DNA of 64,000 nucleotides from the NCBI RefSeq assembly GCF_007747655.1, contig NZ_CP036274.1, positions 124,001 to 188,000 of the forward strand, read 5' to 3'. Every line of letters starts with the position of its first letter. Positions within the stretch are counted from its first letter, which is position 1. The notes below the pieces were generated by a model, which worked only from the letters and a program-made list of their open reading frames with translations, searched no databases and had not been told where the DNA came from. Source of the stretch: Anatilimnocola aggregata. GTDB lineage: Bacteria; Planctomycetota; Planctomycetia; Pirellulales; Pirellulaceae. The translations under genes and the position numbers were made by a program. Shown piece after piece: positions 1-64,000 of this stretch.

Positions 1-1
1 C

Positions 2-697
2 GAGATGCTCGCGGAACCCGGCAGCATGGAGGACTGTAGACCGCACTTCGCCCTGCACTGTGTGGTCAACTATCCGCTCGTGACCCGCGACGAGAAGATG
101 CGGAGCGAGACCTGCGAGACATTGGCCTCGCAACTGGGCAATGGCAAGCTCAGCGCCTACAACCGCAGTTACCTCTGCCAGGAATTGCAGTGGGCTGGCC
201 GCGACGAGGCCTGTACCGCGCTCGGCAAGGCGGTTCTGGACGAGGGCACATCCGACGCCGCCGCGATGGCCCTGGTGGCCATCGGCGGCGAGCGGGCGGC
301 GGCGCCCTTGCGCGCCGCGGCGGAAACGGCCAAGGGGAAAGTGCGGCTCAATGTCATCGACGCCCTGGCAAAGCTGGCCGACTCCAAGTCGGAGGCGGCC
401 TTTACCGCGGCTCTCAGCGACCCCGATGAAGAAGTCCGTCTCGCCGCGGCCGCCGGACTATCGAAGGCGGGTTTGCCGACGGCGGCCAAGCCGTTGCTCA
501 CTGCGGCGGAAGCAGCCAAAGGGTGGCAGCGGATCCAGCTTACGAAGTCCTGCCTAGTACTGGCCGAGAAACTAGCTGCCGCCGGAAAGAAGCCGGAGGC
601 CAGGCAAATCTACAAACAGCTAAAAACGACTCGGACAGCCGACAACGAACGGCATGTTCGCGAGTTTGCGGAGATTGGGCTTAAGGCAATCGCTTGA
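2..697 (+). CDS. HEAT-repeat domain protein, 5' end cut by window
   Basis: The reading frame is open from the window edge, so the true start probably lies upstream; the first in-frame ATG is at 5. The last 150 residues are Ala/Leu-rich helical repeats of HEAT or PBS-lyase type, with units such as AAPLRAAAETAKGKVRLNVI and DPDEEVRLAAAAGLSKAG. Such repeats form protein-binding solenoids and are common in large planctomycete proteins, often next to cytochrome c domains. No signal peptide or catalytic motif is visible in the part present. The partner and role cannot be inferred. The 199 bases before the next gene show no convincing coding sequence. Confidence 0.7.
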   Translation, partial: EMLAEPGSMEDCRPHFALHCVVNYPLVTRDEKMRSETCETLASQLGNGKLSAYNRSYLCQELQWAGRDEACTALGKAVLDEGTSDAAAMALVAIGGERAAAPLRAAAETAKGKVRLNVIDALAKLADSKSEAAFTAALSDPDEEVRLAAAAGLSKAGLPTAAKPLLTAAEAAKGWQRIQLTKSCLVLAEKLAAAGKKPEARQIYKQLKTTRTADNERHVREFAEIGLKAIA

Positions 698-896
698 GAA
701 TCCTCGCCGATTATCCGGTCAGATGACTGCACGCGGTCGGCGACCGGCGTGAGAAGTTCGGCGAACCCGACCGCGACCTCGCGGACATCGACACCGCCGG
801 GCCGCTGACGGAGATCTTGGCGTGACGCGATCTTTCCTAATGCACCTTCAATCACTTTCCACCGGCAGGCCAAAAGGCCTAACCAAATGAGTTCCC

Positions 897-2714
897 ATGC
901 GAACCCTATCCGTCTTGTGTTGCCAGTTTACTTCGTTGATTGTCGGTGTCTACCTCATCGCGGTCACGGCCTCGGGTGCCGAACCCGGTTCAGATCGGGG
1001 GAGCGTCCAGGAAATCAAAAATAGCGTGGGGATGAAACTCCTGTTCATCCCGCCGGGAAAGTTCTTGATGGGCTCGCCGGAAAGCGAACCCGGTCGCGAG
1101 GCTCAAGAGGTCCAGCACGAGGTGGAACTGACGAAGGGGTTTTACCTGGGAACGCATGAAGTCACATTCGGCCAGTTCAAGCAATTCGTCGCCGACACGA
1201 ATTACCAGACCGAAGGCGAGCGCGACGGCAAGGGGGCCTACGGCGCCAACGAGGCGGGCAAGATCGAAGAGATGCACGCCCGGTTCACCTGGAAAACCCC
1301 TGGGTTCGAGCAGACCGACGAACATCCGGTGGTCGATGTGTCGTGGCAGGATGCCAAAGCGTTTTGTAATTGGCTGAGCGAAAAGGAGAAGAAGACCTAT
1401 CGCTTGGCGACCGAAGCCGAATGGGAATATGCGTGTCGCGCCGGCACGAAGACGGCGTACGTGCATGGCGACGATCCCGAAGGCTTGGCGACCGTGGGCA
1501 ACGGAGCCGACGCTACGGCGCGAGCCAAGTTTCCCGGCTGGTCCATCGGCATCCAGGGGAAGGACGGGCACCTCTTCACGGCCCCGGTGGGCCAATTCAA
1601 AGCGAACGCCTTCAGCCTGTATGACATGCACGGCAATGTGTGGGAGTGGTGCGAAGACTGGTACGTGCCGAACAGCCATCCCCAAGAAAAGCAGATCGAT
1701 CCGACTGGGCCAGCGACAGGCAAAGCCAAAGTGCAACGCGGCGGCGGTTGGTCGAGCGACTCAAAGCGCCTGCGATCCGCAGCTCGCGTTGGTCGCGATC
1801 AATCGGCCTATCGCGGCTGCTACCTCGGCTTTCGCGTGGTCCTGGAGCAATCGCCGGCCGAGGCTCCCAAGGAATCGGGAACTGCTGCGGAAAAACCCGC
1901 CGGAGGGCGCGTGGCCTACATGCTGCTCGTCAACGGCGCGGTGACCGATGCCGTCGTCAAGGCCGCAAATATCGAAGGACATAGGTCCGTCGTTGCTCCT
2001 TACATCGGAACCTGGCACGACATCAAGGGCATGGAACGCATTCAGTCCGGTCGCCTCGACCGCCTCGAGCGGGGAGAGATCGACACGCTGCTGATTGGAA
2101 CGTTGCACTGCTACCCTCACGCGGAGACGTGGAATAATCACGTTGGCCTGGACTCCACTCCGGCGGGCCTGGCCGCGCTCGGCGTCAAAAACAACCCGAC
2201 GTTTCACATCGTTTGGCAGACGTACGTTTGGCCCGTGGGTCAGATGCCAAAGGACGGCAAGAAAACGCTCGACGTGGCCGCCATGAAGAAGCGCGCCGCG
2301 TCGGAACCGCTGAAAGAGCTGGAGAAATTGGTCGACGCCATCAACGAGAAACACGGTCGGAAAGTCGTGCTCATCTCGCCGGTCGGAGTGGCCACGATCA
2401 AGCTGGTGGAAATGGTCGCCGAAGGAAAATTCCCCGGCATCACCGATCCGGCTGACCTGTGGACCGAATTCAACATGCACTCCAACCGCCACGTGCTGGC
2501 GCTGACCGCCTACTGTAACGTCGCCACGATGTACGGCGTCTCGCCGATCGGGCTGAAGCCGGACTTCTCGCAGGTCACCTATGGCGGCGGTGGCAAAGGC
2601 CCCGGCATCCAGTCGATGGAGGGCATCACCGAAGAACAGCGGGTGATCCTGCAGAACATCGCCTGGGAGGCGGTGTCGAAATATCCGCATGCGGGATTCG
2701 CGACCACCAAGTAG
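897..2714 (+). CDS. Secreted SUMF1 (FGE-like) domain fused to SGNH-like C-terminal domain
   Basis: This 605-residue protein has a signal peptide over about residues 1-27. A SUMF1/formylglycine-generating-enzyme-like domain spans about 39-315, with the family landmarks FLMGSPES, ATEAEWEYACRAG and DMHGNVWEWCEDW. The segment after RGGGW has no cysteine, so the copper-binding Cys pair of true FGE is missing and sulfatase activation is unlikely. Residues 340-605 match the stand-alone protein at 4231-5427: EGKFPGIT versus AGKFPGIT, and EEQRVILQNIAWEAVSKYPH versus DEQRPILQKLAWDIVSKYPY. That domain resembles planctomycete SGNH-like hydrolases, but here the N-terminal Ser block reads VNGAV and looks degenerate. 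It is the first gene of a co-directional run with the next three genes. Confidence 0.8.
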   Translation: MRTLSVLCCQFTSLIVGVYLIAVTASGAEPGSDRGSVQEIKNSVGMKLLFIPPGKFLMGSPESEPGREAQEVQHEVELTKGFYLGTHEVTFGQFKQFVADTNYQTEGERDGKGAYGANEAGKIEEMHARFTWKTPGFEQTDEHPVVDVSWQDAKAFCNWLSEKEKKTYRLATEAEWEYACRAGTKTAYVHGDDPEGLATVGNGADATARAKFPGWSIGIQGKDGHLFTAPVGQFKANAFSLYDMHGNVWEWCEDWYVPNSHPQEKQIDPTGPATGKAKVQRGGGWSSDSKRLRSAARVGRDQSAYRGCYLGFRVVLEQSPAEAPKESGTAAEKPAGGRVAYMLLVNGAVTDAVVKAANIEGHRSVVAPYIGTWHDIKGMERIQSGRLDRLERGEIDTLLIGTLHCYPHAETWNNHVGLDSTPAGLAALGVKNNPTFHIVWQTYVWPVGQMPKDGKKTLDVAAMKKRAASEPLKELEKLVDAINEKHGRKVVLISPVGVATIKLVEMVAEGKFPGITDPADLWTEFNMHSNRHVLALTAYCNVATMYGVSPIGLKPDFSQVTYGGGGKGPGIQSMEGITEEQRVILQNIAWEAVSKYPHAGFATTK

Positions 2715-2741
2715 GACGACTACCTGATCGGACAATCAATC

Positions 2742-4202
2742 ATGAAGCGATTATTCAAATTTTCGTTGCTGTTCCTCGGCGGCCTGCTGATGCTGCTAGG
2801 CCGTGGAATCGAGGCCCAAGGTGACGAACCGGCGAAACCCAAGAAATGGCCGAATGCCTGGGTGCCGGAAGGCAAGCCGCTCCGGGGCATCTTGCATTTC
2901 GACGGCAGGCAAGCGGGAAACCCCAAGCCTTGGCAGCCCTTCTGCGAGCGTCACGGACTGGTGTGGTTTCCCTTCGGGCGCGATGGTGACGTCGCTGTAC
3001 TGGATGAGAAATTTCGCGAGGAAGTCGCCGCAGAGTTGAATCATCCGGAACTCGTCAACGCCCCGGTGATCCGAGTGGGACTCTCGTCGAACGGCGGCTT
3101 CACGATGCTGCTTGCTCAACAGCACCCGGATCGCATGTTGGCGTGTGTGGCCCATCAGCCGTTGCCTCCCTGGGCCAAGGGAAATGAGAACTTCAACTTC
3201 AACCGGATGACCGAAACCAATTCCTCGCTCGTCGGCAAGCCACACGACATTTCGCAATCGTTTCGTGTGCCGTGCATCCAGCAAACAGGCGAAAACGATC
3301 CGGTTTGCGGCACCATCATGGCGTACGGCCTCGACCGTTACGCTCGCAGCCAGCAGGCGCCGTGGACCTATTTCTGCCTGCCCCGTGGCGGACACGGCAA
3401 CGTCGTGCCGAACGAGTTGTTGATGCCGTGGCTCGACGGCGTCATCGCTCAGCGATTTCCCGCCGATGTCGATCTTTCCAAGGGACTGCCCAAGCTCAAC
3501 GAAATCCGGATCGAGTACGGTTGGCTGGCCAATCCGCACACGCTGGAAATCGCTGAATACGCGAAATTCGCTGGCGATAAGTCCAAAGCCACCTGGTTGC
3601 CGAATGAAGCGAGTGCCCTGGCATGGAAGAAACTGGGCGTAGCCATGCCTTTCGAACTCCCCGAGCAATCGGTGCGGATGCCTTCCGGGTTGATCGACAA
3701 ATTGGTGATCCACGATCCCAAATCGAATCGGGTCGTGCCGTCGGACTCGGTCTATTGCGAGCCGTGGAAGGTCGTCGCGAATCTGAAACCGGGGGACGTG
3801 GGTTGGAAGGTGTTTCCCAGCGCTGGCCCGGTGGCCGTGATCGGCAAGGTGCCCGAACTCGTTCGCGGCTGCGACTGGATCAAGCCCGATAACGCCTCCC
3901 TGGCCTTTGCGGGCGAGGTGCTGATGGAATTCACCGTGACCGACAAGGCAACGGTCTACGTGGCCCACGACGAGAAACTCGCGAAGAAGCCGGCTTGGTT
4001 GGCGGACTGGAAGGACACGGGAGAGTCGTTGCAGGGCGGATATCTGGGGAATGAACGCAGCTTCCGGCTCTTCGCGAAGGAATTTCCCAAAGGGGCCGCA
4101 GTCAAACTAGGCCCGAACGGCACGAGTGTCGAGAAACAAGAAAAGCCACAGTTGCTATCGTGGATCTATCTGACGATCGTAAAGCACCAGAAAATACAGT
4201 AA
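2742..4202 (+). CDS. Secreted alpha/beta-hydrolase (esterase-like)
   Basis: The 486-residue product has a hydrophobic signal peptide (LFKFSLLFLGGLLMLLG, residues 4-20). The first 250 residues carry alpha/beta-hydrolase features: a nucleophile elbow GLSSNGG with Ser near residue 115, an acid candidate in GENDPVCG near 187, and a histidine in PRGGHGNV near 220. Residues 250-480 form a second region not assigned to a family. The substrate is unknown; an acyl ester or a modified glycan is plausible from the family. It lies 27 bases after the SUMF1-SGNH gene and 28 bases before the SGNH-like gene, suggesting one transcript. Confidence 0.65.
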   Translation: MKRLFKFSLLFLGGLLMLLGRGIEAQGDEPAKPKKWPNAWVPEGKPLRGILHFDGRQAGNPKPWQPFCERHGLVWFPFGRDGDVAVLDEKFREEVAAELNHPELVNAPVIRVGLSSNGGFTMLLAQQHPDRMLACVAHQPLPPWAKGNENFNFNRMTETNSSLVGKPHDISQSFRVPCIQQTGENDPVCGTIMAYGLDRYARSQQAPWTYFCLPRGGHGNVVPNELLMPWLDGVIAQRFPADVDLSKGLPKLNEIRIEYGWLANPHTLEIAEYAKFAGDKSKATWLPNEASALAWKKLGVAMPFELPEQSVRMPSGLIDKLVIHDPKSNRVVPSDSVYCEPWKVVANLKPGDVGWKVFPSAGPVAVIGKVPELVRGCDWIKPDNASLAFAGEVLMEFTVTDKATVYVAHDEKLAKKPAWLADWKDTGESLQGGYLGNERSFRLFAKEFPKGAAVKLGPNGTSVEKQEKPQLLSWIYLTIVKHQKIQ

Positions 4203-4230
4203 CTACAAGTATCTGACTCGAGAATTTATC

Positions 4231-5427
4231 ATGCTGCGACTAATCACATTCCTATCGATTGGAGTCGTTTGCGGATTCTTCGCTTGGTCGTCCAACGCCA
4301 ACGCCCAGGACCCGAATCAACCGGTTGCTGCGGAAAAGCCCGCTGGCCTGCGAGTGATGAGCGGCGGACACAGTTGGTCGACTGAAAACTCCGAGCCGTT
4401 GTGCCAGGCCGCTGGTATCACCGGGCACAAGAGAATCAAGATCACAGGCATCAACAGCAACCGCATCGAGGACGTGACACCGCTGCTCGAAAAAGGCGAG
4501 ATCGACGTCTACGTTTGGCAGCACAACTCGGTGGGACCAGAGTTCCCCAAATTCTTGCCGACGCTTGTGGAACTCGGCCCCAAGCACAATCCAAACTTCC
4601 GTGTTTTGATGCAGATGCCTTGGCTGACGAATGACGGACGGCAAGGCGTCAAGTCGCCCGAGGAGTATGAAACTACGGACCTCGCGGAATATCAAACCAA
4701 GATGGAAGCGTTGCGCAAACGGCAGGAAACCTATGTGGACGAAGTCAACGCCAAGGCCGGCAAGCGAATTGTCTTCCTGGTACCGCTCGGCGACGGGATG
4801 CTAGAGGTGCGGAAGATGATCGTGGCCGGAAAGTTCCCCGGCATAACAAAACAGAATTACAGAGATAAGCCGGGCGATCGCGGTTCCGTGCTTGGGGGCG
4901 ATCACATGCCGCACCAGGGACTTCTTGGAATGCGACTGGGATCGTATATGCACTTCGCGGCCCTTTACCGCATGACGCCGGAAGGGCTGAAATTTCCGGG
5001 CAAGGAAGGTGACGGCCTGACCGACGAGCAGCGACCAATCTTGCAGAAACTCGCCTGGGACATTGTTTCCAAATACCCCTACGCCGGTATTGCGAAGTTC
5101 GAGGCTCCCCAGCCCTTGAAGCAGGGCGAGAAAACCGCCCCGGTTTCCGCCGCGCGCGCGACCGTCGTACCCGAAGCCTTGAAGGGTTGGAAAGAGACTC
5201 AGGATCTGCCCGCGGATACGGTGGTCACCAATTACAACGCCTACATCGAGAAGTTGCCGAAAGCCGAGCGGCCCGGCGTTTCCGATGTGAAGTACTACGT
5301 CGATGACATGGGACGCAGTGCAGTGGCGGTCCTTGTCAACGTCGGCGGCACACAATCGACGCACTTGCTCATCTACGATAAACAGAACAAGCGAACTGGC
5401 TTGACAAAGTTCAGTATGGGCAATTGA
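4231..5427 (+). CDS. Secreted SGNH-like hydrolase domain protein
   Basis: The 398-residue product has a signal peptide ending near NANAQ (about residues 1-25). Residues 38-290 form the same domain as the C-terminal half of the protein at 897-2714. A GGHSW block near the N-terminus and a DHMPHQG...YMHFAALY block near residue 230 are placed like the Ser block and the D-x-x-H block of SGNH-like families; the family name is inferred, not proven. Residues 300-398 add a small C-terminal domain, with the sequence YVDDMGRSAVAVLVNVGGTQ. The tandem arrangement with the fusion gene points to duplication followed by divergence. Confidence 0.65.
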   Translation: MLRLITFLSIGVVCGFFAWSSNANAQDPNQPVAAEKPAGLRVMSGGHSWSTENSEPLCQAAGITGHKRIKITGINSNRIEDVTPLLEKGEIDVYVWQHNSVGPEFPKFLPTLVELGPKHNPNFRVLMQMPWLTNDGRQGVKSPEEYETTDLAEYQTKMEALRKRQETYVDEVNAKAGKRIVFLVPLGDGMLEVRKMIVAGKFPGITKQNYRDKPGDRGSVLGGDHMPHQGLLGMRLGSYMHFAALYRMTPEGLKFPGKEGDGLTDEQRPILQKLAWDIVSKYPYAGIAKFEAPQPLKQGEKTAPVSAARATVVPEALKGWKETQDLPADTVVTNYNAYIEKLPKAERPGVSDVKYYVDDMGRSAVAVLVNVGGTQSTHLLIYDKQNKRTGLTKFSMGN

Positions 5428-5553
5428 ACTGCGCGTATCGAATGATAACAAAGGTGTTTGGCATGTCTCGATTCACACTATGTCCTCGCGTTTGGCCCTC
5501 TTCTGCGGATTACCCGAGAGAGTCGCCGCTCAACTCGCGCCTTCGGCACAGAA

Positions 5554-6618
5554 ATGCTATTTATGAAGACAACCATTTTTCTGACTGCGGTGGTTACGGC
5601 CGCTTTGTTTGGTATTTCCAGCGAGTCCCAGACATGTGCTGATGGGCCCAATCCACGTCTGGCAAACACAAGAGATGCCAAGCTAGACAAGGAATTTGAG
5701 TATCTCATTTTTGATCTCGGCAAGGGAATCTACCTGAAACTCGTGAAAGTGTCAGCCAAAGGGAAGTCGTTCATCATCGGTTCTTCCAAATCAGAACAGG
5801 AAGCGGTGGTGAAGAAACATTTTGACGGCAAACGGCCGGACTGGATCGATTTTGAAGCCGACCATTCGGTCACCTTGACGGACGATTACTTCATCGGCCA
5901 GCGCGAGGTCACCCGCGGTCAGTTCCGACGTTTCGTGGAAGACGCCGGCTACACGACCGATGCCGAGCAGAGCGAAGGGGGATACGGCTGGAATGAAGAG
6001 TTGAAAAAGTTCGAGGGCCGCGACAAGAAATACAGTTGGAAGAACACCGGCGCCCCCGGGCAGTCGGAAGAACACCCGGTAACGAACGTCAGCCGAGCTG
6101 ATGCGAGGAAGTTTTGCGAGTGGCTGGCGAAGAAAGCCGACGGCAAGGTTAGACTGCGCGAAGTTCGATTGCCTGGCGAAGCGGAGTGGGAGTTCGCCTG
6201 CCGGGCCGGCAGCACCGGACGTTTCTGCTTCGGTGACGACGAAGAGAAACTGGCGGAGTATGCCAACGTTGCCGACGCGACGTGGAACGAGAAGTTTCCG
6301 AATCCCAAGGCGATCAAGGCGAAAGACGGCCATGTCTTCGCGGCACCTGTGGGACAGTTCAAGCCGAACGAATTCGGCCTCTACGATATGCATGGCAATG
6401 TGTGGGAATGGTGCGAGGATTTCTTCGGCAAATACTCGGCGCTGCCGAAGGATCGCAACGGTATTCAGAAGAAGAACCAAGGGCAACTGCGTCCGGTGCT
6501 GCGTGGCGGCGCGTGGTATCTCAACCCGGGTTCCTGCCGCAGCGCGAACCGTTACATCGTGGGCGTCGGTTCGAGCCGTTACGGTGCCGCCGGCTTCCGC
6601 GTCGTTGCCGTGCCATAA
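5554..6618 (+). CDS. Secreted SUMF1 (FGE-like) domain protein
   Basis: ATG codons at 5554 and 5563 both give a protein that begins with a signal peptide (MKTTIFLTAVVTAALFG); longer in-frame starts read through non-signal-like sequence. The product is about 354 residues and is almost entirely one SUMF1 domain (residues 40-350), with GQREVTRGQFRRFVEDAGY, LPGEAEWEFACRAGS and LYDMHGNVWEWCEDF. After RGGAW only one cysteine remains (LNPGSCRSANR), so the paired active-site cysteines of genuine FGE are not both present. The domain is often a carbohydrate- or protein-binding module in planctomycetes. It follows the SGNH-like gene by about 130 bases. Confidence 0.8.
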   Translation: MLFMKTTIFLTAVVTAALFGISSESQTCADGPNPRLANTRDAKLDKEFEYLIFDLGKGIYLKLVKVSAKGKSFIIGSSKSEQEAVVKKHFDGKRPDWIDFEADHSVTLTDDYFIGQREVTRGQFRRFVEDAGYTTDAEQSEGGYGWNEELKKFEGRDKKYSWKNTGAPGQSEEHPVTNVSRADARKFCEWLAKKADGKVRLREVRLPGEAEWEFACRAGSTGRFCFGDDEEKLAEYANVADATWNEKFPNPKAIKAKDGHVFAAPVGQFKPNEFGLYDMHGNVWEWCEDFFGKYSALPKDRNGIQKKNQGQLRPVLRGGAWYLNPGSCRSANRYIVGVGSSRYGAAGFRVVAVP

Positions 6619-6668
6619 GCGAGGACGCGCGACCGTTAATCGCATTCGCCAGATTGTGAGCGCCCAGA

Positions 6669-6857
6669 ATGGCGAAGGCAAGGTTGGAGGCGGGACAGGT
6701 CGATGTCTTTACCTACACGCATTCAAACTGGCAAGTGACCGACATCACCTTCAAGTTGTTGTGGCAAGCCGGCTGGAACGTGCATGACGCTAGAGATTGG
6801 GCCTCGTTGCACTCGCAGCGTCGCTCGTTGCAACCAGTTGCACTCTGGCGGCCTTAA
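6669..6857 (+). pseudogene. Decayed fragment of the SGNH-like domain
   Basis: A 62-codon frame contains ARLEAGQVDVFTYTHSNW and a following FKLLWQAGWN. This resembles LLEKGEIDVYVWQHNSV in the protein at 4231-5427 and RLERGEIDTLLIG in the protein at 897-2714. An in-frame stop (6657-6659) lies just upstream and no signal peptide or downstream blocks remain. It reads as a relic of a third copy of the domain. The similarity is short, so chance resemblance cannot be excluded. Confidence 0.4.
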
Positions 6858-6964
6858 GAATGATAAGTACACCCAAGAACGCCAGCGTGACGCCATCCAT
6901 CGGCGTGCACCGGGCCAATGAATCAGTACCGATAAAGCCGCCGAGAACTTTTTGCCACGGGGAC

Positions 6965-7729
6965 TTATCGTAGCTTGCCTCGCGCGGGAGTCGCCGACTG
7001 AATGGGGCCCAGGCGGCTGTGAAATTCGTATTGGTCGCCGCGGTAGAGCGTGCGCTCCCACCAGAGTGGTGAGTCGTCTTCAAGATAGCCGACGGAGACG
7101 ACTTCCAACGCTGGAGACTTTGCGGCGGTATGAAGGTGCTTCGCTTCGCTCGCCGACAACAGCCCAGCCCGGATCACTTCATTCGCCCCGCCGATCCTTA
7201 AGCCGTGCGTCTCGGTCCAGGTGCGATACAGCGAGCCCTCGGCCTGCGACTTGGTCAGCTTTGGGCAGTGTTGATGCACAACATAGCGATGCTCCCAAAT
7301 CACGGGAATGCCGTCGGCGAGCCGTAAACGTTCCATTTCCCAGAGGAGCGCGTCACCGGTCAGCGCCAAGGCGGCTGCGATCTCCGAGTTGACTTCGGCC
7401 GCTGAAAGTTTGCCGAACGTAACCAGCTCTGTGCTCGGTTTCTTCCCGGCAGCTCGGGCCTTCTCGGTAAAGCTGACCAGCGAGCGGACGTCGTAGTCGA
7501 TCACATCGCGGCGCACGAACGTGCCCAAGCCCTTGCGAAATTCGAGGAAGCCCTCGGAAACGAGGCTGGCCAGCGATTTGTTGGCGGTCGCGCGGCTGAC
7601 CTGAAACTTTTCGGCGACTTCGCGTTCGGTTAGGAATTGATCACCCGAGCGATACTCCGTCGCAAGCGCGCTACGCAATCGCTGATTGAGCTGCTGATAG
7701 ACCGGGCTGCGAACGAGTGACGTATCCAT
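6965..7729 (-). CDS. GntR-family (HutC-type, UTRA domain) transcriptional regulator
   Basis: The 254-residue protein has an N-terminal GntR winged helix (about 8-75) with the typical LTEREVAEKFQVSRATANKSL recognition region and a wing GFLEFRKGLGTFV. Residues 90-235 form a UTRA ligand-binding domain (ALLWEMERLRLADGIPVIWEHRYV). Members of this subfamily are cytoplasmic repressors released by small ligands, often sugars or amino acid derivatives. It is divergent from the LRR gene at 7918, and the gap carries a promoter with a palindrome in its spacer. This suggests that it represses the 7918-17888 block and possibly itself. The ligand is unknown. Confidence 0.9.
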   Translation of the reverse strand: MDTSLVRSPVYQQLNQRLRSALATEYRSGDQFLTEREVAEKFQVSRATANKSLASLVSEGFLEFRKGLGTFVRRDVIDYDVRSLVSFTEKARAAGKKPSTELVTFGKLSAAEVNSEIAAALALTGDALLWEMERLRLADGIPVIWEHRYVVHQHCPKLTKSQAEGSLYRTWTETHGLRIGGANEVIRAGLLSASEAKHLHTAAKSPALEVVSVGYLEDDSPLWWERTLYRGDQYEFHSRLGPIQSATPARGKLR

Positions 7730-7752
7730 GCTGACGAGGCTTCTAAAAAGGG

Positions 7753-7781
7753 TTGACGCTGTGGCTTAGCCACTGTATCAT
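7753..7781 (+). promoter_or_regulatory. Sigma70-like promoter with embedded operator palindrome
   Basis: On the plus strand TTGACG (7753-7758) and TATCAT (7776-7781) are separated by exactly 17 bases. The spacer contains the palindrome GTGGCTTAGCCAC (7761-7773), two 5-base arms around TTA. It lies in the gap between the divergent gntR-type gene and the LRR gene. A repressor bound there would block polymerase. Operator identity is inferred from position. Confidence 0.55.
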
Positions 7782-7917
7782 CGTTTCGTCGAAATGGCAA
7801 GACCAGCGTTTCACCTGCAGCCAAAGCGGGAACAGCATCCTGCGGGTGATCGATGTCTGTCCGTGTGAACAATTCTGACAGGCTGAAAGCCTGATTCGCA
7901 TGTCTTTGGAGCGACTC

Positions 7918-8886
7918 ATGAACACACGTCTTTGGTTTGCATTCATCGTGATCCTAGGCGTGCAGCAGACAGCGCTGGCCTTGGAGATTCCGTTACATCC
8001 CGCCGAGGCGCGGATCGTCGAGCAGATCATCGCGGTCGAGGGGCACACGGTAGAAGTGGCCGAGATTCCCGGCTGGGCAAAAGGAGGCGTCATCAACCGT
8101 CTCAAAGAATTGGGGATCGACACTGCCAACCTGACGTCCTGGGGAGTGCGCGACACGAAGAGGAATGCGATATCGCTCAGTTGCATTTACGACTCGAACG
8201 GTCGCGTGCTGGCGCTCACCGGCAACGGTCCCTGGCTTCGAGACGAAAGTCTCCGCGCTTTGAAAGGGATGTCGGAACTGAAAATCATCCGTTTCGATCA
8301 CAACGGCTTTCTGAGAAATCACCCGCTGGCCCCTCTCTACAGTGGCACCGGATTTGATGCCTTGTCGGATTCCAAACTCGTGGAGATCAAGTTGACCCTG
8401 GGCATCAACGATGCAGGCATGGAGCAAGCCGCCAAGATCAAGGGGCTCAAGTTCTTCGCCGTGGTGCATTCGCAAGTGAGCGAAGCCGGCGTGAAGTTCT
8501 TTGCAGGCCACCCATCGCTGGAATCCTTCACGGTGGCCGAGATGGGAAAGGTCTCGCAGACTGCTCTGGCATCCATCGCGAAGATGCCGAAGGTGACGCA
8601 TGTCGGTTTTCAGGAAGCGTTCATTACCTATGAGGACGGATTCAAGCATCTGCTGGCGATGAAAGATCGGCTGCAAGAGTTGAACCTGTCCATGAGTGTG
8701 GTCAACGATGCCGACCTGAAACGATTGCAGGCCGATCATCCCAGTGTCAAAATTACAACGATTCCACCCGCGGAGATTGTGAAACGGCACAGCGGTGTCG
8801 CGAATAATCTCGCCCGCATCGCCACGGGCGAAGCTGCCGAAGCCCTGAAGAAGGCCATCGCGGAACACCAAGCCGACAAGAAGTAG
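7918..8886 (+). CDS. Secreted leucine-rich-repeat-like protein
   Basis: The ATG at 7918 is preceded by GGAG at good spacing and opens a signal peptide (LWFAFIVILGVQQTALA); a longer start at 7900 is possible. The 322-residue product has irregular leucine-rich repeats from about residue 90 to 280, such as SLRALKGMSELKIIRF and LKFFAVVHSQVSEAGVKFF. This LRR style is frequent in exported planctomycete proteins. No enzyme motif is seen; a binding or scaffolding role is the most that can be said. It is the first gene downstream of the probable GntR-controlled promoter and is followed by two DUF1592-DUF1552 pairs. Confidence 0.65.
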   Translation: MNTRLWFAFIVILGVQQTALALEIPLHPAEARIVEQIIAVEGHTVEVAEIPGWAKGGVINRLKELGIDTANLTSWGVRDTKRNAISLSCIYDSNGRVLALTGNGPWLRDESLRALKGMSELKIIRFDHNGFLRNHPLAPLYSGTGFDALSDSKLVEIKLTLGINDAGMEQAAKIKGLKFFAVVHSQVSEAGVKFFAGHPSLESFTVAEMGKVSQTALASIAKMPKVTHVGFQEAFITYEDGFKHLLAMKDRLQELNLSMSVVNDADLKRLQADHPSVKITTIPPAEIVKRHSGVANNLARIATGEAAEALKKAIAEHQADKK

Positions 8887-8949
8887 TCGTGGAACAGACT
8901 CATGCAAGATGACTCCAACAAGTCGAAGAACACCATTTCAAGGTATGCG

Positions 8950-11562
8950 ATGAAAGATTTCGTGCGCTGGGCCTTCTGTGCTCTGGGTTGCGCGCTGTGT
9001 TCGCAAATGTACGTGCTCGCCGCTAGCCCCGATTTCGAACGCGACGTCCTGCCGTTCCTTAAGCGGCACTGCTACACCTGCCATGATGCGAAGCAGGCGA
9101 AGGCCGGCTTCCGCATCGACCAGCTCGGCACGGATTTCCTCAGTGGCACGACTGCGGATGATTGGCACGAAGTCATCAACCAGATTAACAGTGGCGAAAT
9201 GCCGCCAGAGGATGAGGCTCGACCGGATGCAAAAGCGGCCTTTGCGGTTGTCGAATGGGTGGGTGCGAAACTCAAGGAAGCCGAGAAATTAGCCCGCATG
9301 AGCGGTGGACGCATCCTGATGCGGCGGCTGAACCGGCAGGAATACGCAAACACGTTGGGTGACCTGTTCCAGCTCGATCCGCATTTTGTCGAGAAGTTGA
9401 AACGCGAACTACCTGCGGATGGCAAGGCGGAAGGCTTCGACCGCATCGGGAGTGCGTTGTTTTTCGACCAGACGCAGATGCTCGGTTATCTCGACTGGGC
9501 CGATCAGATTGCCCACGAAGCGGTGCAGAGCGCGCCGCCGCAGACGGAGACCTATGTCTATGAAGCGGAAAAGCACCTGAACCGGAACGAAAGCCCGACC
9601 GTCGAAGTGGCGCAAGCTATCGACCATAAGATTCCTCTCGGCCCCACTTTTTACGCCAAGCAGGCCACCGGCATCGAGATGTGGGCCGGCCATGGTGGCA
9701 AACCCGATGAAGACAAAACGTGGGCGATGGTGCCGCATGGACCGCGTCCGGACCTGACGAAGCTGGTCAAGCGGGATGGCTATTACCGCGTGCGCGTTCA
9801 TGCCGGGGCCTCGCCCGGCGCGAGGGGCACGCCAGTGGTGATGCGCCTCACCTACGCCACCGGCACGCCGCTGGAGAGCGTCCACGATATTCCCATCCAG
9901 GGAACTCTGGAGAAGCCGGGCGTGGCGGAGTCGCTGCTGTTCTTGCGGGCCGGGCAGCCGGACCAGCAGAAGGGTTTGATGCCAACTTGGAACGGTATCA
10001 ACAACCTGCGCATCAACAATCCCGAATGGAACGCACTGCACCTGCGTTGGCTCCAGTCGCAGGGTAAAATTTCAAAAGCTGTGGCCGCACGGGACGATGC
10101 CGAAGTCACGCGACTAAAGGCCGAGCGCGAGCAGGTACTCAAGGATTTGAATGCCTTCACCGGGCCGCGCTGGATTCCGCACCCGACACAGGACCCGGCC
10201 ACTGCCCCCCGGCTCTTCTTGGACAAAATCGAAGTGGAAGGTCCGCTGCCAAAGGAATGGCCGCCGGCGAGCCATGTCGTGCTCGGGCTCGATGAGAAGA
10301 CACCGCAGGATGAGAACGGATTGCGATTGGTGTTCGCTCGGCTGCTGCCGCGAGCGTATCGTCGCCCGGTTGAATCAAAGGAGGTCGATAAGCTCGTGAG
10401 CCTCGCCGCCGGTGCCATGCAACGCGAGAAGCTGTCCTTTCCAGATGCACTGCGGCTGGGCCTGCAAACGATGCTCTGCTCGCCGGGCTTTGTTTTCATC
10501 CAGGAGCCGCAACCGCGCGCCGCTGACCCCGCCAAGGGGACGCGCCCTTTGAATGACTTCGAACTCGCGAGCCGCCTCTCCTATTTCCTCTGGAGCAGCT
10601 TGCCGGACGAGGAGCTGCTCGCGCTCGCGGCGAAAGGCGCACTCCGGCAACCCGCAATGCAACGCGCGCAGGTCACACGCATGTTGGCCGATGCGAAGAG
10701 CCGGCGTTTCGTCGAGAACTTCGCCGGTCAGTGGCTCGATGTGGAGCAATTCGGCAGCGTGGAGCCGGCAAAGGAATACAAAGACTATGACAACGCGCTG
10801 AAACTCGCCAGCCGCGAGGAGCCGCGGGCGTTTTTTCAACAGGTGCTCACGGAGAATCTGCCGGTCGCGAACTTCCTCGACTCCGAATTCCTCGTCATCA
10901 ACGAACGGCTCGCACGGCATTACGGCATTGAAGGTGTGAGCGGTGAGGCGTTTCAAAAAGTCGCGCTCACGCCGGAGCATCATCGCGGCGGCGTGCTCGG
11001 CATGGCAGGACTGCTGACCTTGCTGGCCGATGGCACCCGCACCTTGCCCGTGCGTCGTGGCGCGTGGGTCTTGGAAAAGCTGCTCAACGACCCGTCACCG
11101 CCTCCGCCGCCGAACGCGGGCGACATTCAGCCAAACACCGCTGGGAAGAACCTCAGCGTGCGCGAGCGTCTCCAATTGCACCGCAGCGAGCCGAACTGCG
11201 CGAGCTGCCATGCCAAGCTTGACTCCTATGGCCTCGCACTGGAAAACTACGACGCGGTCGGTGCCTGGCGCGAGCGGCAGAATGGCGAGGGCATCCAAGG
11301 ACCGAGAGCGCCCGTCATCGACGCCAGCGGCGCGCTCAAATCCGGACGCGCGTTCCAAGATCTCTCCGGCTACAAAGCCGCCTTGATGGCCGAGCAGGAC
11401 AAATTCAATCGCGCCTTTACAGAAAAACTGCTCACCTACGCGCTCGGCCGCCCCGTGGGCTATGTCGACCACGCCACCATTGAAACCATCCTGAAATCCG
11501 AGCCACGCCTGCAGTCGCTCGTGCAAGCGGTCGTCGCCTCCGAACCCTTTCAAACCAAATAA
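8950..11562 (+). CDS. Planctomycete cytochrome c protein (PSCyt1-DUF1587-DUF1592-DUF1588-DUF1585)
   Basis: The ATG at 8950 gives a signal peptide (FVRWAFCALGCALCS); the in-frame ATG at 8902 would leave a charged leader. The 870-residue protein shows the family order: PSCyt1 with C41xxC44-H45 (CYTCH), DUF1587 (MRRLNRQEYANTLGDLF), a central carbohydrate-binding-like region, DUF1595 (LLPRAYRRPV), DUF1592 (ELASRLSYFLWSSLPDEEL), DUF1588 with a second CASCH motif at about 750-754, and DUF1585 (LLTYALGRPVGY). The two CxxCH motifs predict covalent c-type hemes and periplasmic electron transfer. The substrate is unknown. The DUF1552 gene follows after 5 bases. Confidence 0.9.
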   Translation: MKDFVRWAFCALGCALCSQMYVLAASPDFERDVLPFLKRHCYTCHDAKQAKAGFRIDQLGTDFLSGTTADDWHEVINQINSGEMPPEDEARPDAKAAFAVVEWVGAKLKEAEKLARMSGGRILMRRLNRQEYANTLGDLFQLDPHFVEKLKRELPADGKAEGFDRIGSALFFDQTQMLGYLDWADQIAHEAVQSAPPQTETYVYEAEKHLNRNESPTVEVAQAIDHKIPLGPTFYAKQATGIEMWAGHGGKPDEDKTWAMVPHGPRPDLTKLVKRDGYYRVRVHAGASPGARGTPVVMRLTYATGTPLESVHDIPIQGTLEKPGVAESLLFLRAGQPDQQKGLMPTWNGINNLRINNPEWNALHLRWLQSQGKISKAVAARDDAEVTRLKAEREQVLKDLNAFTGPRWIPHPTQDPATAPRLFLDKIEVEGPLPKEWPPASHVVLGLDEKTPQDENGLRLVFARLLPRAYRRPVESKEVDKLVSLAAGAMQREKLSFPDALRLGLQTMLCSPGFVFIQEPQPRAADPAKGTRPLNDFELASRLSYFLWSSLPDEELLALAAKGALRQPAMQRAQVTRMLADAKSRRFVENFAGQWLDVEQFGSVEPAKEYKDYDNALKLASREEPRAFFQQVLTENLPVANFLDSEFLVINERLARHYGIEGVSGEAFQKVALTPEHHRGGVLGMAGLLTLLADGTRTLPVRRGAWVLEKLLNDPSPPPPPNAGDIQPNTAGKNLSVRERLQLHRSEPNCASCHAKLDSYGLALENYDAVGAWRERQNGEGIQGPRAPVIDASGALKSGRAFQDLSGYKAALMAEQDKFNRAFTEKLLTYALGRPVGYVDHATIETILKSEPRLQSLVQAVVASEPFQTK

Positions 11563-11567
11563 CTACC

Positions 11568-12932
11568 ATGAAAATCTTCAAACACTGCCCCATTGACCGC
11601 CGCACTTTCCTACGCGGCGCCGGCGTCGCACTCGCGCTGCCTTGGCTTGAATCTATGTCTTCGCTGTCGCGGGCGGCTTCGACGGCGGGCGGCATCACGG
11701 AGAGCGAGCGGCCGAAACGCGCCCTCTTTACCATGTGGGGCCTCGGCATGAACGGCCGCGATTTCACGCCCGCGAATACGGGCCACGATTGGAGCGTCAC
11801 GCCCATCCTCAAGCCCGTGGCACACCTGCGCGATGAGTTCACTCTCATCAGTGGCCTGAAGCTCACGCACTCCGGCGGCCACGGTGGTGACCGCACCTTT
11901 TTGACGGGCACCGCCACGCATAAAGCCGACGCGAAGCTCCGCATCTCCGCCGACCAGGAACTCGCCGAAGCCATCGGCAAGGCCACCCGTTTTCCCTCGC
12001 TCGTGCTCGGCGTACATCGCGGCACCGGCTTCGGCAGCGGCACCATAGACAAGACGCTCGCCTGGACCCGTGGCGGCACGCCCATCCCGGCAGAAAACCG
12101 TCCGCACATTCTCTTCGATAAGCTCTTCCGCGCGGAAAGCCCTGACGAAGTCGCTGCCCGCAAGGTCGGCGCCGACCGCACCGGCAGCGTGCTCGACGCC
12201 GTGCGTGACGAAGCCAAGCGCCTGCAAAACCGCCTCGGCAAAGAAGACCTGGCCAAGCTCGATGAATACTTCAACTCCATCCGCGACGTGGAGCAGAGCA
12301 TCGCCACCGACCTCGCGTGGCTCGATAAGCCGAAGCCCGAGGTCGCTCCGATCGACTTCGGCCAAAACGTGCAGGCGCTCGATCCCGAACTGCAAGCCAA
12401 AGGGAATTTCGATTACCGCCGCTACCAGCGCCTGATGTTCGACGTCATCACGCTCGCGCTGCAGACCGATAGCACTCGCGTCATCAACTACTATGCCCGT
12501 CGCGATCTCAACGATGGCACGCACTGTTACGCCTACAAAGGCTGTCCCTACGGTTATCATGAAATGACGCACCACGGCGAAGAGCCCGACAAGCTCAAGT
12601 GGCTGACCACTGTCGACACTTGGTACATGGAGGACTGGGCCTACTTCATCGAGAAGCTCAAGAGCGTGAAGGAAGGGGACGGCAGCCTGCTCGACCACAC
12701 CATGCTCGTCTGGGGTAGCAGCGGCGGCACTGTGAACGCGCACAACAACACCGAACTGCCCACCATGCTCGTCGGCGGCCACAAGCTCGGCATCAAGCAC
12801 CAAGGTCACTTGCTAAAGAAGCACGTTCGCCTCGGCAACCTCTGGCAGACCATGTTCGGCGTGATGGGCGTCGCGGTACCGAAAGATTTTCAAGGTGGCG
12901 AGGCCGACGGCGTCATCAAGGAACTCATATGA
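11568..12932 (+). CDS. DUF1552 (HXXSHH) family protein, Tat-exported
   Basis: The 454-residue protein starts with a twin-arginine leader, DRRTFLRGAGVALALPWLES, as is typical of DUF1552 proteins. The family core includes LISGLKLTHSGGH, a helical middle (SVLDAVRDEAKRLQNRLG, then SIRDVEQSI), and the C-terminal NTELPTMLVGGHKLG. The HxxSHH motif appears as HEMTHH, with Thr in place of Ser. The function of the family is unknown; it almost always follows a DUF1592-type gene, as here. Its stop overlaps the next start by 4 bases, so translation is likely coupled. Confidence 0.9.
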   Translation: MKIFKHCPIDRRTFLRGAGVALALPWLESMSSLSRAASTAGGITESERPKRALFTMWGLGMNGRDFTPANTGHDWSVTPILKPVAHLRDEFTLISGLKLTHSGGHGGDRTFLTGTATHKADAKLRISADQELAEAIGKATRFPSLVLGVHRGTGFGSGTIDKTLAWTRGGTPIPAENRPHILFDKLFRAESPDEVAARKVGADRTGSVLDAVRDEAKRLQNRLGKEDLAKLDEYFNSIRDVEQSIATDLAWLDKPKPEVAPIDFGQNVQALDPELQAKGNFDYRRYQRLMFDVITLALQTDSTRVINYYARRDLNDGTHCYAYKGCPYGYHEMTHHGEEPDKLKWLTTVDTWYMEDWAYFIEKLKSVKEGDGSLLDHTMLVWGSSGGTVNAHNNTELPTMLVGGHKLGIKHQGHLLKKHVRLGNLWQTMFGVMGVAVPKDFQGGEADGVIKELI

Positions 12933-15436
12933 ATCCGACTTGTACCGCATCGTTCTATTGCCGAGGCATGAGCTTGCTCGCGTTCGCCCTGCTGAACGTG
13001 CCATCGGTCGCTGCTGCTGATGATGCCGCCGTGGCTCCGTCTGTCACTGCATTTTTTCAGACGTACTGCATCGACTGCCATGGCCCCACGAAGCCAAAGG
13101 GCGACTTTCGCGTGGATGCGTTGAAGATTGCCGTGAACGCCGCTGACGCGGAGAACTGGCAGCTTGTGCTCGATAACCTGCAACTCGGCGAGATGCCGCC
13201 GAAGGACGCCAAGCAGCCGAAGCAAGCCGAGGTGGAGAAAGTCACAACTTGGATTCAAAACGAGCTGTCGCGTGCCGCGGCGGAACTCAAGGGGACCGGC
13301 GGCGAGGTAGTGTTGCGGCGGCTCAACCGTGTGGAATATCACAACACGATCGCTGACCTCTTCGACGTGCATGGAGACTTCACGGCGGGCTTTCCCGAGG
13401 ACCTGCGCGAGCACGGCTTCGACAACAACGGCGCGGCGCTCATGCTCTCGTCGGCGCAGATGCAGGAATACATGAAGGCCGCCGACTTCATCTTGGCTCG
13501 TGCCATCGCGCCTACCACTCGCCCCGAGACGAAGAGCAAGACCTTCACGCTACATGACGGTAATCGCAAAGCGATTGATGCTGCCGCGAAGAATCTCGCG
13601 ATGCGACTGGCGAAGTTCGACAGCCTGACACCGCAGGAAAAGGTTAACACACGCAAAATGGAAGAGTCGGTGAAGGCGAATCCCGATTCGTACGGCTATC
13701 GCTTCCCGGTGTGGGAGAACGGCACGCTACGACCGCCCAAACCAACGGACGGACCGCATCTCGATGCCGTGATGACCGTGCAGCAGTATTTCAGCGGAGA
13801 GCCCCAACTCGGCCTTCCCGCCGGGCGCGGCTGGTATCGAGTGAAAGCGGTCGCCTATGCGCTAAAGAACGATGGTAAGCCCGCGCGGCTTAAGTTCACC
13901 GTCGAAGAGGGTTATTCAGGCAAGCTGCCGAAAGCGGTGAGCGTCTTCGCCTTCACCGACGAGCAACCGCGCGAGGTCGAGGCCCGCTATTACATGGAGC
14001 CGGGCGACCGCGTGGTGTTCACGATCATGGATGGCGCACCGCACAGTCAGGGCCGTACAATGATTGACCAGCCGGGGCCGTTCATCGCCATCCGTTCCTT
14101 CAGCATTGAGGGACCGGTGTATGAAAGCTGGCCGCCGAAGGGGCATCGCACTTTGTTTGGCGACATCGATCCGACGCAGCCCACGCCGGAGAAAGCCGCC
14201 GCCATCGCGGCGAATCTCGCGCCGAAGCTCTTTCGCCGACCCGTGGATGATGCCTCTGTGGCGAAGTACCGAGCGCTGTATGAGAAGTTCGCGAAGACAA
14301 TGACGCACGACGAAGCGCTCCGTGGCATGCTGACCACGATGCTCGTCTCACCTCGATTTCTCTATCACGAAGAACCGCCAAACGGTCCCGACGCCTACGC
14401 CATTGCATCGAGGATGTCGTACTTCCTGTGGCGCTCCACGCCGGATGACGAATTGCTGAAGGCTGCGGCGGATGGCAGCTTGCTCGATGTCACGAAACGG
14501 CGCACGCAGGCCGAACGCATGTTGGCCGATGCTCGCTCTGCCCGCTTTGTGAATGACTTCACCGGCCAATGGCTGCGAGTGCGCGAAGTGGGCGTGATGA
14601 AGGCGAACGCCGACCTCTATCCCGAATACGATGCCGAACTCGAAGCCGCCATGCGCGGCGAGACAGAGCATTTCATATCGGAGATGTTTCGAAGCGATCT
14701 GCCGCTCGCCAATCTCATCGACTCCGATTGGGCCATGCTCAATCAGCGGCTCGCGAAACATTACGGCATCGAGGGCGTGGTCGGTCCTGATTTCCGTCGC
14801 GTGAGTTTGGACAAGTCAAAGACGGTGCGCGGCGGCTTGCTCACTCATGCGAGCATTCACGCGGTCACATCCAACGGCAGCACGACTTCACCGGTGATTC
14901 GCGGCACCTGGATGCTGGAAAAATTCCTCGGCACACCTGCGTCGCCACCACCACCGGATGTGCCCGCGATCGAACCGGACATTCGCGGTGCCACCACCAT
15001 CAAAGAGCAACTGGCGAAACATCGCGACATCGCCAGTTGCAATTCGTGTCACCGCAAGATCGACCCGCTCGGCTTCGCGCTGGAGAGCTTCGACGTCATC
15101 GGTGGCTGGAGGAATAACTACCGCGCCCTCGTTGAGCCGAGGCCCGGTGCTCGCGCCAAACTCTCCGACGGTCCACCCGTCGATTCTGCGGATGAATGGG
15201 CGGGCGTAGGGCGTTTCAACAGCTTCCAGGAGTTCCGCGAGTTGGTAAAGAAGCGGGAAGACCTCGTTGTACAAAACCTGACGCACCAACTCGCCACGTT
15301 CGCCCTTGGCCGTGCGCCAGGGTTTCCCGACCGCCAACCGCTGAAAGTCATCGCGACTCAAGTTCGCGAGAAGAAGAGCGGCCTGAAGTCGCTCGTGCTT
15401 GAACTCGTCTCCAGCCCCGTTTTCACCAATCCATAA
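12929..15436 (+). CDS. Planctomycete cytochrome c protein (PSCyt1-DUF1587-DUF1592-DUF1588-DUF1585)
   Basis: The start overlaps the previous stop (ATGA). The 835-residue product carries a signal peptide around residues 14-30 (MSLLAFALLNVPSVAAA). A c-type heme motif C47-IDC-H51 lies in PSCyt1, then DUF1587 (RRLNRVEYHNTIADLFDVHG), DUF1595 (LFRRPVDDASV), DUF1592 (ASRMSYFLWRSTPDDELL), DUF1588 with CNSCHRKIDPLGFALESFDV, and DUF1585 (LATFALGRAPGF). It is a paralog of the protein at 8950-11562. The central region contains GWYRVKAVAYALKND, a fold probably related to carbohydrate binding. Its DUF1552 partner starts 19 bases downstream. Confidence 0.9.
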   Translation: MNPTCTASFYCRGMSLLAFALLNVPSVAAADDAAVAPSVTAFFQTYCIDCHGPTKPKGDFRVDALKIAVNAADAENWQLVLDNLQLGEMPPKDAKQPKQAEVEKVTTWIQNELSRAAAELKGTGGEVVLRRLNRVEYHNTIADLFDVHGDFTAGFPEDLREHGFDNNGAALMLSSAQMQEYMKAADFILARAIAPTTRPETKSKTFTLHDGNRKAIDAAAKNLAMRLAKFDSLTPQEKVNTRKMEESVKANPDSYGYRFPVWENGTLRPPKPTDGPHLDAVMTVQQYFSGEPQLGLPAGRGWYRVKAVAYALKNDGKPARLKFTVEEGYSGKLPKAVSVFAFTDEQPREVEARYYMEPGDRVVFTIMDGAPHSQGRTMIDQPGPFIAIRSFSIEGPVYESWPPKGHRTLFGDIDPTQPTPEKAAAIAANLAPKLFRRPVDDASVAKYRALYEKFAKTMTHDEALRGMLTTMLVSPRFLYHEEPPNGPDAYAIASRMSYFLWRSTPDDELLKAAADGSLLDVTKRRTQAERMLADARSARFVNDFTGQWLRVREVGVMKANADLYPEYDAELEAAMRGETEHFISEMFRSDLPLANLIDSDWAMLNQRLAKHYGIEGVVGPDFRRVSLDKSKTVRGGLLTHASIHAVTSNGSTTSPVIRGTWMLEKFLGTPASPPPPDVPAIEPDIRGATTIKEQLAKHRDIASCNSCHRKIDPLGFALESFDVIGGWRNNYRALVEPRPGARAKLSDGPPVDSADEWAGVGRFNSFQEFRELVKKREDLVVQNLTHQLATFALGRAPGFPDRQPLKVIATQVREKKSGLKSLVLELVSSPVFTNP

Positions 15437-15455
15437 GGCCAACCAAGGCACACCC

Positions 15456-16709
15456 ATGAATACTCAACCGGCCCTCGCCTCCCGCCGCAGCTTCCTTCGC
15501 GGAGCTGGCGTCGCTCTCGGTTTGCCGTGGCTCGAATCGCTCGGCGGTATCGCCCATGCCGCGGCGGCTGGAAAAGAGCCACGCCGCCTGTTGCTGATCT
15601 GTCTGCCACTTGGCATCTACCGGGATTCGCTCATTCCGAAGCAATCCGGAGCTGGGTATGAACTGCCGGAGTATCTCGCCCCGTTGGCCGATCTCCGTGA
15701 TCGATTCACCATCGTCTCCGGTCTCGAACATCCGGGCGTCAGCGGTGGTCATGCCGCCCAGCCGCGCATCTTCACCGGCGTGCCTTCGGTCGAGCGGAAC
15801 CGTCGCTCGCTCGATCAGCATGTCGCCACCGCGCTCGGCCAGCACACTCGCTTTGACTCTCTCGCATTGAGTGCCGGGGCCAATGACTTTGGCTGGACCG
15901 ACGGCGGTAGTATGGTTCCGGCTGAGAAAAATGTCGGCGATGCTTTCGCCAGGCTGTTTGCCGAGGACGGCGCAGCCAACAAAACCAAAGTTCTCCGCGA
16001 GATCGGTCGCGGTAAGAGCATTCTCGACCACGTGCTGGATGAAGCGCGCGAACTGCAGTCACGGCTCTCCAAACGCGACCAGGAAAAACTCGCTGAGTAT
16101 TTCGAGTCCGTTCGCGCCACCGAGAAACGCCTCGTCAAGTCCGAGGAATGGATGCATCAGCCTAAGCCCAGCGTGAACTCCAAACCGCCGGCGCCCTTCG
16201 CCCCGGACGAGATCATCACCAACCTGCGCGGCGTCTGCGACCTGACCCATCTCGCCTTCAAGACTGACAGCACCCGCGTCATCACCTTTGGTTACTTCCG
16301 TCAGGACACTGTTGCTGTGCCCGGAGTAAACGTCGGCTATCACAACCTTTCTCATCATGGCCAGGACGAAGGGAACATCGCCCAACTGAAACGAGTCGAA
16401 CGGGCCTTCTTCGACGAGTTGAAGACACTGCTCACGAACCTGAAGAACACGAAGGAAGGCGATGCGAGTTTGCTGGACCGCACCACCATCCTCGTCACTT
16501 CCAATCTCGGTAGCGGCAACAGCCACAGCAATAAGGACTTGCCCGTGCTGCTCGCTGGAGGCCGCTTCAAACACGGACAGCATCTATCCTTCGCGCCCGG
16601 CGCGGTGCCATTGAGCAATCTGTACGTCAGCGTGCTGAACCAGCTTGGCTTTGATGACCAATCGTTCGGCACCTCGACCGGCGCACTGAAGGGGCTGACG
16701 GTCGCGTGA
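15456..16709 (+). CDS. DUF1552 (HXXSHH) family protein, Tat-exported
   Basis: The ATG at 15456 places the twin-arginine leader SRRSFLRGAGVALGLPWLES near the N-terminus; an earlier in-frame start at 15399 would overlap the upstream gene. The product has 417 residues. It is the only one of the five DUF1552 paralogs in the window with an exact HxxSHH motif (HNLSHH, about residue 295). Other family features are VSGLEHPGVSGGH, ILDHVLDEARELQSRLS and DLPVLLAGGRFKHG. It is presumed to work with the heme protein encoded immediately upstream; the reaction is unknown. Confidence 0.9.
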   Translation: MNTQPALASRRSFLRGAGVALGLPWLESLGGIAHAAAAGKEPRRLLLICLPLGIYRDSLIPKQSGAGYELPEYLAPLADLRDRFTIVSGLEHPGVSGGHAAQPRIFTGVPSVERNRRSLDQHVATALGQHTRFDSLALSAGANDFGWTDGGSMVPAEKNVGDAFARLFAEDGAANKTKVLREIGRGKSILDHVLDEARELQSRLSKRDQEKLAEYFESVRATEKRLVKSEEWMHQPKPSVNSKPPAPFAPDEIITNLRGVCDLTHLAFKTDSTRVITFGYFRQDTVAVPGVNVGYHNLSHHGQDEGNIAQLKRVERAFFDELKTLLTNLKNTKEGDASLLDRTTILVTSNLGSGNSHSNKDLPVLLAGGRFKHGQHLSFAPGAVPLSNLYVSVLNQLGFDDQSFGTSTGALKGLTVA

Positions 16710-16757
16710 CGTCCAATTTGAACTCCGCCACAACCACAAGCATTCCACGACATTCCC

Positions 16758-17888
16758 ATGAAATCACATACGCTCACGCTCGCCCTGATCCTCGTTGCTG
16801 CTACCGCCTTCGCCGCGGAAGACTCTCCCGAAGGGGCAAAGATTCGTGACTCCATTCCACTCGGCGGTGACTTCCAGCCGAGCCCGAGAGTGGGTGCGTT
16901 TGTCGTGGCGGGGCACGGAGCACGCATCATTGTGTCGAAGGATGATGGCCAGACGTGGAAGCAGGCCTTCTTCGCGGCACCGGGCGCCGACCACGGCCCG
17001 TGGGCCACGAGTTCCGTCGCCTACACCAGCGGCGTCTTCGCCGTGCCGGTGGCCTGGGGCGGGCCGACGATCTATCTGGCTTCCGATGATGTTGTGAACT
17101 GGCGGCACCTCACCAGCGGGGCAACGAAGCTGCCAGAAGGCAAAGGCGACCCGCGTTTGATGACCGGCTTCACCTGGGGGCTCGCCGGCGGCAACGGCGT
17201 CTTCGTTTCCAGCGGCTACATGACCTTCAGCGCCACGGCGGACCTGGGCAAGTCATTCACCTCCTTCGCCCTATGGGGCAAGTTCAAAGACGATCCTCGC
17301 GGCAAGTTGAACACGCATCACATCGGCACGGTGTATTGCGGCGACGCCAGCGGGCGTTTTCTCGCGCTCGGCGACAATCGCGGCGACACCGGACCCAAGT
17401 TCGGTCATCTCTTCGCCAGTGACGATCAAGGCAAGACCTGGAAATGGCTCGCGCCGAAAGGTCTCGACGCTTCGATCGGTCGCGGCAAGATGAAGTCCAA
17501 CGGCAAGCTGCTCGTTATGACCGACCCGATGGCTGCGAACACGTGGACAAGCGCCGATGCCGGCGAGACGTGGGACGGCCCTCACGCCACGGGCACGCAG
17601 CGAGCCACGCTCAGCGTCGTGAACGGCGAGTTTTGGCTCTGTGGCAAGAAGTCTCGCGCCAGTGCCGATGGCAAGACCTGGCGCGATCTCCCCGCCGCCG
17701 TTCCCGAAGGCCAAGTGATTGCCAGCGATAAGGGAACGCTCATCAGCATCCACCCGCAGCGATTCAACATCCTGCGCAGCACCGACGCCGGCCAGACTTG
17801 GCAAGAGGTTCACTCCTTTGTGCCCGCCGACATCAAGGGCGGCGCACAAGGCCTGCGTGATGGCGCATTCGGCCTTGTAGCGCCATGA
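16758..17888 (+). CDS. Secreted sialidase-like (Asp-box/BNR) beta-propeller protein
   Basis: The 376-residue product begins with a clear signal peptide (TLTLALILVAATAFA). Four Asp-box motifs are visible: SKDDGQTW, SDDQGKTW, SADAGETW and STDAGQTW. These mark a sialidase-like or photosynthesis-factor-like propeller. No catalytic sialidase arginine triad can be assigned by eye, so a binding or scaffold function is equally likely. It is the last gene of the block that follows the GntR-type regulator and lies 48 bases after the DUF1552 gene. Confidence 0.7.
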   Translation: MKSHTLTLALILVAATAFAAEDSPEGAKIRDSIPLGGDFQPSPRVGAFVVAGHGARIIVSKDDGQTWKQAFFAAPGADHGPWATSSVAYTSGVFAVPVAWGGPTIYLASDDVVNWRHLTSGATKLPEGKGDPRLMTGFTWGLAGGNGVFVSSGYMTFSATADLGKSFTSFALWGKFKDDPRGKLNTHHIGTVYCGDASGRFLALGDNRGDTGPKFGHLFASDDQGKTWKWLAPKGLDASIGRGKMKSNGKLLVMTDPMAANTWTSADAGETWDGPHATGTQRATLSVVNGEFWLCGKKSRASADGKTWRDLPAAVPEGQVIASDKGTLISIHPQRFNILRSTDAGQTWQEVHSFVPADIKGGAQGLRDGAFGLVAP

Positions 17889-17969
17889 ACGAGCCCAAAA
17901 GCCGCGTTCCCAATCAAAAAGTCTACCGATCCATCAAACGTAACTTCACCAAATGATTGGCACCGAGCG

Positions 17970-19580
17970 ATGAACCGTCTTCAACTCTCACGTCTCACCT
18001 TGCTGTGCGGAATTGGGCTGCTGCTTGCTTGCACCAGTGCGGTAGCCGACGAGCGGCCCAACATCCTGCTCGTGATGGTCGACGACATGGGCTACTCGGA
18101 CCTTGGCTGTTATGGCGGCGAGGTCCGTACGCCAACACTCGATGCGCTGGCGAATGATGGCGCGCGGTTCGCACGATTCTTCAATTGTGCGCAGTGTTGT
18201 CCGACGCGAGCGTCCCTGATGACCGGGCTTTATCCGCATCAGGCCGGCGTCGGCGACATGAACGAAGAAGGGGCGAACAACGAGTTCTGGAAACGAGTCG
18301 GCTCGCCCGCATATCTGGGATTGAAGTCGCGCGGCATTGTCACCTTGCCCGAAGTGCTGCGTGCGGCTGGCTATCAGACCTTCATGGCGGGCAAGTGGCA
18401 TCTTGGGAAGGCTCCCGAGTGCTGGCCTAACTCACGAGGTTTCGAACGTAGCTTCGCGCTGATCGGCGGCGCCTGCGAGCAGTTCACGGGGTATCGGTCA
18501 TGGCAGCAGAAAGGGCCAATCTCGCTCTTCGTCGAGAACGGGCAGAAGGTCGAAAAGCTGCCGAGCGACTTTTACTCGACCGACACGTTCACCGATTACG
18601 CGCTGCGATTCATCGACGCCGCTGAGCCGGGGAAGCCGTGGTTCGGATACCTGGCATTCACCGCTCCACACTGGCCGATCCAGGCGCATGAAGCCGATGT
18701 CGCCAAATACGCCGAGACTTATGCGGATGGCCCTGCTGCTACTCGGCTGCGACGTTTTGAACGGCTCAAGCAGCTCGGTCTCATGCCTGAAATCGCGCGG
18801 CTGCCGCAGTTGGATGACACGGTCACGCCCGAAGCTCAACAAGCGAAGAAGGAAACTCGCGACCGTTGGATGCGGACCTATGCGGCGATGATTGATCGAG
18901 TGGATCAGAACCTCGCGCGGATCGTGAAGAGGTTGCGCGAACGCGGGCAATTCGACAACACGCTGATCCTGTTCCTCAGCGACAACGGCTCGGACACTGT
19001 ACGCGGGCCGTTGTGGGGGCAGGTGAGCAACACGCCGTTTCGTCGATTCAAAGTGTCGGTCAACGACGGCGGGATCGCCTCGCCGCTCATCGCGCATTGG
19101 CCGAACGGAATCTCGCGCGAGCAACGCGGCCGGATCATCCGCGACATCGGGCACGTCATCGACATTCACGCGACATGCCTCGACGCCGCTCGCACGCAGC
19201 AACCGCAATCGTTCCGCGATCACAACGTACTACCGCCCGAAGGACTGAGCCTGCTGCCCGCGCTCAGCGGCAATGGCTCGCTGCCTTCAGACCGAGTGCT
19301 CTGCTGGGAACGCATGGGCAACGAGGCGGTGCGACAAGGCGGTTGGAAACTCGTGCGTGCTTACGGCGCGGGGACCGAAGAAGGCAACATCACATCGACC
19401 GGCCCGCGCACCGGACAGTGGGAACTCTACGACACGTCGAACGATCCCGGTGAGACAACGAACCTTGCTGCTCAGCAGCCAGAACGAGTGCAGTCGATGA
19501 CTCGATTGTTCGAGTCATGGGCCACTCGCGTCGGCGTTGTCCCGCGCGAAGAGATCGTGAAACTGATGCAGGCGAAATGA
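17970..19580 (+). CDS. Arylsulfatase-type sulfatase (Cys-type)
   Basis: The 536-residue protein has a signal sequence; LLLAC at 17-21 could also be a lipobox. The sulfatase signature C76-C77-P78-T79-R80 followed by ASLMTG is present, so Cys76 is the residue to be converted to formylglycine. Metal ligands sit in VMVDDMGYSDLG (Asp38, Asp39) and FLSDNGSD, and the GKWHLG block is present near residue 140. The family hydrolyses sulfate esters, here probably on algal or animal polysaccharides in the periplasm. Activation needs an FGE; none of the SUMF1 proteins in this window keeps both active-site cysteines. Confidence 0.92.
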   Translation: MNRLQLSRLTLLCGIGLLLACTSAVADERPNILLVMVDDMGYSDLGCYGGEVRTPTLDALANDGARFARFFNCAQCCPTRASLMTGLYPHQAGVGDMNEEGANNEFWKRVGSPAYLGLKSRGIVTLPEVLRAAGYQTFMAGKWHLGKAPECWPNSRGFERSFALIGGACEQFTGYRSWQQKGPISLFVENGQKVEKLPSDFYSTDTFTDYALRFIDAAEPGKPWFGYLAFTAPHWPIQAHEADVAKYAETYADGPAATRLRRFERLKQLGLMPEIARLPQLDDTVTPEAQQAKKETRDRWMRTYAAMIDRVDQNLARIVKRLRERGQFDNTLILFLSDNGSDTVRGPLWGQVSNTPFRRFKVSVNDGGIASPLIAHWPNGISREQRGRIIRDIGHVIDIHATCLDAARTQQPQSFRDHNVLPPEGLSLLPALSGNGSLPSDRVLCWERMGNEAVRQGGWKLVRAYGAGTEEGNITSTGPRTGQWELYDTSNDPGETTNLAAQQPERVQSMTRLFESWATRVGVVPREEIVKLMQAK

Positions 19581-19647
19581 GCGTGATCCAGCGAGCAAAG
19601 GAGTACGTTAAGGACGTGCTCCACGACTCTTGTCGCCAACGTCAAAC

Positions 19648-20235
19648 ATGGCAGAAAGTCAGGATGTAATGACCAGGTTCACGAGTCACGCAGTAACCGA
19701 ACCGCACCTTACAACTGCTTCCGGGGGAGTCATCACAGCCGAGTACGGAAATCCCGGCGAGGCGACCTATCGCCGAGTGATCGTCAATCTGTCGGCGGGC
19801 ACAGTCACATTCTTTCGATGCCACACGCCGAGTCGATTCATGGCGACCGGTCCCGACGCAGAATGCTCCTGTCGGCTTGATGAAGTCCGAGGGATCTGTT
19901 CGACTTGGGTCCGCCCTCGCGATGTCGGTCCAGTACTCGAAGTGGTCACATCGACCGGGCGAGCTCGGCTGCCTCATTCGATGAGTGGATTCAAGACCGT
20001 CTGCGAGGTCATCGAGCAATCTGTCGCAAAGTCGGGCAGCCGACTCAGGTGGTTCGAAGCTGCGGCAGCTCAAGAGGTATTAGTTCTTATCTGTGGAGCG
20101 GCATTGGCGGCAGGCGTGATTTGGGCTTTGCCTGAAATGTCCCGCGTGGCCATTGCTGCAACTGTCGGGACGATGGTGCTAGTGCTGCTCGCCGTCTGCG
20201 GCTTGTACTGGCGGAGCAAACGCACGTGGTGGTAG
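19648..20235 (+). CDS. Hypothetical membrane protein with two C-terminal TM segments
   Basis: I do not recognise this protein. Starts at 19648 or 19669 are both possible; AGGA stands before the ATG at 19669. The first 135 residues are soluble and contain the cysteines CHTPSRF and CSCRLDEVRGIC. Residues 145-190 contain two hydrophobic segments, VLVLICGAALAAGVIWAL and VAIAATVGTMVLVLLAVCGL, followed by a basic tail RSKRTWW. A membrane-anchored protein with a cytoplasmic N-terminal domain is likely. It stands alone between the sulfatase and the isomerase genes. Confidence 0.5.
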   Translation: MAESQDVMTRFTSHAVTEPHLTTASGGVITAEYGNPGEATYRRVIVNLSAGTVTFFRCHTPSRFMATGPDAECSCRLDEVRGICSTWVRPRDVGPVLEVVTSTGRARLPHSMSGFKTVCEVIEQSVAKSGSRLRWFEAAAAQEVLVLICGAALAAGVIWALPEMSRVAIAATVGTMVLVLLAVCGLYWRSKRTWW

Positions 20236-20389
20236 GGCCGTTTCGCGACTCATCACACGAAGCGTCACAAGACAACGGCAACGGAGATGAGACGTAATTG
20301 CTTACCCTGTCACAAGTTGATCAGAACGATCGGACTCGTGCGAACTCCCGCACATGCGGCCTACTCAATCGATTTAGCGAGGTGATGTC

Positions 20390-21472
20390 ATGAAAGTTGA
20401 CAGGCTGGAAGCCTATCCCACGTTGACGAGACGCTCGGCATTGGGAGCGATCGCTGCGGCAACGATGGCCTCAGTAGGTTTTGCTACAGAGAAGCCGCAA
20501 CGCACGGGGTTGGGATTAGTGGCCTATAACTGCGGGATCCGTCGCAAGTGGATGCAGCAGCGAGATTCGAAGCTCGACCTGTTCGATCCACTGACGTTTC
20601 TCAAGCACTGTCACAGCGTCGGAGCGGGTGGAATGCAGACCTCGCTGGGCGTGCTCGACGCGGCGAGTGTGAAGGCACTCAGAGATTCTGCCGATGAGCA
20701 CAAGCTTTTCATCGACGGCATCGTTAATCCACCCAAAGATGAAGTCGACCTTGCCCGGTTTGAGGCCGAGATTCGCACCGCTTCGGAAGTTGGAGTGCAG
20801 GCCGTTCGCACGGTCGTGATGCCGGGGCGGCGGTACGAGCAATTCAAATCTCTGGCCGAAGTTCGCGAATCCGAAGCGACGGCGTTGAGGATGCTCGAAC
20901 TCGCCGCGCCCATCGTGACGAAGCACCGCGTGAGACTGGCGATCGAGAACCACAAAGATCAGCGAATTGACGAGCGACTGGCGCTCTACAAGCATCTCAG
21001 TTGCGAGTTCATCGGCGCGACGGTTGATACCGGCAACAGCTTCGCGTTGCTCGATGATCCATATGGAGCGATCGCGGCATTGGCTCCGTACGCCTTCACG
21101 GTCCACTTCAAGGATCAAGCCCTGCGCGAGTACGAACACGGCTTCTTGCTTGCCGACATTCCGTTGGGACAAGGCAGCTTCGACATGAAGCGAATCGCCG
21201 GAATCCTCAAACGAGCGAAGCCTGACATACGCATGATGCTGGAACTCATCACCCGCGACCCGCTCAAAGTGCCGTGTCTCACCGAAAAGTTCTGGTCAAC
21301 GATGCCGCAGGTCTCCGGCAACGACCTCGCGCGAACGCTCCGTTTCGTGCGCGAACATCCGGCAAAGTCGGTGCAAGAAGTCGGCTCGCTTTCACTGGAG
21401 AGGCAGGTCGATCTCGAAGACGCGAACATCGCCGCCAGTCTAAAATACGCGAGTGAGGAGTTGTCACTATGA
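20390..21472 (+). CDS. Tat-exported sugar phosphate isomerase/epimerase-like TIM-barrel protein
   Basis: The 360-residue product starts with a twin-arginine leader (TRRSALGAIAAATMASVG). The rest is an AP-endonuclease-2-like TIM barrel. Candidate metal ligands appear in order: Glu in LAIENHKDQR, Asp in GATVDTGNSF, His in VHFKDQ and Glu in MMLELITRD. Related proteins isomerise or epimerise sugars, including 3-keto intermediates formed by Gfo/Idh/MocA enzymes. The stop overlaps the next start by 4 bases, so it is translated together with such an oxidoreductase. Confidence 0.8.
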   Translation: MKVDRLEAYPTLTRRSALGAIAAATMASVGFATEKPQRTGLGLVAYNCGIRRKWMQQRDSKLDLFDPLTFLKHCHSVGAGGMQTSLGVLDAASVKALRDSADEHKLFIDGIVNPPKDEVDLARFEAEIRTASEVGVQAVRTVVMPGRRYEQFKSLAEVRESEATALRMLELAAPIVTKHRVRLAIENHKDQRIDERLALYKHLSCEFIGATVDTGNSFALLDDPYGAIAALAPYAFTVHFKDQALREYEHGFLLADIPLGQGSFDMKRIAGILKRAKPDIRMMLELITRDPLKVPCLTEKFWSTMPQVSGNDLARTLRFVREHPAKSVQEVGSLSLERQVDLEDANIAASLKYASEELSL

Positions 21473-22884
21473 ACCTGTCGCGCCGCAAGTTTCTGATTAG
21501 CGCAAGCGTCACTACACTCTGTTCCGTTACCGCAACCGCGGAGCCAGCAAGATCGGCGAACAACATCGTGCGCGTGGGAGTCATTGGCACGGGTGTGCGA
21601 GGAAAGTATTTGATCGGGAACCTGCCGACATCGGCTCAAGTCACGGCGATCTGCGATTGCTCGCAGTCTCGAATGGCCAGCACCCTGGAGCCGCAGGGAG
21701 CGTTTTCGTCGGTGCTGCAATCGTTTCGCGACAACGCCGCGGCCAAGTGCACGACGCATCAAGACTACCGCCGGATGTTCGACCGGGAGAAGCTTGACGC
21801 GGTCATCGTCGCGACCCCCGATCACCATCACACGCTGGCCGCAATGCTGGCGTTGCAAGCGGGCCTCGATGTTTATCTCGAAAAGCCGCTGACCGTCTGC
21901 GTGCGTGAAGGCCGGTTGCTGGTTGATGCAGTCAAAAAGTCGGGCAGAGTCCTGCAAGTAGGCAGCCAGCAACGAACGATGGAAGTGAATCGCTTCGCCT
22001 GCGAGTTCATCCGCAACGGTGGCTTGGGGAAAATCACGAAAGTCGAACTGCCTTGTTATCCCGGCCCCATCAGCGACTGTAGCTTTCCGGCAGAAACAAC
22101 GCCCGCTGGTTTGAACTGGGATATGTTCTGCGGGCCGACACCGGTGCGGCCGCACAATCGCCAAGTTTGGATGAAGGAAGACTTCAAAGTCGGAGATTTG
22201 CTTTGGCGCGGCTGGGATCTCTTTCGAGACTACTCCGGCCACTTGATGACAAACTGGGGCGCGCACTCGGTCGATATGGTTCAGCTCGCCCTGGGACGCG
22301 ACGACTCGGGACCGGTCGAGGTGCGAACCGTCAAGCCGGAGTCCGTCCAGGCGCTTGCGAAGCTGTGGAAAGACAAGACGCCGTACAAACCCACTGGAGT
22401 CTCTGAGTCGAGTTCGCAACGATCCGGCGCGGAGCGCCAACTTACGGACGAGCGGCGCTACTGGCCCGTCGTGATGAGTTATGCCGACGGCGTTGAACTG
22501 CACTTCATTCACGGCCCGGATTTCATCCGCTTCTATGGCGAACGTGGCACTTTGAAGATGCGCCGCAACTACTTCGAAACCGATCCGCCGGCGCTCATCA
22601 AGAACGGCCCGCACGCGGACGTCGACGCGAAATGGAGAGGGGCCGGGCACGTCGCTCGACCGCATCTGGAAAACTGGCTGGCCGCGATACGTACTGAAAC
22701 TTCCCTCAATGCGCCTGTAGAGGTCGGCCATCGTACGGCCACGATTTGCCACCTGGCGAACCTTGCCCGTGAACTAAATCGCCCGCTGCGTTGGAATCCG
22801 GAAACGGAGCAGTTCGTCGCCGATGCAGAGGCCAACCATCTGCTCGACCGTCCGCGCCGCAAAGGCTTCGAATTGCCTATGTGA
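21469..22884 (+). CDS. Gfo/Idh/MocA-family oxidoreductase, Tat-exported
   Basis: The 471-residue protein carries an SRRKFLISAS twin-arginine leader, then a Rossmann fold with VRVGVIGTGVRGKYL (NAD(P)-binding glycine motif) and the family motif LEKPLT near residue 140. The C-terminal half has the planctomycete NWDMFCGPTPVRPHN and HLMTNWGAHSVDMVQLAL segments. Such enzymes oxidise or reduce sugar hydroxyls and often make 3-keto-glycosides. Coupling to the TIM-barrel gene (ATGA overlap) supports a joint sugar pathway. The substrate cannot be read from the sequence. Confidence 0.88.
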   Translation: MNLSRRKFLISASVTTLCSVTATAEPARSANNIVRVGVIGTGVRGKYLIGNLPTSAQVTAICDCSQSRMASTLEPQGAFSSVLQSFRDNAAAKCTTHQDYRRMFDREKLDAVIVATPDHHHTLAAMLALQAGLDVYLEKPLTVCVREGRLLVDAVKKSGRVLQVGSQQRTMEVNRFACEFIRNGGLGKITKVELPCYPGPISDCSFPAETTPAGLNWDMFCGPTPVRPHNRQVWMKEDFKVGDLLWRGWDLFRDYSGHLMTNWGAHSVDMVQLALGRDDSGPVEVRTVKPESVQALAKLWKDKTPYKPTGVSESSSQRSGAERQLTDERRYWPVVMSYADGVELHFIHGPDFIRFYGERGTLKMRRNYFETDPPALIKNGPHADVDAKWRGAGHVARPHLENWLAAIRTETSLNAPVEVGHRTATICHLANLARELNRPLRWNPETEQFVADAEANHLLDRPRRKGFELPM

Positions 22885-23028
22885 TCAGAAGGTCGTTTAA
22901 TGCGACGCATGTGGTGATGGCGAAACAGCGAGCGAGCCAGCGCAACGCCAATACAGCCCAATGGATAACAACTCAGTGTCAGCGTCGAGTGCTCGGTTCG
23001 TGCAGCTGCCCCCGTTTTCGGCTAACCG

Positions 23029-23136
23029 TTATTTCCAGTCCCACAGCAGCCCGCCAGAGTCCTTGGTCTTGTAACGCCAAGACCTCGGACGTGCGATCTT
23101 TTCGAGCTGGTCGGCCTTGACCGGCGATTCTTCAGT
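23029..23136 (-). pseudogene. Possible C-terminal remnant of an unidentified gene
   Basis: On the minus strand a frame reads EESPVKADQLEKIARPRSW and ends SGGLLWDWK-stop. It has no start codon and an in-frame stop just upstream. The composition looks protein-like, but I cannot name a family, so this may be chance. Confidence 0.2.
23059..23090 (+). repeat. Imperfect hairpin
   Basis: GTCC-TT-GGTCTTG, loop TAACGC, CAAGACC-TC-GGAC: 7 perfect pairs capped by 4 more across a 2x2 internal loop. It lies 174 bases after the oxidoreductase stop and is not followed by a T-run, so it is a weak terminator candidate at best. Confidence 0.4.
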
Positions 23137-23160
23137 AAGTCATTCTCACGGAATGACTTA
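23136..23160 (+). promoter_or_regulatory. 10-bp perfect inverted repeat upstream of ECF sigma gene
   Basis: TAAGTCATTC and GAATGACTTA are perfect reverse complements around the loop TCACG, 69 bases before the sigma factor ATG. It could be an operator, a 5'-UTR hairpin or a weak terminator for upstream transcription. There is no following T-run. Confidence 0.45.
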
Positions 23161-23228
23161 TATCTTGCCGAATGAGGCGGCGGAATTTTCTCTGCTAAGT
23201 TTTAGCTGCCTCGAATCAATAGCTACTG

Positions 23229-23762
23229 ATGTCACACCATTCTCCACCCAATCAGTCACTCCATACGCTGTTTCTGCAGCATGCGGCGACAGTACGAGGC
23301 TTTGTGTTTGGGCTGGTGGCCGATCGGGCGGCGGCGGATGACGTCTTTCAGGAAGTTTTTCTGACTGTTGTTCAGCGGAGCAGCGATTTCCGTCCTGATG
23401 GGAATTTCCTCGCCTGGGTTCGTGGCATCGCACGTAACAAAGTCTTGGAATATTACCGGCGGCAACGCCTCCGAGCGTTGCCGTTTGATGACGAGTTGTT
23501 GGACTTGCTCGTCGAGGCAGTGGATGAACGGGAACCGCAATCGGAACGACGGCGCGAAGCGCTGGCGCGGTGCCTGGAACGGCTGGCGCCGAGGGCCCGT
23601 GAGATCGTCGATTTGAGATATGCAGAACAGCCTTTGAGCCCACCCGAGATCGCCGAGCGACTCGCTTGGACGACCAATGCGGTTCATGTGGCCTTGGCGC
23701 GGGCCAGGGCCTTTTTGCGCGAGTGCACACAGCAAGTACTGTTGACGACTGAGGCATCATGA
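23229..23762 (+). CDS. ECF-family RNA polymerase sigma factor
   Basis: The 177-residue protein shows sigma region 2 (about 10-80) with AAADDVFQEVFLTVVQRSSDF and FLAWVRGIARNKVLEYYRR, and region 4 (about 112-168) with LAPRAREIVDLRYAEQ and IAERLAWTTNAVHVALARAR. It directs core polymerase to a specific promoter set. Its stop overlaps the next start by 4 bases; that gene encodes a membrane protein with an N-terminal anti-sigma-like segment and FecR and WD40 domains. The pair forms a signal-responsive unit at the head of a long co-directional gene series. Confidence 0.93.
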   Translation: MSHHSPPNQSLHTLFLQHAATVRGFVFGLVADRAAADDVFQEVFLTVVQRSSDFRPDGNFLAWVRGIARNKVLEYYRRQRLRALPFDDELLDLLVEAVDEREPQSERRREALARCLERLAPRAREIVDLRYAEQPLSPPEIAERLAWTTNAVHVALARARAFLRECTQQVLLTTEAS

Positions 23763-25564
23763 GCGACGAGCGGCTGCATCATTTGATCGACAGTCTGTTG
23801 GATGGCCAGTTGGCGGAGTCTGACCAGACGGAGTTCGTCGAAGAACTTCGCAGTTCGGCAGAAGCGCGGCGAGTCTATTGGGAACTGATCGAGCAAGACT
23901 CCCTTCTGCAGGAAGTAGTGCGGGAGTCGACTGGTCGCGACCTGGCTCGTTTGGCCTCCGATGATTTGTCGATCGCGAGGTTGTCACAAACGTCGCCATC
24001 CCTGAGGGAAACGCCATCTAGGTTTAAGATCCGGTACTCGCTTACTGCTGGTGCGGTTTTACTGTCGGCAGTCATCGGTGTCGTATTTGCTGGCTCTTTC
24101 TGGTGGCAGAATTCCCTGCCGACGACACCCGCTCCCTCCCAAGGATCTGTGGCGTTGCTCCACTCGCTGACGGGCGACGTGTGGCTCTCGGATCCTCAGC
24201 AGCGAGCGGAAAAGGTGACCTCCGGCCAACAGTTCTTGGCCGGGGACAAATTGCAAGTTGGCGAAGAAGGGGAGGCTGAAGTCTTGCTCGCGGATGGATC
24301 TCGCCTGATCTTGGGCGCCGACTCCGTGTTGCAGTTTCCCTCCGCCGAAGGCGACGGCGAAAGGCGGGTACACTTGGAGCGTGGCGCCGCCGAGGTGGAA
24401 GCAGCAGTTCAATTGCCGGACGATCCCTTGATCTTGAGCACGGAGCAAGCGCGGCTCGTGGTCCTTGGCACGCGCTTCCGCTTGTATGCGGGCGACGGTG
24501 ACTCGCGCGTTGAGTTGGAAGAGGGAAAGGTTCAATTCGAGCGCAGCAGCGACCGCAAATCGGTGGAAGTAACAGCGGGACAGTATGCAGTTGTTGTGGC
24601 GGAGCAGGAATCTACTTCGCCACTCATCGCCCAGCCGCTCGACGCAAACTGGCGTCTGCGGCAAACATTGCTGCGCGCAGGACGTCAGATTGCTTTCTCT
24701 CATCAAGGTTCCCGCCTAGCCACCGCCGATCACGCCCGGATTAAGGTCTGGGACGTTTCCACAGGTGAACTGCAGCACATTTTGAGGACTTCCGCCTGGA
24801 GCGATCGTCTTGCGTTTACACCCTCCGACGATGCGATCGTGGCACTGAGTGAAAGTGGCCAGGCTCTGCTTTGGAGCGTCGGCGAACCAGCCGCGATATT
24901 ATCGGAGTTGAAGTGCGAGCATGGGCAGTTGCGGCGCTGCGATGTGTCACGCAGCGGCAGTTGGTTGGTGCAGTCATCGAGCGTTGACTCGGGTTATTTG
25001 CCGGTCTGGAAGATCGAGCCTGCAGGCACGATTTCACTCGTGCGGTCGCTGACGATGAAGGCAGGAAGCGTGGCCCTGGCGGAAGGCGAGGCTGGGAGCG
25101 ACACTCCGCTCATTGTCGTAGCCAGTCAATGGAACGGCACGACAGTCAAATGGGACGCTTCCTCTGGCAAGGAACTCGCCCGCTACCGATTTGGATCCGA
25201 ATTACACCGCACAGCCCTGTCGCTCGATGGGCGGTTGTTGGCCGGGTTTGGCAATGCCGACGGCTTGCTGCTGGTCGACACCGAAACGGGCGAAACGCGC
25301 AAGCTGTGGCCTCCGGGAAGCGTGCGCGTGAATCGCCTGCGTTTTTCCGCGGATGGACGCGCGGTATTCGCGGCTATGAACGATGGCGTAGCTCGCGCTT
25401 GGTCGACGCACGATGGCCAATCGCTTTTGGTGTTGTCAACCGGCGACTCGCATCTCCTGTCGCTCGACGTTTCCACCGATGGCGTCTGGGTGGCAACTTC
25501 CGGCGATGACGGAGCTGTCAAAATCTGGCAACGCGAATCCCCAACCGCACCGGAAACCAAATGA
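23759..25564 (+). CDS. FecR-WD40 membrane protein, probable anti-sigma factor/sensor
   Basis: The 601-residue product has a cytoplasmic N-terminus of about 90 residues beginning LHHLIDSLLDGQLAESD, typical of the anti-sigma part of FecR-like planctomycete proteins. One transmembrane helix spans about 94-116 (LTAGAVLLSAVIGVVFAGSF). A FecR domain follows (about 130-285; DGSRLILGADSVLQF, ARLVVLGTRFRLYAG). Residues 305-600 are WD40-type repeats (IKVWDVSTGELQ, GAVKIWQRES). It probably binds the sigma factor inside and senses a signal outside through the propeller. It is coupled by 4-base overlaps to both neighbours. Confidence 0.85.
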   Translation: MSDERLHHLIDSLLDGQLAESDQTEFVEELRSSAEARRVYWELIEQDSLLQEVVRESTGRDLARLASDDLSIARLSQTSPSLRETPSRFKIRYSLTAGAVLLSAVIGVVFAGSFWWQNSLPTTPAPSQGSVALLHSLTGDVWLSDPQQRAEKVTSGQQFLAGDKLQVGEEGEAEVLLADGSRLILGADSVLQFPSAEGDGERRVHLERGAAEVEAAVQLPDDPLILSTEQARLVVLGTRFRLYAGDGDSRVELEEGKVQFERSSDRKSVEVTAGQYAVVVAEQESTSPLIAQPLDANWRLRQTLLRAGRQIAFSHQGSRLATADHARIKVWDVSTGELQHILRTSAWSDRLAFTPSDDAIVALSESGQALLWSVGEPAAILSELKCEHGQLRRCDVSRSGSWLVQSSSVDSGYLPVWKIEPAGTISLVRSLTMKAGSVALAEGEAGSDTPLIVVASQWNGTTVKWDASSGKELARYRFGSELHRTALSLDGRLLAGFGNADGLLLVDTETGETRKLWPPGSVRVNRLRFSADGRAVFAAMNDGVARAWSTHDGQSLLVLSTGDSHLLSLDVSTDGVWVATSGDDGAVKIWQRESPTAPETK

Positions 25565-26880
25565 TGGACAGGCTTTCCCCAACTTGCTGCCCCCGTAGCG
25601 AACATGCACTGTCGCGGCGGGCATTGTTGCACGGTGCGCTCGCCGGAGGCGTCGCCTTTGGTGGCTTTGGTCGCTTATTTGCGGACGATCATGCTGCGGC
25701 CGCAAAGAAGAATGAAAAACGGGTGATCCTCGTTTTCATGAGTGGCGGACCGAGTCAATTTGAAACTTGGGATCCCAAACCCGGGCAGCCGACTGGCGGG
25801 CCGCACATTTCGATTCCGACGTCGATCCCCGGAGTGCATTTTGACGAGTACATGCCGAACTTGTCGCGGCTCGCAAACCGCATGGCCACCGTTCGCAGCA
25901 TGACCAGCCGCAATGGCGATCACGACCAAGGCGGCTATATCGCTCAAACCGCCTACAACCCGAGTGCCGTGGTCGTGCCCGCGCCTCATTGGCTTTCGGT
26001 CTGCGCTCATGAGAAGCCCGTGAACGAACCAGGACTGCCGTCGTATGTGATGCTCGGCCGGGACAACTTCGGCACGATGCACGTGCCAGGAGCCGGCTAC
26101 CTCGGCGCAAGATACCAGGCCCTGCACTGTGCCGGGGGTGGGGCCGGTCCGCAGGATCTACCGAAAGCGAGCGAAGAGGCCATTGCGGCCTTCGCGCGAC
26201 GGGAGAAGCTGCGAAGTTCCTTCAGCGAGTCCTTTGCGGCGGGTCGCGACAAGCGGTTCATCGAATCGCATGAGGGCGCGTTCGCGCAGGTTGGTAACCT
26301 GCTGCGTTCCGGCGACTTGTTCGATATCCAGCAGGAACCGCAGCGCGATTTCGACCGCTACGGCAGTAGTCAACTCGGGCGGGATTGCCTGCTCGCCCGA
26401 CGGTTGGTCGAGCGCGGCGTGCCGTTTGTGCGTGTCCAACACCAAAGCGGCCTCGCGTGGGACAAGCATCGCCGCGCGTTTCAAAGCCAACGGTGGATCA
26501 CCAGTGAGTTTGATACGGCGGTTGGTGCCTTGATTGACGACCTCGTCGACCGAGGTCTGTGGTCGAATACGCTGCTGGTCCTGATGGGCGAATTCGGGCG
26601 CACGCCGGAAATCTCCGGCCAGGGGCAGCCAGGACGCAACCACTGGACCAAATGCTGGTCGCTGTCCTTCGGCGGTTGCGGCCTGAAGGAGGGGCTGGTC
26701 ATCGGCTCGACGAACGAAAACGGCACAGACCTCAAGGACCGACCTGTGACGATTCACGATCTGTTCTGCACGTTCTACAAGACGCTCGACATCAATCCGC
26801 ACAAGGAACTGCAGTTCGAAAACCGTCCCATTCCCTTTGTGGAAGACAAACTCGGCAAGCCAATCGCGGAAGTGTTTTAG
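25561..26880 (+). CDS. DUF1501 family protein, Tat-exported
   Basis: The 439-residue protein has a twin-arginine leader (LSRRALLHGALAGGVAFGG). The family landmarks are VFMSGGPSQFETWDPKPGQ near residue 60, QLGRDCLLARRLVERGVPFVRV, and LVLMGEFGRTPEISGQGQPG with a following RNHW. The fold is thought to be related to alkaline phosphatase/sulfatase-like enzymes, but no activity is established. DUF1501 genes usually accompany PSD1 (DUF1549/DUF1553) genes; here the PSD1 gene lies two positions downstream. The start overlaps the FecR-WD40 stop, so the protein belongs to the ECF transcription unit. Confidence 0.92.
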   Translation: MMDRLSPTCCPRSEHALSRRALLHGALAGGVAFGGFGRLFADDHAAAAKKNEKRVILVFMSGGPSQFETWDPKPGQPTGGPHISIPTSIPGVHFDEYMPNLSRLANRMATVRSMTSRNGDHDQGGYIAQTAYNPSAVVVPAPHWLSVCAHEKPVNEPGLPSYVMLGRDNFGTMHVPGAGYLGARYQALHCAGGGAGPQDLPKASEEAIAAFARREKLRSSFSESFAAGRDKRFIESHEGAFAQVGNLLRSGDLFDIQQEPQRDFDRYGSSQLGRDCLLARRLVERGVPFVRVQHQSGLAWDKHRRAFQSQRWITSEFDTAVGALIDDLVDRGLWSNTLLVLMGEFGRTPEISGQGQPGRNHWTKCWSLSFGGCGLKEGLVIGSTNENGTDLKDRPVTIHDLFCTFYKTLDINPHKELQFENRPIPFVEDKLGKPIAEVF

Positions 26881-26896
26881 ACGTCAAAGCAACGAC

Positions 26897-27943
26897 ATGT
26901 CATTTATCATGCCCGGCAAGCTCACCAAAACCGAAAAGACGTACTTCGTCGATGACGGCGCTAAACGTGGTCCGCTGACGATGTTTCGCGTGCGGTTTCA
27001 TCCGACGGGAGACAAACTACTGGCGCTGTGCGTGGACCGCCGCGTCGCCTGTTGGGATTTGAACGGCGAGTTACAAGCCGTCAAAAACAAAAAGGAAAAG
27101 TGCGTTGTCGGTGAGCTTCTTTGTCCGCACGAGATTGGTTGGATTCGCGGTTTCGATATTCATCCGCGCGGCGAGTTTGTGGCGACGGGCGGGTCTGACC
27201 GTACGTTGCGGCTCTGGAAGTGGACCGATGGCCGGCCTGGCGAGAAGCCTTTGCATCAGACTGCGGCCCACGATGGCTGGGTAGAAGCGGTGGCGTTCTC
27301 GCCGGATGGCAACACCCTGGCCACAGCCGGCGCGGATCGTATCGTGAAAATCTGGAGTGCCAGAGAACTCCAACCACAGCACTCGCTGACCGGGCACACC
27401 CGATATGCGGCTGACCTGGTATTCACGCCGGACGGTCGGTTCCTCATCAGCGGCGGTGAAGATGGCAAGTTGATCGTCTGGGACACGCAATCTTGGCAAA
27501 TAGTGCGAACGATTGATTTCGGCGGAGCGAACGATCAATACGGACAGATTCCTCGGCACAGCGGCGTCCATCGCCTGGCCGCTAGTCACGATAGCCGTTG
27601 GCTCGCGGCAGCCGGCGGCGAAAAGCTCGATGTGTTCGATCTCGCATCTGCGGAGCTCGTGGCCAGCGAACGGGTCAGCATGGATGTTGCCTTTCAGCCG
27701 ACCGGCAATGTCCTGATCGGCGGCGAAAGCGAAGTTAAGTCCTGGTCGTATCAGGCCGAGAAGTTCGCTCCGCCTGAGAAGGACAAGAACGGCAAGCCTC
27801 AAGCCGCGAAGAGTATTCCTGGTGAATCGTTGGCGGCGATCAAACGCGGTGATTGGTCGCTCGGGATGCAATTCTCCTCCGACGGAAAGCGTCTGGCGCT
27901 GGGCAAGGCGGACGGCACTGTGGACTTATACGAACTGACCTAG
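26897..27943 (+). CDS. WD40-repeat protein without signal peptide
   Basis: The ATG at 26897 gives 348 residues; an in-frame ATG further upstream would lie inside the DUF1501 gene. At least five WD40 units are visible, such as GEFVATGGSDRTLRLWKW, GNTLATAGADRIVKIWSA and GRFLISGGEDGKLIVWDT. No signal peptide or membrane helix is evident, so the propeller is probably cytoplasmic, in contrast to its exported neighbours. WD40 proteins of this type often sit next to PSD1 and DUF1501 genes in planctomycetes. Its binding partner is unknown. Confidence 0.85.
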   Translation: MSFIMPGKLTKTEKTYFVDDGAKRGPLTMFRVRFHPTGDKLLALCVDRRVACWDLNGELQAVKNKKEKCVVGELLCPHEIGWIRGFDIHPRGEFVATGGSDRTLRLWKWTDGRPGEKPLHQTAAHDGWVEAVAFSPDGNTLATAGADRIVKIWSARELQPQHSLTGHTRYAADLVFTPDGRFLISGGEDGKLIVWDTQSWQIVRTIDFGGANDQYGQIPRHSGVHRLAASHDSRWLAAAGGEKLDVFDLASAELVASERVSMDVAFQPTGNVLIGGESEVKSWSYQAEKFAPPEKDKNGKPQAAKSIPGESLAAIKRGDWSLGMQFSSDGKRLALGKADGTVDLYELT

Positions 27944-27996
27944 GGCGGAAGCATGTGTGCAGGAATGTCGCAACGAGACTGAAGACCAAGCGAACA

Positions 27997-29661
27997 ATGC
28001 GAAGAATCTCAAAAACACTCGGCGCAGCCATCATCGGCGGAATGTGTTGGTTCGCAAGCCTGGCCGCATCCGCCGCCAATCCCGCCAGCGGCTTGATCGA
28101 TACCGAAATTCAAGCAGCCCTGTCCGCAAAAGAGCTGACCCCCGCGCCGCGGGCGGAAGACTCCGAGCTGCTGCGCCGGATTTATCTCGACGTGCTGGGA
28201 CGGATCCCGACCTCCTCCGAAGCCGCACAATACCTGGCCGATTCCAGCGCTGACAAACATCATCGCCTCATCGACGCACTCCTCGCCCATGACGAGATGC
28301 CCGCCTATTGGCGCACGGTTTTCGACGAGTGGTTCAATAGCGCAGTCGGGGAACGCGACTTCGGCCGCGACGGATTCTTGGTTTACCTGGAAGAGGCAAT
28401 CAAGACGAACAAGCCGTGGGACCGCCTCGCCCACGAGATGCTGGTTCCGGATTTGAAAGACGAAAAACAGCGGCCTGCTGCTTACTTCTTGGCGATCCGC
28501 GTGCGCGGGGGCGATAACGACGCCAAGGTCGACGCCCTGACTAGCGGCGTGGCCAGCGTCTTCTTTGGTGTTCAGTTGCAGTGCGCGAAATGTCACGACC
28601 ATCCCTTCGTCGATCAATGGAAGCAGGACCACTACTACGGTCTGGCTGCCTTTCTGGGCCGCACCCAAGAAGCCCGAATTGAGAACACGCCGATCGTCAA
28701 GGAAAGGGCAGAGGGGGAAGTCAAGTTCGTAACGACAGCCCAAGAAGAGAAGACTGCGAGGCTCATGTTCCTGGATAGTCGCATCCTTGACGAACCCCCG
28801 CCCCCAGCAGATCGTGGCCAGTGGTACTCAAAAGCGAATGGTGGCTTGCCAGATGCGCCCTACTTCAGCCGACGCGCGACTCTGGCGGAATATGCCTTGA
28901 AGGCCGACTCACCGTTTTTCAAGCGCGCCATTGTGAACCGGATGTGGAAGCAATTGATGGGGCGAGGACTGGTCGAACCGGTCGATCAAATGCACGTAGC
29001 CAATCCAGCGTCCCACCCCGTGCTGCTCGATCATTTAGCCGATGACTTCGCAACGAGTGGCTTTGACCTGCGCCGGCTCATGGCCGAAATTCTGCACAGC
29101 GAGGCATATTTCCGCAGTAGTCGCTGGACATCCACCGCAGAGCGGCCCCGGGACAGCGACTACGCAACCGCAATCCTGAAGCCGCTCACTCCCGACCAAC
29201 TCGCCGTGAGTGTTGGTCTCGCCACGGGGCACTTTGAGCAATCGCGCGCCAAGTTCGAACGTGAAAAAAAGAATCGCAAGATCGAGGAGATCACACCGGC
29301 CATTTCCCGCGCCATGTACTGGCGAGAGCGTGACGTTCAGGACTTTGCTGCTCGCTTTCGTACCGGCGGCGAGAGCTTCGAGGCCAACGCGGCTCAGGCG
29401 CTATTTTTGTCGTACAACAGCCTCATCGAAAAGCAATTGCAGCCGTCCGCAGGCAATCTCATCGATCGGCTTGCCAAACAAGCGGACAACGATGCGGCGG
29501 TGAGCGAGGCGTTCCTTACTATCTTGTCACGTGCACCTCGCGACGATGAACGCAGCCGAGCAGTCGAGTTCCTGACCAGCGGCGATTCGTCTCGACCAGC
29601 CAAGTGTAGGGATCTTGTGTGGGCGGTGATCTGCAGCAGCGAATTCCGTTTTAATCATTAG
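27997..29661 (+). CDS. PSD1-type protein (DUF1549/PSCyt2 and DUF1553), lacks PSCyt1
   Basis: The ATG at 27997 starts a signal peptide (RRISKTLGAAIIGGMCWFAS); a longer in-frame frame reaches into the WD40 gene and is unlikely. The 554-residue product goes directly into DUF1549 (LLRRIYLDVLGRIPTSSEA; C196-AKC-H200 then DHPFVDQW) and DUF1553 (RRATLAEYALKADSPFFKRA, then NRMWKQLMGRGLVEPVDQMH). The N-terminal PSCyt1 cytochrome domain found in longer relatives is missing. One c-type heme motif is present. It is probably periplasmic and partnered with the DUF1501 protein at 25561-26880. Confidence 0.9.
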   Translation: MRRISKTLGAAIIGGMCWFASLAASAANPASGLIDTEIQAALSAKELTPAPRAEDSELLRRIYLDVLGRIPTSSEAAQYLADSSADKHHRLIDALLAHDEMPAYWRTVFDEWFNSAVGERDFGRDGFLVYLEEAIKTNKPWDRLAHEMLVPDLKDEKQRPAAYFLAIRVRGGDNDAKVDALTSGVASVFFGVQLQCAKCHDHPFVDQWKQDHYYGLAAFLGRTQEARIENTPIVKERAEGEVKFVTTAQEEKTARLMFLDSRILDEPPPPADRGQWYSKANGGLPDAPYFSRRATLAEYALKADSPFFKRAIVNRMWKQLMGRGLVEPVDQMHVANPASHPVLLDHLADDFATSGFDLRRLMAEILHSEAYFRSSRWTSTAERPRDSDYATAILKPLTPDQLAVSVGLATGHFEQSRAKFEREKKNRKIEEITPAISRAMYWRERDVQDFAARFRTGGESFEANAAQALFLSYNSLIEKQLQPSAGNLIDRLAKQADNDAAVSEAFLTILSRAPRDDERSRAVEFLTSGDSSRPAKCRDLVWAVICSSEFRFNH

Positions 29662-29675
29662 ATGGCGAGTTCGGC

Positions 29676-31292
29676 ATGGATTCTCTAAGACATGGCGCGC
29701 GGTTGACAGCGATCCTGCTTACGTTAGGGATCTCGTCACTCGTGTCCGCTCAGGACCGGACAGCGCTGGTCATCGCTAATTTCGACTATGGCGAGCATCA
29801 ACTAACGCAGGTCAAAACAGATGCGGCAACGGTCGCCGAGGCGTTGCGAAAGGAAGGCTTTCGCGTGACGGTGGCCGAGAACATTTCCGGCAAGGAACTG
29901 AAAAACACCGTCGAGAAGTTTGCCCGCAGCACGGTGACTCGCGGTATGGCGATACTTTATTTTGCCGGTCTTGGCGGGCAGTATCAGACAAGCAACTCGG
30001 AAGGCGCTTTACGGAACCACCTTCAAGGTGCGGGCAAGCCGCAGGACTCCCGTAACCCGGAACGGGAGTTCATTCCCCTTCCGGATATCGTCAAGTTGCT
30101 TAGTGATCACTCTGCGTGTACCTGCAACCTAGTGATCTTGGATGCGGCAGGGACGAATCCGTTTTTTGCTGGCCGAACGAATCAGCCCTCTGGTTTGGCG
30201 GCAGTCCAAGCGACTGACCTGCCCAGCGATACTGCCGTGCTGCTGGCAGCCACGCCAAACGTAACGCTGGAGCAGCCTTCCCAGCTCGGGGCAGCATTCG
30301 CCAAGCACCTGCCGCGTGGACGCGATTCAGTCGACAAGGTGCTTACCGCGATAATTGACGAAGTGAGACAGAAGAGCGGTGAGAAGCAAGTACCAACCGC
30401 TACGAAGAGCAAGCTGGTTGCAACCGCCTCGTGGGAACTCGGGGCAAATGAACTTTTTCTGGAAACCCCGTTGGCTCGCGACGGGGAGCGTCCCGGACAA
30501 CATTGGATCAACTCGGCGGGGATGGTGTTCTGTTGGTGTCCGCCGGGACAATTCTTGATGGGAAAAGCGGCGCAAGATGGTCAGGCCGACTTTGAAGACG
30601 CCAAACCGGTCGAGGTCACGCTGACGAGCGGTTTTTGGATCGGCAAATACGAGATTACGCAACTGGAAGCGGAACGACTGAAGGTCGGCGCGGGACGTTA
30701 TCCGTTCCCCGGCAAGCATTATCCCTTGCATATGATTCAGCAGGGTCAGGCGTCCAAATTGATATCGGCCTTGAACGACCAGGAGCGGAAGGCGGGACGA
30801 TTGCCCGATGGTTGGGAATACGCGCTGCCCACGGAAGCCGAGTGGGAATACGCCTGCCGAGCCGGAACGACAACGCGTTACGCCTTCGGCGACGATGAGA
30901 GCCAGTTGTGCCGCCATGCGAACTACGCCGACAGAAGTCTGCTGGAAAGCGATGGGGCGATGCAGTTTGCAGACGCGCGGTTCGACGACGGCTTTGCCAA
31001 AGCGCTGGCTCCCATCGGCAGCTATCAGCCGAATATGTGGGGATTGCATGACATGCATGGCAACGTCGCTGAGTGGTGCTTAGACCGGTATCTGCCGCAG
31101 TTGCCCGGCGGAGAAAATCCGCGGATCGACGAGAAGAACAAAGCGGCTGCTCCAGCCGGGATCATCCGCGGCGGCAGTTGGTGCAGTACGGCCGAGTACT
31201 GCGAATCGGCGTTTCGGAACTCAGAGTTCTCCGGCGGAAACGCAAAAGGCCGGGATTACATCGGATTCCGGCTTGTACTGAGGAAGAAGTAG
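29676..31292 (+). CDS. Caspase-like domain (catalytic residues replaced) fused to SUMF1 domain
   Basis: The 538-residue protein has a signal peptide ending near SLVSAQ (about 1-25). Residues 27-245 resemble the C14 caspase/metacaspase fold: RTALVIANFDYGEHQL, an expected xGHG strand that reads YFAGLGG (Leu99 in place of the catalytic His), and an expected LDAC that reads ILDAAGTNPF (Ala158 in place of the catalytic Cys). The protease dyad is therefore lost. Residues 270-537 are a SUMF1 domain (LPTEAEWEYACRAGTTTRY, MHGNVAEWCLDRY). After RGGSW the cysteines are spaced C-x5-C rather than the usual C-x4-C. A regulatory or binding role is more likely than catalysis. Confidence 0.85.
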   Translation: MDSLRHGARLTAILLTLGISSLVSAQDRTALVIANFDYGEHQLTQVKTDAATVAEALRKEGFRVTVAENISGKELKNTVEKFARSTVTRGMAILYFAGLGGQYQTSNSEGALRNHLQGAGKPQDSRNPEREFIPLPDIVKLLSDHSACTCNLVILDAAGTNPFFAGRTNQPSGLAAVQATDLPSDTAVLLAATPNVTLEQPSQLGAAFAKHLPRGRDSVDKVLTAIIDEVRQKSGEKQVPTATKSKLVATASWELGANELFLETPLARDGERPGQHWINSAGMVFCWCPPGQFLMGKAAQDGQADFEDAKPVEVTLTSGFWIGKYEITQLEAERLKVGAGRYPFPGKHYPLHMIQQGQASKLISALNDQERKAGRLPDGWEYALPTEAEWEYACRAGTTTRYAFGDDESQLCRHANYADRSLLESDGAMQFADARFDDGFAKALAPIGSYQPNMWGLHDMHGNVAEWCLDRYLPQLPGGENPRIDEKNKAAAPAGIIRGGSWCSTAEYCESAFRNSEFSGGNAKGRDYIGFRLVLRKK

Positions 31293-31295
31293 AAC

Positions 31296-33413
31296 ATGAA
31301 AACAGTTGCTTGCAAAACGATGTTGCTACTTGCCCTGTCGCTGAGTTCGGTGACGGCGGTCGAACTTAAGTTCGCAACCCTGGACGAAAGTCGGGCCGAG
31401 TTCGATCGTTCCGTGAAGCCCGTTCTTGCCAAGTTCTGTGCGAAGTGCCACGGATCCGATGTTGAGGAGAAAGATCTCAACCTCCAAACCCTGGCGACGG
31501 ACATGAAAGGATCGACGAGCGCCGCGCGATGGGCCGTCGTGTTGTCGCAATTGTCATTGGGCAAGATGCCGCCCAAAGGGGAAGCACAGCCGACGAGCGA
31601 AAGCGTCAAGGCGATCGTCGACTGGGTTCAAGCTGAGATGAAACGATCCGGAAAGCATGTCGCAATGCGGGTGGAAGTGCAAAATGGAAACGAAGTGCCG
31701 CATGCTTTATTGTTTGGCGGAAAGCCCAAGTCAGGTATTGATGTGGTGACTCGGGTCCGGCCGCTCAGCCCAGATATTTACGAATCATTTGTCAAGGAAG
31801 TCGGCAAGGGGGCGAGCGCCGGACAGCCGTTTTCGCCCAATCCAGCGACCACGTTCAAGGATATGGGGGCATCGCGACTCGACGAGCCGACGACCAGCCA
31901 GTTGCTCGGCAACGCCTTGCTGATGGTCGAACAACTCACGCTGCATAAGCTCGAAGGGGGCGTGGCAAAGTCGGAACGCGGTGCGCCGAATCCGTTGGTG
32001 CGGCTGTTCGATGAGAAAAACCCAGCCACTGAAGCTGAGATCGAAACGGCGATCAAATTCATGTTCGACCATGCGCTACGCCGGTCGCCGACACCGGACG
32101 AACTGACAAGTTTTTCCACGCTCCTGCAACGCAATATCAAGGATGCCGGCCGCAAGTCGGGTGTACGTTATTCGTTGGCGGCGGTGCTGTTGCTTCCCGA
32201 AGCCGTACTCCGCTCGGAACGCGGCCAAGGAAAGCCCGACGATGCAGGGCGTGTGCGACTCGCGCCGCGTGAGATTGCGTTTGCGCTCGCGTATGCTCTG
32301 GGCGATCGCCGGCCGGAAACCTGGCTGCTGGCGGACGCCGACGCCGGCAAACTCGACACCGCCGAAGGTGTTCAGGCTGCCGTGCGCAAGATGCTTGATG
32401 ATCCCAAGTTCGCCAAACCTCGCATCATGCGGTTCTTCCGCGAGTATTTTGGCTACGCCAAGGCAACGGAAGTCTTCAAGGGGGAAGATGCAGCGGAGCA
32501 CTACCCGAGGGATTTAGTCGCCGACACCGATCGCCTGATCGAGTGGATTCTCGAGCAGGATCGCGATGTCTTCCGCGAGTTGCTTTCGACAAACAGGTCG
32601 TTTGTGAATTACCGCTGGGATGCAAACAAGCGGCAGGGAACGCGCGCCAACAACAATGCCGTGCATCTGGCTTATGGCCTGCCTCCCGATTGGAAATGGA
32701 CCGACAAACAGCCGATCGAACTGCCGGCCATTCAGCGAGCCGGAATTCTCACGCAACCCGCTTGGCTCGTTGCCTTCTCGAAGAATGACGACAACGACGC
32801 CATCCATCGCGGCATCTGGGTTCGGGAGCGACTGCTCGGCGGTGTAGTTCCGAACATCCCCATCACAGTCGATGCCCAGCTTCCAATCGCGCCGGAACGC
32901 ACGCTCCGCGACCGCATGCAGGTGACCCACGAGACGTATTGTTGGCAGTGCCACAAGTTGATCAATCGCACGGCGTATCCCTTAGAAATCTACGACCATT
33001 TCGGCCGTTTCCGGACGCAGGAGTTGGTCCACGATCTGGAAGCCACAGCCAAGAATGTTGACCCCAAAGGGAAGCCTTTGGGCATCGTTAAGAAGGGTGT
33101 GCCCGTGGATTCGTCGGGCAGTTTCGACCTGGTCGAAGGGGACATGCTCGCGGGCAATGCGACGAATGCGATCGATTTCGTCCGCAAGTTGGCCGAGTCC
33201 CGATTCGCCGAACAGGTTTTCGTGCGTCACGCTTTCCGCTATTGGATGGGTAGGAACGAAACCCCAGGCGATGCCGGATCGCTCCAGGCGGCCCATCAGG
33301 CGTACAAGGACAACGGTGGGAGCATGAAAGCGCTCCTTGCTGGATTGTTATCGAGCGATTCGTTCTTGTACCGAGTAAGGCCAAGTGAACCTATGTCGGT
33401 AGACCAGCCCTAA
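31296..33413 (+). CDS. Divergent planctomycete cytochrome c protein (PSCyt1, DUF1592/DUF1588-like)
   Basis: The gene starts 3 bases after the pseudo-caspase/SUMF1 stop. The 705-residue product has a signal peptide, a PSCyt1 motif C48-AKC-H52, and C-terminal DUF1592/DUF1588-like segments: FAKPRIMRFFREYFGYAKA, GIWVRERLLGGVVPNIPITV and CWQCHKLINRTAYPLEIYDH. The usual DUF1587 block (RRLxRxEY) cannot be found, and residues 110-220 differ from the other four paralogs. C-terminal DUF1585-like sequence is present (FVRHAFRYWMGRNETPGD). It remains followed by a DUF1552 gene. Confidence 0.8.
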   Translation: MKTVACKTMLLLALSLSSVTAVELKFATLDESRAEFDRSVKPVLAKFCAKCHGSDVEEKDLNLQTLATDMKGSTSAARWAVVLSQLSLGKMPPKGEAQPTSESVKAIVDWVQAEMKRSGKHVAMRVEVQNGNEVPHALLFGGKPKSGIDVVTRVRPLSPDIYESFVKEVGKGASAGQPFSPNPATTFKDMGASRLDEPTTSQLLGNALLMVEQLTLHKLEGGVAKSERGAPNPLVRLFDEKNPATEAEIETAIKFMFDHALRRSPTPDELTSFSTLLQRNIKDAGRKSGVRYSLAAVLLLPEAVLRSERGQGKPDDAGRVRLAPREIAFALAYALGDRRPETWLLADADAGKLDTAEGVQAAVRKMLDDPKFAKPRIMRFFREYFGYAKATEVFKGEDAAEHYPRDLVADTDRLIEWILEQDRDVFRELLSTNRSFVNYRWDANKRQGTRANNNAVHLAYGLPPDWKWTDKQPIELPAIQRAGILTQPAWLVAFSKNDDNDAIHRGIWVRERLLGGVVPNIPITVDAQLPIAPERTLRDRMQVTHETYCWQCHKLINRTAYPLEIYDHFGRFRTQELVHDLEATAKNVDPKGKPLGIVKKGVPVDSSGSFDLVEGDMLAGNATNAIDFVRKLAESRFAEQVFVRHAFRYWMGRNETPGDAGSLQAAHQAYKDNGGSMKALLAGLLSSDSFLYRVRPSEPMSVDQP

Positions 33414-33505
33414 GCTACCTCAAACCAATCATCGTGTCAGAAAACGCCGAATTACTTTTTCCAACCTACACACGCCCAAAGCCTTCTACCTTAAGGACAC
33501 AGAAT

Positions 33506-34900
33506 ATGACCATTCATCGACGTGACGCACTCAAAGGAATTTCGCTCGGCGCAGGTTCACTGGTGCTTTCTCAAGTCTTGTCCCGCCTTGAAGCCCACGC
33601 GGCTGGAACTTCGTCGCAGCCCAAGAGATTTGTCTTCGTGGTTGAGAGCAACGGTGTGCGGCCGGAGCAGATTTCGCCAGTGGGGCTAAAACGGGACTCG
33701 CGACAGGAGCGTCCGGGCGCGCCGGGTGACTACGTGGATGTGTCGCTCGCCGATCGCGAATTGCAATTCTCGCTCGAACCGCTCAAGCCATGGAAAGATA
33801 AGCTGACGATCGTCCAGGGGTTGTCGGGGCGCGTGTGCGGTGGTGGGCATTCGAACAATTTTCAAGCACTCGGAGCATTCGGCGGCGGTCGCGCTAATGG
33901 CGGCGAAAGCATGGCCGTGCTCGGCGAAACGATCGACGGCGCGCTGGCCAAAACTATCCCCGGCATCTTCCCGCACATCGGCCTGGGAATGTCGAAGCGA
34001 GTGGAAAACAACGTGATCTACAACATCTCGGCCCTGGAAAAGGACCGCCCGCTGCCGACGATGTGCAAGCCCGATCAGGCCTACGCGGCCCTGTTCGGCA
34101 GCGTCGCCAATGGAGCCGCCAAGGAGGAATTTGCGGCGAAGAACAACCTGCTCGACTTCCTCCGCCGCGACATCAAGAAGGTGCAGGGCGAGTTGGTCGG
34201 ACAGGAACGCGAGCAATTCGACGCCTATCTCGAATCTTTCGAGACTCTCCGCAACCGTCAAAGCCGCCTCAACGAGATCGAGCACACGCTCCGTGAGAAA
34301 GGTCCGGCGCCGACCGACAAGTACACATCCGCGGTCGAAACGGACCGGCTGGATGCCCAGTTCGATATCGGCGCCGCGTCCCTTATCTGCGGCTTGACCA
34401 ATGTGCTCACTCTTTCATCGGCCGCCGGCATCCGCGATTTCGACGTCACTTTCAAAGGCTTGGGCATCAACTTGGACAAGCACTCTATTGGCCACGGTGG
34501 CACCTATGAGGGCAAGAAGTGGGACGAACTATACAACATCATCCGCCGCTACCACATGGATCTGATCGCCGGCCTGGTCAAGAAGCTGGAGGCGGTTCCG
34601 GAAGGGGACGGCACGATGATGGACAACACAGTCATCCTCTACCTCAGTGACGGCGCCGAAGCCCATCACAGCCGCTGCTGGGAATGGCCGATGGTCATGA
34701 TCGGCAATATGAACGGCAAGCTGAAGACAGGCCGCTACGTCGATTACCCAGGCTACGGCCACAAGGGGCACCGCACCACGGCCAACATGTACGTCACGTT
34801 GCTGCAACTCGCCGGCTCGCAGCGGACCAGCTTCGGCATGGCTGATCCCAACCTCAAGGATCTCGACCAGCACGGCCCGTTGGAAGAGCTACTGGTGTAG
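33506..34900 (+). CDS. DUF1552 (HXXSHH) family protein, Tat-like leader
   Basis: The ATG at 33506, preceded by AAGGA, gives 464 residues with an IHRRDALKGISLGAGSLVLS leader. Family features include LTIVQGLSGRVCGGGHSNN, LDFLRRDIKKVQGELVGQER and HSIGHGGTYEGKKW in the place of HxxSHH. The motif is altered (HSIGHGG), the most divergent of the set together with the paralog at 50445. It is paired with the divergent heme protein upstream, which suggests that the two co-evolved as a sub-family. Function unknown. Confidence 0.85.
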   Translation: MTIHRRDALKGISLGAGSLVLSQVLSRLEAHAAGTSSQPKRFVFVVESNGVRPEQISPVGLKRDSRQERPGAPGDYVDVSLADRELQFSLEPLKPWKDKLTIVQGLSGRVCGGGHSNNFQALGAFGGGRANGGESMAVLGETIDGALAKTIPGIFPHIGLGMSKRVENNVIYNISALEKDRPLPTMCKPDQAYAALFGSVANGAAKEEFAAKNNLLDFLRRDIKKVQGELVGQEREQFDAYLESFETLRNRQSRLNEIEHTLREKGPAPTDKYTSAVETDRLDAQFDIGAASLICGLTNVLTLSSAAGIRDFDVTFKGLGINLDKHSIGHGGTYEGKKWDELYNIIRRYHMDLIAGLVKKLEAVPEGDGTMMDNTVILYLSDGAEAHHSRCWEWPMVMIGNMNGKLKTGRYVDYPGYGHKGHRTTANMYVTLLQLAGSQRTSFGMADPNLKDLDQHGPLEELLV

Positions 34901-34999
34901 CTGCGCCGATCGGGCCGGCGATTGCCATGCGTCGTCCGCATGGCTGCTCGCCGTCGTTACCGTCACTTTGGAAGTGGTATCTGCGCAAAGGGAGCGGTC

Positions 35000-36472
35000 A
35001 TGCTCAGCGTCGTCGAGCGATCACGGCGGGATTTTCTGCGAATCGGAACCCTCGGCATCGGCGGCGTGACGCTGGCCGATGTGCTCGGGCAGACAACTCG
35101 CGCCGGCGAAACGAAGTCGTCGTTCGTCCGTGACAAGTCGATCGTCCTTTTGTTCCTGGCGGGAGGACCCAGCCAGCACGAAACATTCGATCCGAAACCG
35201 GACGGTTTTGACAGTTTTACGAGTGTTGCAGGTCACATCCCGACCGCACTGCCGGGCGTGCGGTTCGCCTCGTACTTCCCGAAGCTCGCCGAACGGGCCG
35301 ACCGGCTCACGATCGTGCGGTCGCTCGTCGCCAAGACGGCCAACCATGCCAAGGCTTCGAAAAACATGCTGACCGGCGGCATCGAGGACCCGATTAACAG
35401 CACGGAAGGGGGCGCGGTCATCAACCCCAGCATTGGCTCGCTCCTCGCTCAGGTTCGCGGGGCCAACGATCCGCGAAGCGGCATGCCGAGCTACGCATTC
35501 ATTCCGCCGGTATTCAAGGCGGTCAATGGTCTCAAGATTTCGGGCGTTAACCCCGGCGTGGAATCGGCCGTTCTGGGCAGTGGTCCTGGACAACTCGGCG
35601 CGGCCTTCGCTCCGTTCAATCCGCTCGGTTCCAACGGCAAGAAAGGGGAGCCCGATGGCGGATGGGTCGAGTTGCTGAAGCCGCGACTACCGACAGACAG
35701 GCTTGATTCGCGGCGCGGCTTACTCAGCGAATTCGACCGCCTGCGGAGGCAACTGGACGGCAACTCATCGTTCCGCGATCTCGATTCGATGCAGCAACAG
35801 GCGTACGAGGTACTGCTGGGCGGAGCGATTCGCCAGGCCCTCGATCTGTCGCAGGAAGACCGGCGCGTCATCGCGGCCTATGACACCAGCCACTGTCCGA
35901 TTTACGGCTGGGGGAAGGACAATCGCTGGGAGACGGAAGGACCTTCGACGGGCTTTCCTCTTGGTGAGCAGATGCTGCTGGCACGACGGCTGTGCGAAGC
36001 GGGGAGCAGGTTCGTGACCGTCGTGCATTCCAACTGGGACATGCATGGCGGCGAAGCGATCTGGGGTCTCAAGACGGGAATGGACATCTTGGCGCCGCCG
36101 GTGGACCACGCGGTCGCCGCCTTCTTGGACGACACCGCACAACGCGGCCAGTCGGATGAGATTCTACTGGTGGTCGTCGGCGAGTTTGGCCGCACGCCGA
36201 GCATCAACAAGAACGCCGGTCGCGATCACAACCCGAACGCGGGCGTGATCTTGTTCGCTGGTGGCGGCCTGAAACACGGCCAGGTGATCGGCGAAACCGA
36301 CACTCGCGGCGGCCGCGTCGAATGCGATCCCGTTGGAGTCGACGACCTGACCGCAACTTTGATGCACTACCTATTCGATCTGGGCCAGCTCCGCATCAGT
36401 CGCGAAGTCTCACCGGCCTTGAAACGAATCGCGCTCGACCATGGTACGCCGATTCGAGCGTTGATATCGTGA
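35000..36472 (+). CDS. DUF1501 family protein, Tat-exported
   Basis: The ATG at 35000 has GGGAG upstream and opens the twin-arginine leader SRRDFLRIGTLGIGGVTLAD; frames extending to 34922 lack a good start. The 490-residue product has LFLAGGPSQHETFDPKP, GEQMLLARRLCEAGSRFVTV and LLVVVGEFGRTPSINKNAGR. No PSD1 gene is adjacent: the neighbours are a DUF1552 gene upstream and a PQQ propeller gene downstream. The active-site-like DxGRDHN region is present. The role is unknown beyond family membership. Confidence 0.9.
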   Translation: MLSVVERSRRDFLRIGTLGIGGVTLADVLGQTTRAGETKSSFVRDKSIVLLFLAGGPSQHETFDPKPDGFDSFTSVAGHIPTALPGVRFASYFPKLAERADRLTIVRSLVAKTANHAKASKNMLTGGIEDPINSTEGGAVINPSIGSLLAQVRGANDPRSGMPSYAFIPPVFKAVNGLKISGVNPGVESAVLGSGPGQLGAAFAPFNPLGSNGKKGEPDGGWVELLKPRLPTDRLDSRRGLLSEFDRLRRQLDGNSSFRDLDSMQQQAYEVLLGGAIRQALDLSQEDRRVIAAYDTSHCPIYGWGKDNRWETEGPSTGFPLGEQMLLARRLCEAGSRFVTVVHSNWDMHGGEAIWGLKTGMDILAPPVDHAVAAFLDDTAQRGQSDEILLVVVGEFGRTPSINKNAGRDHNPNAGVILFAGGGLKHGQVIGETDTRGGRVECDPVGVDDLTATLMHYLFDLGQLRISREVSPALKRIALDHGTPIRALIS

Positions 36473-36487
36473 CCGGGGTCTTATGAA

Positions 36488-38422
36488 ATGCGGGTCCAAC
36501 ATATGAGACGTCTAGGTCGGGTGTTCCTAATTTTGTGCTTGGCAGTGGGTGCCCGTTGGGCTCGGGGGCAAGAATTGCCCCCGCCGAAAGTGCTGGCGAC
36601 TTCGGGTGAGTATCAGATCGCGACGCTGAAGCTCGAAGGAGGCGGCGAAGGGGGAACTGACCTGCCGCTGTTCCTGAGTTTCCGCAACGGCCAAGGAGCC
36701 GCGGTTTGGTTTGCCGCTTCGCAACGCAAGGACGCCCATCGCATCTGGATTGAAACGAATTCGCTGCAGCTAAGCGGCGACAAGTTGCAAGGCGACTTGA
36801 ATGGCCGGTTGGTCAAGGTGTGGGCTCCAATCGCGGATACGGGAACGTTGAGCCTGACGCTCTCCGCCACCGTCGAACGCGGGCAGGTCGCCGGTACGTT
36901 CAACGGGAAGATCGGAGCGGCGAATGTCTTCGGGAAGCTGGCCGGCTCGGTGCTGACGGCCGCGCAACTGCGGGAACGGAATTCGGTCGCGCGGGAGGCG
37001 GGCTGGCCGACCTACTTCGCGGCTCCGGGCGGAGCGACGAACGCCGGTCCGTTGGCCGACGATCTGGCGAAGGCTCGGCCGCAGTGGAAGGCCGAGGAGT
37101 CGCTGCCGTGCATGTGGGGCAAGGGGCCGGAGGATCGCTATCCGCATCGCGCTTGCATGACCGGGTGTGCGGGTGGAGCATCCAGTCCCGTCATCGCCGA
37201 CGGTCGCGTTTTCGTCTACTTCTACCGCCCCTCCGGGACGATCGGCGCGGCGCCGCTGCCATATGGCGCCGGCGCTCCGAAAGTCGCGTCGGAAGCGGAC
37301 GTGCTCGAATTCGCGAAGAAGCACACGCCGAGCCCGCACGGTCACCGCGCGATGATCGACTGGTATCGCCCGTTCGCGGACGACATCGTGGTGGCGTTCG
37401 ACGCCGCGACCGGTCAGACGCTGTGGCGCACCGAGTTGCCTGATCGGTCCGGCAACATGCAGGCTCACAAGTGGCGCGGCCTGAACCCGACGCCGACGGT
37501 CGCACATGGCAAAGTGTTCGCGCAGGGCTACGGAGGCTACGTCTATGCGCTGGACGCCGCGACCGGCAAGCTCGCCTGGGAATACGGTGCGGCCGCGACG
37601 AAGCTGATCGGCAAAGGGGGCGGGCCGAGCGGCACGGGTCCGCTGGTGTCGGGCAACGTCGTGGTCGTCGCGATCGGCGGTTCGACAATCGGGCTTGATG
37701 CGACCTCCGGCCGCGAGGTTTGGAAGTCCCCCGGCCAGCACGCGCTGCTGTGGCGCTCCGCTGGCGGCGAACAGTTGATCGTCTTCGCGGCCGACAAGCT
37801 GCCGTTCGAGAAAGTCGAGTGCCTCGAACCGGCCACCGGGAAACGCCTCTGGTCGCAGCCAATCCGATTCTTCTCCGGGATGGGGTATTCGCCGACGGGC
37901 GCGATGGCCCAGATCGCCGGCGACTTGCTGATCGGTTTCGCTCCGCCGTCCGACCCGCAAGCGAAGCCAAGCGGCGGCGTGCCTCAAGCGTGGAAGCTGT
38001 CGGCGATCGGCGCGGAAAAAGCGTGGCAAGGTGAGTTCCTGCCGAACGACGAAAACATGCCGGTGACGCTCGGCAAGGACCGGGCCTACGTGATGGGGCG
38101 CGAGGAGATTCGCGCGTACGAACTGTCTTCTGGCAAGCTGCTCGGCTCTCTGCAGGGAAAGGACGCGTTCCCCGGTCTGCACGGTCCCGGCAGCAATCCG
38201 TGGTTGGCGGTGGTCGGCAACCGGCTGTTGCTGAACCCCGAAGGCCAGCACGGCGGCCAAGCTTTTATGCTGCTCGATCTGGACCTAAAGCCGCTGAGCG
38301 CCTGGCACCCGCCGCATCCGTCGGACAGTGCCTACGCCTGCATGGCAGCCATCTCGCCAGTCGTCGACGGCCGCATCTTCGTGCGTGGTCACGACGGTCT
38401 GTATTGCTACGACCTGCGGTAG
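36488..38422 (+). CDS. Secreted PQQ-like beta-propeller protein
   Basis: The 644-residue protein has a signal peptide (VFLILCLAVGARWARG); a start at 36503 is also possible. From about residue 230 the sequence shows PQQ-type blade motifs: VVAFDAATGQTLWRTELPD, VYALDAATGKLAWEYG, TIGLDATSGREVWKSPG and CLEPATGKRLW. The N-terminal 150 residues form a separate beta-rich domain. These propellers either bind pyrroloquinoline quinone in alcohol or aldose dehydrogenases or act as scaffolds; no dehydrogenase active site is identifiable by eye. It lies between DUF1501 and DUF1592 genes, which is compatible with an electron-transfer context. Confidence 0.8.
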   Translation: MRVQHMRRLGRVFLILCLAVGARWARGQELPPPKVLATSGEYQIATLKLEGGGEGGTDLPLFLSFRNGQGAAVWFAASQRKDAHRIWIETNSLQLSGDKLQGDLNGRLVKVWAPIADTGTLSLTLSATVERGQVAGTFNGKIGAANVFGKLAGSVLTAAQLRERNSVAREAGWPTYFAAPGGATNAGPLADDLAKARPQWKAEESLPCMWGKGPEDRYPHRACMTGCAGGASSPVIADGRVFVYFYRPSGTIGAAPLPYGAGAPKVASEADVLEFAKKHTPSPHGHRAMIDWYRPFADDIVVAFDAATGQTLWRTELPDRSGNMQAHKWRGLNPTPTVAHGKVFAQGYGGYVYALDAATGKLAWEYGAAATKLIGKGGGPSGTGPLVSGNVVVVAIGGSTIGLDATSGREVWKSPGQHALLWRSAGGEQLIVFAADKLPFEKVECLEPATGKRLWSQPIRFFSGMGYSPTGAMAQIAGDLLIGFAPPSDPQAKPSGGVPQAWKLSAIGAEKAWQGEFLPNDENMPVTLGKDRAYVMGREEIRAYELSSGKLLGSLQGKDAFPGLHGPGSNPWLAVVGNRLLLNPEGQHGGQAFMLLDLDLKPLSAWHPPHPSDSAYACMAAISPVVDGRIFVRGHDGLYCYDLR

Positions 38423-38434
38423 GAGCATGGGCCC

Positions 38435-41011
38435 ATGACCAAGTCGAATAGTGTGGTGCCGATGCTCTCTTGGCTGTGTATCAGCCTGTGGCTTGCTTCC
38501 GTCCAGGCAGAGTCGCCGGCATTCGACCGCACTATCCAGCCGTTGCTGGCGAAGCACTGCGTCGAATGTCACGGGGCGGAAAAGCCGAAGGCCGACATCC
38601 GGCTCGACGGGCCGGTTCCGAACTTGGTCGATGCCAAGACGCGGGAGCGGTGGGAAAAGGTCTACGCGATGCTCGTCCGCGGCGAGATGCCGCCGAGCGA
38701 AAAGCCGAAACTCACCACGGACGAGTTGGAAACGCTGACAAAGTGGATTCGCCAAGAGGTCGAACGCGGCGTGCTCGCCGATCGCGGCGGCGCGGGGCGG
38801 ACTACCATGCGGCGGCTGACGCGAGTCGAATACGCGCGGCTGCTCCAGGATGTGCTCGGGTTGCATTTCGCCAACGTGCCACTCCAACTGCATGAGAAGC
38901 TGCCGAACGACCCGCAGAATCCGACGCCCGTTAACGACGGCGATCTGCTCACGTTTCAAAGCCTGCATTTGAAGACGTACGTCGAACTGGCCGAGCGGGC
39001 CGTCACGGCGACGCTCGCCACGGAGGAGCGACCGCGGCCGTTTGAATATCGGATCGAGGCTCGGGGACTCACCCCGTCGACCATTTACGCGACCCACCGG
39101 GGATTCCTCAGCAAGTTCCCGCCGCTGGACAACAACAAGACGCGGCTCGCGCCAGTTACGATCGGTTCGGCCGATTGCACGCCGGACGGCGCGGTGCGGC
39201 TGCCGCCGATCTTTCGCGTCGACAACTATCTGGGGCGCGACAAGATCAACGTCGGCTCGTGGTATATCTCGCTGCCGTACTTCGAGCCGCATGGCGTGCT
39301 GCACCTCCGCATTCGGGCCGGCGCGGTGTTTCCTTCGGGCGAAGGAGCCCCGATCCTCCGCGTGTCGCTTTACAACAACGTCGACAACGAACGGTTCGGC
39401 AAGCAGGTCGCGTCGTTCCCGGTCACGAACCCGGCCGACTCGCTGCGCGATTTCGACGTGGAGATTCCGTTCGACCTGATCGACTTTCCCTACGTGTTGT
39501 TTCAGCGTTCGAAGCACGTTTCGGTGCGGATCACGAACGACTACATGCCGATCGCAGACCGCGGCCCGCCTCCGTCCGGCGAAAAGGGAAAGCCCGCGCC
39601 GCCGTGGCCGTGGGACGAGCCGCAGCTTGTCATCGACCACGTCGAAGTCACGGGGTCGGGAGCCGGCGACTGGCCTCCGCGTCGGCATCGCGAGTTGCTC
39701 GCGGCCGGCGATGGCATAGAAAACGAACGAGATCGCGCGGGGGCGATTCTGGCGAGCGTGGCGGCGAAAGCGTGGCGGCGGCGAGTGGAAAAGGACGAAC
39801 TCGCGCCGTTCGTTGCGCTCTACGAGAAACGTCGTATCGCCGGCGACAATCGCGATGCGGCGCTGCAGCAACCGCTGACGGCTGTGCTCACATCGCCGTT
39901 TGCGCTCTACGCCGTCGAACGCAAGTCCGAGCAGATCACGCCGCTCAGCGGGATCGAGCTGGCGAATCGGCTGTCGTTGTTCCTCTGGGGAACCGGGCCG
40001 GATCGCGAGTTGCTGGAACTAGCTAACGACAGTCGAGGTACGCTTCGCGATAAACAAATCCTCGCCGCGCAGGTCGAACGAATGCTCAACGACCCGCGCA
40101 GCCATGTGTTCACCGAGGACTTCGTCCGACGCTTGCTCTCGCTGGATCGTGTCGAAACCGATCCAATCGAATTCAACCTCGTCCAGAAAACATTCCACAG
40201 CCACCAAGTAGCCGCACTCCGCGAAGAACGACTGAAAAACGATCTTGCGCTCGAGCCAGTTCGGTTCTTCGAGCACCTATTGAAGGAAAACCGCTCGCTC
40301 TACGAGCTGATTGGCAGCGAGCAGCTTGTCGTGAATGACCGGCTAGCCCGCTACTACGGCATCGACGAGCCGGCTGGCGCCGACTTCCGCCCGGTCGCCG
40401 CGCCGCCCGATCGCTGCGCGGGCTGGCTGACGATGGCGGGCGTACTGGCCGCCGCGTCGCGGGGAAACAAGGAGTCGACGATCCTCCGCGGCGTCTATCT
40501 GCTCGACCGCATCCTGGGCGAATCATCCGGCACGCCGCCGGGCAACGTCGAACCGCTCGAAGTTCAAGCCAAGGCCGACGCGAAGCGCCGCCAATTAACG
40601 ATACGCGAACAGGTGAAGCTGCACACGTCCCTCAACACCTGTCAGCTTTGCCATCGCAAGATCGACCCGCTCGGTTTCGTCTGGACGGACTTCGATTACC
40701 TCGGCCAGAAGATCGTGCCCAAGCCCGATAAGCCCTTGGACCTGAATTGCTCCGGCACATTTCCCGACGGTCGCTCGTTCGCGAATCTCGACGAATTCGC
40801 GTCACTGCTGCGCGGCAAATCAACGACCGATCGCTACCAGTTCGGCGAAGTGCTGATCCGCAGCCTCACCCGTTACGCCCTCGGCCGGCAATTGACGTTG
40901 CATGACGACCCACTGATCGCCGACCTTGTTGCCGCCGCTCGTCGTGACGGCTGGCGGTTACGGAATGTGATTATTTCGATTGTGCTCAGTAAGTCTTTTA
41001 ACCAGGGATAA
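38435..41011 (+). CDS. Planctomycete cytochrome c protein (PSCyt1-DUF1587-DUF1592-DUF1588-DUF1585)
   Basis: The 858-residue protein has a signal peptide (MLSWLCISLWLASVQA) and a PSCyt1 heme motif C42-VEC-H46. DUF1587 (TMRRLTRVEYARLLQDVLGL), DUF1595 (AWRRRVEKDELAPF), DUF1592 (ELANRLSLFLWGTGPDREL), DUF1588 (TCQLCHRKIDPLGFVWTDFD) and DUF1585 (LTRYALGRQLTLHDD) follow in order. It is a full-length paralog of the proteins at 8950 and 12929. The gap to the PQQ gene upstream is 12 bases and to the DUF1552 gene downstream 14 bases. Two c-type hemes are predicted. Confidence 0.9.
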   Translation: MTKSNSVVPMLSWLCISLWLASVQAESPAFDRTIQPLLAKHCVECHGAEKPKADIRLDGPVPNLVDAKTRERWEKVYAMLVRGEMPPSEKPKLTTDELETLTKWIRQEVERGVLADRGGAGRTTMRRLTRVEYARLLQDVLGLHFANVPLQLHEKLPNDPQNPTPVNDGDLLTFQSLHLKTYVELAERAVTATLATEERPRPFEYRIEARGLTPSTIYATHRGFLSKFPPLDNNKTRLAPVTIGSADCTPDGAVRLPPIFRVDNYLGRDKINVGSWYISLPYFEPHGVLHLRIRAGAVFPSGEGAPILRVSLYNNVDNERFGKQVASFPVTNPADSLRDFDVEIPFDLIDFPYVLFQRSKHVSVRITNDYMPIADRGPPPSGEKGKPAPPWPWDEPQLVIDHVEVTGSGAGDWPPRRHRELLAAGDGIENERDRAGAILASVAAKAWRRRVEKDELAPFVALYEKRRIAGDNRDAALQQPLTAVLTSPFALYAVERKSEQITPLSGIELANRLSLFLWGTGPDRELLELANDSRGTLRDKQILAAQVERMLNDPRSHVFTEDFVRRLLSLDRVETDPIEFNLVQKTFHSHQVAALREERLKNDLALEPVRFFEHLLKENRSLYELIGSEQLVVNDRLARYYGIDEPAGADFRPVAAPPDRCAGWLTMAGVLAAASRGNKESTILRGVYLLDRILGESSGTPPGNVEPLEVQAKADAKRRQLTIREQVKLHTSLNTCQLCHRKIDPLGFVWTDFDYLGQKIVPKPDKPLDLNCSGTFPDGRSFANLDEFASLLRGKSTTDRYQFGEVLIRSLTRYALGRQLTLHDDPLIADLVAAARRDGWRLRNVIISIVLSKSFNQG

Positions 41012-41025
41012 CAAAGGCACCACCC

Positions 41026-42345
41026 ATGCTCAGTCGCCGTAATCTCCTCAAAGCTGCCGGAGTCTGCCTGCCGCTGCCGTGGCTCGAATCGTTCGCCGCC
41101 GAAAAGGCGGCCAATGCGCCACCCGGTCGCGCCGTGTTTTTCATGGTACCCAGCGGCGTGAATATGTGGCGCTGGCATCCGAAAGACTTCGGTCGCGATT
41201 ACACGCTGAGCAGCACGCTGGACGCGCTCGGACCGTTTCGCGATGAACTGACGATCTTCTCCGGCCTGGAGCACGCCAAGGGCGCCGGCGGCGGGCACTA
41301 CGAAGTCGGCGTCTGGCTGACCGGCAACGAGAAGTACAAGAGCAAAGATGGCCCGGTCGAACCGAACACGATTTCCATCGACCAACACGTCGCTCGCGCC
41401 ATTGGCGGGCGGGCGCGAATTCAAAGCCTCGTGCTGAGTGCTCCCGGCGGCACGGTAACTACGTCGTTCGATGCGAAGGGAGCCCCCGTCAGCGCCGAGA
41501 ATAACCTGCGGCGATTGTTTGGAGAATTGTTTGGTTCCCCCGATGTTCTCGCGCGGCTCGAACGCCGGTCGAGCGTCCTCGATCTCGTCGGCCAGCAGGC
41601 GAAGGGGCTCGCGAAGCAGCTCGGCAAGAACGATCGCGAGCGGTTCGACGACTACCTGCAAAGCGTCCGCGACGTCGAGAGCCGGCTGCAGGCCGACCGC
41701 GGCTACTTTGCGTCGCGTCCGCTGCCGATCTCCGAGAGCGAATTGAAACTCGACGTCGATCCGCAAATGCAACGGCAGGATTATTTCGATTCGATGCTCT
41801 CGCTGGTCGCGTTGGCGCTGCAGAGCGACCAGTCGCGGATCGTCTCGCTGTTGGCGTGCGGTTCCGGTCACGAATTCTTCGGCAAGTGGCCCGAGTTCGG
41901 CAACGACCTGCATCACCGCGCTTCGCACGCCACGAACTTCGACACGGAAGAGCAGAAGCCGAAGGATTACTCCTTCCTGGAAAGCGTCGACAAGTGGTTC
42001 ATCGCTCGGCTCGCCCGGTTCCTGCAACGGCTGTCGGAGACTAAGGAAGGGGACTCGACGCTACTCGCCAACACGATGGTCCTCTACGGCGGCGGCATGA
42101 GTTGGACGCACAATCCGTCGAACCTGCCGATGCTGCTCGCCGGCGGCAGCCACCTGGGCATCAAGCACGGCAGCCACTTGCGGTTCAACCCGCACAAGGA
42201 CGCGACGGGCAAGACGGACAAGTCGATCAAGCCGGCCGAGACGACCGTGTGCGACGTGCTGCGGACTATGTCCGAGCGTCTGGGCGTTTCGGCGGAGGGC
42301 TTCGGCGACAGCCGGCGGGTAGTGAGCGAGCTGTTGCTCGGATGA
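41026..42345 (+). CDS. DUF1552 (HXXSHH) family protein, Tat-exported
   Basis: The 439-residue product begins at once with the twin-arginine leader SRRNLLKAAGVCLPLPWLES. The family core includes FSGLEHAKGAGGGHYEVGVW, VLDLVGQQAKGLAKQLG and NLPMLLAGGSHLGIKHGSH. The HxxSHH region reads HHRASHAT, so the third histidine is replaced. It is paired with the DUF1592 protein upstream. It is followed after 108 bases by a TIGR03067-like gene. Confidence 0.9.
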   Translation: MLSRRNLLKAAGVCLPLPWLESFAAEKAANAPPGRAVFFMVPSGVNMWRWHPKDFGRDYTLSSTLDALGPFRDELTIFSGLEHAKGAGGGHYEVGVWLTGNEKYKSKDGPVEPNTISIDQHVARAIGGRARIQSLVLSAPGGTVTTSFDAKGAPVSAENNLRRLFGELFGSPDVLARLERRSSVLDLVGQQAKGLAKQLGKNDRERFDDYLQSVRDVESRLQADRGYFASRPLPISESELKLDVDPQMQRQDYFDSMLSLVALALQSDQSRIVSLLACGSGHEFFGKWPEFGNDLHHRASHATNFDTEEQKPKDYSFLESVDKWFIARLARFLQRLSETKEGDSTLLANTMVLYGGGMSWTHNPSNLPMLLAGGSHLGIKHGSHLRFNPHKDATGKTDKSIKPAETTVCDVLRTMSERLGVSAEGFGDSRRVVSELLLG

Positions 42346-42453
42346 CGAGCCGCCAAGCAATCCGCTCGTCGAACCGCCAGCATCGGATGCGTTACTCAAA
42401 CCGAATTCCCCCTGAGAGCGGAAGATCACGGTTCAAACGAAAAAGAAAGTCAC

Positions 42454-43395
42454 ATGACAAAGACACTTTGGATAATCACTCTGTTTCTCGTCTTCGTGTT
42501 TGCCGACCTGGCCAGCGCCCAGTCCCTGCCGCCACTGAAATCGGGCGAAGAGCTGAAGCCGCTTGAAGGGAAGTGGCATGTGTTGCTTGCGCAGCGGAAC
42601 CACAAAAATCTGGCTGAGCGCGAACCGACGATGCACGGCTCCAAGGTGACGATTGGCGCGAAGGAGTTGGAATGGGGACCGAATCCCGACGGCAAGCCAT
42701 GGTTGGTCGCCGAGTGCAAGCTCGCGCCGCTGCCCGAGGCCGACGCGAAGAAGACGCCGCGCGATCCCAACGAACTGCTGTGCGTCACAACCGGCAGTGA
42801 AAGCCCCAATGACGGTGTCGAGCGATTCGCACGCTGGAAGCAGACCGATTACGGCGTCGTGTTTTTCTGTATCCACATCGCCGACCAGAACTGGCCCACC
42901 CCGAATCATAAGAACGGCTATCACGGCTGGGGAGCGGGGACGATGCTGCTGGTTCTCACACGCGACGCCGTCCCGCTGCATCAGCCCGCAGACCCGGCCA
43001 AGGACGCAAAGCGGATGCCCGACAAGTGGCAACTGCTGACGGAACTCGACGATTCGCAGGCGAATCGCACGGCACCGGGCGGCCTCGTGGAAATCAACGC
43101 CGACCGCGTGTTGAAGATCGACGGTCGCGGCAAGCCACAGATGTCTGGTCCGTATCAATTGCGAGCCGCTGCCGGGCAGCCCGGGCGAATGGACATCACG
43201 TTGAGCGAACACGGCATGTCGTTCGGTCGCTGCCCGAGCCTCTATAGCTTCTGCGGCGACGACTTGCTGTTCATCGTCTATCCTGAGAGCGGCTGGAAGC
43301 GGGACCTCCCCGAAGCCGATCGCCAGCCACCATCCGCGCTGCAATCGGATGGCGACCGTAACATGTGGATATTGCGAAGATCGTCAAGTAAGTAG
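42454..43395 (+). CDS. Secreted TIGR03067-like planctomycete protein with two repeat domains
   Basis: The 313-residue product has a signal peptide (LWIITLFLVFVFADLASA). Two similar segments begin LEGKWHVLLAQRNHKNLAER and PDKWQLLTELDDSQANRTAP, in the style of the planctomycete TIGR03067 domain (a small beta-barrel-like fold that starts with a Gly-x-Trp motif). The assignment is by resemblance only. The C-terminal segment has ITLSEHGMSFGRCPSLYSFC. No catalytic motif is visible. It stands between a DUF1552 gene and a PSD1 gene. Confidence 0.55.
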   Translation: MTKTLWIITLFLVFVFADLASAQSLPPLKSGEELKPLEGKWHVLLAQRNHKNLAEREPTMHGSKVTIGAKELEWGPNPDGKPWLVAECKLAPLPEADAKKTPRDPNELLCVTTGSESPNDGVERFARWKQTDYGVVFFCIHIADQNWPTPNHKNGYHGWGAGTMLLVLTRDAVPLHQPADPAKDAKRMPDKWQLLTELDDSQANRTAPGGLVEINADRVLKIDGRGKPQMSGPYQLRAAAGQPGRMDITLSEHGMSFGRCPSLYSFCGDDLLFIVYPESGWKRDLPEADRQPPSALQSDGDRNMWILRRSSSK

Positions 43396-43467
43396 GGATG
43401 TGTTGGACACTTGCCGTAGCAGATGTGAATTCTCATTGCCGCGTGACGAAACTTGACGGACCTACCC

Positions 43468-46191
43468 ATGGCCATACGAATCATCCGCTCATTCTTGTTC
43501 GCGTCGATAATCTGCATCGGGCATGTGCCATTATTTGCCGCCGAACCGGCTGCGGCAGACGTCGAGTTCTTTGAGCAGCGCATTCGTCCGGTGTTGGTCG
43601 AACATTGTTACTCGTGTCATTCGACGGACGCCAAGCAGCAGAAGAAATTGAAGGGGGGGCTGTTGCTCGACACGCGCGACGGCAGCCGTACCGGGGGTGA
43701 AACGGGCCCCGCCGTGGTGCCGAACGACGTCGGTCGCAGCCTGCTGGTTGCGGCGCTGCGGCATCAAGGTGGCCTGGAAATGCCGCCTTCGGGAAAGTTG
43801 CCGGACACGGTGATCGCGGATTTTGTGAAGTGGATCGAATTGGGCGCCGCCGATCCCCGCGACAGCTCAACCGCGAAATCCGCCGCGATCAACTGGGAAG
43901 CCGCCAAACGTCACTGGGCGTTTCAACCGCCGCAGCGACATGCTGCGCCGGCTGTGAAAAATAAGGCCTGGCCGAAAACAGAGATCGACTATTTCGTGCT
44001 CGCGGCGCTCGAAGCGAAGGGGCTGCGCCCGACGCCTCCCGCCGCGAAACGAACCTGGTTGCGGCGAGTGACGTTCGACTTGATCGGCCTGCCACCTACT
44101 GCCGAGGAACGGAGCGATTTCGAGCACGACAACTCGCCACAGGCGACGGCGAAAGCGATCGATCGGCTGCTCGCATCGCCGCATTACGGCGAACGCTGGG
44201 CGCGGCACTGGCTCGACGTTGCGCGTTACGCGGACGACAAAGCGCTCGCCTTCGTGAACCCTTGGCCGCATTCGTATCGATATCGTGATTGGGTCGTCCG
44301 CGCGTTGGCGGAGGATCTGCCGTACGATGAATTCCTGCGGTTGCAATTGGCGGGCGATCTGCTCCCCGGTCCTGTGGACGATTACACGCGGCGGCTCGCC
44401 GGTCTGGGCTTCCAAGGATTGGGGGCCGTTTATCACAAAGGCAATGTGGGCGAGCAGGTGAAAGCGGACGAGATCGACGACCGAGTCGACACGCTCACTC
44501 GCGGGTTGCTCGGTCTGACCGTCGCTTGTGCTCGCTGCCACGATCACAAGTACGACCCCATCCCGACGCGCGATTACTATTCGCTTGCCTCCGCGTACAA
44601 CGGCGCCGGCTGGGACGAAGTGCAACTCGCCTCGCACGACGACATCGCGCGCTATCAATCGTGGGACAAAGCGGCGAAAGAAAAGCAAGCACAACTGAAC
44701 CAGTGGTTGGAAGCTCGTGGCCGCGACATTGGCCGCGTCGCATTGAAAGACGCGGAACGGCTGCTGTTGGTGGCGTGGCAAATGCGAATCCTGCAGCTCC
44801 ACAAAGTTTCGTTCGACGAAACGAAACTCGCCGACCAAGAACAGTTGCCGCCGTTGTTCTTAAGCCGCTGCCGCAAGTTTGTCGAAACGATCAGTAGCGG
44901 CAAACCACCCGCGCCGTTCGCGGAATGGGCAGGCGTGATCGCCGAGGAGTCGAAGCAGCCTATGATCGAGGGAACCAACGCGTTCATCTCCGATCGTCTG
45001 CGCGAAGCCACCGCCAAACTAGTTCGCGAAATCAACGAGGCGCTGGCGGTTCGCGACAAATCAGAAAAGCTCAACACGGCTCAAGACGCACTGCTGAAAG
45101 CCAGTTGGCTCGACGGCAAGGCGCCGTTTGCGGTGAGCGCGAAGGAGGCGGCCGATTTGCTTTCGCCGGAACAGAAGCAGGACCACGTTTCCCAGCAAGC
45201 GGCGATCGCCGCCCACGCGAAGCTCGCGCCGCCGCAGCCTCCCCGAGCGCATGGCGTGACCGGCGGCGGCGGACCGATGAAAGTTTTCATTCGCGGCAAT
45301 GTGCTGCGGCCCGGCGACGTGGCTCCGCCCGGCTTCTTGCAAATCCTCAGTTCCGCCTCGGACACGCCCCGTTCGCCGGAAAAATTCACGCGGCTCGATT
45401 TGGCGCACGCGATCGCTTCCCGTGACAACCCACTGACAGCACGCGTGATCGTCAACCGGGTGTGGCAGCAACATTTCGGCCGTGGGCTCGTCGCCACTCC
45501 CAGCAACTTCGGACATCTCGGCGAACGGCCAACGCACCCTGAACTGCTCGATACGCTGGCCGTGCACTTCATGGACGCGGGTTGGTCGTTGAAGTGGTTG
45601 CACCGCGAGATTCTCAATTCCTCGACATACCAACTGGCGGCCGATTACGACGGCCAATCCGCCGCCGTCGATCCGGACAACCGCTGGCTGTGGCGCTTCT
45701 CGCCGCGGCGATTGGAGATCGAAGGTTGGCGCGACGCCGTGTTGGCAACTTCCGGGCGGCTCGACCGGACGCTCGACGGGCCTTCGACGAGCCTCGCCGA
45801 ACCGGCTCATGTGCGCCGCACGTTGTATGGCAAGATCAGCCGCTTGGAACCGGACAAGCTGCTAGTGGCGTTCGACTTTCCGGACGCGAATGTGTCGAGC
45901 GAACAGCGGCACACCACCATCGTTCCGCAGCAGCAGTTGTTTGTGTTGAACAGCGAGTTCATGGCGACCAGCGCCCGCGAATTCGCAGCCCGGATCGAAC
46001 GCTCCAGCCCGGACGAGGCGAGTCGCATTGCGTGGAGTTACCGCGAAGCGTTTGGCCGATCCCCCACAGCGGATGAAGCTGCGGCAGCGCTGACGTTTGT
46101 CCGCTCGACCTTGGCTGATGATAAACAGAGCGCTTGGCAACAATTGGCCCACGCCTTGTTAGCGGCGAATGAGTTCACTTGGATTGAATGA
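43468..46191 (+). CDS. PSD1-type protein (PSCyt1-DUF1549-DUF1553)
   Basis: The ATG at 43468 opens a signal peptide (SFLFASIICIGHVPLFA). The 907-residue product has PSCyt1 with C47-YSC-H51, DUF1549 with ARHWLDVARYADDK and a second heme motif in CARCHDHKYDPIPTRDYYSL, and DUF1553 (FTRLDLAHAIASRDNPLTAR, then NRVWQQHFGRGLV; RTLYGKISR). It is the long form of the family, in contrast to the shortened copy at 27997. Two c-type hemes are predicted. The gene is followed by its usual partner, a DUF1501 gene, after 64 bases. Confidence 0.93.
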   Translation: MAIRIIRSFLFASIICIGHVPLFAAEPAAADVEFFEQRIRPVLVEHCYSCHSTDAKQQKKLKGGLLLDTRDGSRTGGETGPAVVPNDVGRSLLVAALRHQGGLEMPPSGKLPDTVIADFVKWIELGAADPRDSSTAKSAAINWEAAKRHWAFQPPQRHAAPAVKNKAWPKTEIDYFVLAALEAKGLRPTPPAAKRTWLRRVTFDLIGLPPTAEERSDFEHDNSPQATAKAIDRLLASPHYGERWARHWLDVARYADDKALAFVNPWPHSYRYRDWVVRALAEDLPYDEFLRLQLAGDLLPGPVDDYTRRLAGLGFQGLGAVYHKGNVGEQVKADEIDDRVDTLTRGLLGLTVACARCHDHKYDPIPTRDYYSLASAYNGAGWDEVQLASHDDIARYQSWDKAAKEKQAQLNQWLEARGRDIGRVALKDAERLLLVAWQMRILQLHKVSFDETKLADQEQLPPLFLSRCRKFVETISSGKPPAPFAEWAGVIAEESKQPMIEGTNAFISDRLREATAKLVREINEALAVRDKSEKLNTAQDALLKASWLDGKAPFAVSAKEAADLLSPEQKQDHVSQQAAIAAHAKLAPPQPPRAHGVTGGGGPMKVFIRGNVLRPGDVAPPGFLQILSSASDTPRSPEKFTRLDLAHAIASRDNPLTARVIVNRVWQQHFGRGLVATPSNFGHLGERPTHPELLDTLAVHFMDAGWSLKWLHREILNSSTYQLAADYDGQSAAVDPDNRWLWRFSPRRLEIEGWRDAVLATSGRLDRTLDGPSTSLAEPAHVRRTLYGKISRLEPDKLLVAFDFPDANVSSEQRHTTIVPQQQLFVLNSEFMATSAREFAARIERSSPDEASRIAWSYREAFGRSPTADEAAAALTFVRSTLADDKQSAWQQLAHALLAANEFTWIE

Positions 46192-46255
46192 CTGTTTTCA
46201 TGTGGTGACCTGCGCGGCGACGCTGCCGCTCGTCCAACCCTACACGGAGCTTCCA

Positions 46256-47647
46256 ATGTTTTTCACGCGACGCGAAGCCTTGCAACGCATGGGAACGGGC
46301 CTTGGCGTCCTCGGACTCGCTGGCCTGTGCGGTGACCGTGAATCGATTGCGGCCAATCCGCTGACGCTCAAGCAGCCGCATTTTCGGCCGCGAGCGAAAC
46401 ACATCATTCACCTCTACATGAACGGCGGCCCGTCGCAGGTGGACACGTTCGATCCCAAGCCCGCGCTCACGACTCATGCGGGCCAGCGACCGGCGAGCAC
46501 CGCCGAATTGAAAACGGAGAACGGCACCGGCGGGTTGCGACCGTCGCCCTTCAAATTTCCGAAACGTGGCCAATCCGGTTTGGAGATTAGCGAATTGTAC
46601 GCCGAAACCGGCCGCTTCGCCGACGATCTCTGTGTTATCCGTTCGATGTACACTGATATTCCCAACCACGAACCGTCCATGTTCATGATGAATAGCGGCC
46701 ATGTGCAGGCGATTCGCCCGTCATATGGTTCGTGGCTGCTATATGGCTTGGGCACGGAGAATGAAAGCCTCCCCGGCTACGTAGTGCTCAGCCCCGGTCT
46801 GCCGGTGAACGGCGCGGCGAATTGGAGCAATCGGTTTTTGCCCGGCGTGTATCAAGGTTGCCATCTGAATTTGCCGGTCGACTTTCGTCCGCAGCAAGTG
46901 CTGCCGCATTTGGAAAATGGCCAGCTCTCGGCCACTTCGCAACGACGTCAACTCGACTTCATCCAACAAATGAACGCCCAACATCGCACCACACGCGAGA
47001 AGGAAGACCCGCTCGACGCCCGCATCGCTTCGTTTGAACTCGCGTTTCGGATGCAGGCCGCTGCGCCGGAAGCATTCGCGTGGCGGACGGAACCCGAGTC
47101 CGTGCAAAGACTCTATCACGGTACGGACGGAAAGATGAACGGTTTCGGCGCAAGCTGCCTGCTGGCCCGGCGGCTGGTCGAACGCGGAGTACGAGTCGTG
47201 CAAATTTACTCCGGCGCGGGGCAACCGTGGGATACGCATGGCAACAACGACGGCCAGCACAAGCAGTTGGCCGCGGCGTCTGATCGTTCGATCGCTGGGC
47301 TGCTGGCCGATCTGAAACAGCGCGGCCTGCTAGAAGAAACGCTGGTTCTGTGGGGCGGCGAATTCGGCCGCACTCCGGCGTCGCAAGGCAATGACGGCCG
47401 CGATCACAACCATTGGGGTTTTTCCGTGTGGCTCGCCGGCGGGGGCGTGCGCGGCGGCTTGGCTTACGGCGCGACCGACGAGTTCGGTTTCAAGGCGGTG
47501 GAAAAACGAGTTCACCCCCACGACCTGCACGCCACCATGCTGCACCTCATGGGCCTCGATCACGAACGTCTCACCTACCGCTACGGCGGCCGCGATTTCC
47601 GTTTGACTGATGTTTCGGGGACGGTGATCCAAGAGATTTTGGCCTGA
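46256..47647 (+). CDS. DUF1501 family protein, Tat-like leader
   Basis: The ATG at 46256 has GGAG six bases upstream. The 463-residue product starts FFTRREALQRMGTGLGVLGL, a twin-arginine-like leader. The family landmarks are LYMNGGPSQVDTFDPKP, MFMMNSGHVQAIRPSYGSW, ASCLLARRLVERGVRVVQIY and LWGGEFGRTPASQGNDGRDH. The PSD1-DUF1501 pair at 43468-47647 is the standard arrangement of these families in planctomycete genomes. The enzymatic role is not known. Confidence 0.92.
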   Translation: MFFTRREALQRMGTGLGVLGLAGLCGDRESIAANPLTLKQPHFRPRAKHIIHLYMNGGPSQVDTFDPKPALTTHAGQRPASTAELKTENGTGGLRPSPFKFPKRGQSGLEISELYAETGRFADDLCVIRSMYTDIPNHEPSMFMMNSGHVQAIRPSYGSWLLYGLGTENESLPGYVVLSPGLPVNGAANWSNRFLPGVYQGCHLNLPVDFRPQQVLPHLENGQLSATSQRRQLDFIQQMNAQHRTTREKEDPLDARIASFELAFRMQAAAPEAFAWRTEPESVQRLYHGTDGKMNGFGASCLLARRLVERGVRVVQIYSGAGQPWDTHGNNDGQHKQLAAASDRSIAGLLADLKQRGLLEETLVLWGGEFGRTPASQGNDGRDHNHWGFSVWLAGGGVRGGLAYGATDEFGFKAVEKRVHPHDLHATMLHLMGLDHERLTYRYGGRDFRLTDVSGTVIQEILA

Positions 47648-47763
47648 ACGAAACTGCGTCCCATTCATCGAAACTATAAGGGTGAGGCGAGAATACTGAC
47701 TTGAGACATGTCAAAACCCGCAGGGTCACGCACTTATTCAAGCTAGGGAGCCTGTTTCTTCAT

Positions 47764-47820
47764 AAGCCTGAAGCGCGAGCGAAGGAACCACGTCCATTCC
47801 TTCGCTTGCGCTTCAGGCTT
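47764..47820 (+). repeat. Palindromic intergenic repeat (24-bp stem)
   Basis: The left arm 47764-47787 begins AAGCCTGAAGCGCGAG and the right arm 47797-47820 ends CGCTTCAGGCTT. The arms are complementary over 24 bases with a single mismatch that would be a G-U pair in RNA; the loop is CCACGTCCA. Read as protein the left arm gives KPEARAKE, a string I recall from planctomycete intergenic repeats. No second copy was noticed in this window. Confidence 0.75.
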
Positions 47821-47907
47821 GTAAAAAGCCCAGACCGCAAATTGAACAATTGCGCAGCCCTGTCAAAACCCGTCCCAAAGTTGAAACACGTAACGTGTTG
47901 TACGAAA

Positions 47908-50448
47908 ATGAATGAGATTGCATTCAATTTAGGCTCGCCCTCAAGGTGGCCCACTTTCCTAGCGTGTATTCTAATCCTGGGGTCTGCCGCGAACCAAGCC
48001 ATGGCGGATCCACAAGACGTCCGGCAGCTGCTGAGCAAGAATTGTGTGGGCTGCCATGGCGACAAGGAACAAAACGCCCAGGTTCGCCTCGATCGGGTCG
48101 CAGGATTCGATGAGGAGAGCCAGCCATTGTGGACGAAGGTTTACGAAGCGCTGATCAGCGGCGAGATGCCGCCAAAAGGTGAACCGCAGCCGACCGCGGC
48201 AGAGCGGCAGCAGATCTTGAAGTGGATCAGCGACCAGACAGCACAGCAAATCGCGATTACGGGCGGAACGCAGCGGCGGCTGAATCGCCGGGAGTTTTCG
48301 GCCGCACTGCAAGACCTTACTGGACTGCCGATTGACTTTGCCGCAGGACTGCCAGAGGACGCCAAAGTTGATGGCTTCGATACCGGCGCGGTCGCGCTGC
48401 AAGATGCAGCCGATTCGGTCGCCCAGTTGCTCGAAGTAACGCAGCGGGCAGTCGAGAGCATCCGCTTTCTGGAGCCGGCCCGCGACCGCAAAATCAACCT
48501 GGATTTCCGCGAATTGGAATTCACCGATTTTTACAAGTTCATCGAATCAAACTGGAAGGACCACGGAATCTTCACCCGATCCAAAGGGTTGCCGAGCAAG
48601 AAGGGAATCGGGCTGTATCTGCCGACGCAGTGGACGGGCGATAATGGCAATTCATTTCTCGCCTTGCCGGCACCGCCGGACAAGCGCGCGGCGCTCAAGA
48701 TGACGCTCCGCGTGAAAACGCGGCGGCCAATGCCTGGGCTGCCCATTCCAATCCTGTGGGTCAAGGTCGGCGGCAACTACATCGATTATCGTCCCATCGG
48801 CGAGGAGCCGCAAACGCTGACGTATGCCGTGCGCATGGAAGATTGTTTGATCGAAGGTGACGCGATCAAAATCATGCTGCAGTCTTTCGTCGAAGTTCCC
48901 TATGCAGTCGACGGGTTCCCGAATGACGACTCCAGCAAGCCGGAGGACAATATCCCAGGCGGAATCGGTGTCTACCGCCCCAAGTTTGATCGCAAGGTAC
49001 TGCGCGCACCTGATGAGCAGCCCGTGCCTTCCATTGTGATCGAGTCGATCGAAGTCGATTACGATCACCTCGCCGCGTGGCCTCCCGCTGCCTGGCAGGC
49101 AGAAATCGGCGACCTCAAAGATGACGAGGCGATTGCAGGAAAGCTGCTTCGTCTCTGGATCGAGCGCGCTTGGCGCCGGCCGGCGACCGACGAGGAACAA
49201 GTGAAGTTCTTCGCGCTCTACCGGCAGATTCGCAAAGAAGAGCTTTCGTTTGACGAGGCATTGCGGGCAGCTTTCCAAGCGGTGCTGATGGGCGGGCCGT
49301 TCCGCTATCTGGCTTCCCCGTCTGACAAAGACTCGCTCGTCGCTCAGCACGCGATCGCTGCGCGGCTGAGCTTCATGCTCGTTGGCGCCCCTCCAGACCA
49401 AGAATTACGAAAACTAGCTACTGCTGGCAAACTCCGTGACCCGCAAGTGCTTGACGCGCAAGTCGACCGCCTGCTGGGCGACCCGCGCAGCGACGCCTTT
49501 TTCCGTCCGTTTGTGACGCAATGGCTCAATCTCAACCAGCCGATCACTCAGACGATGACTCATTTCAGGAAACAGGATTTCCGATTCGGACGGCACCTGA
49601 AAGATTCGATGAGAGAGGAAACCATTCAATATGTCGCGCAACTTTTCAGGGACAACCGCCCGGCGAAAGAGTTGATTTCCAGTGACTGGACGATGATGAA
49701 CGATATCCTGGCGGTTCATTACGGTCACCCTGGTATCGAGGGTGGCACGTTGCGGAAGGTTGCGGTGCGACCTCGTGAGGACGATCCGCGTGGGGGCGGC
49801 GTGCTGGGCCACGCCGGAATTCAGTCGATGCTCTGTTGGATGGGAGACAACTGGGTGATATACCGGGGATCATGGACCTTGAACCACATCCTGGATGATC
49901 CACCACCTCCGCCTCCGCTGGAAGTTCCCGAACTGCTGCCGTTCGACAAGGGGAACCAGGGCAAGAGTTTTCGGGAGTTGCTCATCCAGCACCAGGCGGA
50001 CAGCAAATGCTCGGTTTGCCACAAGAAGATGGACCCGCTAGGTTTCGCCTTCCAAAATTTCGACCTGAGCGGTCGTTGGCGAAATGTCGAACACGAACGC
50101 TATCACCGTGCCGAATTGGATGGCAAAATCGAATGGCGCGGTGAAGGCAAGACCCGGCCCGTCGATGCTGTGGGAACCTTGCCCCGCGGAGAAGAATTTA
50201 CCAGCTTCGAGGAGTGCAAGGAATTACTCGCCAGGCACTACCGCGACGATATCGTCCGGGGATTGCTCAAGAAGCTCACGCTCTACGGAACCGGGCGCAT
50301 GCCGCATGCCCTTGATCTCATCACGATTCGGGAAATCATGAACGAGCATGCAGGCACAAGCTACGCGATGCGCGACTTGCTTAAGTCCTTGATTCGCTCT
50401 CAAGTGTTTCTGGAAAGTACCTCCAACCCCACAGGTCCTTTGCAATGA
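47908..50448 (+). CDS. Planctomycete cytochrome c protein (PSCyt1-DUF1587-DUF1592-DUF1588-DUF1585)
   Basis: The ATG at 47908 gives 846 residues with a signal peptide (PTFLACILILGSAANQAMA). The frame is open upstream to 47701, but that stretch runs through the palindromic repeat and is unlikely to be translated. PSCyt1 has C46-VGC-H50, then DUF1587 (RRLNRREFSAALQDLTGLP), a central beta-rich region, DUF1595 (AWRRPATDEEQV), DUF1592 (AARLSFMLVGAPPDQEL), DUF1588 (CSVCHKKMDPLGFAFQNFDL) and DUF1585 (LTLYGTGRMPHALD). The stop overlaps the DUF1552 start by 4 bases. Confidence 0.9.
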   Translation: MNEIAFNLGSPSRWPTFLACILILGSAANQAMADPQDVRQLLSKNCVGCHGDKEQNAQVRLDRVAGFDEESQPLWTKVYEALISGEMPPKGEPQPTAAERQQILKWISDQTAQQIAITGGTQRRLNRREFSAALQDLTGLPIDFAAGLPEDAKVDGFDTGAVALQDAADSVAQLLEVTQRAVESIRFLEPARDRKINLDFRELEFTDFYKFIESNWKDHGIFTRSKGLPSKKGIGLYLPTQWTGDNGNSFLALPAPPDKRAALKMTLRVKTRRPMPGLPIPILWVKVGGNYIDYRPIGEEPQTLTYAVRMEDCLIEGDAIKIMLQSFVEVPYAVDGFPNDDSSKPEDNIPGGIGVYRPKFDRKVLRAPDEQPVPSIVIESIEVDYDHLAAWPPAAWQAEIGDLKDDEAIAGKLLRLWIERAWRRPATDEEQVKFFALYRQIRKEELSFDEALRAAFQAVLMGGPFRYLASPSDKDSLVAQHAIAARLSFMLVGAPPDQELRKLATAGKLRDPQVLDAQVDRLLGDPRSDAFFRPFVTQWLNLNQPITQTMTHFRKQDFRFGRHLKDSMREETIQYVAQLFRDNRPAKELISSDWTMMNDILAVHYGHPGIEGGTLRKVAVRPREDDPRGGGVLGHAGIQSMLCWMGDNWVIYRGSWTLNHILDDPPPPPPLEVPELLPFDKGNQGKSFRELLIQHQADSKCSVCHKKMDPLGFAFQNFDLSGRWRNVEHERYHRAELDGKIEWRGEGKTRPVDAVGTLPRGEEFTSFEECKELLARHYRDDIVRGLLKKLTLYGTGRMPHALDLITIREIMNEHAGTSYAMRDLLKSLIRSQVFLESTSNPTGPLQ

Positions 50449-51779
50449 ACGCCAAAGCTAACTCGATTTCCCGTCGTACGATTCTGCGAGGCTTGGGCGC
50501 CAGCATTGCGATCCCTTGGCTGGAGATCATGTCTGGCAAGACGCTTGCCGCCGCTCGAGGAAAATCCGATCCTGGGCGGCTCGCCTGCTTTTATGTTCCC
50601 GGCTGCATCAACCACTACAACTGGTTCCCCGTAGATACAGGCTTCCAGTATGCCATTTCGCCGACGCATGAGCCGCTCGCTCGCCATCGCGAGCGGTTCA
50701 GCGTGCTGACCAGCCTATCTCACATCGAAGGGCGGATCAGCGGCCATCCTCACCCGTACAATTTTCTCACCGGGCACAACATCAACATCACGCCCGGCGT
50801 ACTGAGCAATTCCGTGTCGATGGATCAGGTGGCGGCGAAGTACATCGGACCAACTTACCTGCCGTCGCTGGTGCTGTCGTGGACTTCAGGCGTGGGCGCG
50901 GCGACGCTCTCGCGCAATGCTTTGGGGGTCGACATTCCGGCGACGAGTGACTATCGGTCAATATTCGAGAACCTTTTTCCACCCGCCGATGCTTCCCACC
51001 TAAAGCAGGCCAAAGCCCGGCTTGTGCTCAATCGCAGTATCCTCGACACGGCTGTTGGCGACGTGAAAGACCTGCAGCGGAGGCTGGGTCGCGCGGATCA
51101 ACAACGCATGGAGCAATACCTGACTTCCATCCGCGAAGTCGAGAAGCGGCTTGACGATCGCGAGGCCATTCTTAAAAAGGGGCGACCGTCGTTCGACGAA
51201 ACGAGTGTACAAACCGAACCCAAGAGCAAGTCGAGCATGCGGGACCACATCGAGCTCATGATAGACCTGATCGTGCTTGCCTTTCAAACAGATATGACGC
51301 GTGTGGTGACCCAAACCCTGGGCGGCGAAGCCGGGCCCAGCTATGACGAGTACAAGGAGTGGGCGAAAACGACTGGAGCGCCCACACGCGGCGTTCACGA
51401 CTATCATCACAAGGGTTCCGGAAACCGCGGCGTGGACAACTCTGATACGAAACTGATCGGACTGCGCGATCGGATGTACTGCGAATGTCTGGCACGACTG
51501 ATGGACAAACTGGCGGCCATCGAAGCCAGCGACGGCACGTTGCTCGACCACACTGTCCTGCTCTTGGGTGGGTCGCAGATCAGCAGCCATTCGGGCAGCA
51601 ACTTCCCTCTGCTGTTAGCTGGCGGCAATAAGCTCGGCTTCCGGCACGGCCAGCATCTGAAGTGGAAGGGGAACGAGCGTTCGGCTTCGGATCTATACCT
51701 GACGATCTTGCAGCAACTGCGTTGTCCTGTGGAATCGTTTAAGGAGAGCAAGGGCCCGATCACGGAATTACTGGTATGA
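50445..51779 (+). CDS. DUF1552 (HXXSHH) family protein, Tat-exported
   Basis: The 444-residue protein has the leader SRRTILRGLGASIAIPWLEI. Family features are VLTSLSHIEGRISGHPHPYN, ILDTAVGDVKDLQRRLGRAD and NFPLLLAGGNKLGFRHGQH. The HxxSHH motif is not present; the matching region reads HDYHHKGSGN. Both ends overlap neighbours by 4 bases (ATGA), so heme protein, DUF1552 and WD40 protein are translated as one coupled unit. The function is unknown. Confidence 0.88.
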   Translation: MNAKANSISRRTILRGLGASIAIPWLEIMSGKTLAAARGKSDPGRLACFYVPGCINHYNWFPVDTGFQYAISPTHEPLARHRERFSVLTSLSHIEGRISGHPHPYNFLTGHNINITPGVLSNSVSMDQVAAKYIGPTYLPSLVLSWTSGVGAATLSRNALGVDIPATSDYRSIFENLFPPADASHLKQAKARLVLNRSILDTAVGDVKDLQRRLGRADQQRMEQYLTSIREVEKRLDDREAILKKGRPSFDETSVQTEPKSKSSMRDHIELMIDLIVLAFQTDMTRVVTQTLGGEAGPSYDEYKEWAKTTGAPTRGVHDYHHKGSGNRGVDNSDTKLIGLRDRMYCECLARLMDKLAAIEASDGTLLDHTVLLLGGSQISSHSGSNFPLLLAGGNKLGFRHGQHLKWKGNERSASDLYLTILQQLRCPVESFKESKGPITELLV

Positions 51780-52810
51780 GGATCGCCGACAGACGCAACC
51801 TGCGGCGGTTGAACTTGCGTTCGCGCATTGCCACCTCCGTAATGCGATTGATGCTTTGCCTGGTGACTTGGTGGTTGGGGATTGCCGCGATGAAGGTGAT
51901 TGCGCACGCCGATGAGGCGGCTCCGCAATCCCGCGAGCTTACCGTGCTGCGGGGCCATGATCGCTGGGTGTTGTCGGTGGCGATCAGCCCCGACAGCGCT
52001 TGGCTTGTGTCCGGCGGCGACGATCAAACGCTCAGGCTGTGGGATCTGAAGGCCGGCGGCCCAGTCCGGATGCTACGCCGCTACGCCAGCCCTGTGACCG
52101 CTGTCGCGTTCCATAACGATGGCAAGCGAATCGCTGTGGGAACGTACGACGGCAAACTTGAAATTTGCGATGCTCAGACCGGCAAGCAGGTGAGGCAATT
52201 TGACGGGCATGAGGACTCGATCACGGTGGTCCGCTTCGATCCGTCCGGCAAATACCTAGCCTCCGGCAGCGCCGACGATTCGCTGGTTGTTTGGGACACA
52301 AGCGACGGCACAGAGCTGCTCACTTTCGAGCAAGGCAATGAATACGATGTAACCACGGCGGCGTTCAGCCCCAATGGCAAGCAGATCGTAACCGGTGACG
52401 GCGAGAACGAGCTGAAAATCTGGGACACGTTAAGCGGCGAGGAAGTCCGGACGCTCCGCGGTCACACGGAAACCGTGACGTCGGTCGCCTTCAGTCCCTC
52501 GGGCAAACATATCGTCTCTGCAAGTTGGGACGACTCGCTACGTCTATGGAACGCGGAAACCGGCGACGTGGTGCAGACCTTTCGCGGTCACACAGGCGAC
52601 GTCACGTCGGTCCTGTTCTCGTCTGACGGCTTGCGCCTTGTGTCGGCAGGCGAAGACAAAACCATTCGAATCTGGGACATCCGCTCCGGCAAGCAGGTGG
52701 CAACCCTCGCGGGGCACGTCGAAACTGTAATGTGTCTCGCGATCAGCGCCGACGGCCGGAACCTTGTTTCCGGCAGCAAAGACGAAATTTGCGTCTGGAA
52801 ATCAGATTGA
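51776..52810 (+). CDS. WD40-repeat protein with N-terminal membrane or signal segment
   Basis: The 344-residue product has a basic N-terminus followed by a hydrophobic stretch LMLCLVTWWLGIAAMKVI (about 25-45), a signal peptide or anchor. Seven regular WD40 units follow, for example LVSGGDDQTLRLWDLKAGG, LASGSADDSLVVWDTSDGT and IVSASWDDSLRLWNAETGD. This fits a complete seven-blade propeller exposed outside the cytoplasm. It closes the 23-53 kb series and is coupled to the DUF1552 gene by a 4-base overlap. The partner is unknown; binding to the upstream heme protein complex is an inference. Confidence 0.88.
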   Translation: MRIADRRNLRRLNLRSRIATSVMRLMLCLVTWWLGIAAMKVIAHADEAAPQSRELTVLRGHDRWVLSVAISPDSAWLVSGGDDQTLRLWDLKAGGPVRMLRRYASPVTAVAFHNDGKRIAVGTYDGKLEICDAQTGKQVRQFDGHEDSITVVRFDPSGKYLASGSADDSLVVWDTSDGTELLTFEQGNEYDVTTAAFSPNGKQIVTGDGENELKIWDTLSGEEVRTLRGHTETVTSVAFSPSGKHIVSASWDDSLRLWNAETGDVVQTFRGHTGDVTSVLFSSDGLRLVSAGEDKTIRIWDIRSGKQVATLAGHVETVMCLAISADGRNLVSGSKDEICVWKSD

Positions 52811-53131
52811 TCCGCCAACCTTGAACGTCCTTATGAATGAAGCAAAGGTCGCATGGCTGCTAGGTCGGGTCTTCTAGGTATCTGTGAGCGCACGTCGATG
52901 TTCTAGTGTTACTTACCGGCGCGGGCGATCTAATTGGCCGCCTGCGGTTTAGGGTGTCATTTGAATTTTCGGGGGGACATTGTTGCCAATCGATTGGACA
53001 GTCCAAATGAGCGATAAATCCGACCTCGTAAGTCACCCGGTGCGGACAACACGCGACTGGGGTACAGCCGTCGCTATTCGCAAGTGCTCATATGGTTGGC
53101 GGGTGCCGACGCACGAGCCGCGGGGCAGGGT
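52811..53131 (+). other. Intergenic region with overlapping palindromes
   Basis: No gene is evident in these 321 bases. CCAATCGATTGG (52986-52997) is a perfect 12-base palindrome, overlapped by TTGGACAGTCCAA (52994-53006). The region marks the change from the plus-strand array to the accessory segment. Confidence 0.4.
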
Positions 53132-53556
53132 TCAGTTTTGTAGGTGAAGGGTTGGTTCGCTAGCGGCCCAGTAGTGGTTCCATTGGCTGGGATGGCTGAG
53201 GAGCAGGGCGCGGAGGTGGCACATGGTGTTCGTGCCGCGTTCTTTCCAGCGCATGCCGGCGCCTTTGAGGCGTTGCGTGACGAGGCGTTTGCAGCCGGAC
53301 TCGACAGGTCCCGAGCCGATCTGCCAGCCGTTGGCGATATAGCGCGGATAATCCATGCGATGCTGATGGTTGCGGAAGTATTGGGTCTGTTCGCGATAGA
53401 CCTCACTCCGCCAACCGCGCCAGCGCTGAGCATCGAGTTGTTCCCACTTGGCCAAGAGTGCCGCGCCCCCTTCGTGTTTCAACTCGACTGCGGATTGTAG
53501 ATGATTCCCACCGCGGCCATGCGACTCTCGGCCTTGCGCGGGATCTCCTTGATCGA
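53132..53556 (-). pseudogene. Transposase C-terminal fragment (ISKra4-like), frameshifted
   Basis: On the minus strand a 116-codon frame contains NGWQIGSGPVESGCKRLVTQ and RLKGAGMRWKERG, close to the GSG-x-VE-x-xCK...GMRW block of ISKra4-type transposases. Just upstream, in another frame, KEIPRKAESRMAAVGIIYNP appears to be the preceding part of the same protein, so a frameshift lies near 53485. No N-terminal two thirds and no terminal repeats were found. The first visible residues directly follow the stop of the truncated sigma factor. The family name is by resemblance. Confidence 0.65.
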
Positions 53557-53772
53557 TTACTGGAAGTCGCGGCCGAGTTGGAACTCACCGAGATGCAAGT
53601 AGGCGTTGACGAACACCTGTTGCAGCATCTCGCGCGAACGATCGAAATCTTGCAACATGGCCGCGACGACCCACCAGACGGGCTGCTCAAAACGACGGAT
53701 CACTTCGGCGATACTTTTGGTTTCACCGCCGCGGACGCGTCGGATTAGGGGATCGATTCCGCCGGCCGTCAT
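53557..53772 (-). pseudogene. Truncated ECF sigma factor (region 2 only)
   Basis: From the ATG at 53772 the frame gives about 71 residues: IDPLIRRVRGGETKSIAEVI, then a region 2 core SREMLQQVFVNAYLHLGEF and QLGRDFQ-stop. This is the N-terminal half of an ECF sigma factor of planctomycete type; region 4 is absent. The stop falls at the junction with the transposase remnant on the same strand, so an insertion or deletion event most likely removed the rest. It is probably not functional. Confidence 0.65.
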
Positions 53773-54086
53773 ATGAGCGCTATTCCGCAGACGGGCGGAG
53801 CTGACATGAAGAATCGTCCCCCGTAGGAAAACATCTCGATTCGTCCAGGTTGGGGGCACCCGTTCTCTGGACGTCCCAAGTGTCCCGCTCGCGACGTCGG
53901 CGCTATCGCATCGTCATAAACGCTTGATAGAAAAAAACTTATCGCGACGCGCCCACGCCGCATGCTGGTCCTGTGGTTCTTTTTGCCTTCGGACGACTGG
54001 CGACGACTATTAACTCGTTAACGCGGCGTCCGATTATCGAACGTCTGCACAGTGCTAGCTCAAAACAGGATTAGACAGAGAGTTCC

Positions 54087-55145
54087 ATGAAGAAGAAATC
54101 GAGCCATCGTCGAGCCGCCAAGCCGCCCGTTGCAACGAATGCGTCCAATGAGTTGGCCCAACGGGTCATTCACGCGCTGACCAAGCGACTGTCGTGTGAG
54201 CCCTCGCCATCGGTATCTCGTCAAAATCGCCAAGCGACGGGTGATCGAGACCTAGTACGAGCGGCGTTGGCCGTCCTCTTGAAAATCCCCAAGTCGCAGG
54301 TGACGAATGCCCTCCTGAACAAGCATATTCGGCAAATCCAAGCCGACGCACGCAAGGATGCAGAGCTTGTCGGTGCCTATCTAGATCAGTTGATTTTGCA
54401 GCTAGAGAGGCTCGGCTGTACCAGTCAAGTAGCAATCGAACAGTATCTCGATGCCGAAGATCAAGTGCTATCCAAACTGTATGCCGAATTAGGACGCCCG
54501 CATCCGAGTCCAACCAAGCTTTTGCAACTGAGCGTTCAATACGCGCTGGATGCTCGGAAGATCGTCGACGCCCCGGCTCAACAGATTGACGTTCGTCCCG
54601 GTAAGACGGGCTATGAAGTCGCCGTTATTCCGCGCGGGCAAGTGAGGATCCGATCGCTGCCTTATCCAGGGCAAGTCGTCGGCAACCCGTTCGCAACTCA
54701 GCTGCTAGCGCTCGTGCAGCAGAAGCCGCCCGCCTACTCGGAGATCTTGGAACTGATCGAGACGTTGTTGCGACGCGTGCCGACGCATTCAAGCGGCGCT
54801 GAGCAACCGAAGACGCCGGCGCCCTTGATTGAGGTTGATCTGGAGGAGTCGATCGTGATTGTCGCAGGTCGTCCCTATCCCGTCGATTATGAAGGGGTGC
54901 GCTTGGTCAACTTGCTGATTAGCGAGCCAAACGTCTGGTTCGGACCGAGAGATTACGCGCAGGATGAAGTCCTCAAGCTTATCGACCGGGTTGATCGGGT
55001 CTACAAGAAGCTTCCGGCTCCTATCAAATCGCTCATCGAAGCCAAAACTGGCGCCGGCTATCGTCTCTCGAAGGCGCGATTGGCGGAGCTACGCCAAAAG
55101 ACGTCCGTAGTTACGCCAAGCAAGGCGGCCGACAATTATCGGTGA
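54087..55145 (+). CDS. Hypothetical protein with C-terminal winged-helix-like domain
   Basis: I do not recognise the full 352-residue protein. The N-terminus is basic (KKKSSHRRAAK). Residues 40-165 are mainly helical (RDLVRAALAVLLKIPKSQV; DAELVGAYLDQLILQLERLG). Residues 247-326 resemble an OmpR-type winged helix: IVIVAGRPYPVDYEGVRLVN, then VDRVYKKLPAPIKSLIEAKT and GAGYRL, the last matching the hairpin end GxGYxL. It may bind DNA. It is the first gene of a five-gene block and follows a truncated sigma/transposase scar. No signal peptide is present. Confidence 0.6.
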   Translation: MKKKSSHRRAAKPPVATNASNELAQRVIHALTKRLSCEPSPSVSRQNRQATGDRDLVRAALAVLLKIPKSQVTNALLNKHIRQIQADARKDAELVGAYLDQLILQLERLGCTSQVAIEQYLDAEDQVLSKLYAELGRPHPSPTKLLQLSVQYALDARKIVDAPAQQIDVRPGKTGYEVAVIPRGQVRIRSLPYPGQVVGNPFATQLLALVQQKPPAYSEILELIETLLRRVPTHSSGAEQPKTPAPLIEVDLEESIVIVAGRPYPVDYEGVRLVNLLISEPNVWFGPRDYAQDEVLKLIDRVDRVYKKLPAPIKSLIEAKTGAGYRLSKARLAELRQKTSVVTPSKAADNYR

Positions 55146-55188
55146 TGGCGTGTAACGGCTTCTCGAGACACGATTACGGAGATCAGCT

Positions 55189-55995
55189 ATGGAACAGGTT
55201 GGGAATTTATGCGTCGGATGGAGGCGCGTGGAGCTGGGCGCCGATTGGCGTAAGCACTTGGCCGAAGACTATGCTGCCCGCGATAAAGTGCGGATGCCCG
55301 GCGAGTTTGACGTGGCGACGCGACAAGCGGCGGAGTTCTACCGACTGCAATCGCAGGGTGAGCCCGGGCAAGCTGCGGCCGGCAAGAAATACCCAGATAT
55401 CGCGACGGCAGTTGCGGCTTGGGGCCAGCCGGAACTGCGAGTGGCCGTCCAGATACTCGTCTTGGCCAATGTTCCCGCCGCCGAGATTTGCGAACTGTTG
55501 CAGGTACAGGAGGCCATACTGCAGGTCATCGAGAACCTGTACTTCGACGTTCGTCCGATGCTGACCGCTGCGCCCTGGATCGTCGCCAAAGTAATCAATC
55601 CCGAGGCAGACGCCGGCCGCGATGACGTAGCCGCTCGGTTGCGGGCGGCCTATTCCTACGGTCCTTATGTCGCCAAGAAGTTGATCGAAGCCAAGCTTCG
55701 CTTGCCGACTGAGCCGGCTGAGCAATTCGCCGACGCCGCAATGTTGTTGCACGCCAAGATTGTGCAAGCCACCGAGATGCCCCTCACCTCGGAACAGTCG
55801 ATCGAGTTCATGAAGTTAGCTGTCGAGATTCGTCGCGACGAGAAATTCCTCCAACTGGAACGTGAGAAACTCGCATTTCGCATGCAGCGGTGGGCACAAC
55901 GTCTCGAACTCGCCCAGATTCAACGCTCGGCATCGCCGCAGAATAACGAACGAGCTGATGAAGATCGGACGGCCGCTTCGGCGGCAGCAAATTAA
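55189..55995 (+). CDS. Hypothetical helical protein with HTH-like segment
   Basis: The start at 55189 is supported by GGAG seven bases upstream. The 268-residue product is unrecognised. Residues 94-124 (VPAAEICELLQVQEAILQVI) look like a helix-turn-helix of the kind seen in small terminase or regulator proteins. The C-terminal third is a charged helix (FLQLEREKLAFRMQRWAQRL) that may form a coiled coil. No export signal is seen. It is 43 bases after the winged-helix gene and 60 bases before the next gene, consistent with an operon. Confidence 0.55.
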   Translation: MEQVGNLCVGWRRVELGADWRKHLAEDYAARDKVRMPGEFDVATRQAAEFYRLQSQGEPGQAAAGKKYPDIATAVAAWGQPELRVAVQILVLANVPAAEICELLQVQEAILQVIENLYFDVRPMLTAAPWIVAKVINPEADAGRDDVAARLRAAYSYGPYVAKKLIEAKLRLPTEPAEQFADAAMLLHAKIVQATEMPLTSEQSIEFMKLAVEIRRDEKFLQLEREKLAFRMQRWAQRLELAQIQRSASPQNNERADEDRTAASAAAN

Positions 55996-56055
55996 CCGAA
56001 TGACAACCTGCAGACGCCGTCGGCGTCTGCACCACCCAGTTTACGGAGAAACACA

Positions 56056-57522
56056 ATGAATTCCTGCTTTGATTCCTATTTAGAACTATGCCGACCGTTT
56101 GCGTTCCCGGCTCCTTGGAATTGCTGCGAAGCGGATAAGCACTCCCTGTTAGGACCGACGGACCCGGCGGCGGCTTTGGCCTCGTTGATGGAGCGTCATT
56201 CTGAGCAGAGTTTGGTGAGAAGCGGCATAGTGAAGAAGGATGCCGACGGTCGGCTCGCCCTGCGCCCGATGCTCGCGGCTCCCGACGTCGCCTTCGTCGT
56301 GCTGATCGATACGACCACAGGCCGGGTTCGCAATCTGATGACCGAAGCCGGCTGCGTGTTGGGGGACAAAGCCCCGATTTTCGAGGTGTTGGGCGACAAA
56401 CACACGTTCGACGCTCTCGATATGGACGAGCAGGCCGTGTTCCTGACGGACACGATCAACGACACCATTCTGTTGCGGTCATTCGGGCTGGTAGCCGCTC
56501 CGATCGCCGGCCTCAATCGTCTGAATCAGCAAGGGATCGATCTGTTGTGCCAGTACTACGGTGTTACGCAACGGCTGAGCGAACGGCAGCACGAGGAACA
56601 ATTTGAAAGTCAAAGCCAGCAAGATGATCACGGGTTGGAATCGGCCCCCGACCCGAATGATCCACTTTATCGATCTGGCCTTCGTAGGGCGACGCCGAAC
56701 GTCGGGTCGGCGGGTATGCCGGGCATGCCGCCCTACATCCTTCCTAGCTCCGGTTATGTCGGAAAGGATGAGCCCCCCATCCGGCTGACTCTTGTGCGAT
56801 GGCGTCTGTGCTTGATGTCGAAAACGGACCCGGTTTCCATGCAAGCCGCCGTCGACGAACTGAAGGTGATGGCGCGTTATCGCCATATCGACATCGGCGA
56901 GCTCAGCCAGTGGACTCCGTCTGAACGCGATTTCGAGGCGATTCGCTTCGCTCTGTCCCGTGGCGAATCTGTTTGGATTAAGGACGCTTTACTCGACGGC
57001 ATCTACTCGGGCGTCGGCAAGTTGGATCACCTCAAGACCAAGCCGGCTATGGTCACGCCGCCGACCGACTTGGCCGGTGCCGTTGAGCATCTTCACGAGA
57101 CCATGCTCGTCACGACGGACGAAAAGAGCCGTCAGCGACGTAAGGAAGCTTTGCACAATTACCACCGCGTCGTGGCTCGCCAGGTCACCGGGCCGATGTT
57201 GCGTCAAGCCGAGGCGGCCGTCGACCCGCTTGACCGCGCCTTGCAACTTCAATTCGTACAACTGAACGCCCTCTTTCTGGAGAAGGCGCCCACGGTCCGC
57301 GAGCAAATGTTGCAGGGCCTTTCGCCGCAACGCGAAGAGTCGTTGAAGGGCACGGACAAATCGGTGTCGGAGTTGCTGGCCATCAGCGGCCAGATGGTGT
57401 CGCTTGCTAAGGAGATGACGAAATGGAAGCCACGCCCGACGTCAATGCCGTCGAGAACGCCGACGACGAAACTAAATCTTTCCCGGCGCTTCGCCGACTC
57501 GGACTTGGTCTCTCAGAATTAG
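56056..57522 (+). CDS. Hypothetical protein of the unknown five-gene block
   Basis: The 488-residue product has no family that I can name. The first 160 residues are alpha/beta-like (VAFVVLIDTTTGRVRNLMTE, then DKAPIFEVLGDKHTFDALDM). A low-complexity linker (HEEQFESQSQQDDHG) and a Gly/Pro/Met-rich stretch (GMPGMPPYILPSSGY) follow, then a helical C-terminal half with TLVRWRLCLMSKTDPVSMQA. The last 33 residues overlap the next gene by 100 bases in another frame and have a composition unlike the rest. No signal peptide or membrane helix is seen. Confidence 0.55.
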   Translation: MNSCFDSYLELCRPFAFPAPWNCCEADKHSLLGPTDPAAALASLMERHSEQSLVRSGIVKKDADGRLALRPMLAAPDVAFVVLIDTTTGRVRNLMTEAGCVLGDKAPIFEVLGDKHTFDALDMDEQAVFLTDTINDTILLRSFGLVAAPIAGLNRLNQQGIDLLCQYYGVTQRLSERQHEEQFESQSQQDDHGLESAPDPNDPLYRSGLRRATPNVGSAGMPGMPPYILPSSGYVGKDEPPIRLTLVRWRLCLMSKTDPVSMQAAVDELKVMARYRHIDIGELSQWTPSERDFEAIRFALSRGESVWIKDALLDGIYSGVGKLDHLKTKPAMVTPPTDLAGAVEHLHETMLVTTDEKSRQRRKEALHNYHRVVARQVTGPMLRQAEAAVDPLDRALQLQFVQLNALFLEKAPTVREQMLQGLSPQREESLKGTDKSVSELLAISGQMVSLAKEMTKWKPRPTSMPSRTPTTKLNLSRRFADSDLVSQN

Positions 57523-57851
57523 AAGCTCTACGCCAAAAGGGATACCTAACTCAAGATGATCGCGGCCACGGACATGAAGGTTATTGGCGACTAAGGTTTC
57601 GGCTGGGGGGCCGCGCTCGGGCCGTTTACGTGGGGCGTGACGAAGAACTTGTTCAACGCGTACGCCAAGAACTACTTGAGCTACATCATGAACATCACCA
57701 GAACCGACAAGTCGCCAAATTGGCCGCGGAAGGCAACAAGGCCTTGCGAACGGCCAAGCGACGGCTTGAGCCCGTATTACTGCAACTCGGATTTCACTAT
57801 CACGGAGACACGTTACGGAAGAGTCGCGGCGACAAGAACGTCGTCCGCTAG
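57423..57851 (+). CDS. Small protein with DUF6788-like domain
   Basis: The 142-residue product contains RGHGHEGYWRLRFRLGGRAR then AVYVGRDEELVQRVRQELLE. This resembles the DUF6788-type module (HGPYYYLR-x-GGR-x-R-x-x-Y-V-G) that accompanies mobile or site-specific recombination genes; the assignment is by memory of the motif. A basic helical tail follows (NKALRTAKRRLEPVLLQLG). It overlaps the preceding gene by 100 bases, which is unusual in this window where other overlaps are 4 bases. It is probably cytoplasmic. Confidence 0.55.
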   Translation: MEATPDVNAVENADDETKSFPALRRLGLGLSELEALRQKGYLTQDDRGHGHEGYWRLRFRLGGRARAVYVGRDEELVQRVRQELLELHHEHHQNRQVAKLAAEGNKALRTAKRRLEPVLLQLGFHYHGDTLRKSRGDKNVVR

Positions 57852-57886
57852 TAGTTCGTTTCTTTTTCACCATGGAGGACTGAAGG

Positions 57887-58294
57887 ATGACTGACACAGA
57901 AGAAATTACCGACGAGGTCGTTGCCCAGTCGGAGGAATCCATCGAGGCGCTGAATCCCATCGACGAGTCGCCGGCGACGGTGCCGTTCGATCCGGCCTAC
58001 GATAGTCGTCGGCAGCGGATTTACGATCATCGCGTCGAGGCCCAAGCGGAGCCCAACACCATGATCGCCTGCTTGGCCGGAGTGAATTCGGACTTGTTTG
58101 ACACCGAGCTCATCGTGGCCGAGACGCTTCGCCAAGGTTTGGCGGCCAGCGGCGGTTCGCTCGAGACGATCGAACGATACGGCCCGCTCATCGAATTGAC
58201 CTTGCGGCTTTCCAAGCAAATCACGCAGGTCACCCAGTTGGAACAACGTGCCCGCAAAGACAATGGGGAGGGCACATCGTCGAAGCCTCGCTAA
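57887..58294 (+). CDS. Hypothetical acidic protein of the unknown five-gene block
   Basis: This 135-residue product is preceded by GGAGG and AAGG and is unrecognised. The first 40 residues are acidic (TDTEEITDEVVAQSEESIEA). The middle and C-terminal part are helical (LFDTELIVAETLRQGLAASG; LIELTLRLSKQITQVTQLEQ), which suggests a coiled coil or a small adaptor. It is the last intact gene of the block, 35 bases after the DUF6788-like gene. No export signal is present. Confidence 0.5.
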   Translation: MTDTEEITDEVVAQSEESIEALNPIDESPATVPFDPAYDSRRQRIYDHRVEAQAEPNTMIACLAGVNSDLFDTELIVAETLRQGLAASGGSLETIERYGPLIELTLRLSKQITQVTQLEQRARKDNGEGTSSKPR

Positions 58295-58460
58295 CGGCAA
58301 GCGAAGAAATCGCGATCTGCGCCCCAACTCGACCGGGGGGTGGCTCGGGCGGGTTGGGGCCGATTGCGGCAACATCGTGATGCACAAAGATGGTTTAACA
58401 ATGTGAATACAATGTAGTACCATTGGAGTAAGTGAAGTGGACTTCGCAGGAGTGATCGAG

Positions 58461-58622
58461 ATGATCAAGAAGCTGAGTAAACACGGCAATAGTTTGGCGC
58501 TGGTGATCGACCGTTCGATCCTCGATCTGCTCGGGATCGACGAGCAGACGGCGCTGGAGGTCTCGACCGACAGTGCAGCGTTGAATTACGGCGATCGTGG
58601 TACAAGCCTGCGCGCTCGATGA
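58461..58622 (+). pseudogene. Truncated AbrB/MazE-type antitoxin
   Basis: The ATG at 58461 (AGGAG upstream) gives 53 residues beginning IKKLSKHGNSLALVIDRSIL and DLLGIDEQTALEVSTD, a SpoVT-AbrB swapped-hairpin domain. After STD the sequence (SAALNYGDRGTSLRAR-stop) no longer matches the family, whose members continue for about 30 more residues. The break lies 40 bases before a run of transposon-end-like repeats. It is probably a remnant. Confidence 0.6.
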
Positions 58623-58661
58623 TCGGTCGGCAAATCAACTGGACATCGCTTGCGCCACGTG

Positions 58662-58784
58662 CCAAACTTTGTGTCTTAAAGCGGTCCACAGGCCAGACTT
58701 TCTGTCTCAACTCGGACAAGGTTTGTGTCCCACGGTGACGTAAGTCCTTATTTCATGGTGCGCGGCGTGACAAGGTTTATGTCC
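58662..58784 (+). repeat. Four degenerate direct repeats, transposon-end-like
   Basis: CCAAACTTTGTGTCT (58662), CCAGACTTTCTGTCT (58693), ACAAGGTTTGTGTCC (58716) and ACAAGGTTTATGTCC (58770) share an (A/G)xTTTxTGTC core in one orientation. Multiple spaced repeats of this kind are typical of the ends of IS21-like elements, where they bind transposase. No transposase gene is adjacent, so only one end may remain. Confidence 0.5.
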
Positions 58785-58794
58785 GCCTCCAAGA

Positions 58795-59097
58795 ATGCCG
58801 CAACCACTGGATAAACTCGAAGACGGATTGGGAGTTCGTATTGCGCCGTCGATTCTGGAGCATCTCGGAATCGATGAATCGACCAAAGTCGAAGTAGCCG
58901 AGATGGCCGGTGCCATTGTTGTCCTGCCCTGGTTGTTCGATGAGCAGAAGCGCGCCAATCTTAAAGAATTGCTAGAACTCCTGCGGCTGGCGATCGAGAC
59001 ACAGGAATCGAGCAGCGAACGCCGAACGCGATTCGTGAACGCGCTGGCCGCCACGAATCAGCAATACGCGAAGACGTTCCGTCGACTGGCGGAGTAA
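58795..59097 (+). CDS. AbrB-type antitoxin-like protein of a Doc module
   Basis: The 100-residue product has an AbrB-like half (LGVRIAPSILEHLGIDESTK, then VEVAEMAGAIVVLP) and a C-terminal half (SSERRTRFVNALAATNQQYA, then KTFRRLAE) that matches the tail I expect for AbrB antitoxins encoded before Doc toxins. The first strand (the GNSLALVI block) is altered to EDGLGVRI. It stops 7 bases before the broken doc-like gene. In intact modules the protein neutralises Doc and represses its own promoter; with the toxin broken it may be free-standing. Confidence 0.6.
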   Translation: MPQPLDKLEDGLGVRIAPSILEHLGIDESTKVEVAEMAGAIVVLPWLFDEQKRANLKELLELLRLAIETQESSSERRTRFVNALAATNQQYAKTFRRLAE

Positions 59098-59103
59098 CTT
59101 CGC

Positions 59104-59459
59104 GTGGCTGTGGAGTTTCTGACTGTTGAGGAAGTGATGGAGATTCATCACAGTCAATTGGCCCTCTTTGGTGGGATGCGATTCCACAGCAAACCTTCCT
59201 AGGTAGCTATTTACACACCGATCTTTTTGAAATGGCGGCGGCCTACTTGTTTCACCTGGTGCAAAACCATCCGTTCTTGGATGGGAACAAGAGAGTGGGT
59301 GCCGCAACTGCCACCGTCTTTTTGCGATTGAATGGCATGATGCTAACAGCGTCTGAGGACGAATTTGCAGAGCACGTCCAGGGAGTGGCCTCAGGTGCGA
59401 TTGGCAAGCCTCAGGTCACGGAATTTATCCGCCGGAACACGGCCGATCTGGACGACTAG
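59104..59459 (+). pseudogene. doc: Doc (Fic-family) toxin with internal deletion and frameshift
   Basis: From GTG at 59104 the frame reads VAVEFLTVEEVMEIHHSQLA then LFGG, the normal Doc N-terminus, and stops at 59200-59202. From 59178 another frame reads AIPQQTFLGSYLHTDLFEMA and continues through the Fic motif HPFLDGNKRVGAAT to a stop at 59457-59459. About 12 residues between GG and the A-x-P-x-x-TF block, normally containing GIRD and GLLES, are missing, with a change of frame. Intact Doc phosphorylates EF-Tu; this copy should be inactive. Confidence 0.8.
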
Positions 59460-59598
59460 CTTCACCTGAATGCGTCGAGTCGCCGATGATCGCTCAATGT
59501 TGCATTCGAAACCGGTTCAGCTATTTTAGAGTGGAAAGAATCGTTGCCTGTGGTCGGTTCTTCCCACCAGCTTGCTTCCTCCTCTCAATGGTCATGCC

Positions 59599-60486
59599 AT
59601 GCAACGGTATTTCTTCGCGCTCACGCTTCTCGCGTTCTCTTGCCCGACGATAACCGCTGACGATAGCTCGGCTAGACAGTCGCTCACCAAAGAGGAAGCC
59701 GCCGCAGGTTGGAAGTTGTTGTTCGACGGCGAATCGCTCAAGCACTGGCGTGGGCTGGGCATGGACGAAGTGCCCGATTGCTGGGTTGCCCAAGAGGGTT
59801 GCCTCAAGTGCGTTGCTAGTGGCAAAAAGCGCAACGATCTGACGACCGACCAGGAGTTTGAAAATTTCGAGTTCACTTTCGAATGGCGTTTTCCCAACTC
59901 CAAAGGGAACAGCGGCGTGAAGTATCGCGTGCAAGAGACCAAAGGAAATGGCTACGCGTTTGGCCCCGAGTATCAATGCCTGACAGACTCCAAGGGGAAC
60001 GATAAGTTCTCAACCGCGTCGCTCTATGGACTGTTTGCGCCGGAAGGAAAGGAACTCGCGCCCGCGGGTGAATTCAATCAATCCAAAATCGTCGTCGACG
60101 GCAATCATTGGGAGCATTGGCTGAATGGCCGCAAGGTGGTCGAAGTCGAATTCGGCAGCGAAGCCATGAACGCAGCAGTGGAGAAGAGTAAGTTCCGCGG
60201 GAAGGGTTGGGCTGAACATCCCCGCGGACGCCTCGTGCTGCAAAACCACAACACCGGCGTCGACTTCCGCAATCTCAAGATTCGCGAGCTTCCCGCCACC
60301 AAGCCGGCGGTGAAGGAAGCCAAAGCCGACGAAGAGAAGCCCCCAAAAGCAGAGCCAAAAAAGGCAGGGCCAAAAAAACCGAAGAGCAAGCCAAAATCAA
60401 AAAAGCCCGAGCCCCAGCAGCCAACTCCAGCAGACGAAAAGGCAACGCCATCGCCGACCGACGATTCTGTAAAGAAGTCTGAGTAA
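59599..60486 (+). CDS. Secreted DUF1080 protein (3-keto-disaccharide hydrolase family) with Lys/Pro-rich tail
   Basis: The ATG at 59599 starts a signal peptide (RYFFALTLLAFSCPTITA); 295 residues in all. Residues 30-235 are a DUF1080 domain with the usual GWKLLFDGESLKHWRG, FEFTFEWRFPNSKGNSGVKY and GRLVLQNHNTGVDFRNLKIR. Members hydrolyse or eliminate 3-keto-glycosides produced by Gfo/Idh/MocA enzymes. Residues 245-295 form a Lys/Pro/Ala/Glu-rich tail (KPKSKPKSKKPEPQQP) not expected of the family, perhaps a wall or nucleic acid contact or a flexible anchor. A Gfo/Idh/MocA gene follows after 65 bases. Confidence 0.85.
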   Translation: MQRYFFALTLLAFSCPTITADDSSARQSLTKEEAAAGWKLLFDGESLKHWRGLGMDEVPDCWVAQEGCLKCVASGKKRNDLTTDQEFENFEFTFEWRFPNSKGNSGVKYRVQETKGNGYAFGPEYQCLTDSKGNDKFSTASLYGLFAPEGKELAPAGEFNQSKIVVDGNHWEHWLNGRKVVEVEFGSEAMNAAVEKSKFRGKGWAEHPRGRLVLQNHNTGVDFRNLKIRELPATKPAVKEAKADEEKPPKAEPKKAGPKKPKSKPKSKKPEPQQPTPADEKATPSPTDDSVKKSE

Positions 60487-60551
60487 GCCTCTCGATATGC
60501 CATCGCAAATTCTCTCACCACAAAAACTCCTCCCCTGCCGAGACCACTCCC

Positions 60552-61988
60552 ATGACAGATAACATCTCACGATCCCAGAGTCGTCGTACGTTTCTGCAGA
60601 ACTCCGCCCGGGCTGCCGGTGGACTTTCCGCCGCGGCGTTGCTGGCCGGGCCGACTTCGGTTTATGCGGCGGAAGCGAAGGAGAAGGTCAATTGCGTGGT
60701 GATTGGCTGTGGCGGGCGCGGTCAGTCGCACATCGGCACTTCGCTCAGCCAGAATCTGGTCGCCATCGTCGATGCGGACGAGAAGCAACTCGATTCGACG
60801 CGCAACTCGATCAAGAACAAGAACGCCGCTCTGGCCGACAAGGTGCAAACCTTCACCGACTATCGGACGATGTTCGATAAGCTCGGCAAGCAGATTGATG
60901 CGGTCTTCATCGCCACACCGAATCACCAGCACGCATTGCCGTCGTTGATGGCCATGCAACTTGGCATTGGCGTCTACTGCGAAAAGCCCCTCTGTCACAC
61001 GGTGGACGAAGCGCGACAGATGTCCGCGTTTGCTGCCAAATACAAAGTGCCAACGCAGATGGGCAACCAAGGGCACTGCGACGAAGGCTATCGCCGATTG
61101 TGCGAATATGTCTGGGCCGGCGCGATCGGCAAGATCACTGAAACCCATAGCTGGTCCAATCGGGCGAACGGTGGCATCGGCGCACGACCGCCAGCGCTGA
61201 CGGTGCCGACTGGCCTCAACTGGGACAGTTGGATTGGCCCTGCTCCGTTTCGCGACTACCACGTCGATCTGCACAAGCACGAGTGGCACGGCTGGTACGA
61301 CTTCGGCAACGGTTCGCTCGGCAATATGGGTTGCCATGTGCTCGACGGCGTCTATTGGGCACTCAAGTTGGAACATCCCACGACGGTCGAAGTGGAGCAG
61401 ATGTCGGGAGGTACCAAAGAACGGCTGCCTACTGGCACGCGCATTCGCTGGGATTTTCCTGCCCGTGGCGACATGCCAGCGCTCAAAGCCTATTGGTATG
61501 ACGGCCGCATCGGCGTTGGCGATACCGGCGACGCGAATACGGCAGCGCCCAAGGGTACGCGTGGCAAATCCAATGTTCCGCCACTGTTGACCGAACTGGT
61601 AGCCAAGTATCCGGAGCAGAAATTCGATTCGAACGGCACCATCTATGTCGGCGAGAAGGGCATGCTCTACACGGGTACATACGGCGGCAGCATGCGAATC
61701 GTTTCGCCCGAACAGATGAAAGCAACACCAGCTCCCGCTAAGACGCTGCCGCGCCCCTCCAGCGTGGGGAGCGATTTCCTTCGCGCTGTGCGCGAAGGCA
61801 AAAACGACACTGCCTCGCACTTCGACTATTCAGCTAAGCTTACCGAATTCACACTGCTCGGCAATCTTGCCCAGCGCGCGGGGGTTGGCAATCCCGTTCA
61901 ATGGGATGGCCCCAACATGCGAGTCACGAACCTCACCGACCTCAACCAATGGGTGAAGATCGAGAACCGCGAAGGTTGGCGCGTGTGA
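60552..61988 (+). CDS. Gfo/Idh/MocA-family oxidoreductase, Tat-exported
   Basis: The 478-residue product has the twin-arginine leader SRRTFLQNSARAAGGLSAAA. The Rossmann part shows VNCVVIGCGGRGQSHIGTSL and the EKP motif in YCEKPLCHTVDEAR. The C-terminal half has planctomycete features NWDSWIGPAPFRDYHVDLHK and GSLGNMGCHVLDGVYWAL. The enzyme probably oxidises a glycoside at C3 or reduces the keto sugar in the periplasm, with a bound nucleotide cofactor. DUF1080 genes lie on both sides, one co-directional and one convergent. Confidence 0.9.
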   Translation: MTDNISRSQSRRTFLQNSARAAGGLSAAALLAGPTSVYAAEAKEKVNCVVIGCGGRGQSHIGTSLSQNLVAIVDADEKQLDSTRNSIKNKNAALADKVQTFTDYRTMFDKLGKQIDAVFIATPNHQHALPSLMAMQLGIGVYCEKPLCHTVDEARQMSAFAAKYKVPTQMGNQGHCDEGYRRLCEYVWAGAIGKITETHSWSNRANGGIGARPPALTVPTGLNWDSWIGPAPFRDYHVDLHKHEWHGWYDFGNGSLGNMGCHVLDGVYWALKLEHPTTVEVEQMSGGTKERLPTGTRIRWDFPARGDMPALKAYWYDGRIGVGDTGDANTAAPKGTRGKSNVPPLLTELVAKYPEQKFDSNGTIYVGEKGMLYTGTYGGSMRIVSPEQMKATPAPAKTLPRPSSVGSDFLRAVREGKNDTASHFDYSAKLTEFTLLGNLAQRAGVGNPVQWDGPNMRVTNLTDLNQWVKIENREGWRV

Positions 61989-61996
61989 CGTAACGA

Positions 61997-62032
61997 AAAT
62001 GGCCGGCGTGATTGACATCGCACCGGCCATTT
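61997..62032 (+). terminator. Bidirectional terminator between convergent genes
   Basis: AAATGGCCGG (61997-62006) and CCGGCCATTT (62023-62032) form a perfect 10-bp stem with a 16-base loop. T-rich sequence follows on the plus strand (CAATTTCGTTT) and on the minus strand (TCGTTACG after a TTT). It sits in the 69 bases between two convergent stops. Confidence 0.7.
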
Positions 62033-62057
62033 CAATTTCGTTTACATCGAGAGAAAG

Positions 62058-63035
62058 TTACTTCTTCTCAACGATCCAGATATTGCGGAAGACCACGGGG
62101 TTGCCGTGGTCTTGCAGGAAGATGCCGAGTGGTTCGGGGCCCTCTTTGGCTTTGCCCGGAGTGCCGTTCTTGAGGTCGAGGTTTTCGTGAATCACGACGC
62201 CGTTGTGCTTGATCGTGGCGCGGGCGTTCTCGATCTTCTTGCCGTTGTCGTATTTGGCGGCGGTGAAGTCGATGTCGTAGGTTTGCCAGGCCAGGGGGGG
62301 CAGGCACATGTTGACGATCGGCTCGGCGACAGTGTAGATGCCGCCGCATTCGTTGTTCTTGCCGTCGAGGCCGAACGAATCGAGCACTTGCAGCTCATAG
62401 CGGCTCTGCATATAGACGCCGCTGTTACCGCGACCTTGGCCCCGTGATGCGGGCATGAACGGGGTGCGGAACTCGATGTGCAGCGTATGGTCGCCAAATT
62501 TGGCGTTCGTTTCGCAGTTGGTCGCGCCGAGCAGGTTCCCTTCGACCAGCTTGCCGTTCTTAAAGTTGTCGGCCGTGGTGCCATCGAACAGGACCGTCGC
62601 GCCAGTCGGTGCCTTCGCGCCCAGCGTCGGGCTCTTTCGTTCGGTCTTCTTGATCTCGGCGACTTGCTTGCCATCGTGCGAGACGGTCATCGTGCCAGCC
62701 TTGATAGTGGCAGTCCAATCGTCGCCTTTCACGTTGACGGTGCCGTCGGTGGTTTCGCCTTTGCCGCGCTTGGTTGCGTCGCCGCGCTTCCAGCCATCGC
62801 CAGGCAATCCGCCGGGATAGCCGACCACATCGAACTTGCCGTCACCGAGGGCGATCACCTGCACGCCCCACTTATGCCCTTCAACGTCGGTCCCGGCATA
62901 CTCGCCTTGCACGGCGAAGTCCGGTCCAGCCTCTTTTTCGTTGGTGTAAGCCGCTTTGCCATCTGCCGCCTGAGCCAGGCCGGCCACCGCCAGCAGCAGA
63001 CCAAACGACCAAGCCATCAATCGCCCGTTACGCAT
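62058..63035 (-). CDS. Secreted DUF1080 protein (3-keto-disaccharide hydrolase family)
   Basis: The ATG at 63035 has GGGGAG seven bases upstream and opens a signal peptide (MAWSFGLLLAVAGLAQA); a longer frame to 63155 reads through non-signal sequence. The 325-residue product has an N-terminal segment (GTDVEGHKWGVQVIALGDGK) and a DUF1080 domain from about 125 on: ATVLFDGTTADNFKNGKLVE, LHIEFRTPFMPASRGQGRGN, SGVYMQSRYELQVLDSFGLD and GIFLQDHGNPVVFRNIWIVE. The signature QSRYEIQ-like strand is intact. It is convergent with the oxidoreductase, suggesting a shared pathway under separate promoters. Confidence 0.9.
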   Translation of the reverse strand: MRNGRLMAWSFGLLLAVAGLAQAADGKAAYTNEKEAGPDFAVQGEYAGTDVEGHKWGVQVIALGDGKFDVVGYPGGLPGDGWKRGDATKRGKGETTDGTVNVKGDDWTATIKAGTMTVSHDGKQVAEIKKTERKSPTLGAKAPTGATVLFDGTTADNFKNGKLVEGNLLGATNCETNAKFGDHTLHIEFRTPFMPASRGQGRGNSGVYMQSRYELQVLDSFGLDGKNNECGGIYTVAEPIVNMCLPPLAWQTYDIDFTAAKYDNGKKIENARATIKHNGVVIHENLDLKNGTPGKAKEGPEPLGIFLQDHGNPVVFRNIWIVEKK

Positions 63036-63284
63036 GTACGTCACTCCCCAAGGATTTGAATTCGCGAGAAAGTTCGCTAGAAGTCGTCCGCTATTTTGCA
63101 GCGTGACGGAATCGCAATCAAGCTGAGGGGAGCGACCGCGGCCGCTGCAGTCCAACGGTTCTTAAGTGGAGGATCGCAGAAGGACGCCGGTAGCAATCTG
63201 CAGGGTCTGCAGGCACAATCAACAAGTAACGCTTGGAATTGCAGACAGACCGCGGATGGTTTGACACGCTCTCGGGGAACGCGC

Positions 63285-64000
63285 ATGCGGTGGAAGAATT
63301 TTTTGCAATGCTTAGCCTGCTGGTTCGCCGCTCTCTGCGCGCTGCCGGTCTTCGCCCAGGAAGAAGAAGGTGAAGAAGAGCCCTATTTGCCCGGGCTGAT
63401 CGCCGAACATGGTGACAACCAAGTGAAGTTCAGGAAGCTGGAACCCACCGTCAACCGCGGCGCAAGGGTAGCCGATGAGCGACTGGATTCCGCTGGCCAC
63501 ACGCAGCACAACAGCGTGTGGCGCGGTGTGCTGCTAGTACCTGAAGATGGCCAGTACACCTTTTACTTACACACGGCGGGACGCGGCACTCATCTGGTGC
63601 TGGACGGCAAGCCGATTATCGACACTGGCAAAAATCTTGTTTCGCAAGGTTGGCTGGAATCCCCCCCGCAAAAGCTTTCGTATGGCGCAGTGCCGATCGA
63701 GATTTACTTCGCTCCGCACAACTCGGGCGAGAGCATTTCGCTCCACTGGTCCAGCGAGCGCTTTGCGCTCGAACCCATTCCAGCCCGCAATCTAGCTCAT
63801 GATCGCAGGCTGACGTTGCGGGTCGATTTCGAACGGGGCGCTGTCCTCACGCGGGCGCTCCGCTGCGAAGCGTGCCATTCCGGCGAGGCAGCTGCGAAGA
63901 CTTCACCGGTTCCCGCCCCAGCCCTCGATCAATTGGCTGGCAACTTGCAGCGACCTTGGCTGGTGAACTGGTTGATGGCGAAACACGCGGTGCCTGCTTC
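63285..64000 (+). CDS. Secreted PA14-like/cytochrome c protein, 3' end cut by window
   Basis: The frame from ATG 63285 is open to the window end (239 codons). It starts with a signal peptide (FLQCLACWFAALCALPVFA). Residues 38-165 look like a PA14 domain (VWRGVLLVPEDGQYTFYLHT, then HLVLDGKPIIDTGKN; ISLHWSSERFALEPIP), a carbohydrate-binding module. A c-type heme motif C194-EAC-H198 follows in LRCEACHSGEAAAK, and the start of a cytochrome c domain is present. Such fusions are typical planctomycete surface proteins and may continue for many hundreds of residues beyond the window. Confidence 0.8.
   Translation, partial: MRWKNFLQCLACWFAALCALPVFAQEEEGEEEPYLPGLIAEHGDNQVKFRKLEPTVNRGARVADERLDSAGHTQHNSVWRGVLLVPEDGQYTFYLHTAGRGTHLVLDGKPIIDTGKNLVSQGWLESPPQKLSYGAVPIEIYFAPHNSGESISLHWSSERFALEPIPARNLAHDRRLTLRVDFERGAVLTRALRCEACHSGEAAAKTSPVPAPALDQLAGNLQRPWLVNWLMAKHAVPA

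Follow-up and report, generated by a model that had tools for sequence, protein, structure and literature searches.

The 64,000-nucleotide stretch of Anatilimnocola aggregata DNA analysed here (the window) encodes a fusion protein, P0001, in which a caspase fold that has lost both catalytic residues is joined to a SUMF1 domain. P0001 belongs to a single group of relatives in which the catalytic dyad is broken throughout, the caspase domain is under purifying selection, and the genes are linked to, and diverge together with, PSCyt and DUF1552 genes. We rate at slightly better than even the chance that P0001 is a non-proteolytic, non-FGE accessory subunit of this PSCyt-DUF1552 set, with a binding or scaffold role and probably secreted.

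A caspase fold without its catalytic dyad

The window covers positions 124001–188000 of a single 9.0 Mb contig. The P0001 ORF lies at 29676–31292 of the window on the + strand and encodes 538 amino acids from an ATG start. Its features are as follows:

29676..29750, +, signal-peptide-like N-terminus (residues 1–25), Sec-like, recognized by eye from the translation
29757..30416, +, pseudo-caspase domain (residues 28–247), from PF00656, the MALT1 alignment, AF2/Foldseek and the dead relatives
29970–29972 and 30147–30149, +, Leu99 and Ala158 of the pseudo-caspase domain, replacing the catalytic His and Cys
30486..31289, +, SUMF1/FGE-like domain (about residues 271–538) with an FCWCPPG motif, from PF03781, alignments and a cysteine count

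Residues 28–247 match PF00656 (Peptidase_C14; E 1.7e-16; 61 bits, the cut-off being 21) as one segment in which p20 and p10 are not resolved separately, residues 193–273 of the structural model being of low confidence, and the C-terminal half matches PF03781 (FGE-sulfatase; E 1.4e-32). Hydrophobic N-termini were also seen in relatives of P0001, so that the secretion proposed in an earlier note on this DNA remains probable.

The same note had proposed that both catalytic residues are lost from a retained fold, and our analysis agrees on both counts. In a phmmer alignment with MALT1 (3v4o), LYFAGLGG of P0001 aligns with LYYAGHGY and VILDAA with VFLLDMC, which places Leu99 opposite the catalytic His and Ala158 opposite the catalytic Cys (presumably His415 and Cys464 of MALT1). 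An AF2 model built from 21 sequences has a whole-model mean pLDDT of 64, with a fairly confident caspase core (means per ten residues of 71–94 over residues 21–120, 63 over 121–130 and 73–86 over 131–160) and a SUMF1 half partly of low confidence. The note had advised a structural comparison with C14 caspases; Foldseek matched the caspase half of this model to MALT1 (best E 3.4e-8), caspase-1, caspase-9 and GSU0716 of Geobacter. The TM-scores, normalised by the target, were modest (about 0.3–0.5). P0001 therefore has the fold of an active Peptidase C14 or orthocaspase and lacks the catalytic His and Cys, which by fold and substituted dyad makes it a pseudo-orthocaspase, a type marked by a p20 domain with one or both catalytic residues replaced, the lack of a p10 domain and the lack of proteolytic activity; P0001 is predicted to be proteolytically inactive.

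A protein search of 60 genomes, including its own, found full-length relatives of P0001 in three others. Caspase-profile scans gave matches in 17 of 199 genomes at the level of the family, 15 of 296 of the order, 36 of 397 of the class and 30 of 392 of the phylum, in overlapping samples and with intact caspases among the matches. The profiles derive from dead members and so favour the recovery of further dead ones, and the scans score the top few candidates of each genome, so that absences are lower bounds. One scan of viral contigs returned no relative.

Altogether, 25 caspase-SUMF1 genes with readable context (P0001 included) were collected from 18 planctomycete genomes. None has an intact dyad: 18 keep neither residue, five keep only the Cys and two only the His. 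The loss of the dyad is thus common to the relatives, the point that the earlier note had wished to see settled by an alignment of homologs, and is not a peculiarity of P0001. Written as His column-Cys column, the commonest pair is Leu-Ala, found in four genes (the window, L051, L047 and L254). Leu-Cys occurs in L243 and L251, Leu-Gly in L180, and Tyr-Cys in three (L177, L178 and L179); the first-listed genes of L052, L249, L048 and L053 have Tyr-Gly, Tyr-Ala, Tyr-Val and Phe-Gly, respectively. Gln-Pro is found in the second gene of L052 and in L050, and Gln-Gly in L049, the Cys column of these short Gln-type members being an approximate alignment. The remainder are Lys-Pro (L241, L242), Lys-gap (L287), Asn-Ala (L182), Arg-Gly (L246), Ala-Ala (L253), His-Gly (L245) and His-Pro (L255). 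The two genes of L052 (1943–4974) form a tandem pair of dead caspase-SUMF1 genes that belong to separate subgroups, each with its own linked neighbours.

To place these genes among other caspases, we built an unrooted tree of 76 domains (quick build, SH-aLRT only). It takes 76 of the 130 rows of our caspase table, namely the linked rows then known, SUMF1 fusions and 14 hand-chosen other caspases, and leaves out, among the fusion and linked rows, six second views and L148, in which a stop breaks the frame. A branch with an SH-aLRT of 97 has on one side 26 rows, the dead group: 24 linked rows, L232 and L250. When the tree was rebuilt with the dyad and its adjoining columns removed, these 26 rows again grouped together, at 94, slightly below the 95 mark. 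L232 is linked as well (its contig is that of L287), and L250 lies at a contig start, hence without readable context. On the other side, 45 of the 50 rows have both dyad residues and 34 of the 36 SUMF1 fusions are intact. The broken dyads on that side (L073, Asn-Cys; L109, His-Tyr; L181, Val-Thr; L171, Thr-Ser; L231, Val-Gly) are other losses, outside the linked group. A cluster of six caspase genes with dyad His and Cys, four of which also match SUMF1, occupies about 16 kb of L247 (G643).

Within the dead group, the His column holds Leu (7), Tyr (6), Gln (4), Lys (3), His (2), Phe, Asn, Ala and Arg (1 each), and the Cys column Ala (8), Gly (6), Cys (5), Pro (5), Val (1) and one gap. Gly98 is kept in all 26 rows and Asp156 in 24; such diverse substitutions beside retained residues indicate that the fold is kept and catalysis is not. 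Asp49, which together with Asp156 we take to lie opposite pocket residues of MALT1, is present in only 13 of the 26 dead rows versus 42 of 45 intact rows, and a conserved peptide-binding pocket is therefore unsupported. Arg28 shows the reverse, with 24 of 26 dead rows versus 11 of 45 intact ones. Purifying selection acts on the dead caspase domain: dN/dS was 0.18 (dS 0.29), 0.21 (dS 0.64) and 0.16 (dS 1.12) in the three least saturated pairs and 0.09–0.27 at dS 1.4–2.5 in four others, pairs with saturated dS being excluded.

Linkage to PSCyt and DUF1552 genes

An ECF-like ORF, recognized by eye, heads a run of tightly spaced co-directional genes that contains P0001, in line with the ECF-led arrangement described in the earlier note; the run is a candidate operon. 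Its other members are:

23229..23762, +, ECF-type sigma factor, head of the run, from the ORF translation
23759..25564, +, FecR-WD40 protein (PF04773, E 5.5e-17, and WD40 families)
25561..26880, +, DUF1501 protein (PF07394, E 7.9e-79)
26837..27943, +, WD40 protein (PF00400, E 4.1e-39)
27853..29661, +, PSCyt2/PSD1 (DUF1549/DUF1553) protein, ending 14 bases before P0001 (Pfam, ORF table)
31296..33413, +, partner 1, PSCyt1-PSD5-PSD4(DUF1592)-PSCyt3(DUF1588)-PSD2 with two CxxCH haem c motifs (Pfam)
33434..34900, +, partner 2, DUF1552 protein of the linked subfamily with a twin-arginine-type N-terminus (by eye) and an HSIGHG motif (PF07586, E 4.1e-46)

ORFs homologous to the ECF ORF are also found near L051, L047 and L049. 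As listed from its TTG, the PSCyt2/PSD1 ORF begins within the WD40 gene upstream of it; translation probably starts further downstream, at the ATG of MRRISKTLG. Elsewhere in the window, a sulfatase with a CCPTR motif, presumably of the formylglycine type, lies at 17970–19580, and further SUMF1 proteins at 897–2714 and 5458–6618.

All 25 dead genes with readable context adjoin a PSCyt1/DUF1592/DUF1588 gene of the linked subfamily, a DUF1552 gene of the linked subfamily, or both. This linkage, which is absent from the earlier note, is the strongest clue to function. Genes of other genomes were named by their best blastp match to the window proteins, and for these neighbours the best match is the copy that adjoins P0001, far ahead of the paralogs elsewhere in the window; with DUF1552 the scores run from 853 versus 73 bits (L051) to 255 versus 59 bits (L182, where the gene is cut by the contig). 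Only one of the two neighbours was seen in five loci (L241, L246, L251, L182 and L287), mostly through contig ends. The gene order varies, the pseudo-caspase gene standing before, between or after the PSCyt and DUF1552 genes. Linked neighbours and tree placement, which we propose as the two marks of the dead group, are both found in P0001.

For comparison, we looked at 14 fusion genes outside the group with more context, 12 of them intact (L054, L071, L073, L109, L131, L244, four in L247, L252, L257, L258 and L259). None of the 14, viewed up to contig ends, has a linked-subfamily gene within 4 kb; for many intact fusions the visible flank is only about 1–1.5 kb.

The converse search started from the DUF1552 subfamily and is thus independent of the dyad. 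It matched 32 of 392 genomes at E 1e-55, and 20 further regions were fetched among the 50 matches listed, the omissions being loci covered before, the lowest-ranking matches and one further copy in G476. A linked PSCyt1-PSD4 gene was nearby in 20 of these 20 regions, and a caspase domain was detected in none of them. Two (L270 and L276) have an FCWCP-type SUMF1 gene with no detected caspase domain, L284 has another SUMF1 gene beside the pair, L275 has three SUMF1 ORFs at a distance of some 2.5 kb, and in the other 16 the comparison detected no SUMF1 gene. The genome of P0001 itself holds three sister PSCyt1-PSD4/DUF1552 copies without P0001 (L266, L267 and L268). Since the pair occurs without P0001 in all these places, we regard the PSCyt-DUF1552 pair as the core and P0001 as the accessory. 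In L266 the PSCyt2/PSD1 and PSCyt1-PSD4 genes directly adjoin, so that both flanks of the missing gene are kept, which implies that the whole P0001 gene came or went in one piece.

A motif at the start of the SUMF1 domain, GMVF-C-W-C-P, is found in most of the dead group, with the variants FRWC, FVWC and FCWS. In our table of SUMF1 ORFs, which counts a few genes twice, FCWCP occurs in 19 of the 32 ORFs that have a linked-subfamily gene within 4 kb and in five of 158 with no such neighbour in view, L166 and L188 being short views of linked loci. Also among the five is L210, an intact-dyad caspase-SUMF1 fusion whose contig of 4.7 kb shows no linked gene; because this fusion carries FCWCP, the motif is not confined to the dead group. 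Having an intact dyad together with FCWCP, L210/L286 (G062) may be a relative of the ancestral form.

In 17 complete triplets, the distance matrix of the pseudo-caspase correlates with those of PSCyt (r 0.86) and DUF1552 (r 0.80), and the latter two with each other (r 0.91); for each of the three correlations, 0 of 2000 permutations was as high. Different sets within one genome are divergent in all three genes. This co-divergence is partly the shared descent of linked genes. Across different classes, L249 (G843) and L052 (G021) have 78% identity in the pseudo-caspase, 64% in PSCyt and 76% in DUF1552, a likeness that suggests horizontal transfer of the set, with contamination as an alternative.

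As for the partners, two CxxCH motifs are present in every one of the 17 linked PSCyt proteins examined, and the second reads CWxCH. Among the 17 linked DUF1552 proteins, H-x-I-G-H-G is found in 11 and HHTGHG in two, and the pattern was not found in four; it stands where the motif of the family name is HXXSHH. A profile search of the PDB gave only weak matches for PSCyt1-PSD4, mainly to cytochrome c, and nothing convincing for DUF1552, whose AF2 model is poor (pLDDT 49) and had no Foldseek match at E < 0.001.

Proposed role of P0001 and alternatives

In the arrangement that we favour, the PSCyt1/DUF1592/DUF1588 protein with its two haem c motifs and the DUF1552 protein would form the core. The caspase fold of P0001 would act as a protein-binding or scaffold module and its SUMF1 domain as a second binding module, and P0001 would dock, assemble or target the pair in the periplasm or the outer envelope. 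A non-proteolytic binding role, already suggested in the earlier note, fits the dead dyad and the kept fold. Several points count against the arrangement: sets exist that do without the caspase domain, Asp49 is relaxed, the branch falls slightly short of 95 once the dyad columns are removed, shared descent explains part of the co-divergence, and the SUMF1 half of the model is partly of low confidence. A wider version, to which we give somewhat less than an even chance, is that of an undescribed three-component envelope system of Planctomycetota: around a PSCyt and DUF1552 core, a caspase fold would have been recruited once, would have lost catalysis in every lineage examined to become a dedicated docking subunit, and would have spread by descent and by horizontal transfer with its partners.

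A second proposal of the earlier note, that P0001 is a decoy of active caspases, was dropped, as we found nothing pointing to such a role. In its broader form P0001 would bind substrates or partners of the cell's active caspases and dampen them. Pseudoenzymes that act as regulators are generally known, and the genome contains nine PF00656 matches, P0001 among them, with both His and Cys in all seven of the other eight that were scored (L017 was left unscored). We nevertheless consider this reading unlikely, because the dead group tracks the PSCyt-DUF1552 genes and half of its members no longer keep Asp49 in the pocket.

The SUMF1 half could instead modify a sulfatase-like neighbour (the DUF1501 or DUF1552 protein, or the sulfatase at 17970–19580), the dead caspase being its substrate-holding arm. 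SUMF1 does belong to the FGE fold family: beside the PF03781 match, Foldseek aligned this half best with PvdO (5hha, E 8.5e-11) and also with Treponema TvpA and FGE, PorK/GldK and PvdO being its best matches by sequence. In addition, the DUF1501 protein weakly matches N-acetylgalactosamine-6-sulfatase in the PDB (E 0.0022). The cysteines argue against modification. P0001 reads RGGSWC-x5-C, which differs from RGG-x3-C-x4-C, which we take to be the FGE active-site pattern; in the segment RGGSWCSTAEYC a Ser occupies the first cysteine site, so that the FGE pair is absent and P0001 was rejected as an FGE. The altered spacing pointed out in the earlier note is therefore real, but it is not distinctive, since none of the 172 SUMF1 ORFs in which the RGG motif was found (of 190 in the fetched loci; 18 lack the motif) has the pair either. 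DUF1552 also gave no sulfatase match by profile search or from its model, poor as that is, and overall we think a modifying role rather improbable.

We give just as little credence to a sensor of antigens or phages in a conflict system, with an FGE-type domain sensing beside caspase effectors. FGE domains have been discussed as C-type-lectin-like sensors in diversified systems, in the part of that work available to us (PMC10907252), and the TvpA match of the SUMF1 half would agree with this. P0001 is, however, apparently secreted and not cytosolic, and its constant partners are cytochrome-type and DUF1552 proteins. PADLOC assigned no family to P0001 or its two partners, and a defence system was rejected on that ground.

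Activity through another nucleophile or base is very unlikely. The His survives in two linked members and the Cys in five, and the AF2 model is compatible with a rearrangement, but no His or Cys is invariant or even 90% conserved in the caspase-half columns of 10 aligned members including P0001, and many kinds of substitution occur at both dyad columns. Nothing in the sequences points to a dyad supplied from elsewhere; such a supply is what the earlier note had named as speaking against a dead caspase, and an alternative dyad in P0001 was rejected on the same alignment. Least probable of all is a decaying pseudogene: both catalytic residues are lost and L245 is split by a stop between its caspase and SUMF1 parts, but most relatives have long open frames, dN/dS is well below 1 and the group persists across the phylum.

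Relation to known systems

The nearest solved structure to the caspase half of P0001 is the paracaspase MALT1, which has an active dyad and, to our knowledge, no SUMF1 domain. PorK/GldK (of the T9SS ring) and PvdO (of pyoverdine maturation) share the SUMF1 fold with P0001 and serve other systems; we know of no caspase domain in either.

Pseudo-orthocaspases, with a p20 fold and a substituted His-Cys dyad, form conserved clades (Klemencic et al., 2019; PMC6426788). The P0001 group resembles them in its substituted dyad, and Tyr-Ala is among the pairs described there. It differs in that 90% of the published proteins are alphaproteobacterial or cyanobacterial, the stem "Planctomycet" being absent from the main text, in that their commonest pair is Tyr-Ser versus Leu-Ala here (4 of 25), and in that two pocket Asp are highly conserved in them, whereas here one of the two survives in just 13 of 26 rows. 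The portion of that paper that we consulted treats pseudo-caspases chiefly in connection with photosynthesis and cell death.

Fusions of the same two domains are also on record: FGE-sulfatase was fused in 33 of 671 caspase homologs, a Bac_PepC14|FGE-sulfatase fusion of Trichodesmium is listed as dyad Negative, and the dyad is kept in only 64% of planctomycete homologs (Asplund-Samuelsson et al., 2012; PMC3501461). The accessible part of that survey describes neither a dead group of its own nor any association with PSCyt or DUF1552 genes, and in our data caspase-SUMF1 fusions outside the linked group are mostly intact. PSCyt3 genes, in turn, are reported to pair with genes from a family whose function is unknown (He et al., 2017; PMC5615132), which we infer to be DUF1552; that gene set differs from the P0001 set, with no FGE in the main text and no caspase in what we consulted. 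Among the open-licence PubMed Central papers listed in our searches, none connects caspases with PSCyt or DUF1552 genes. Pseudo-orthocaspases, caspase-FGE fusions and a dyad-negative fusion were thus already known, and we found no description of a dead group linked to PSCyt and DUF1552 genes.

Here a whole pseudo-caspase group is tied to planctomycete-specific cytochromes, whose gene set is stated to be of unknown function in the part of the source available to us (PMC5615132). The linkage offers a concrete handle on this set, namely a secreted-looking and, as predicted, catalytically silent subunit that could be used as bait. The P0001 group also presents a protease fold that has stayed under selection after the loss of its chemistry.
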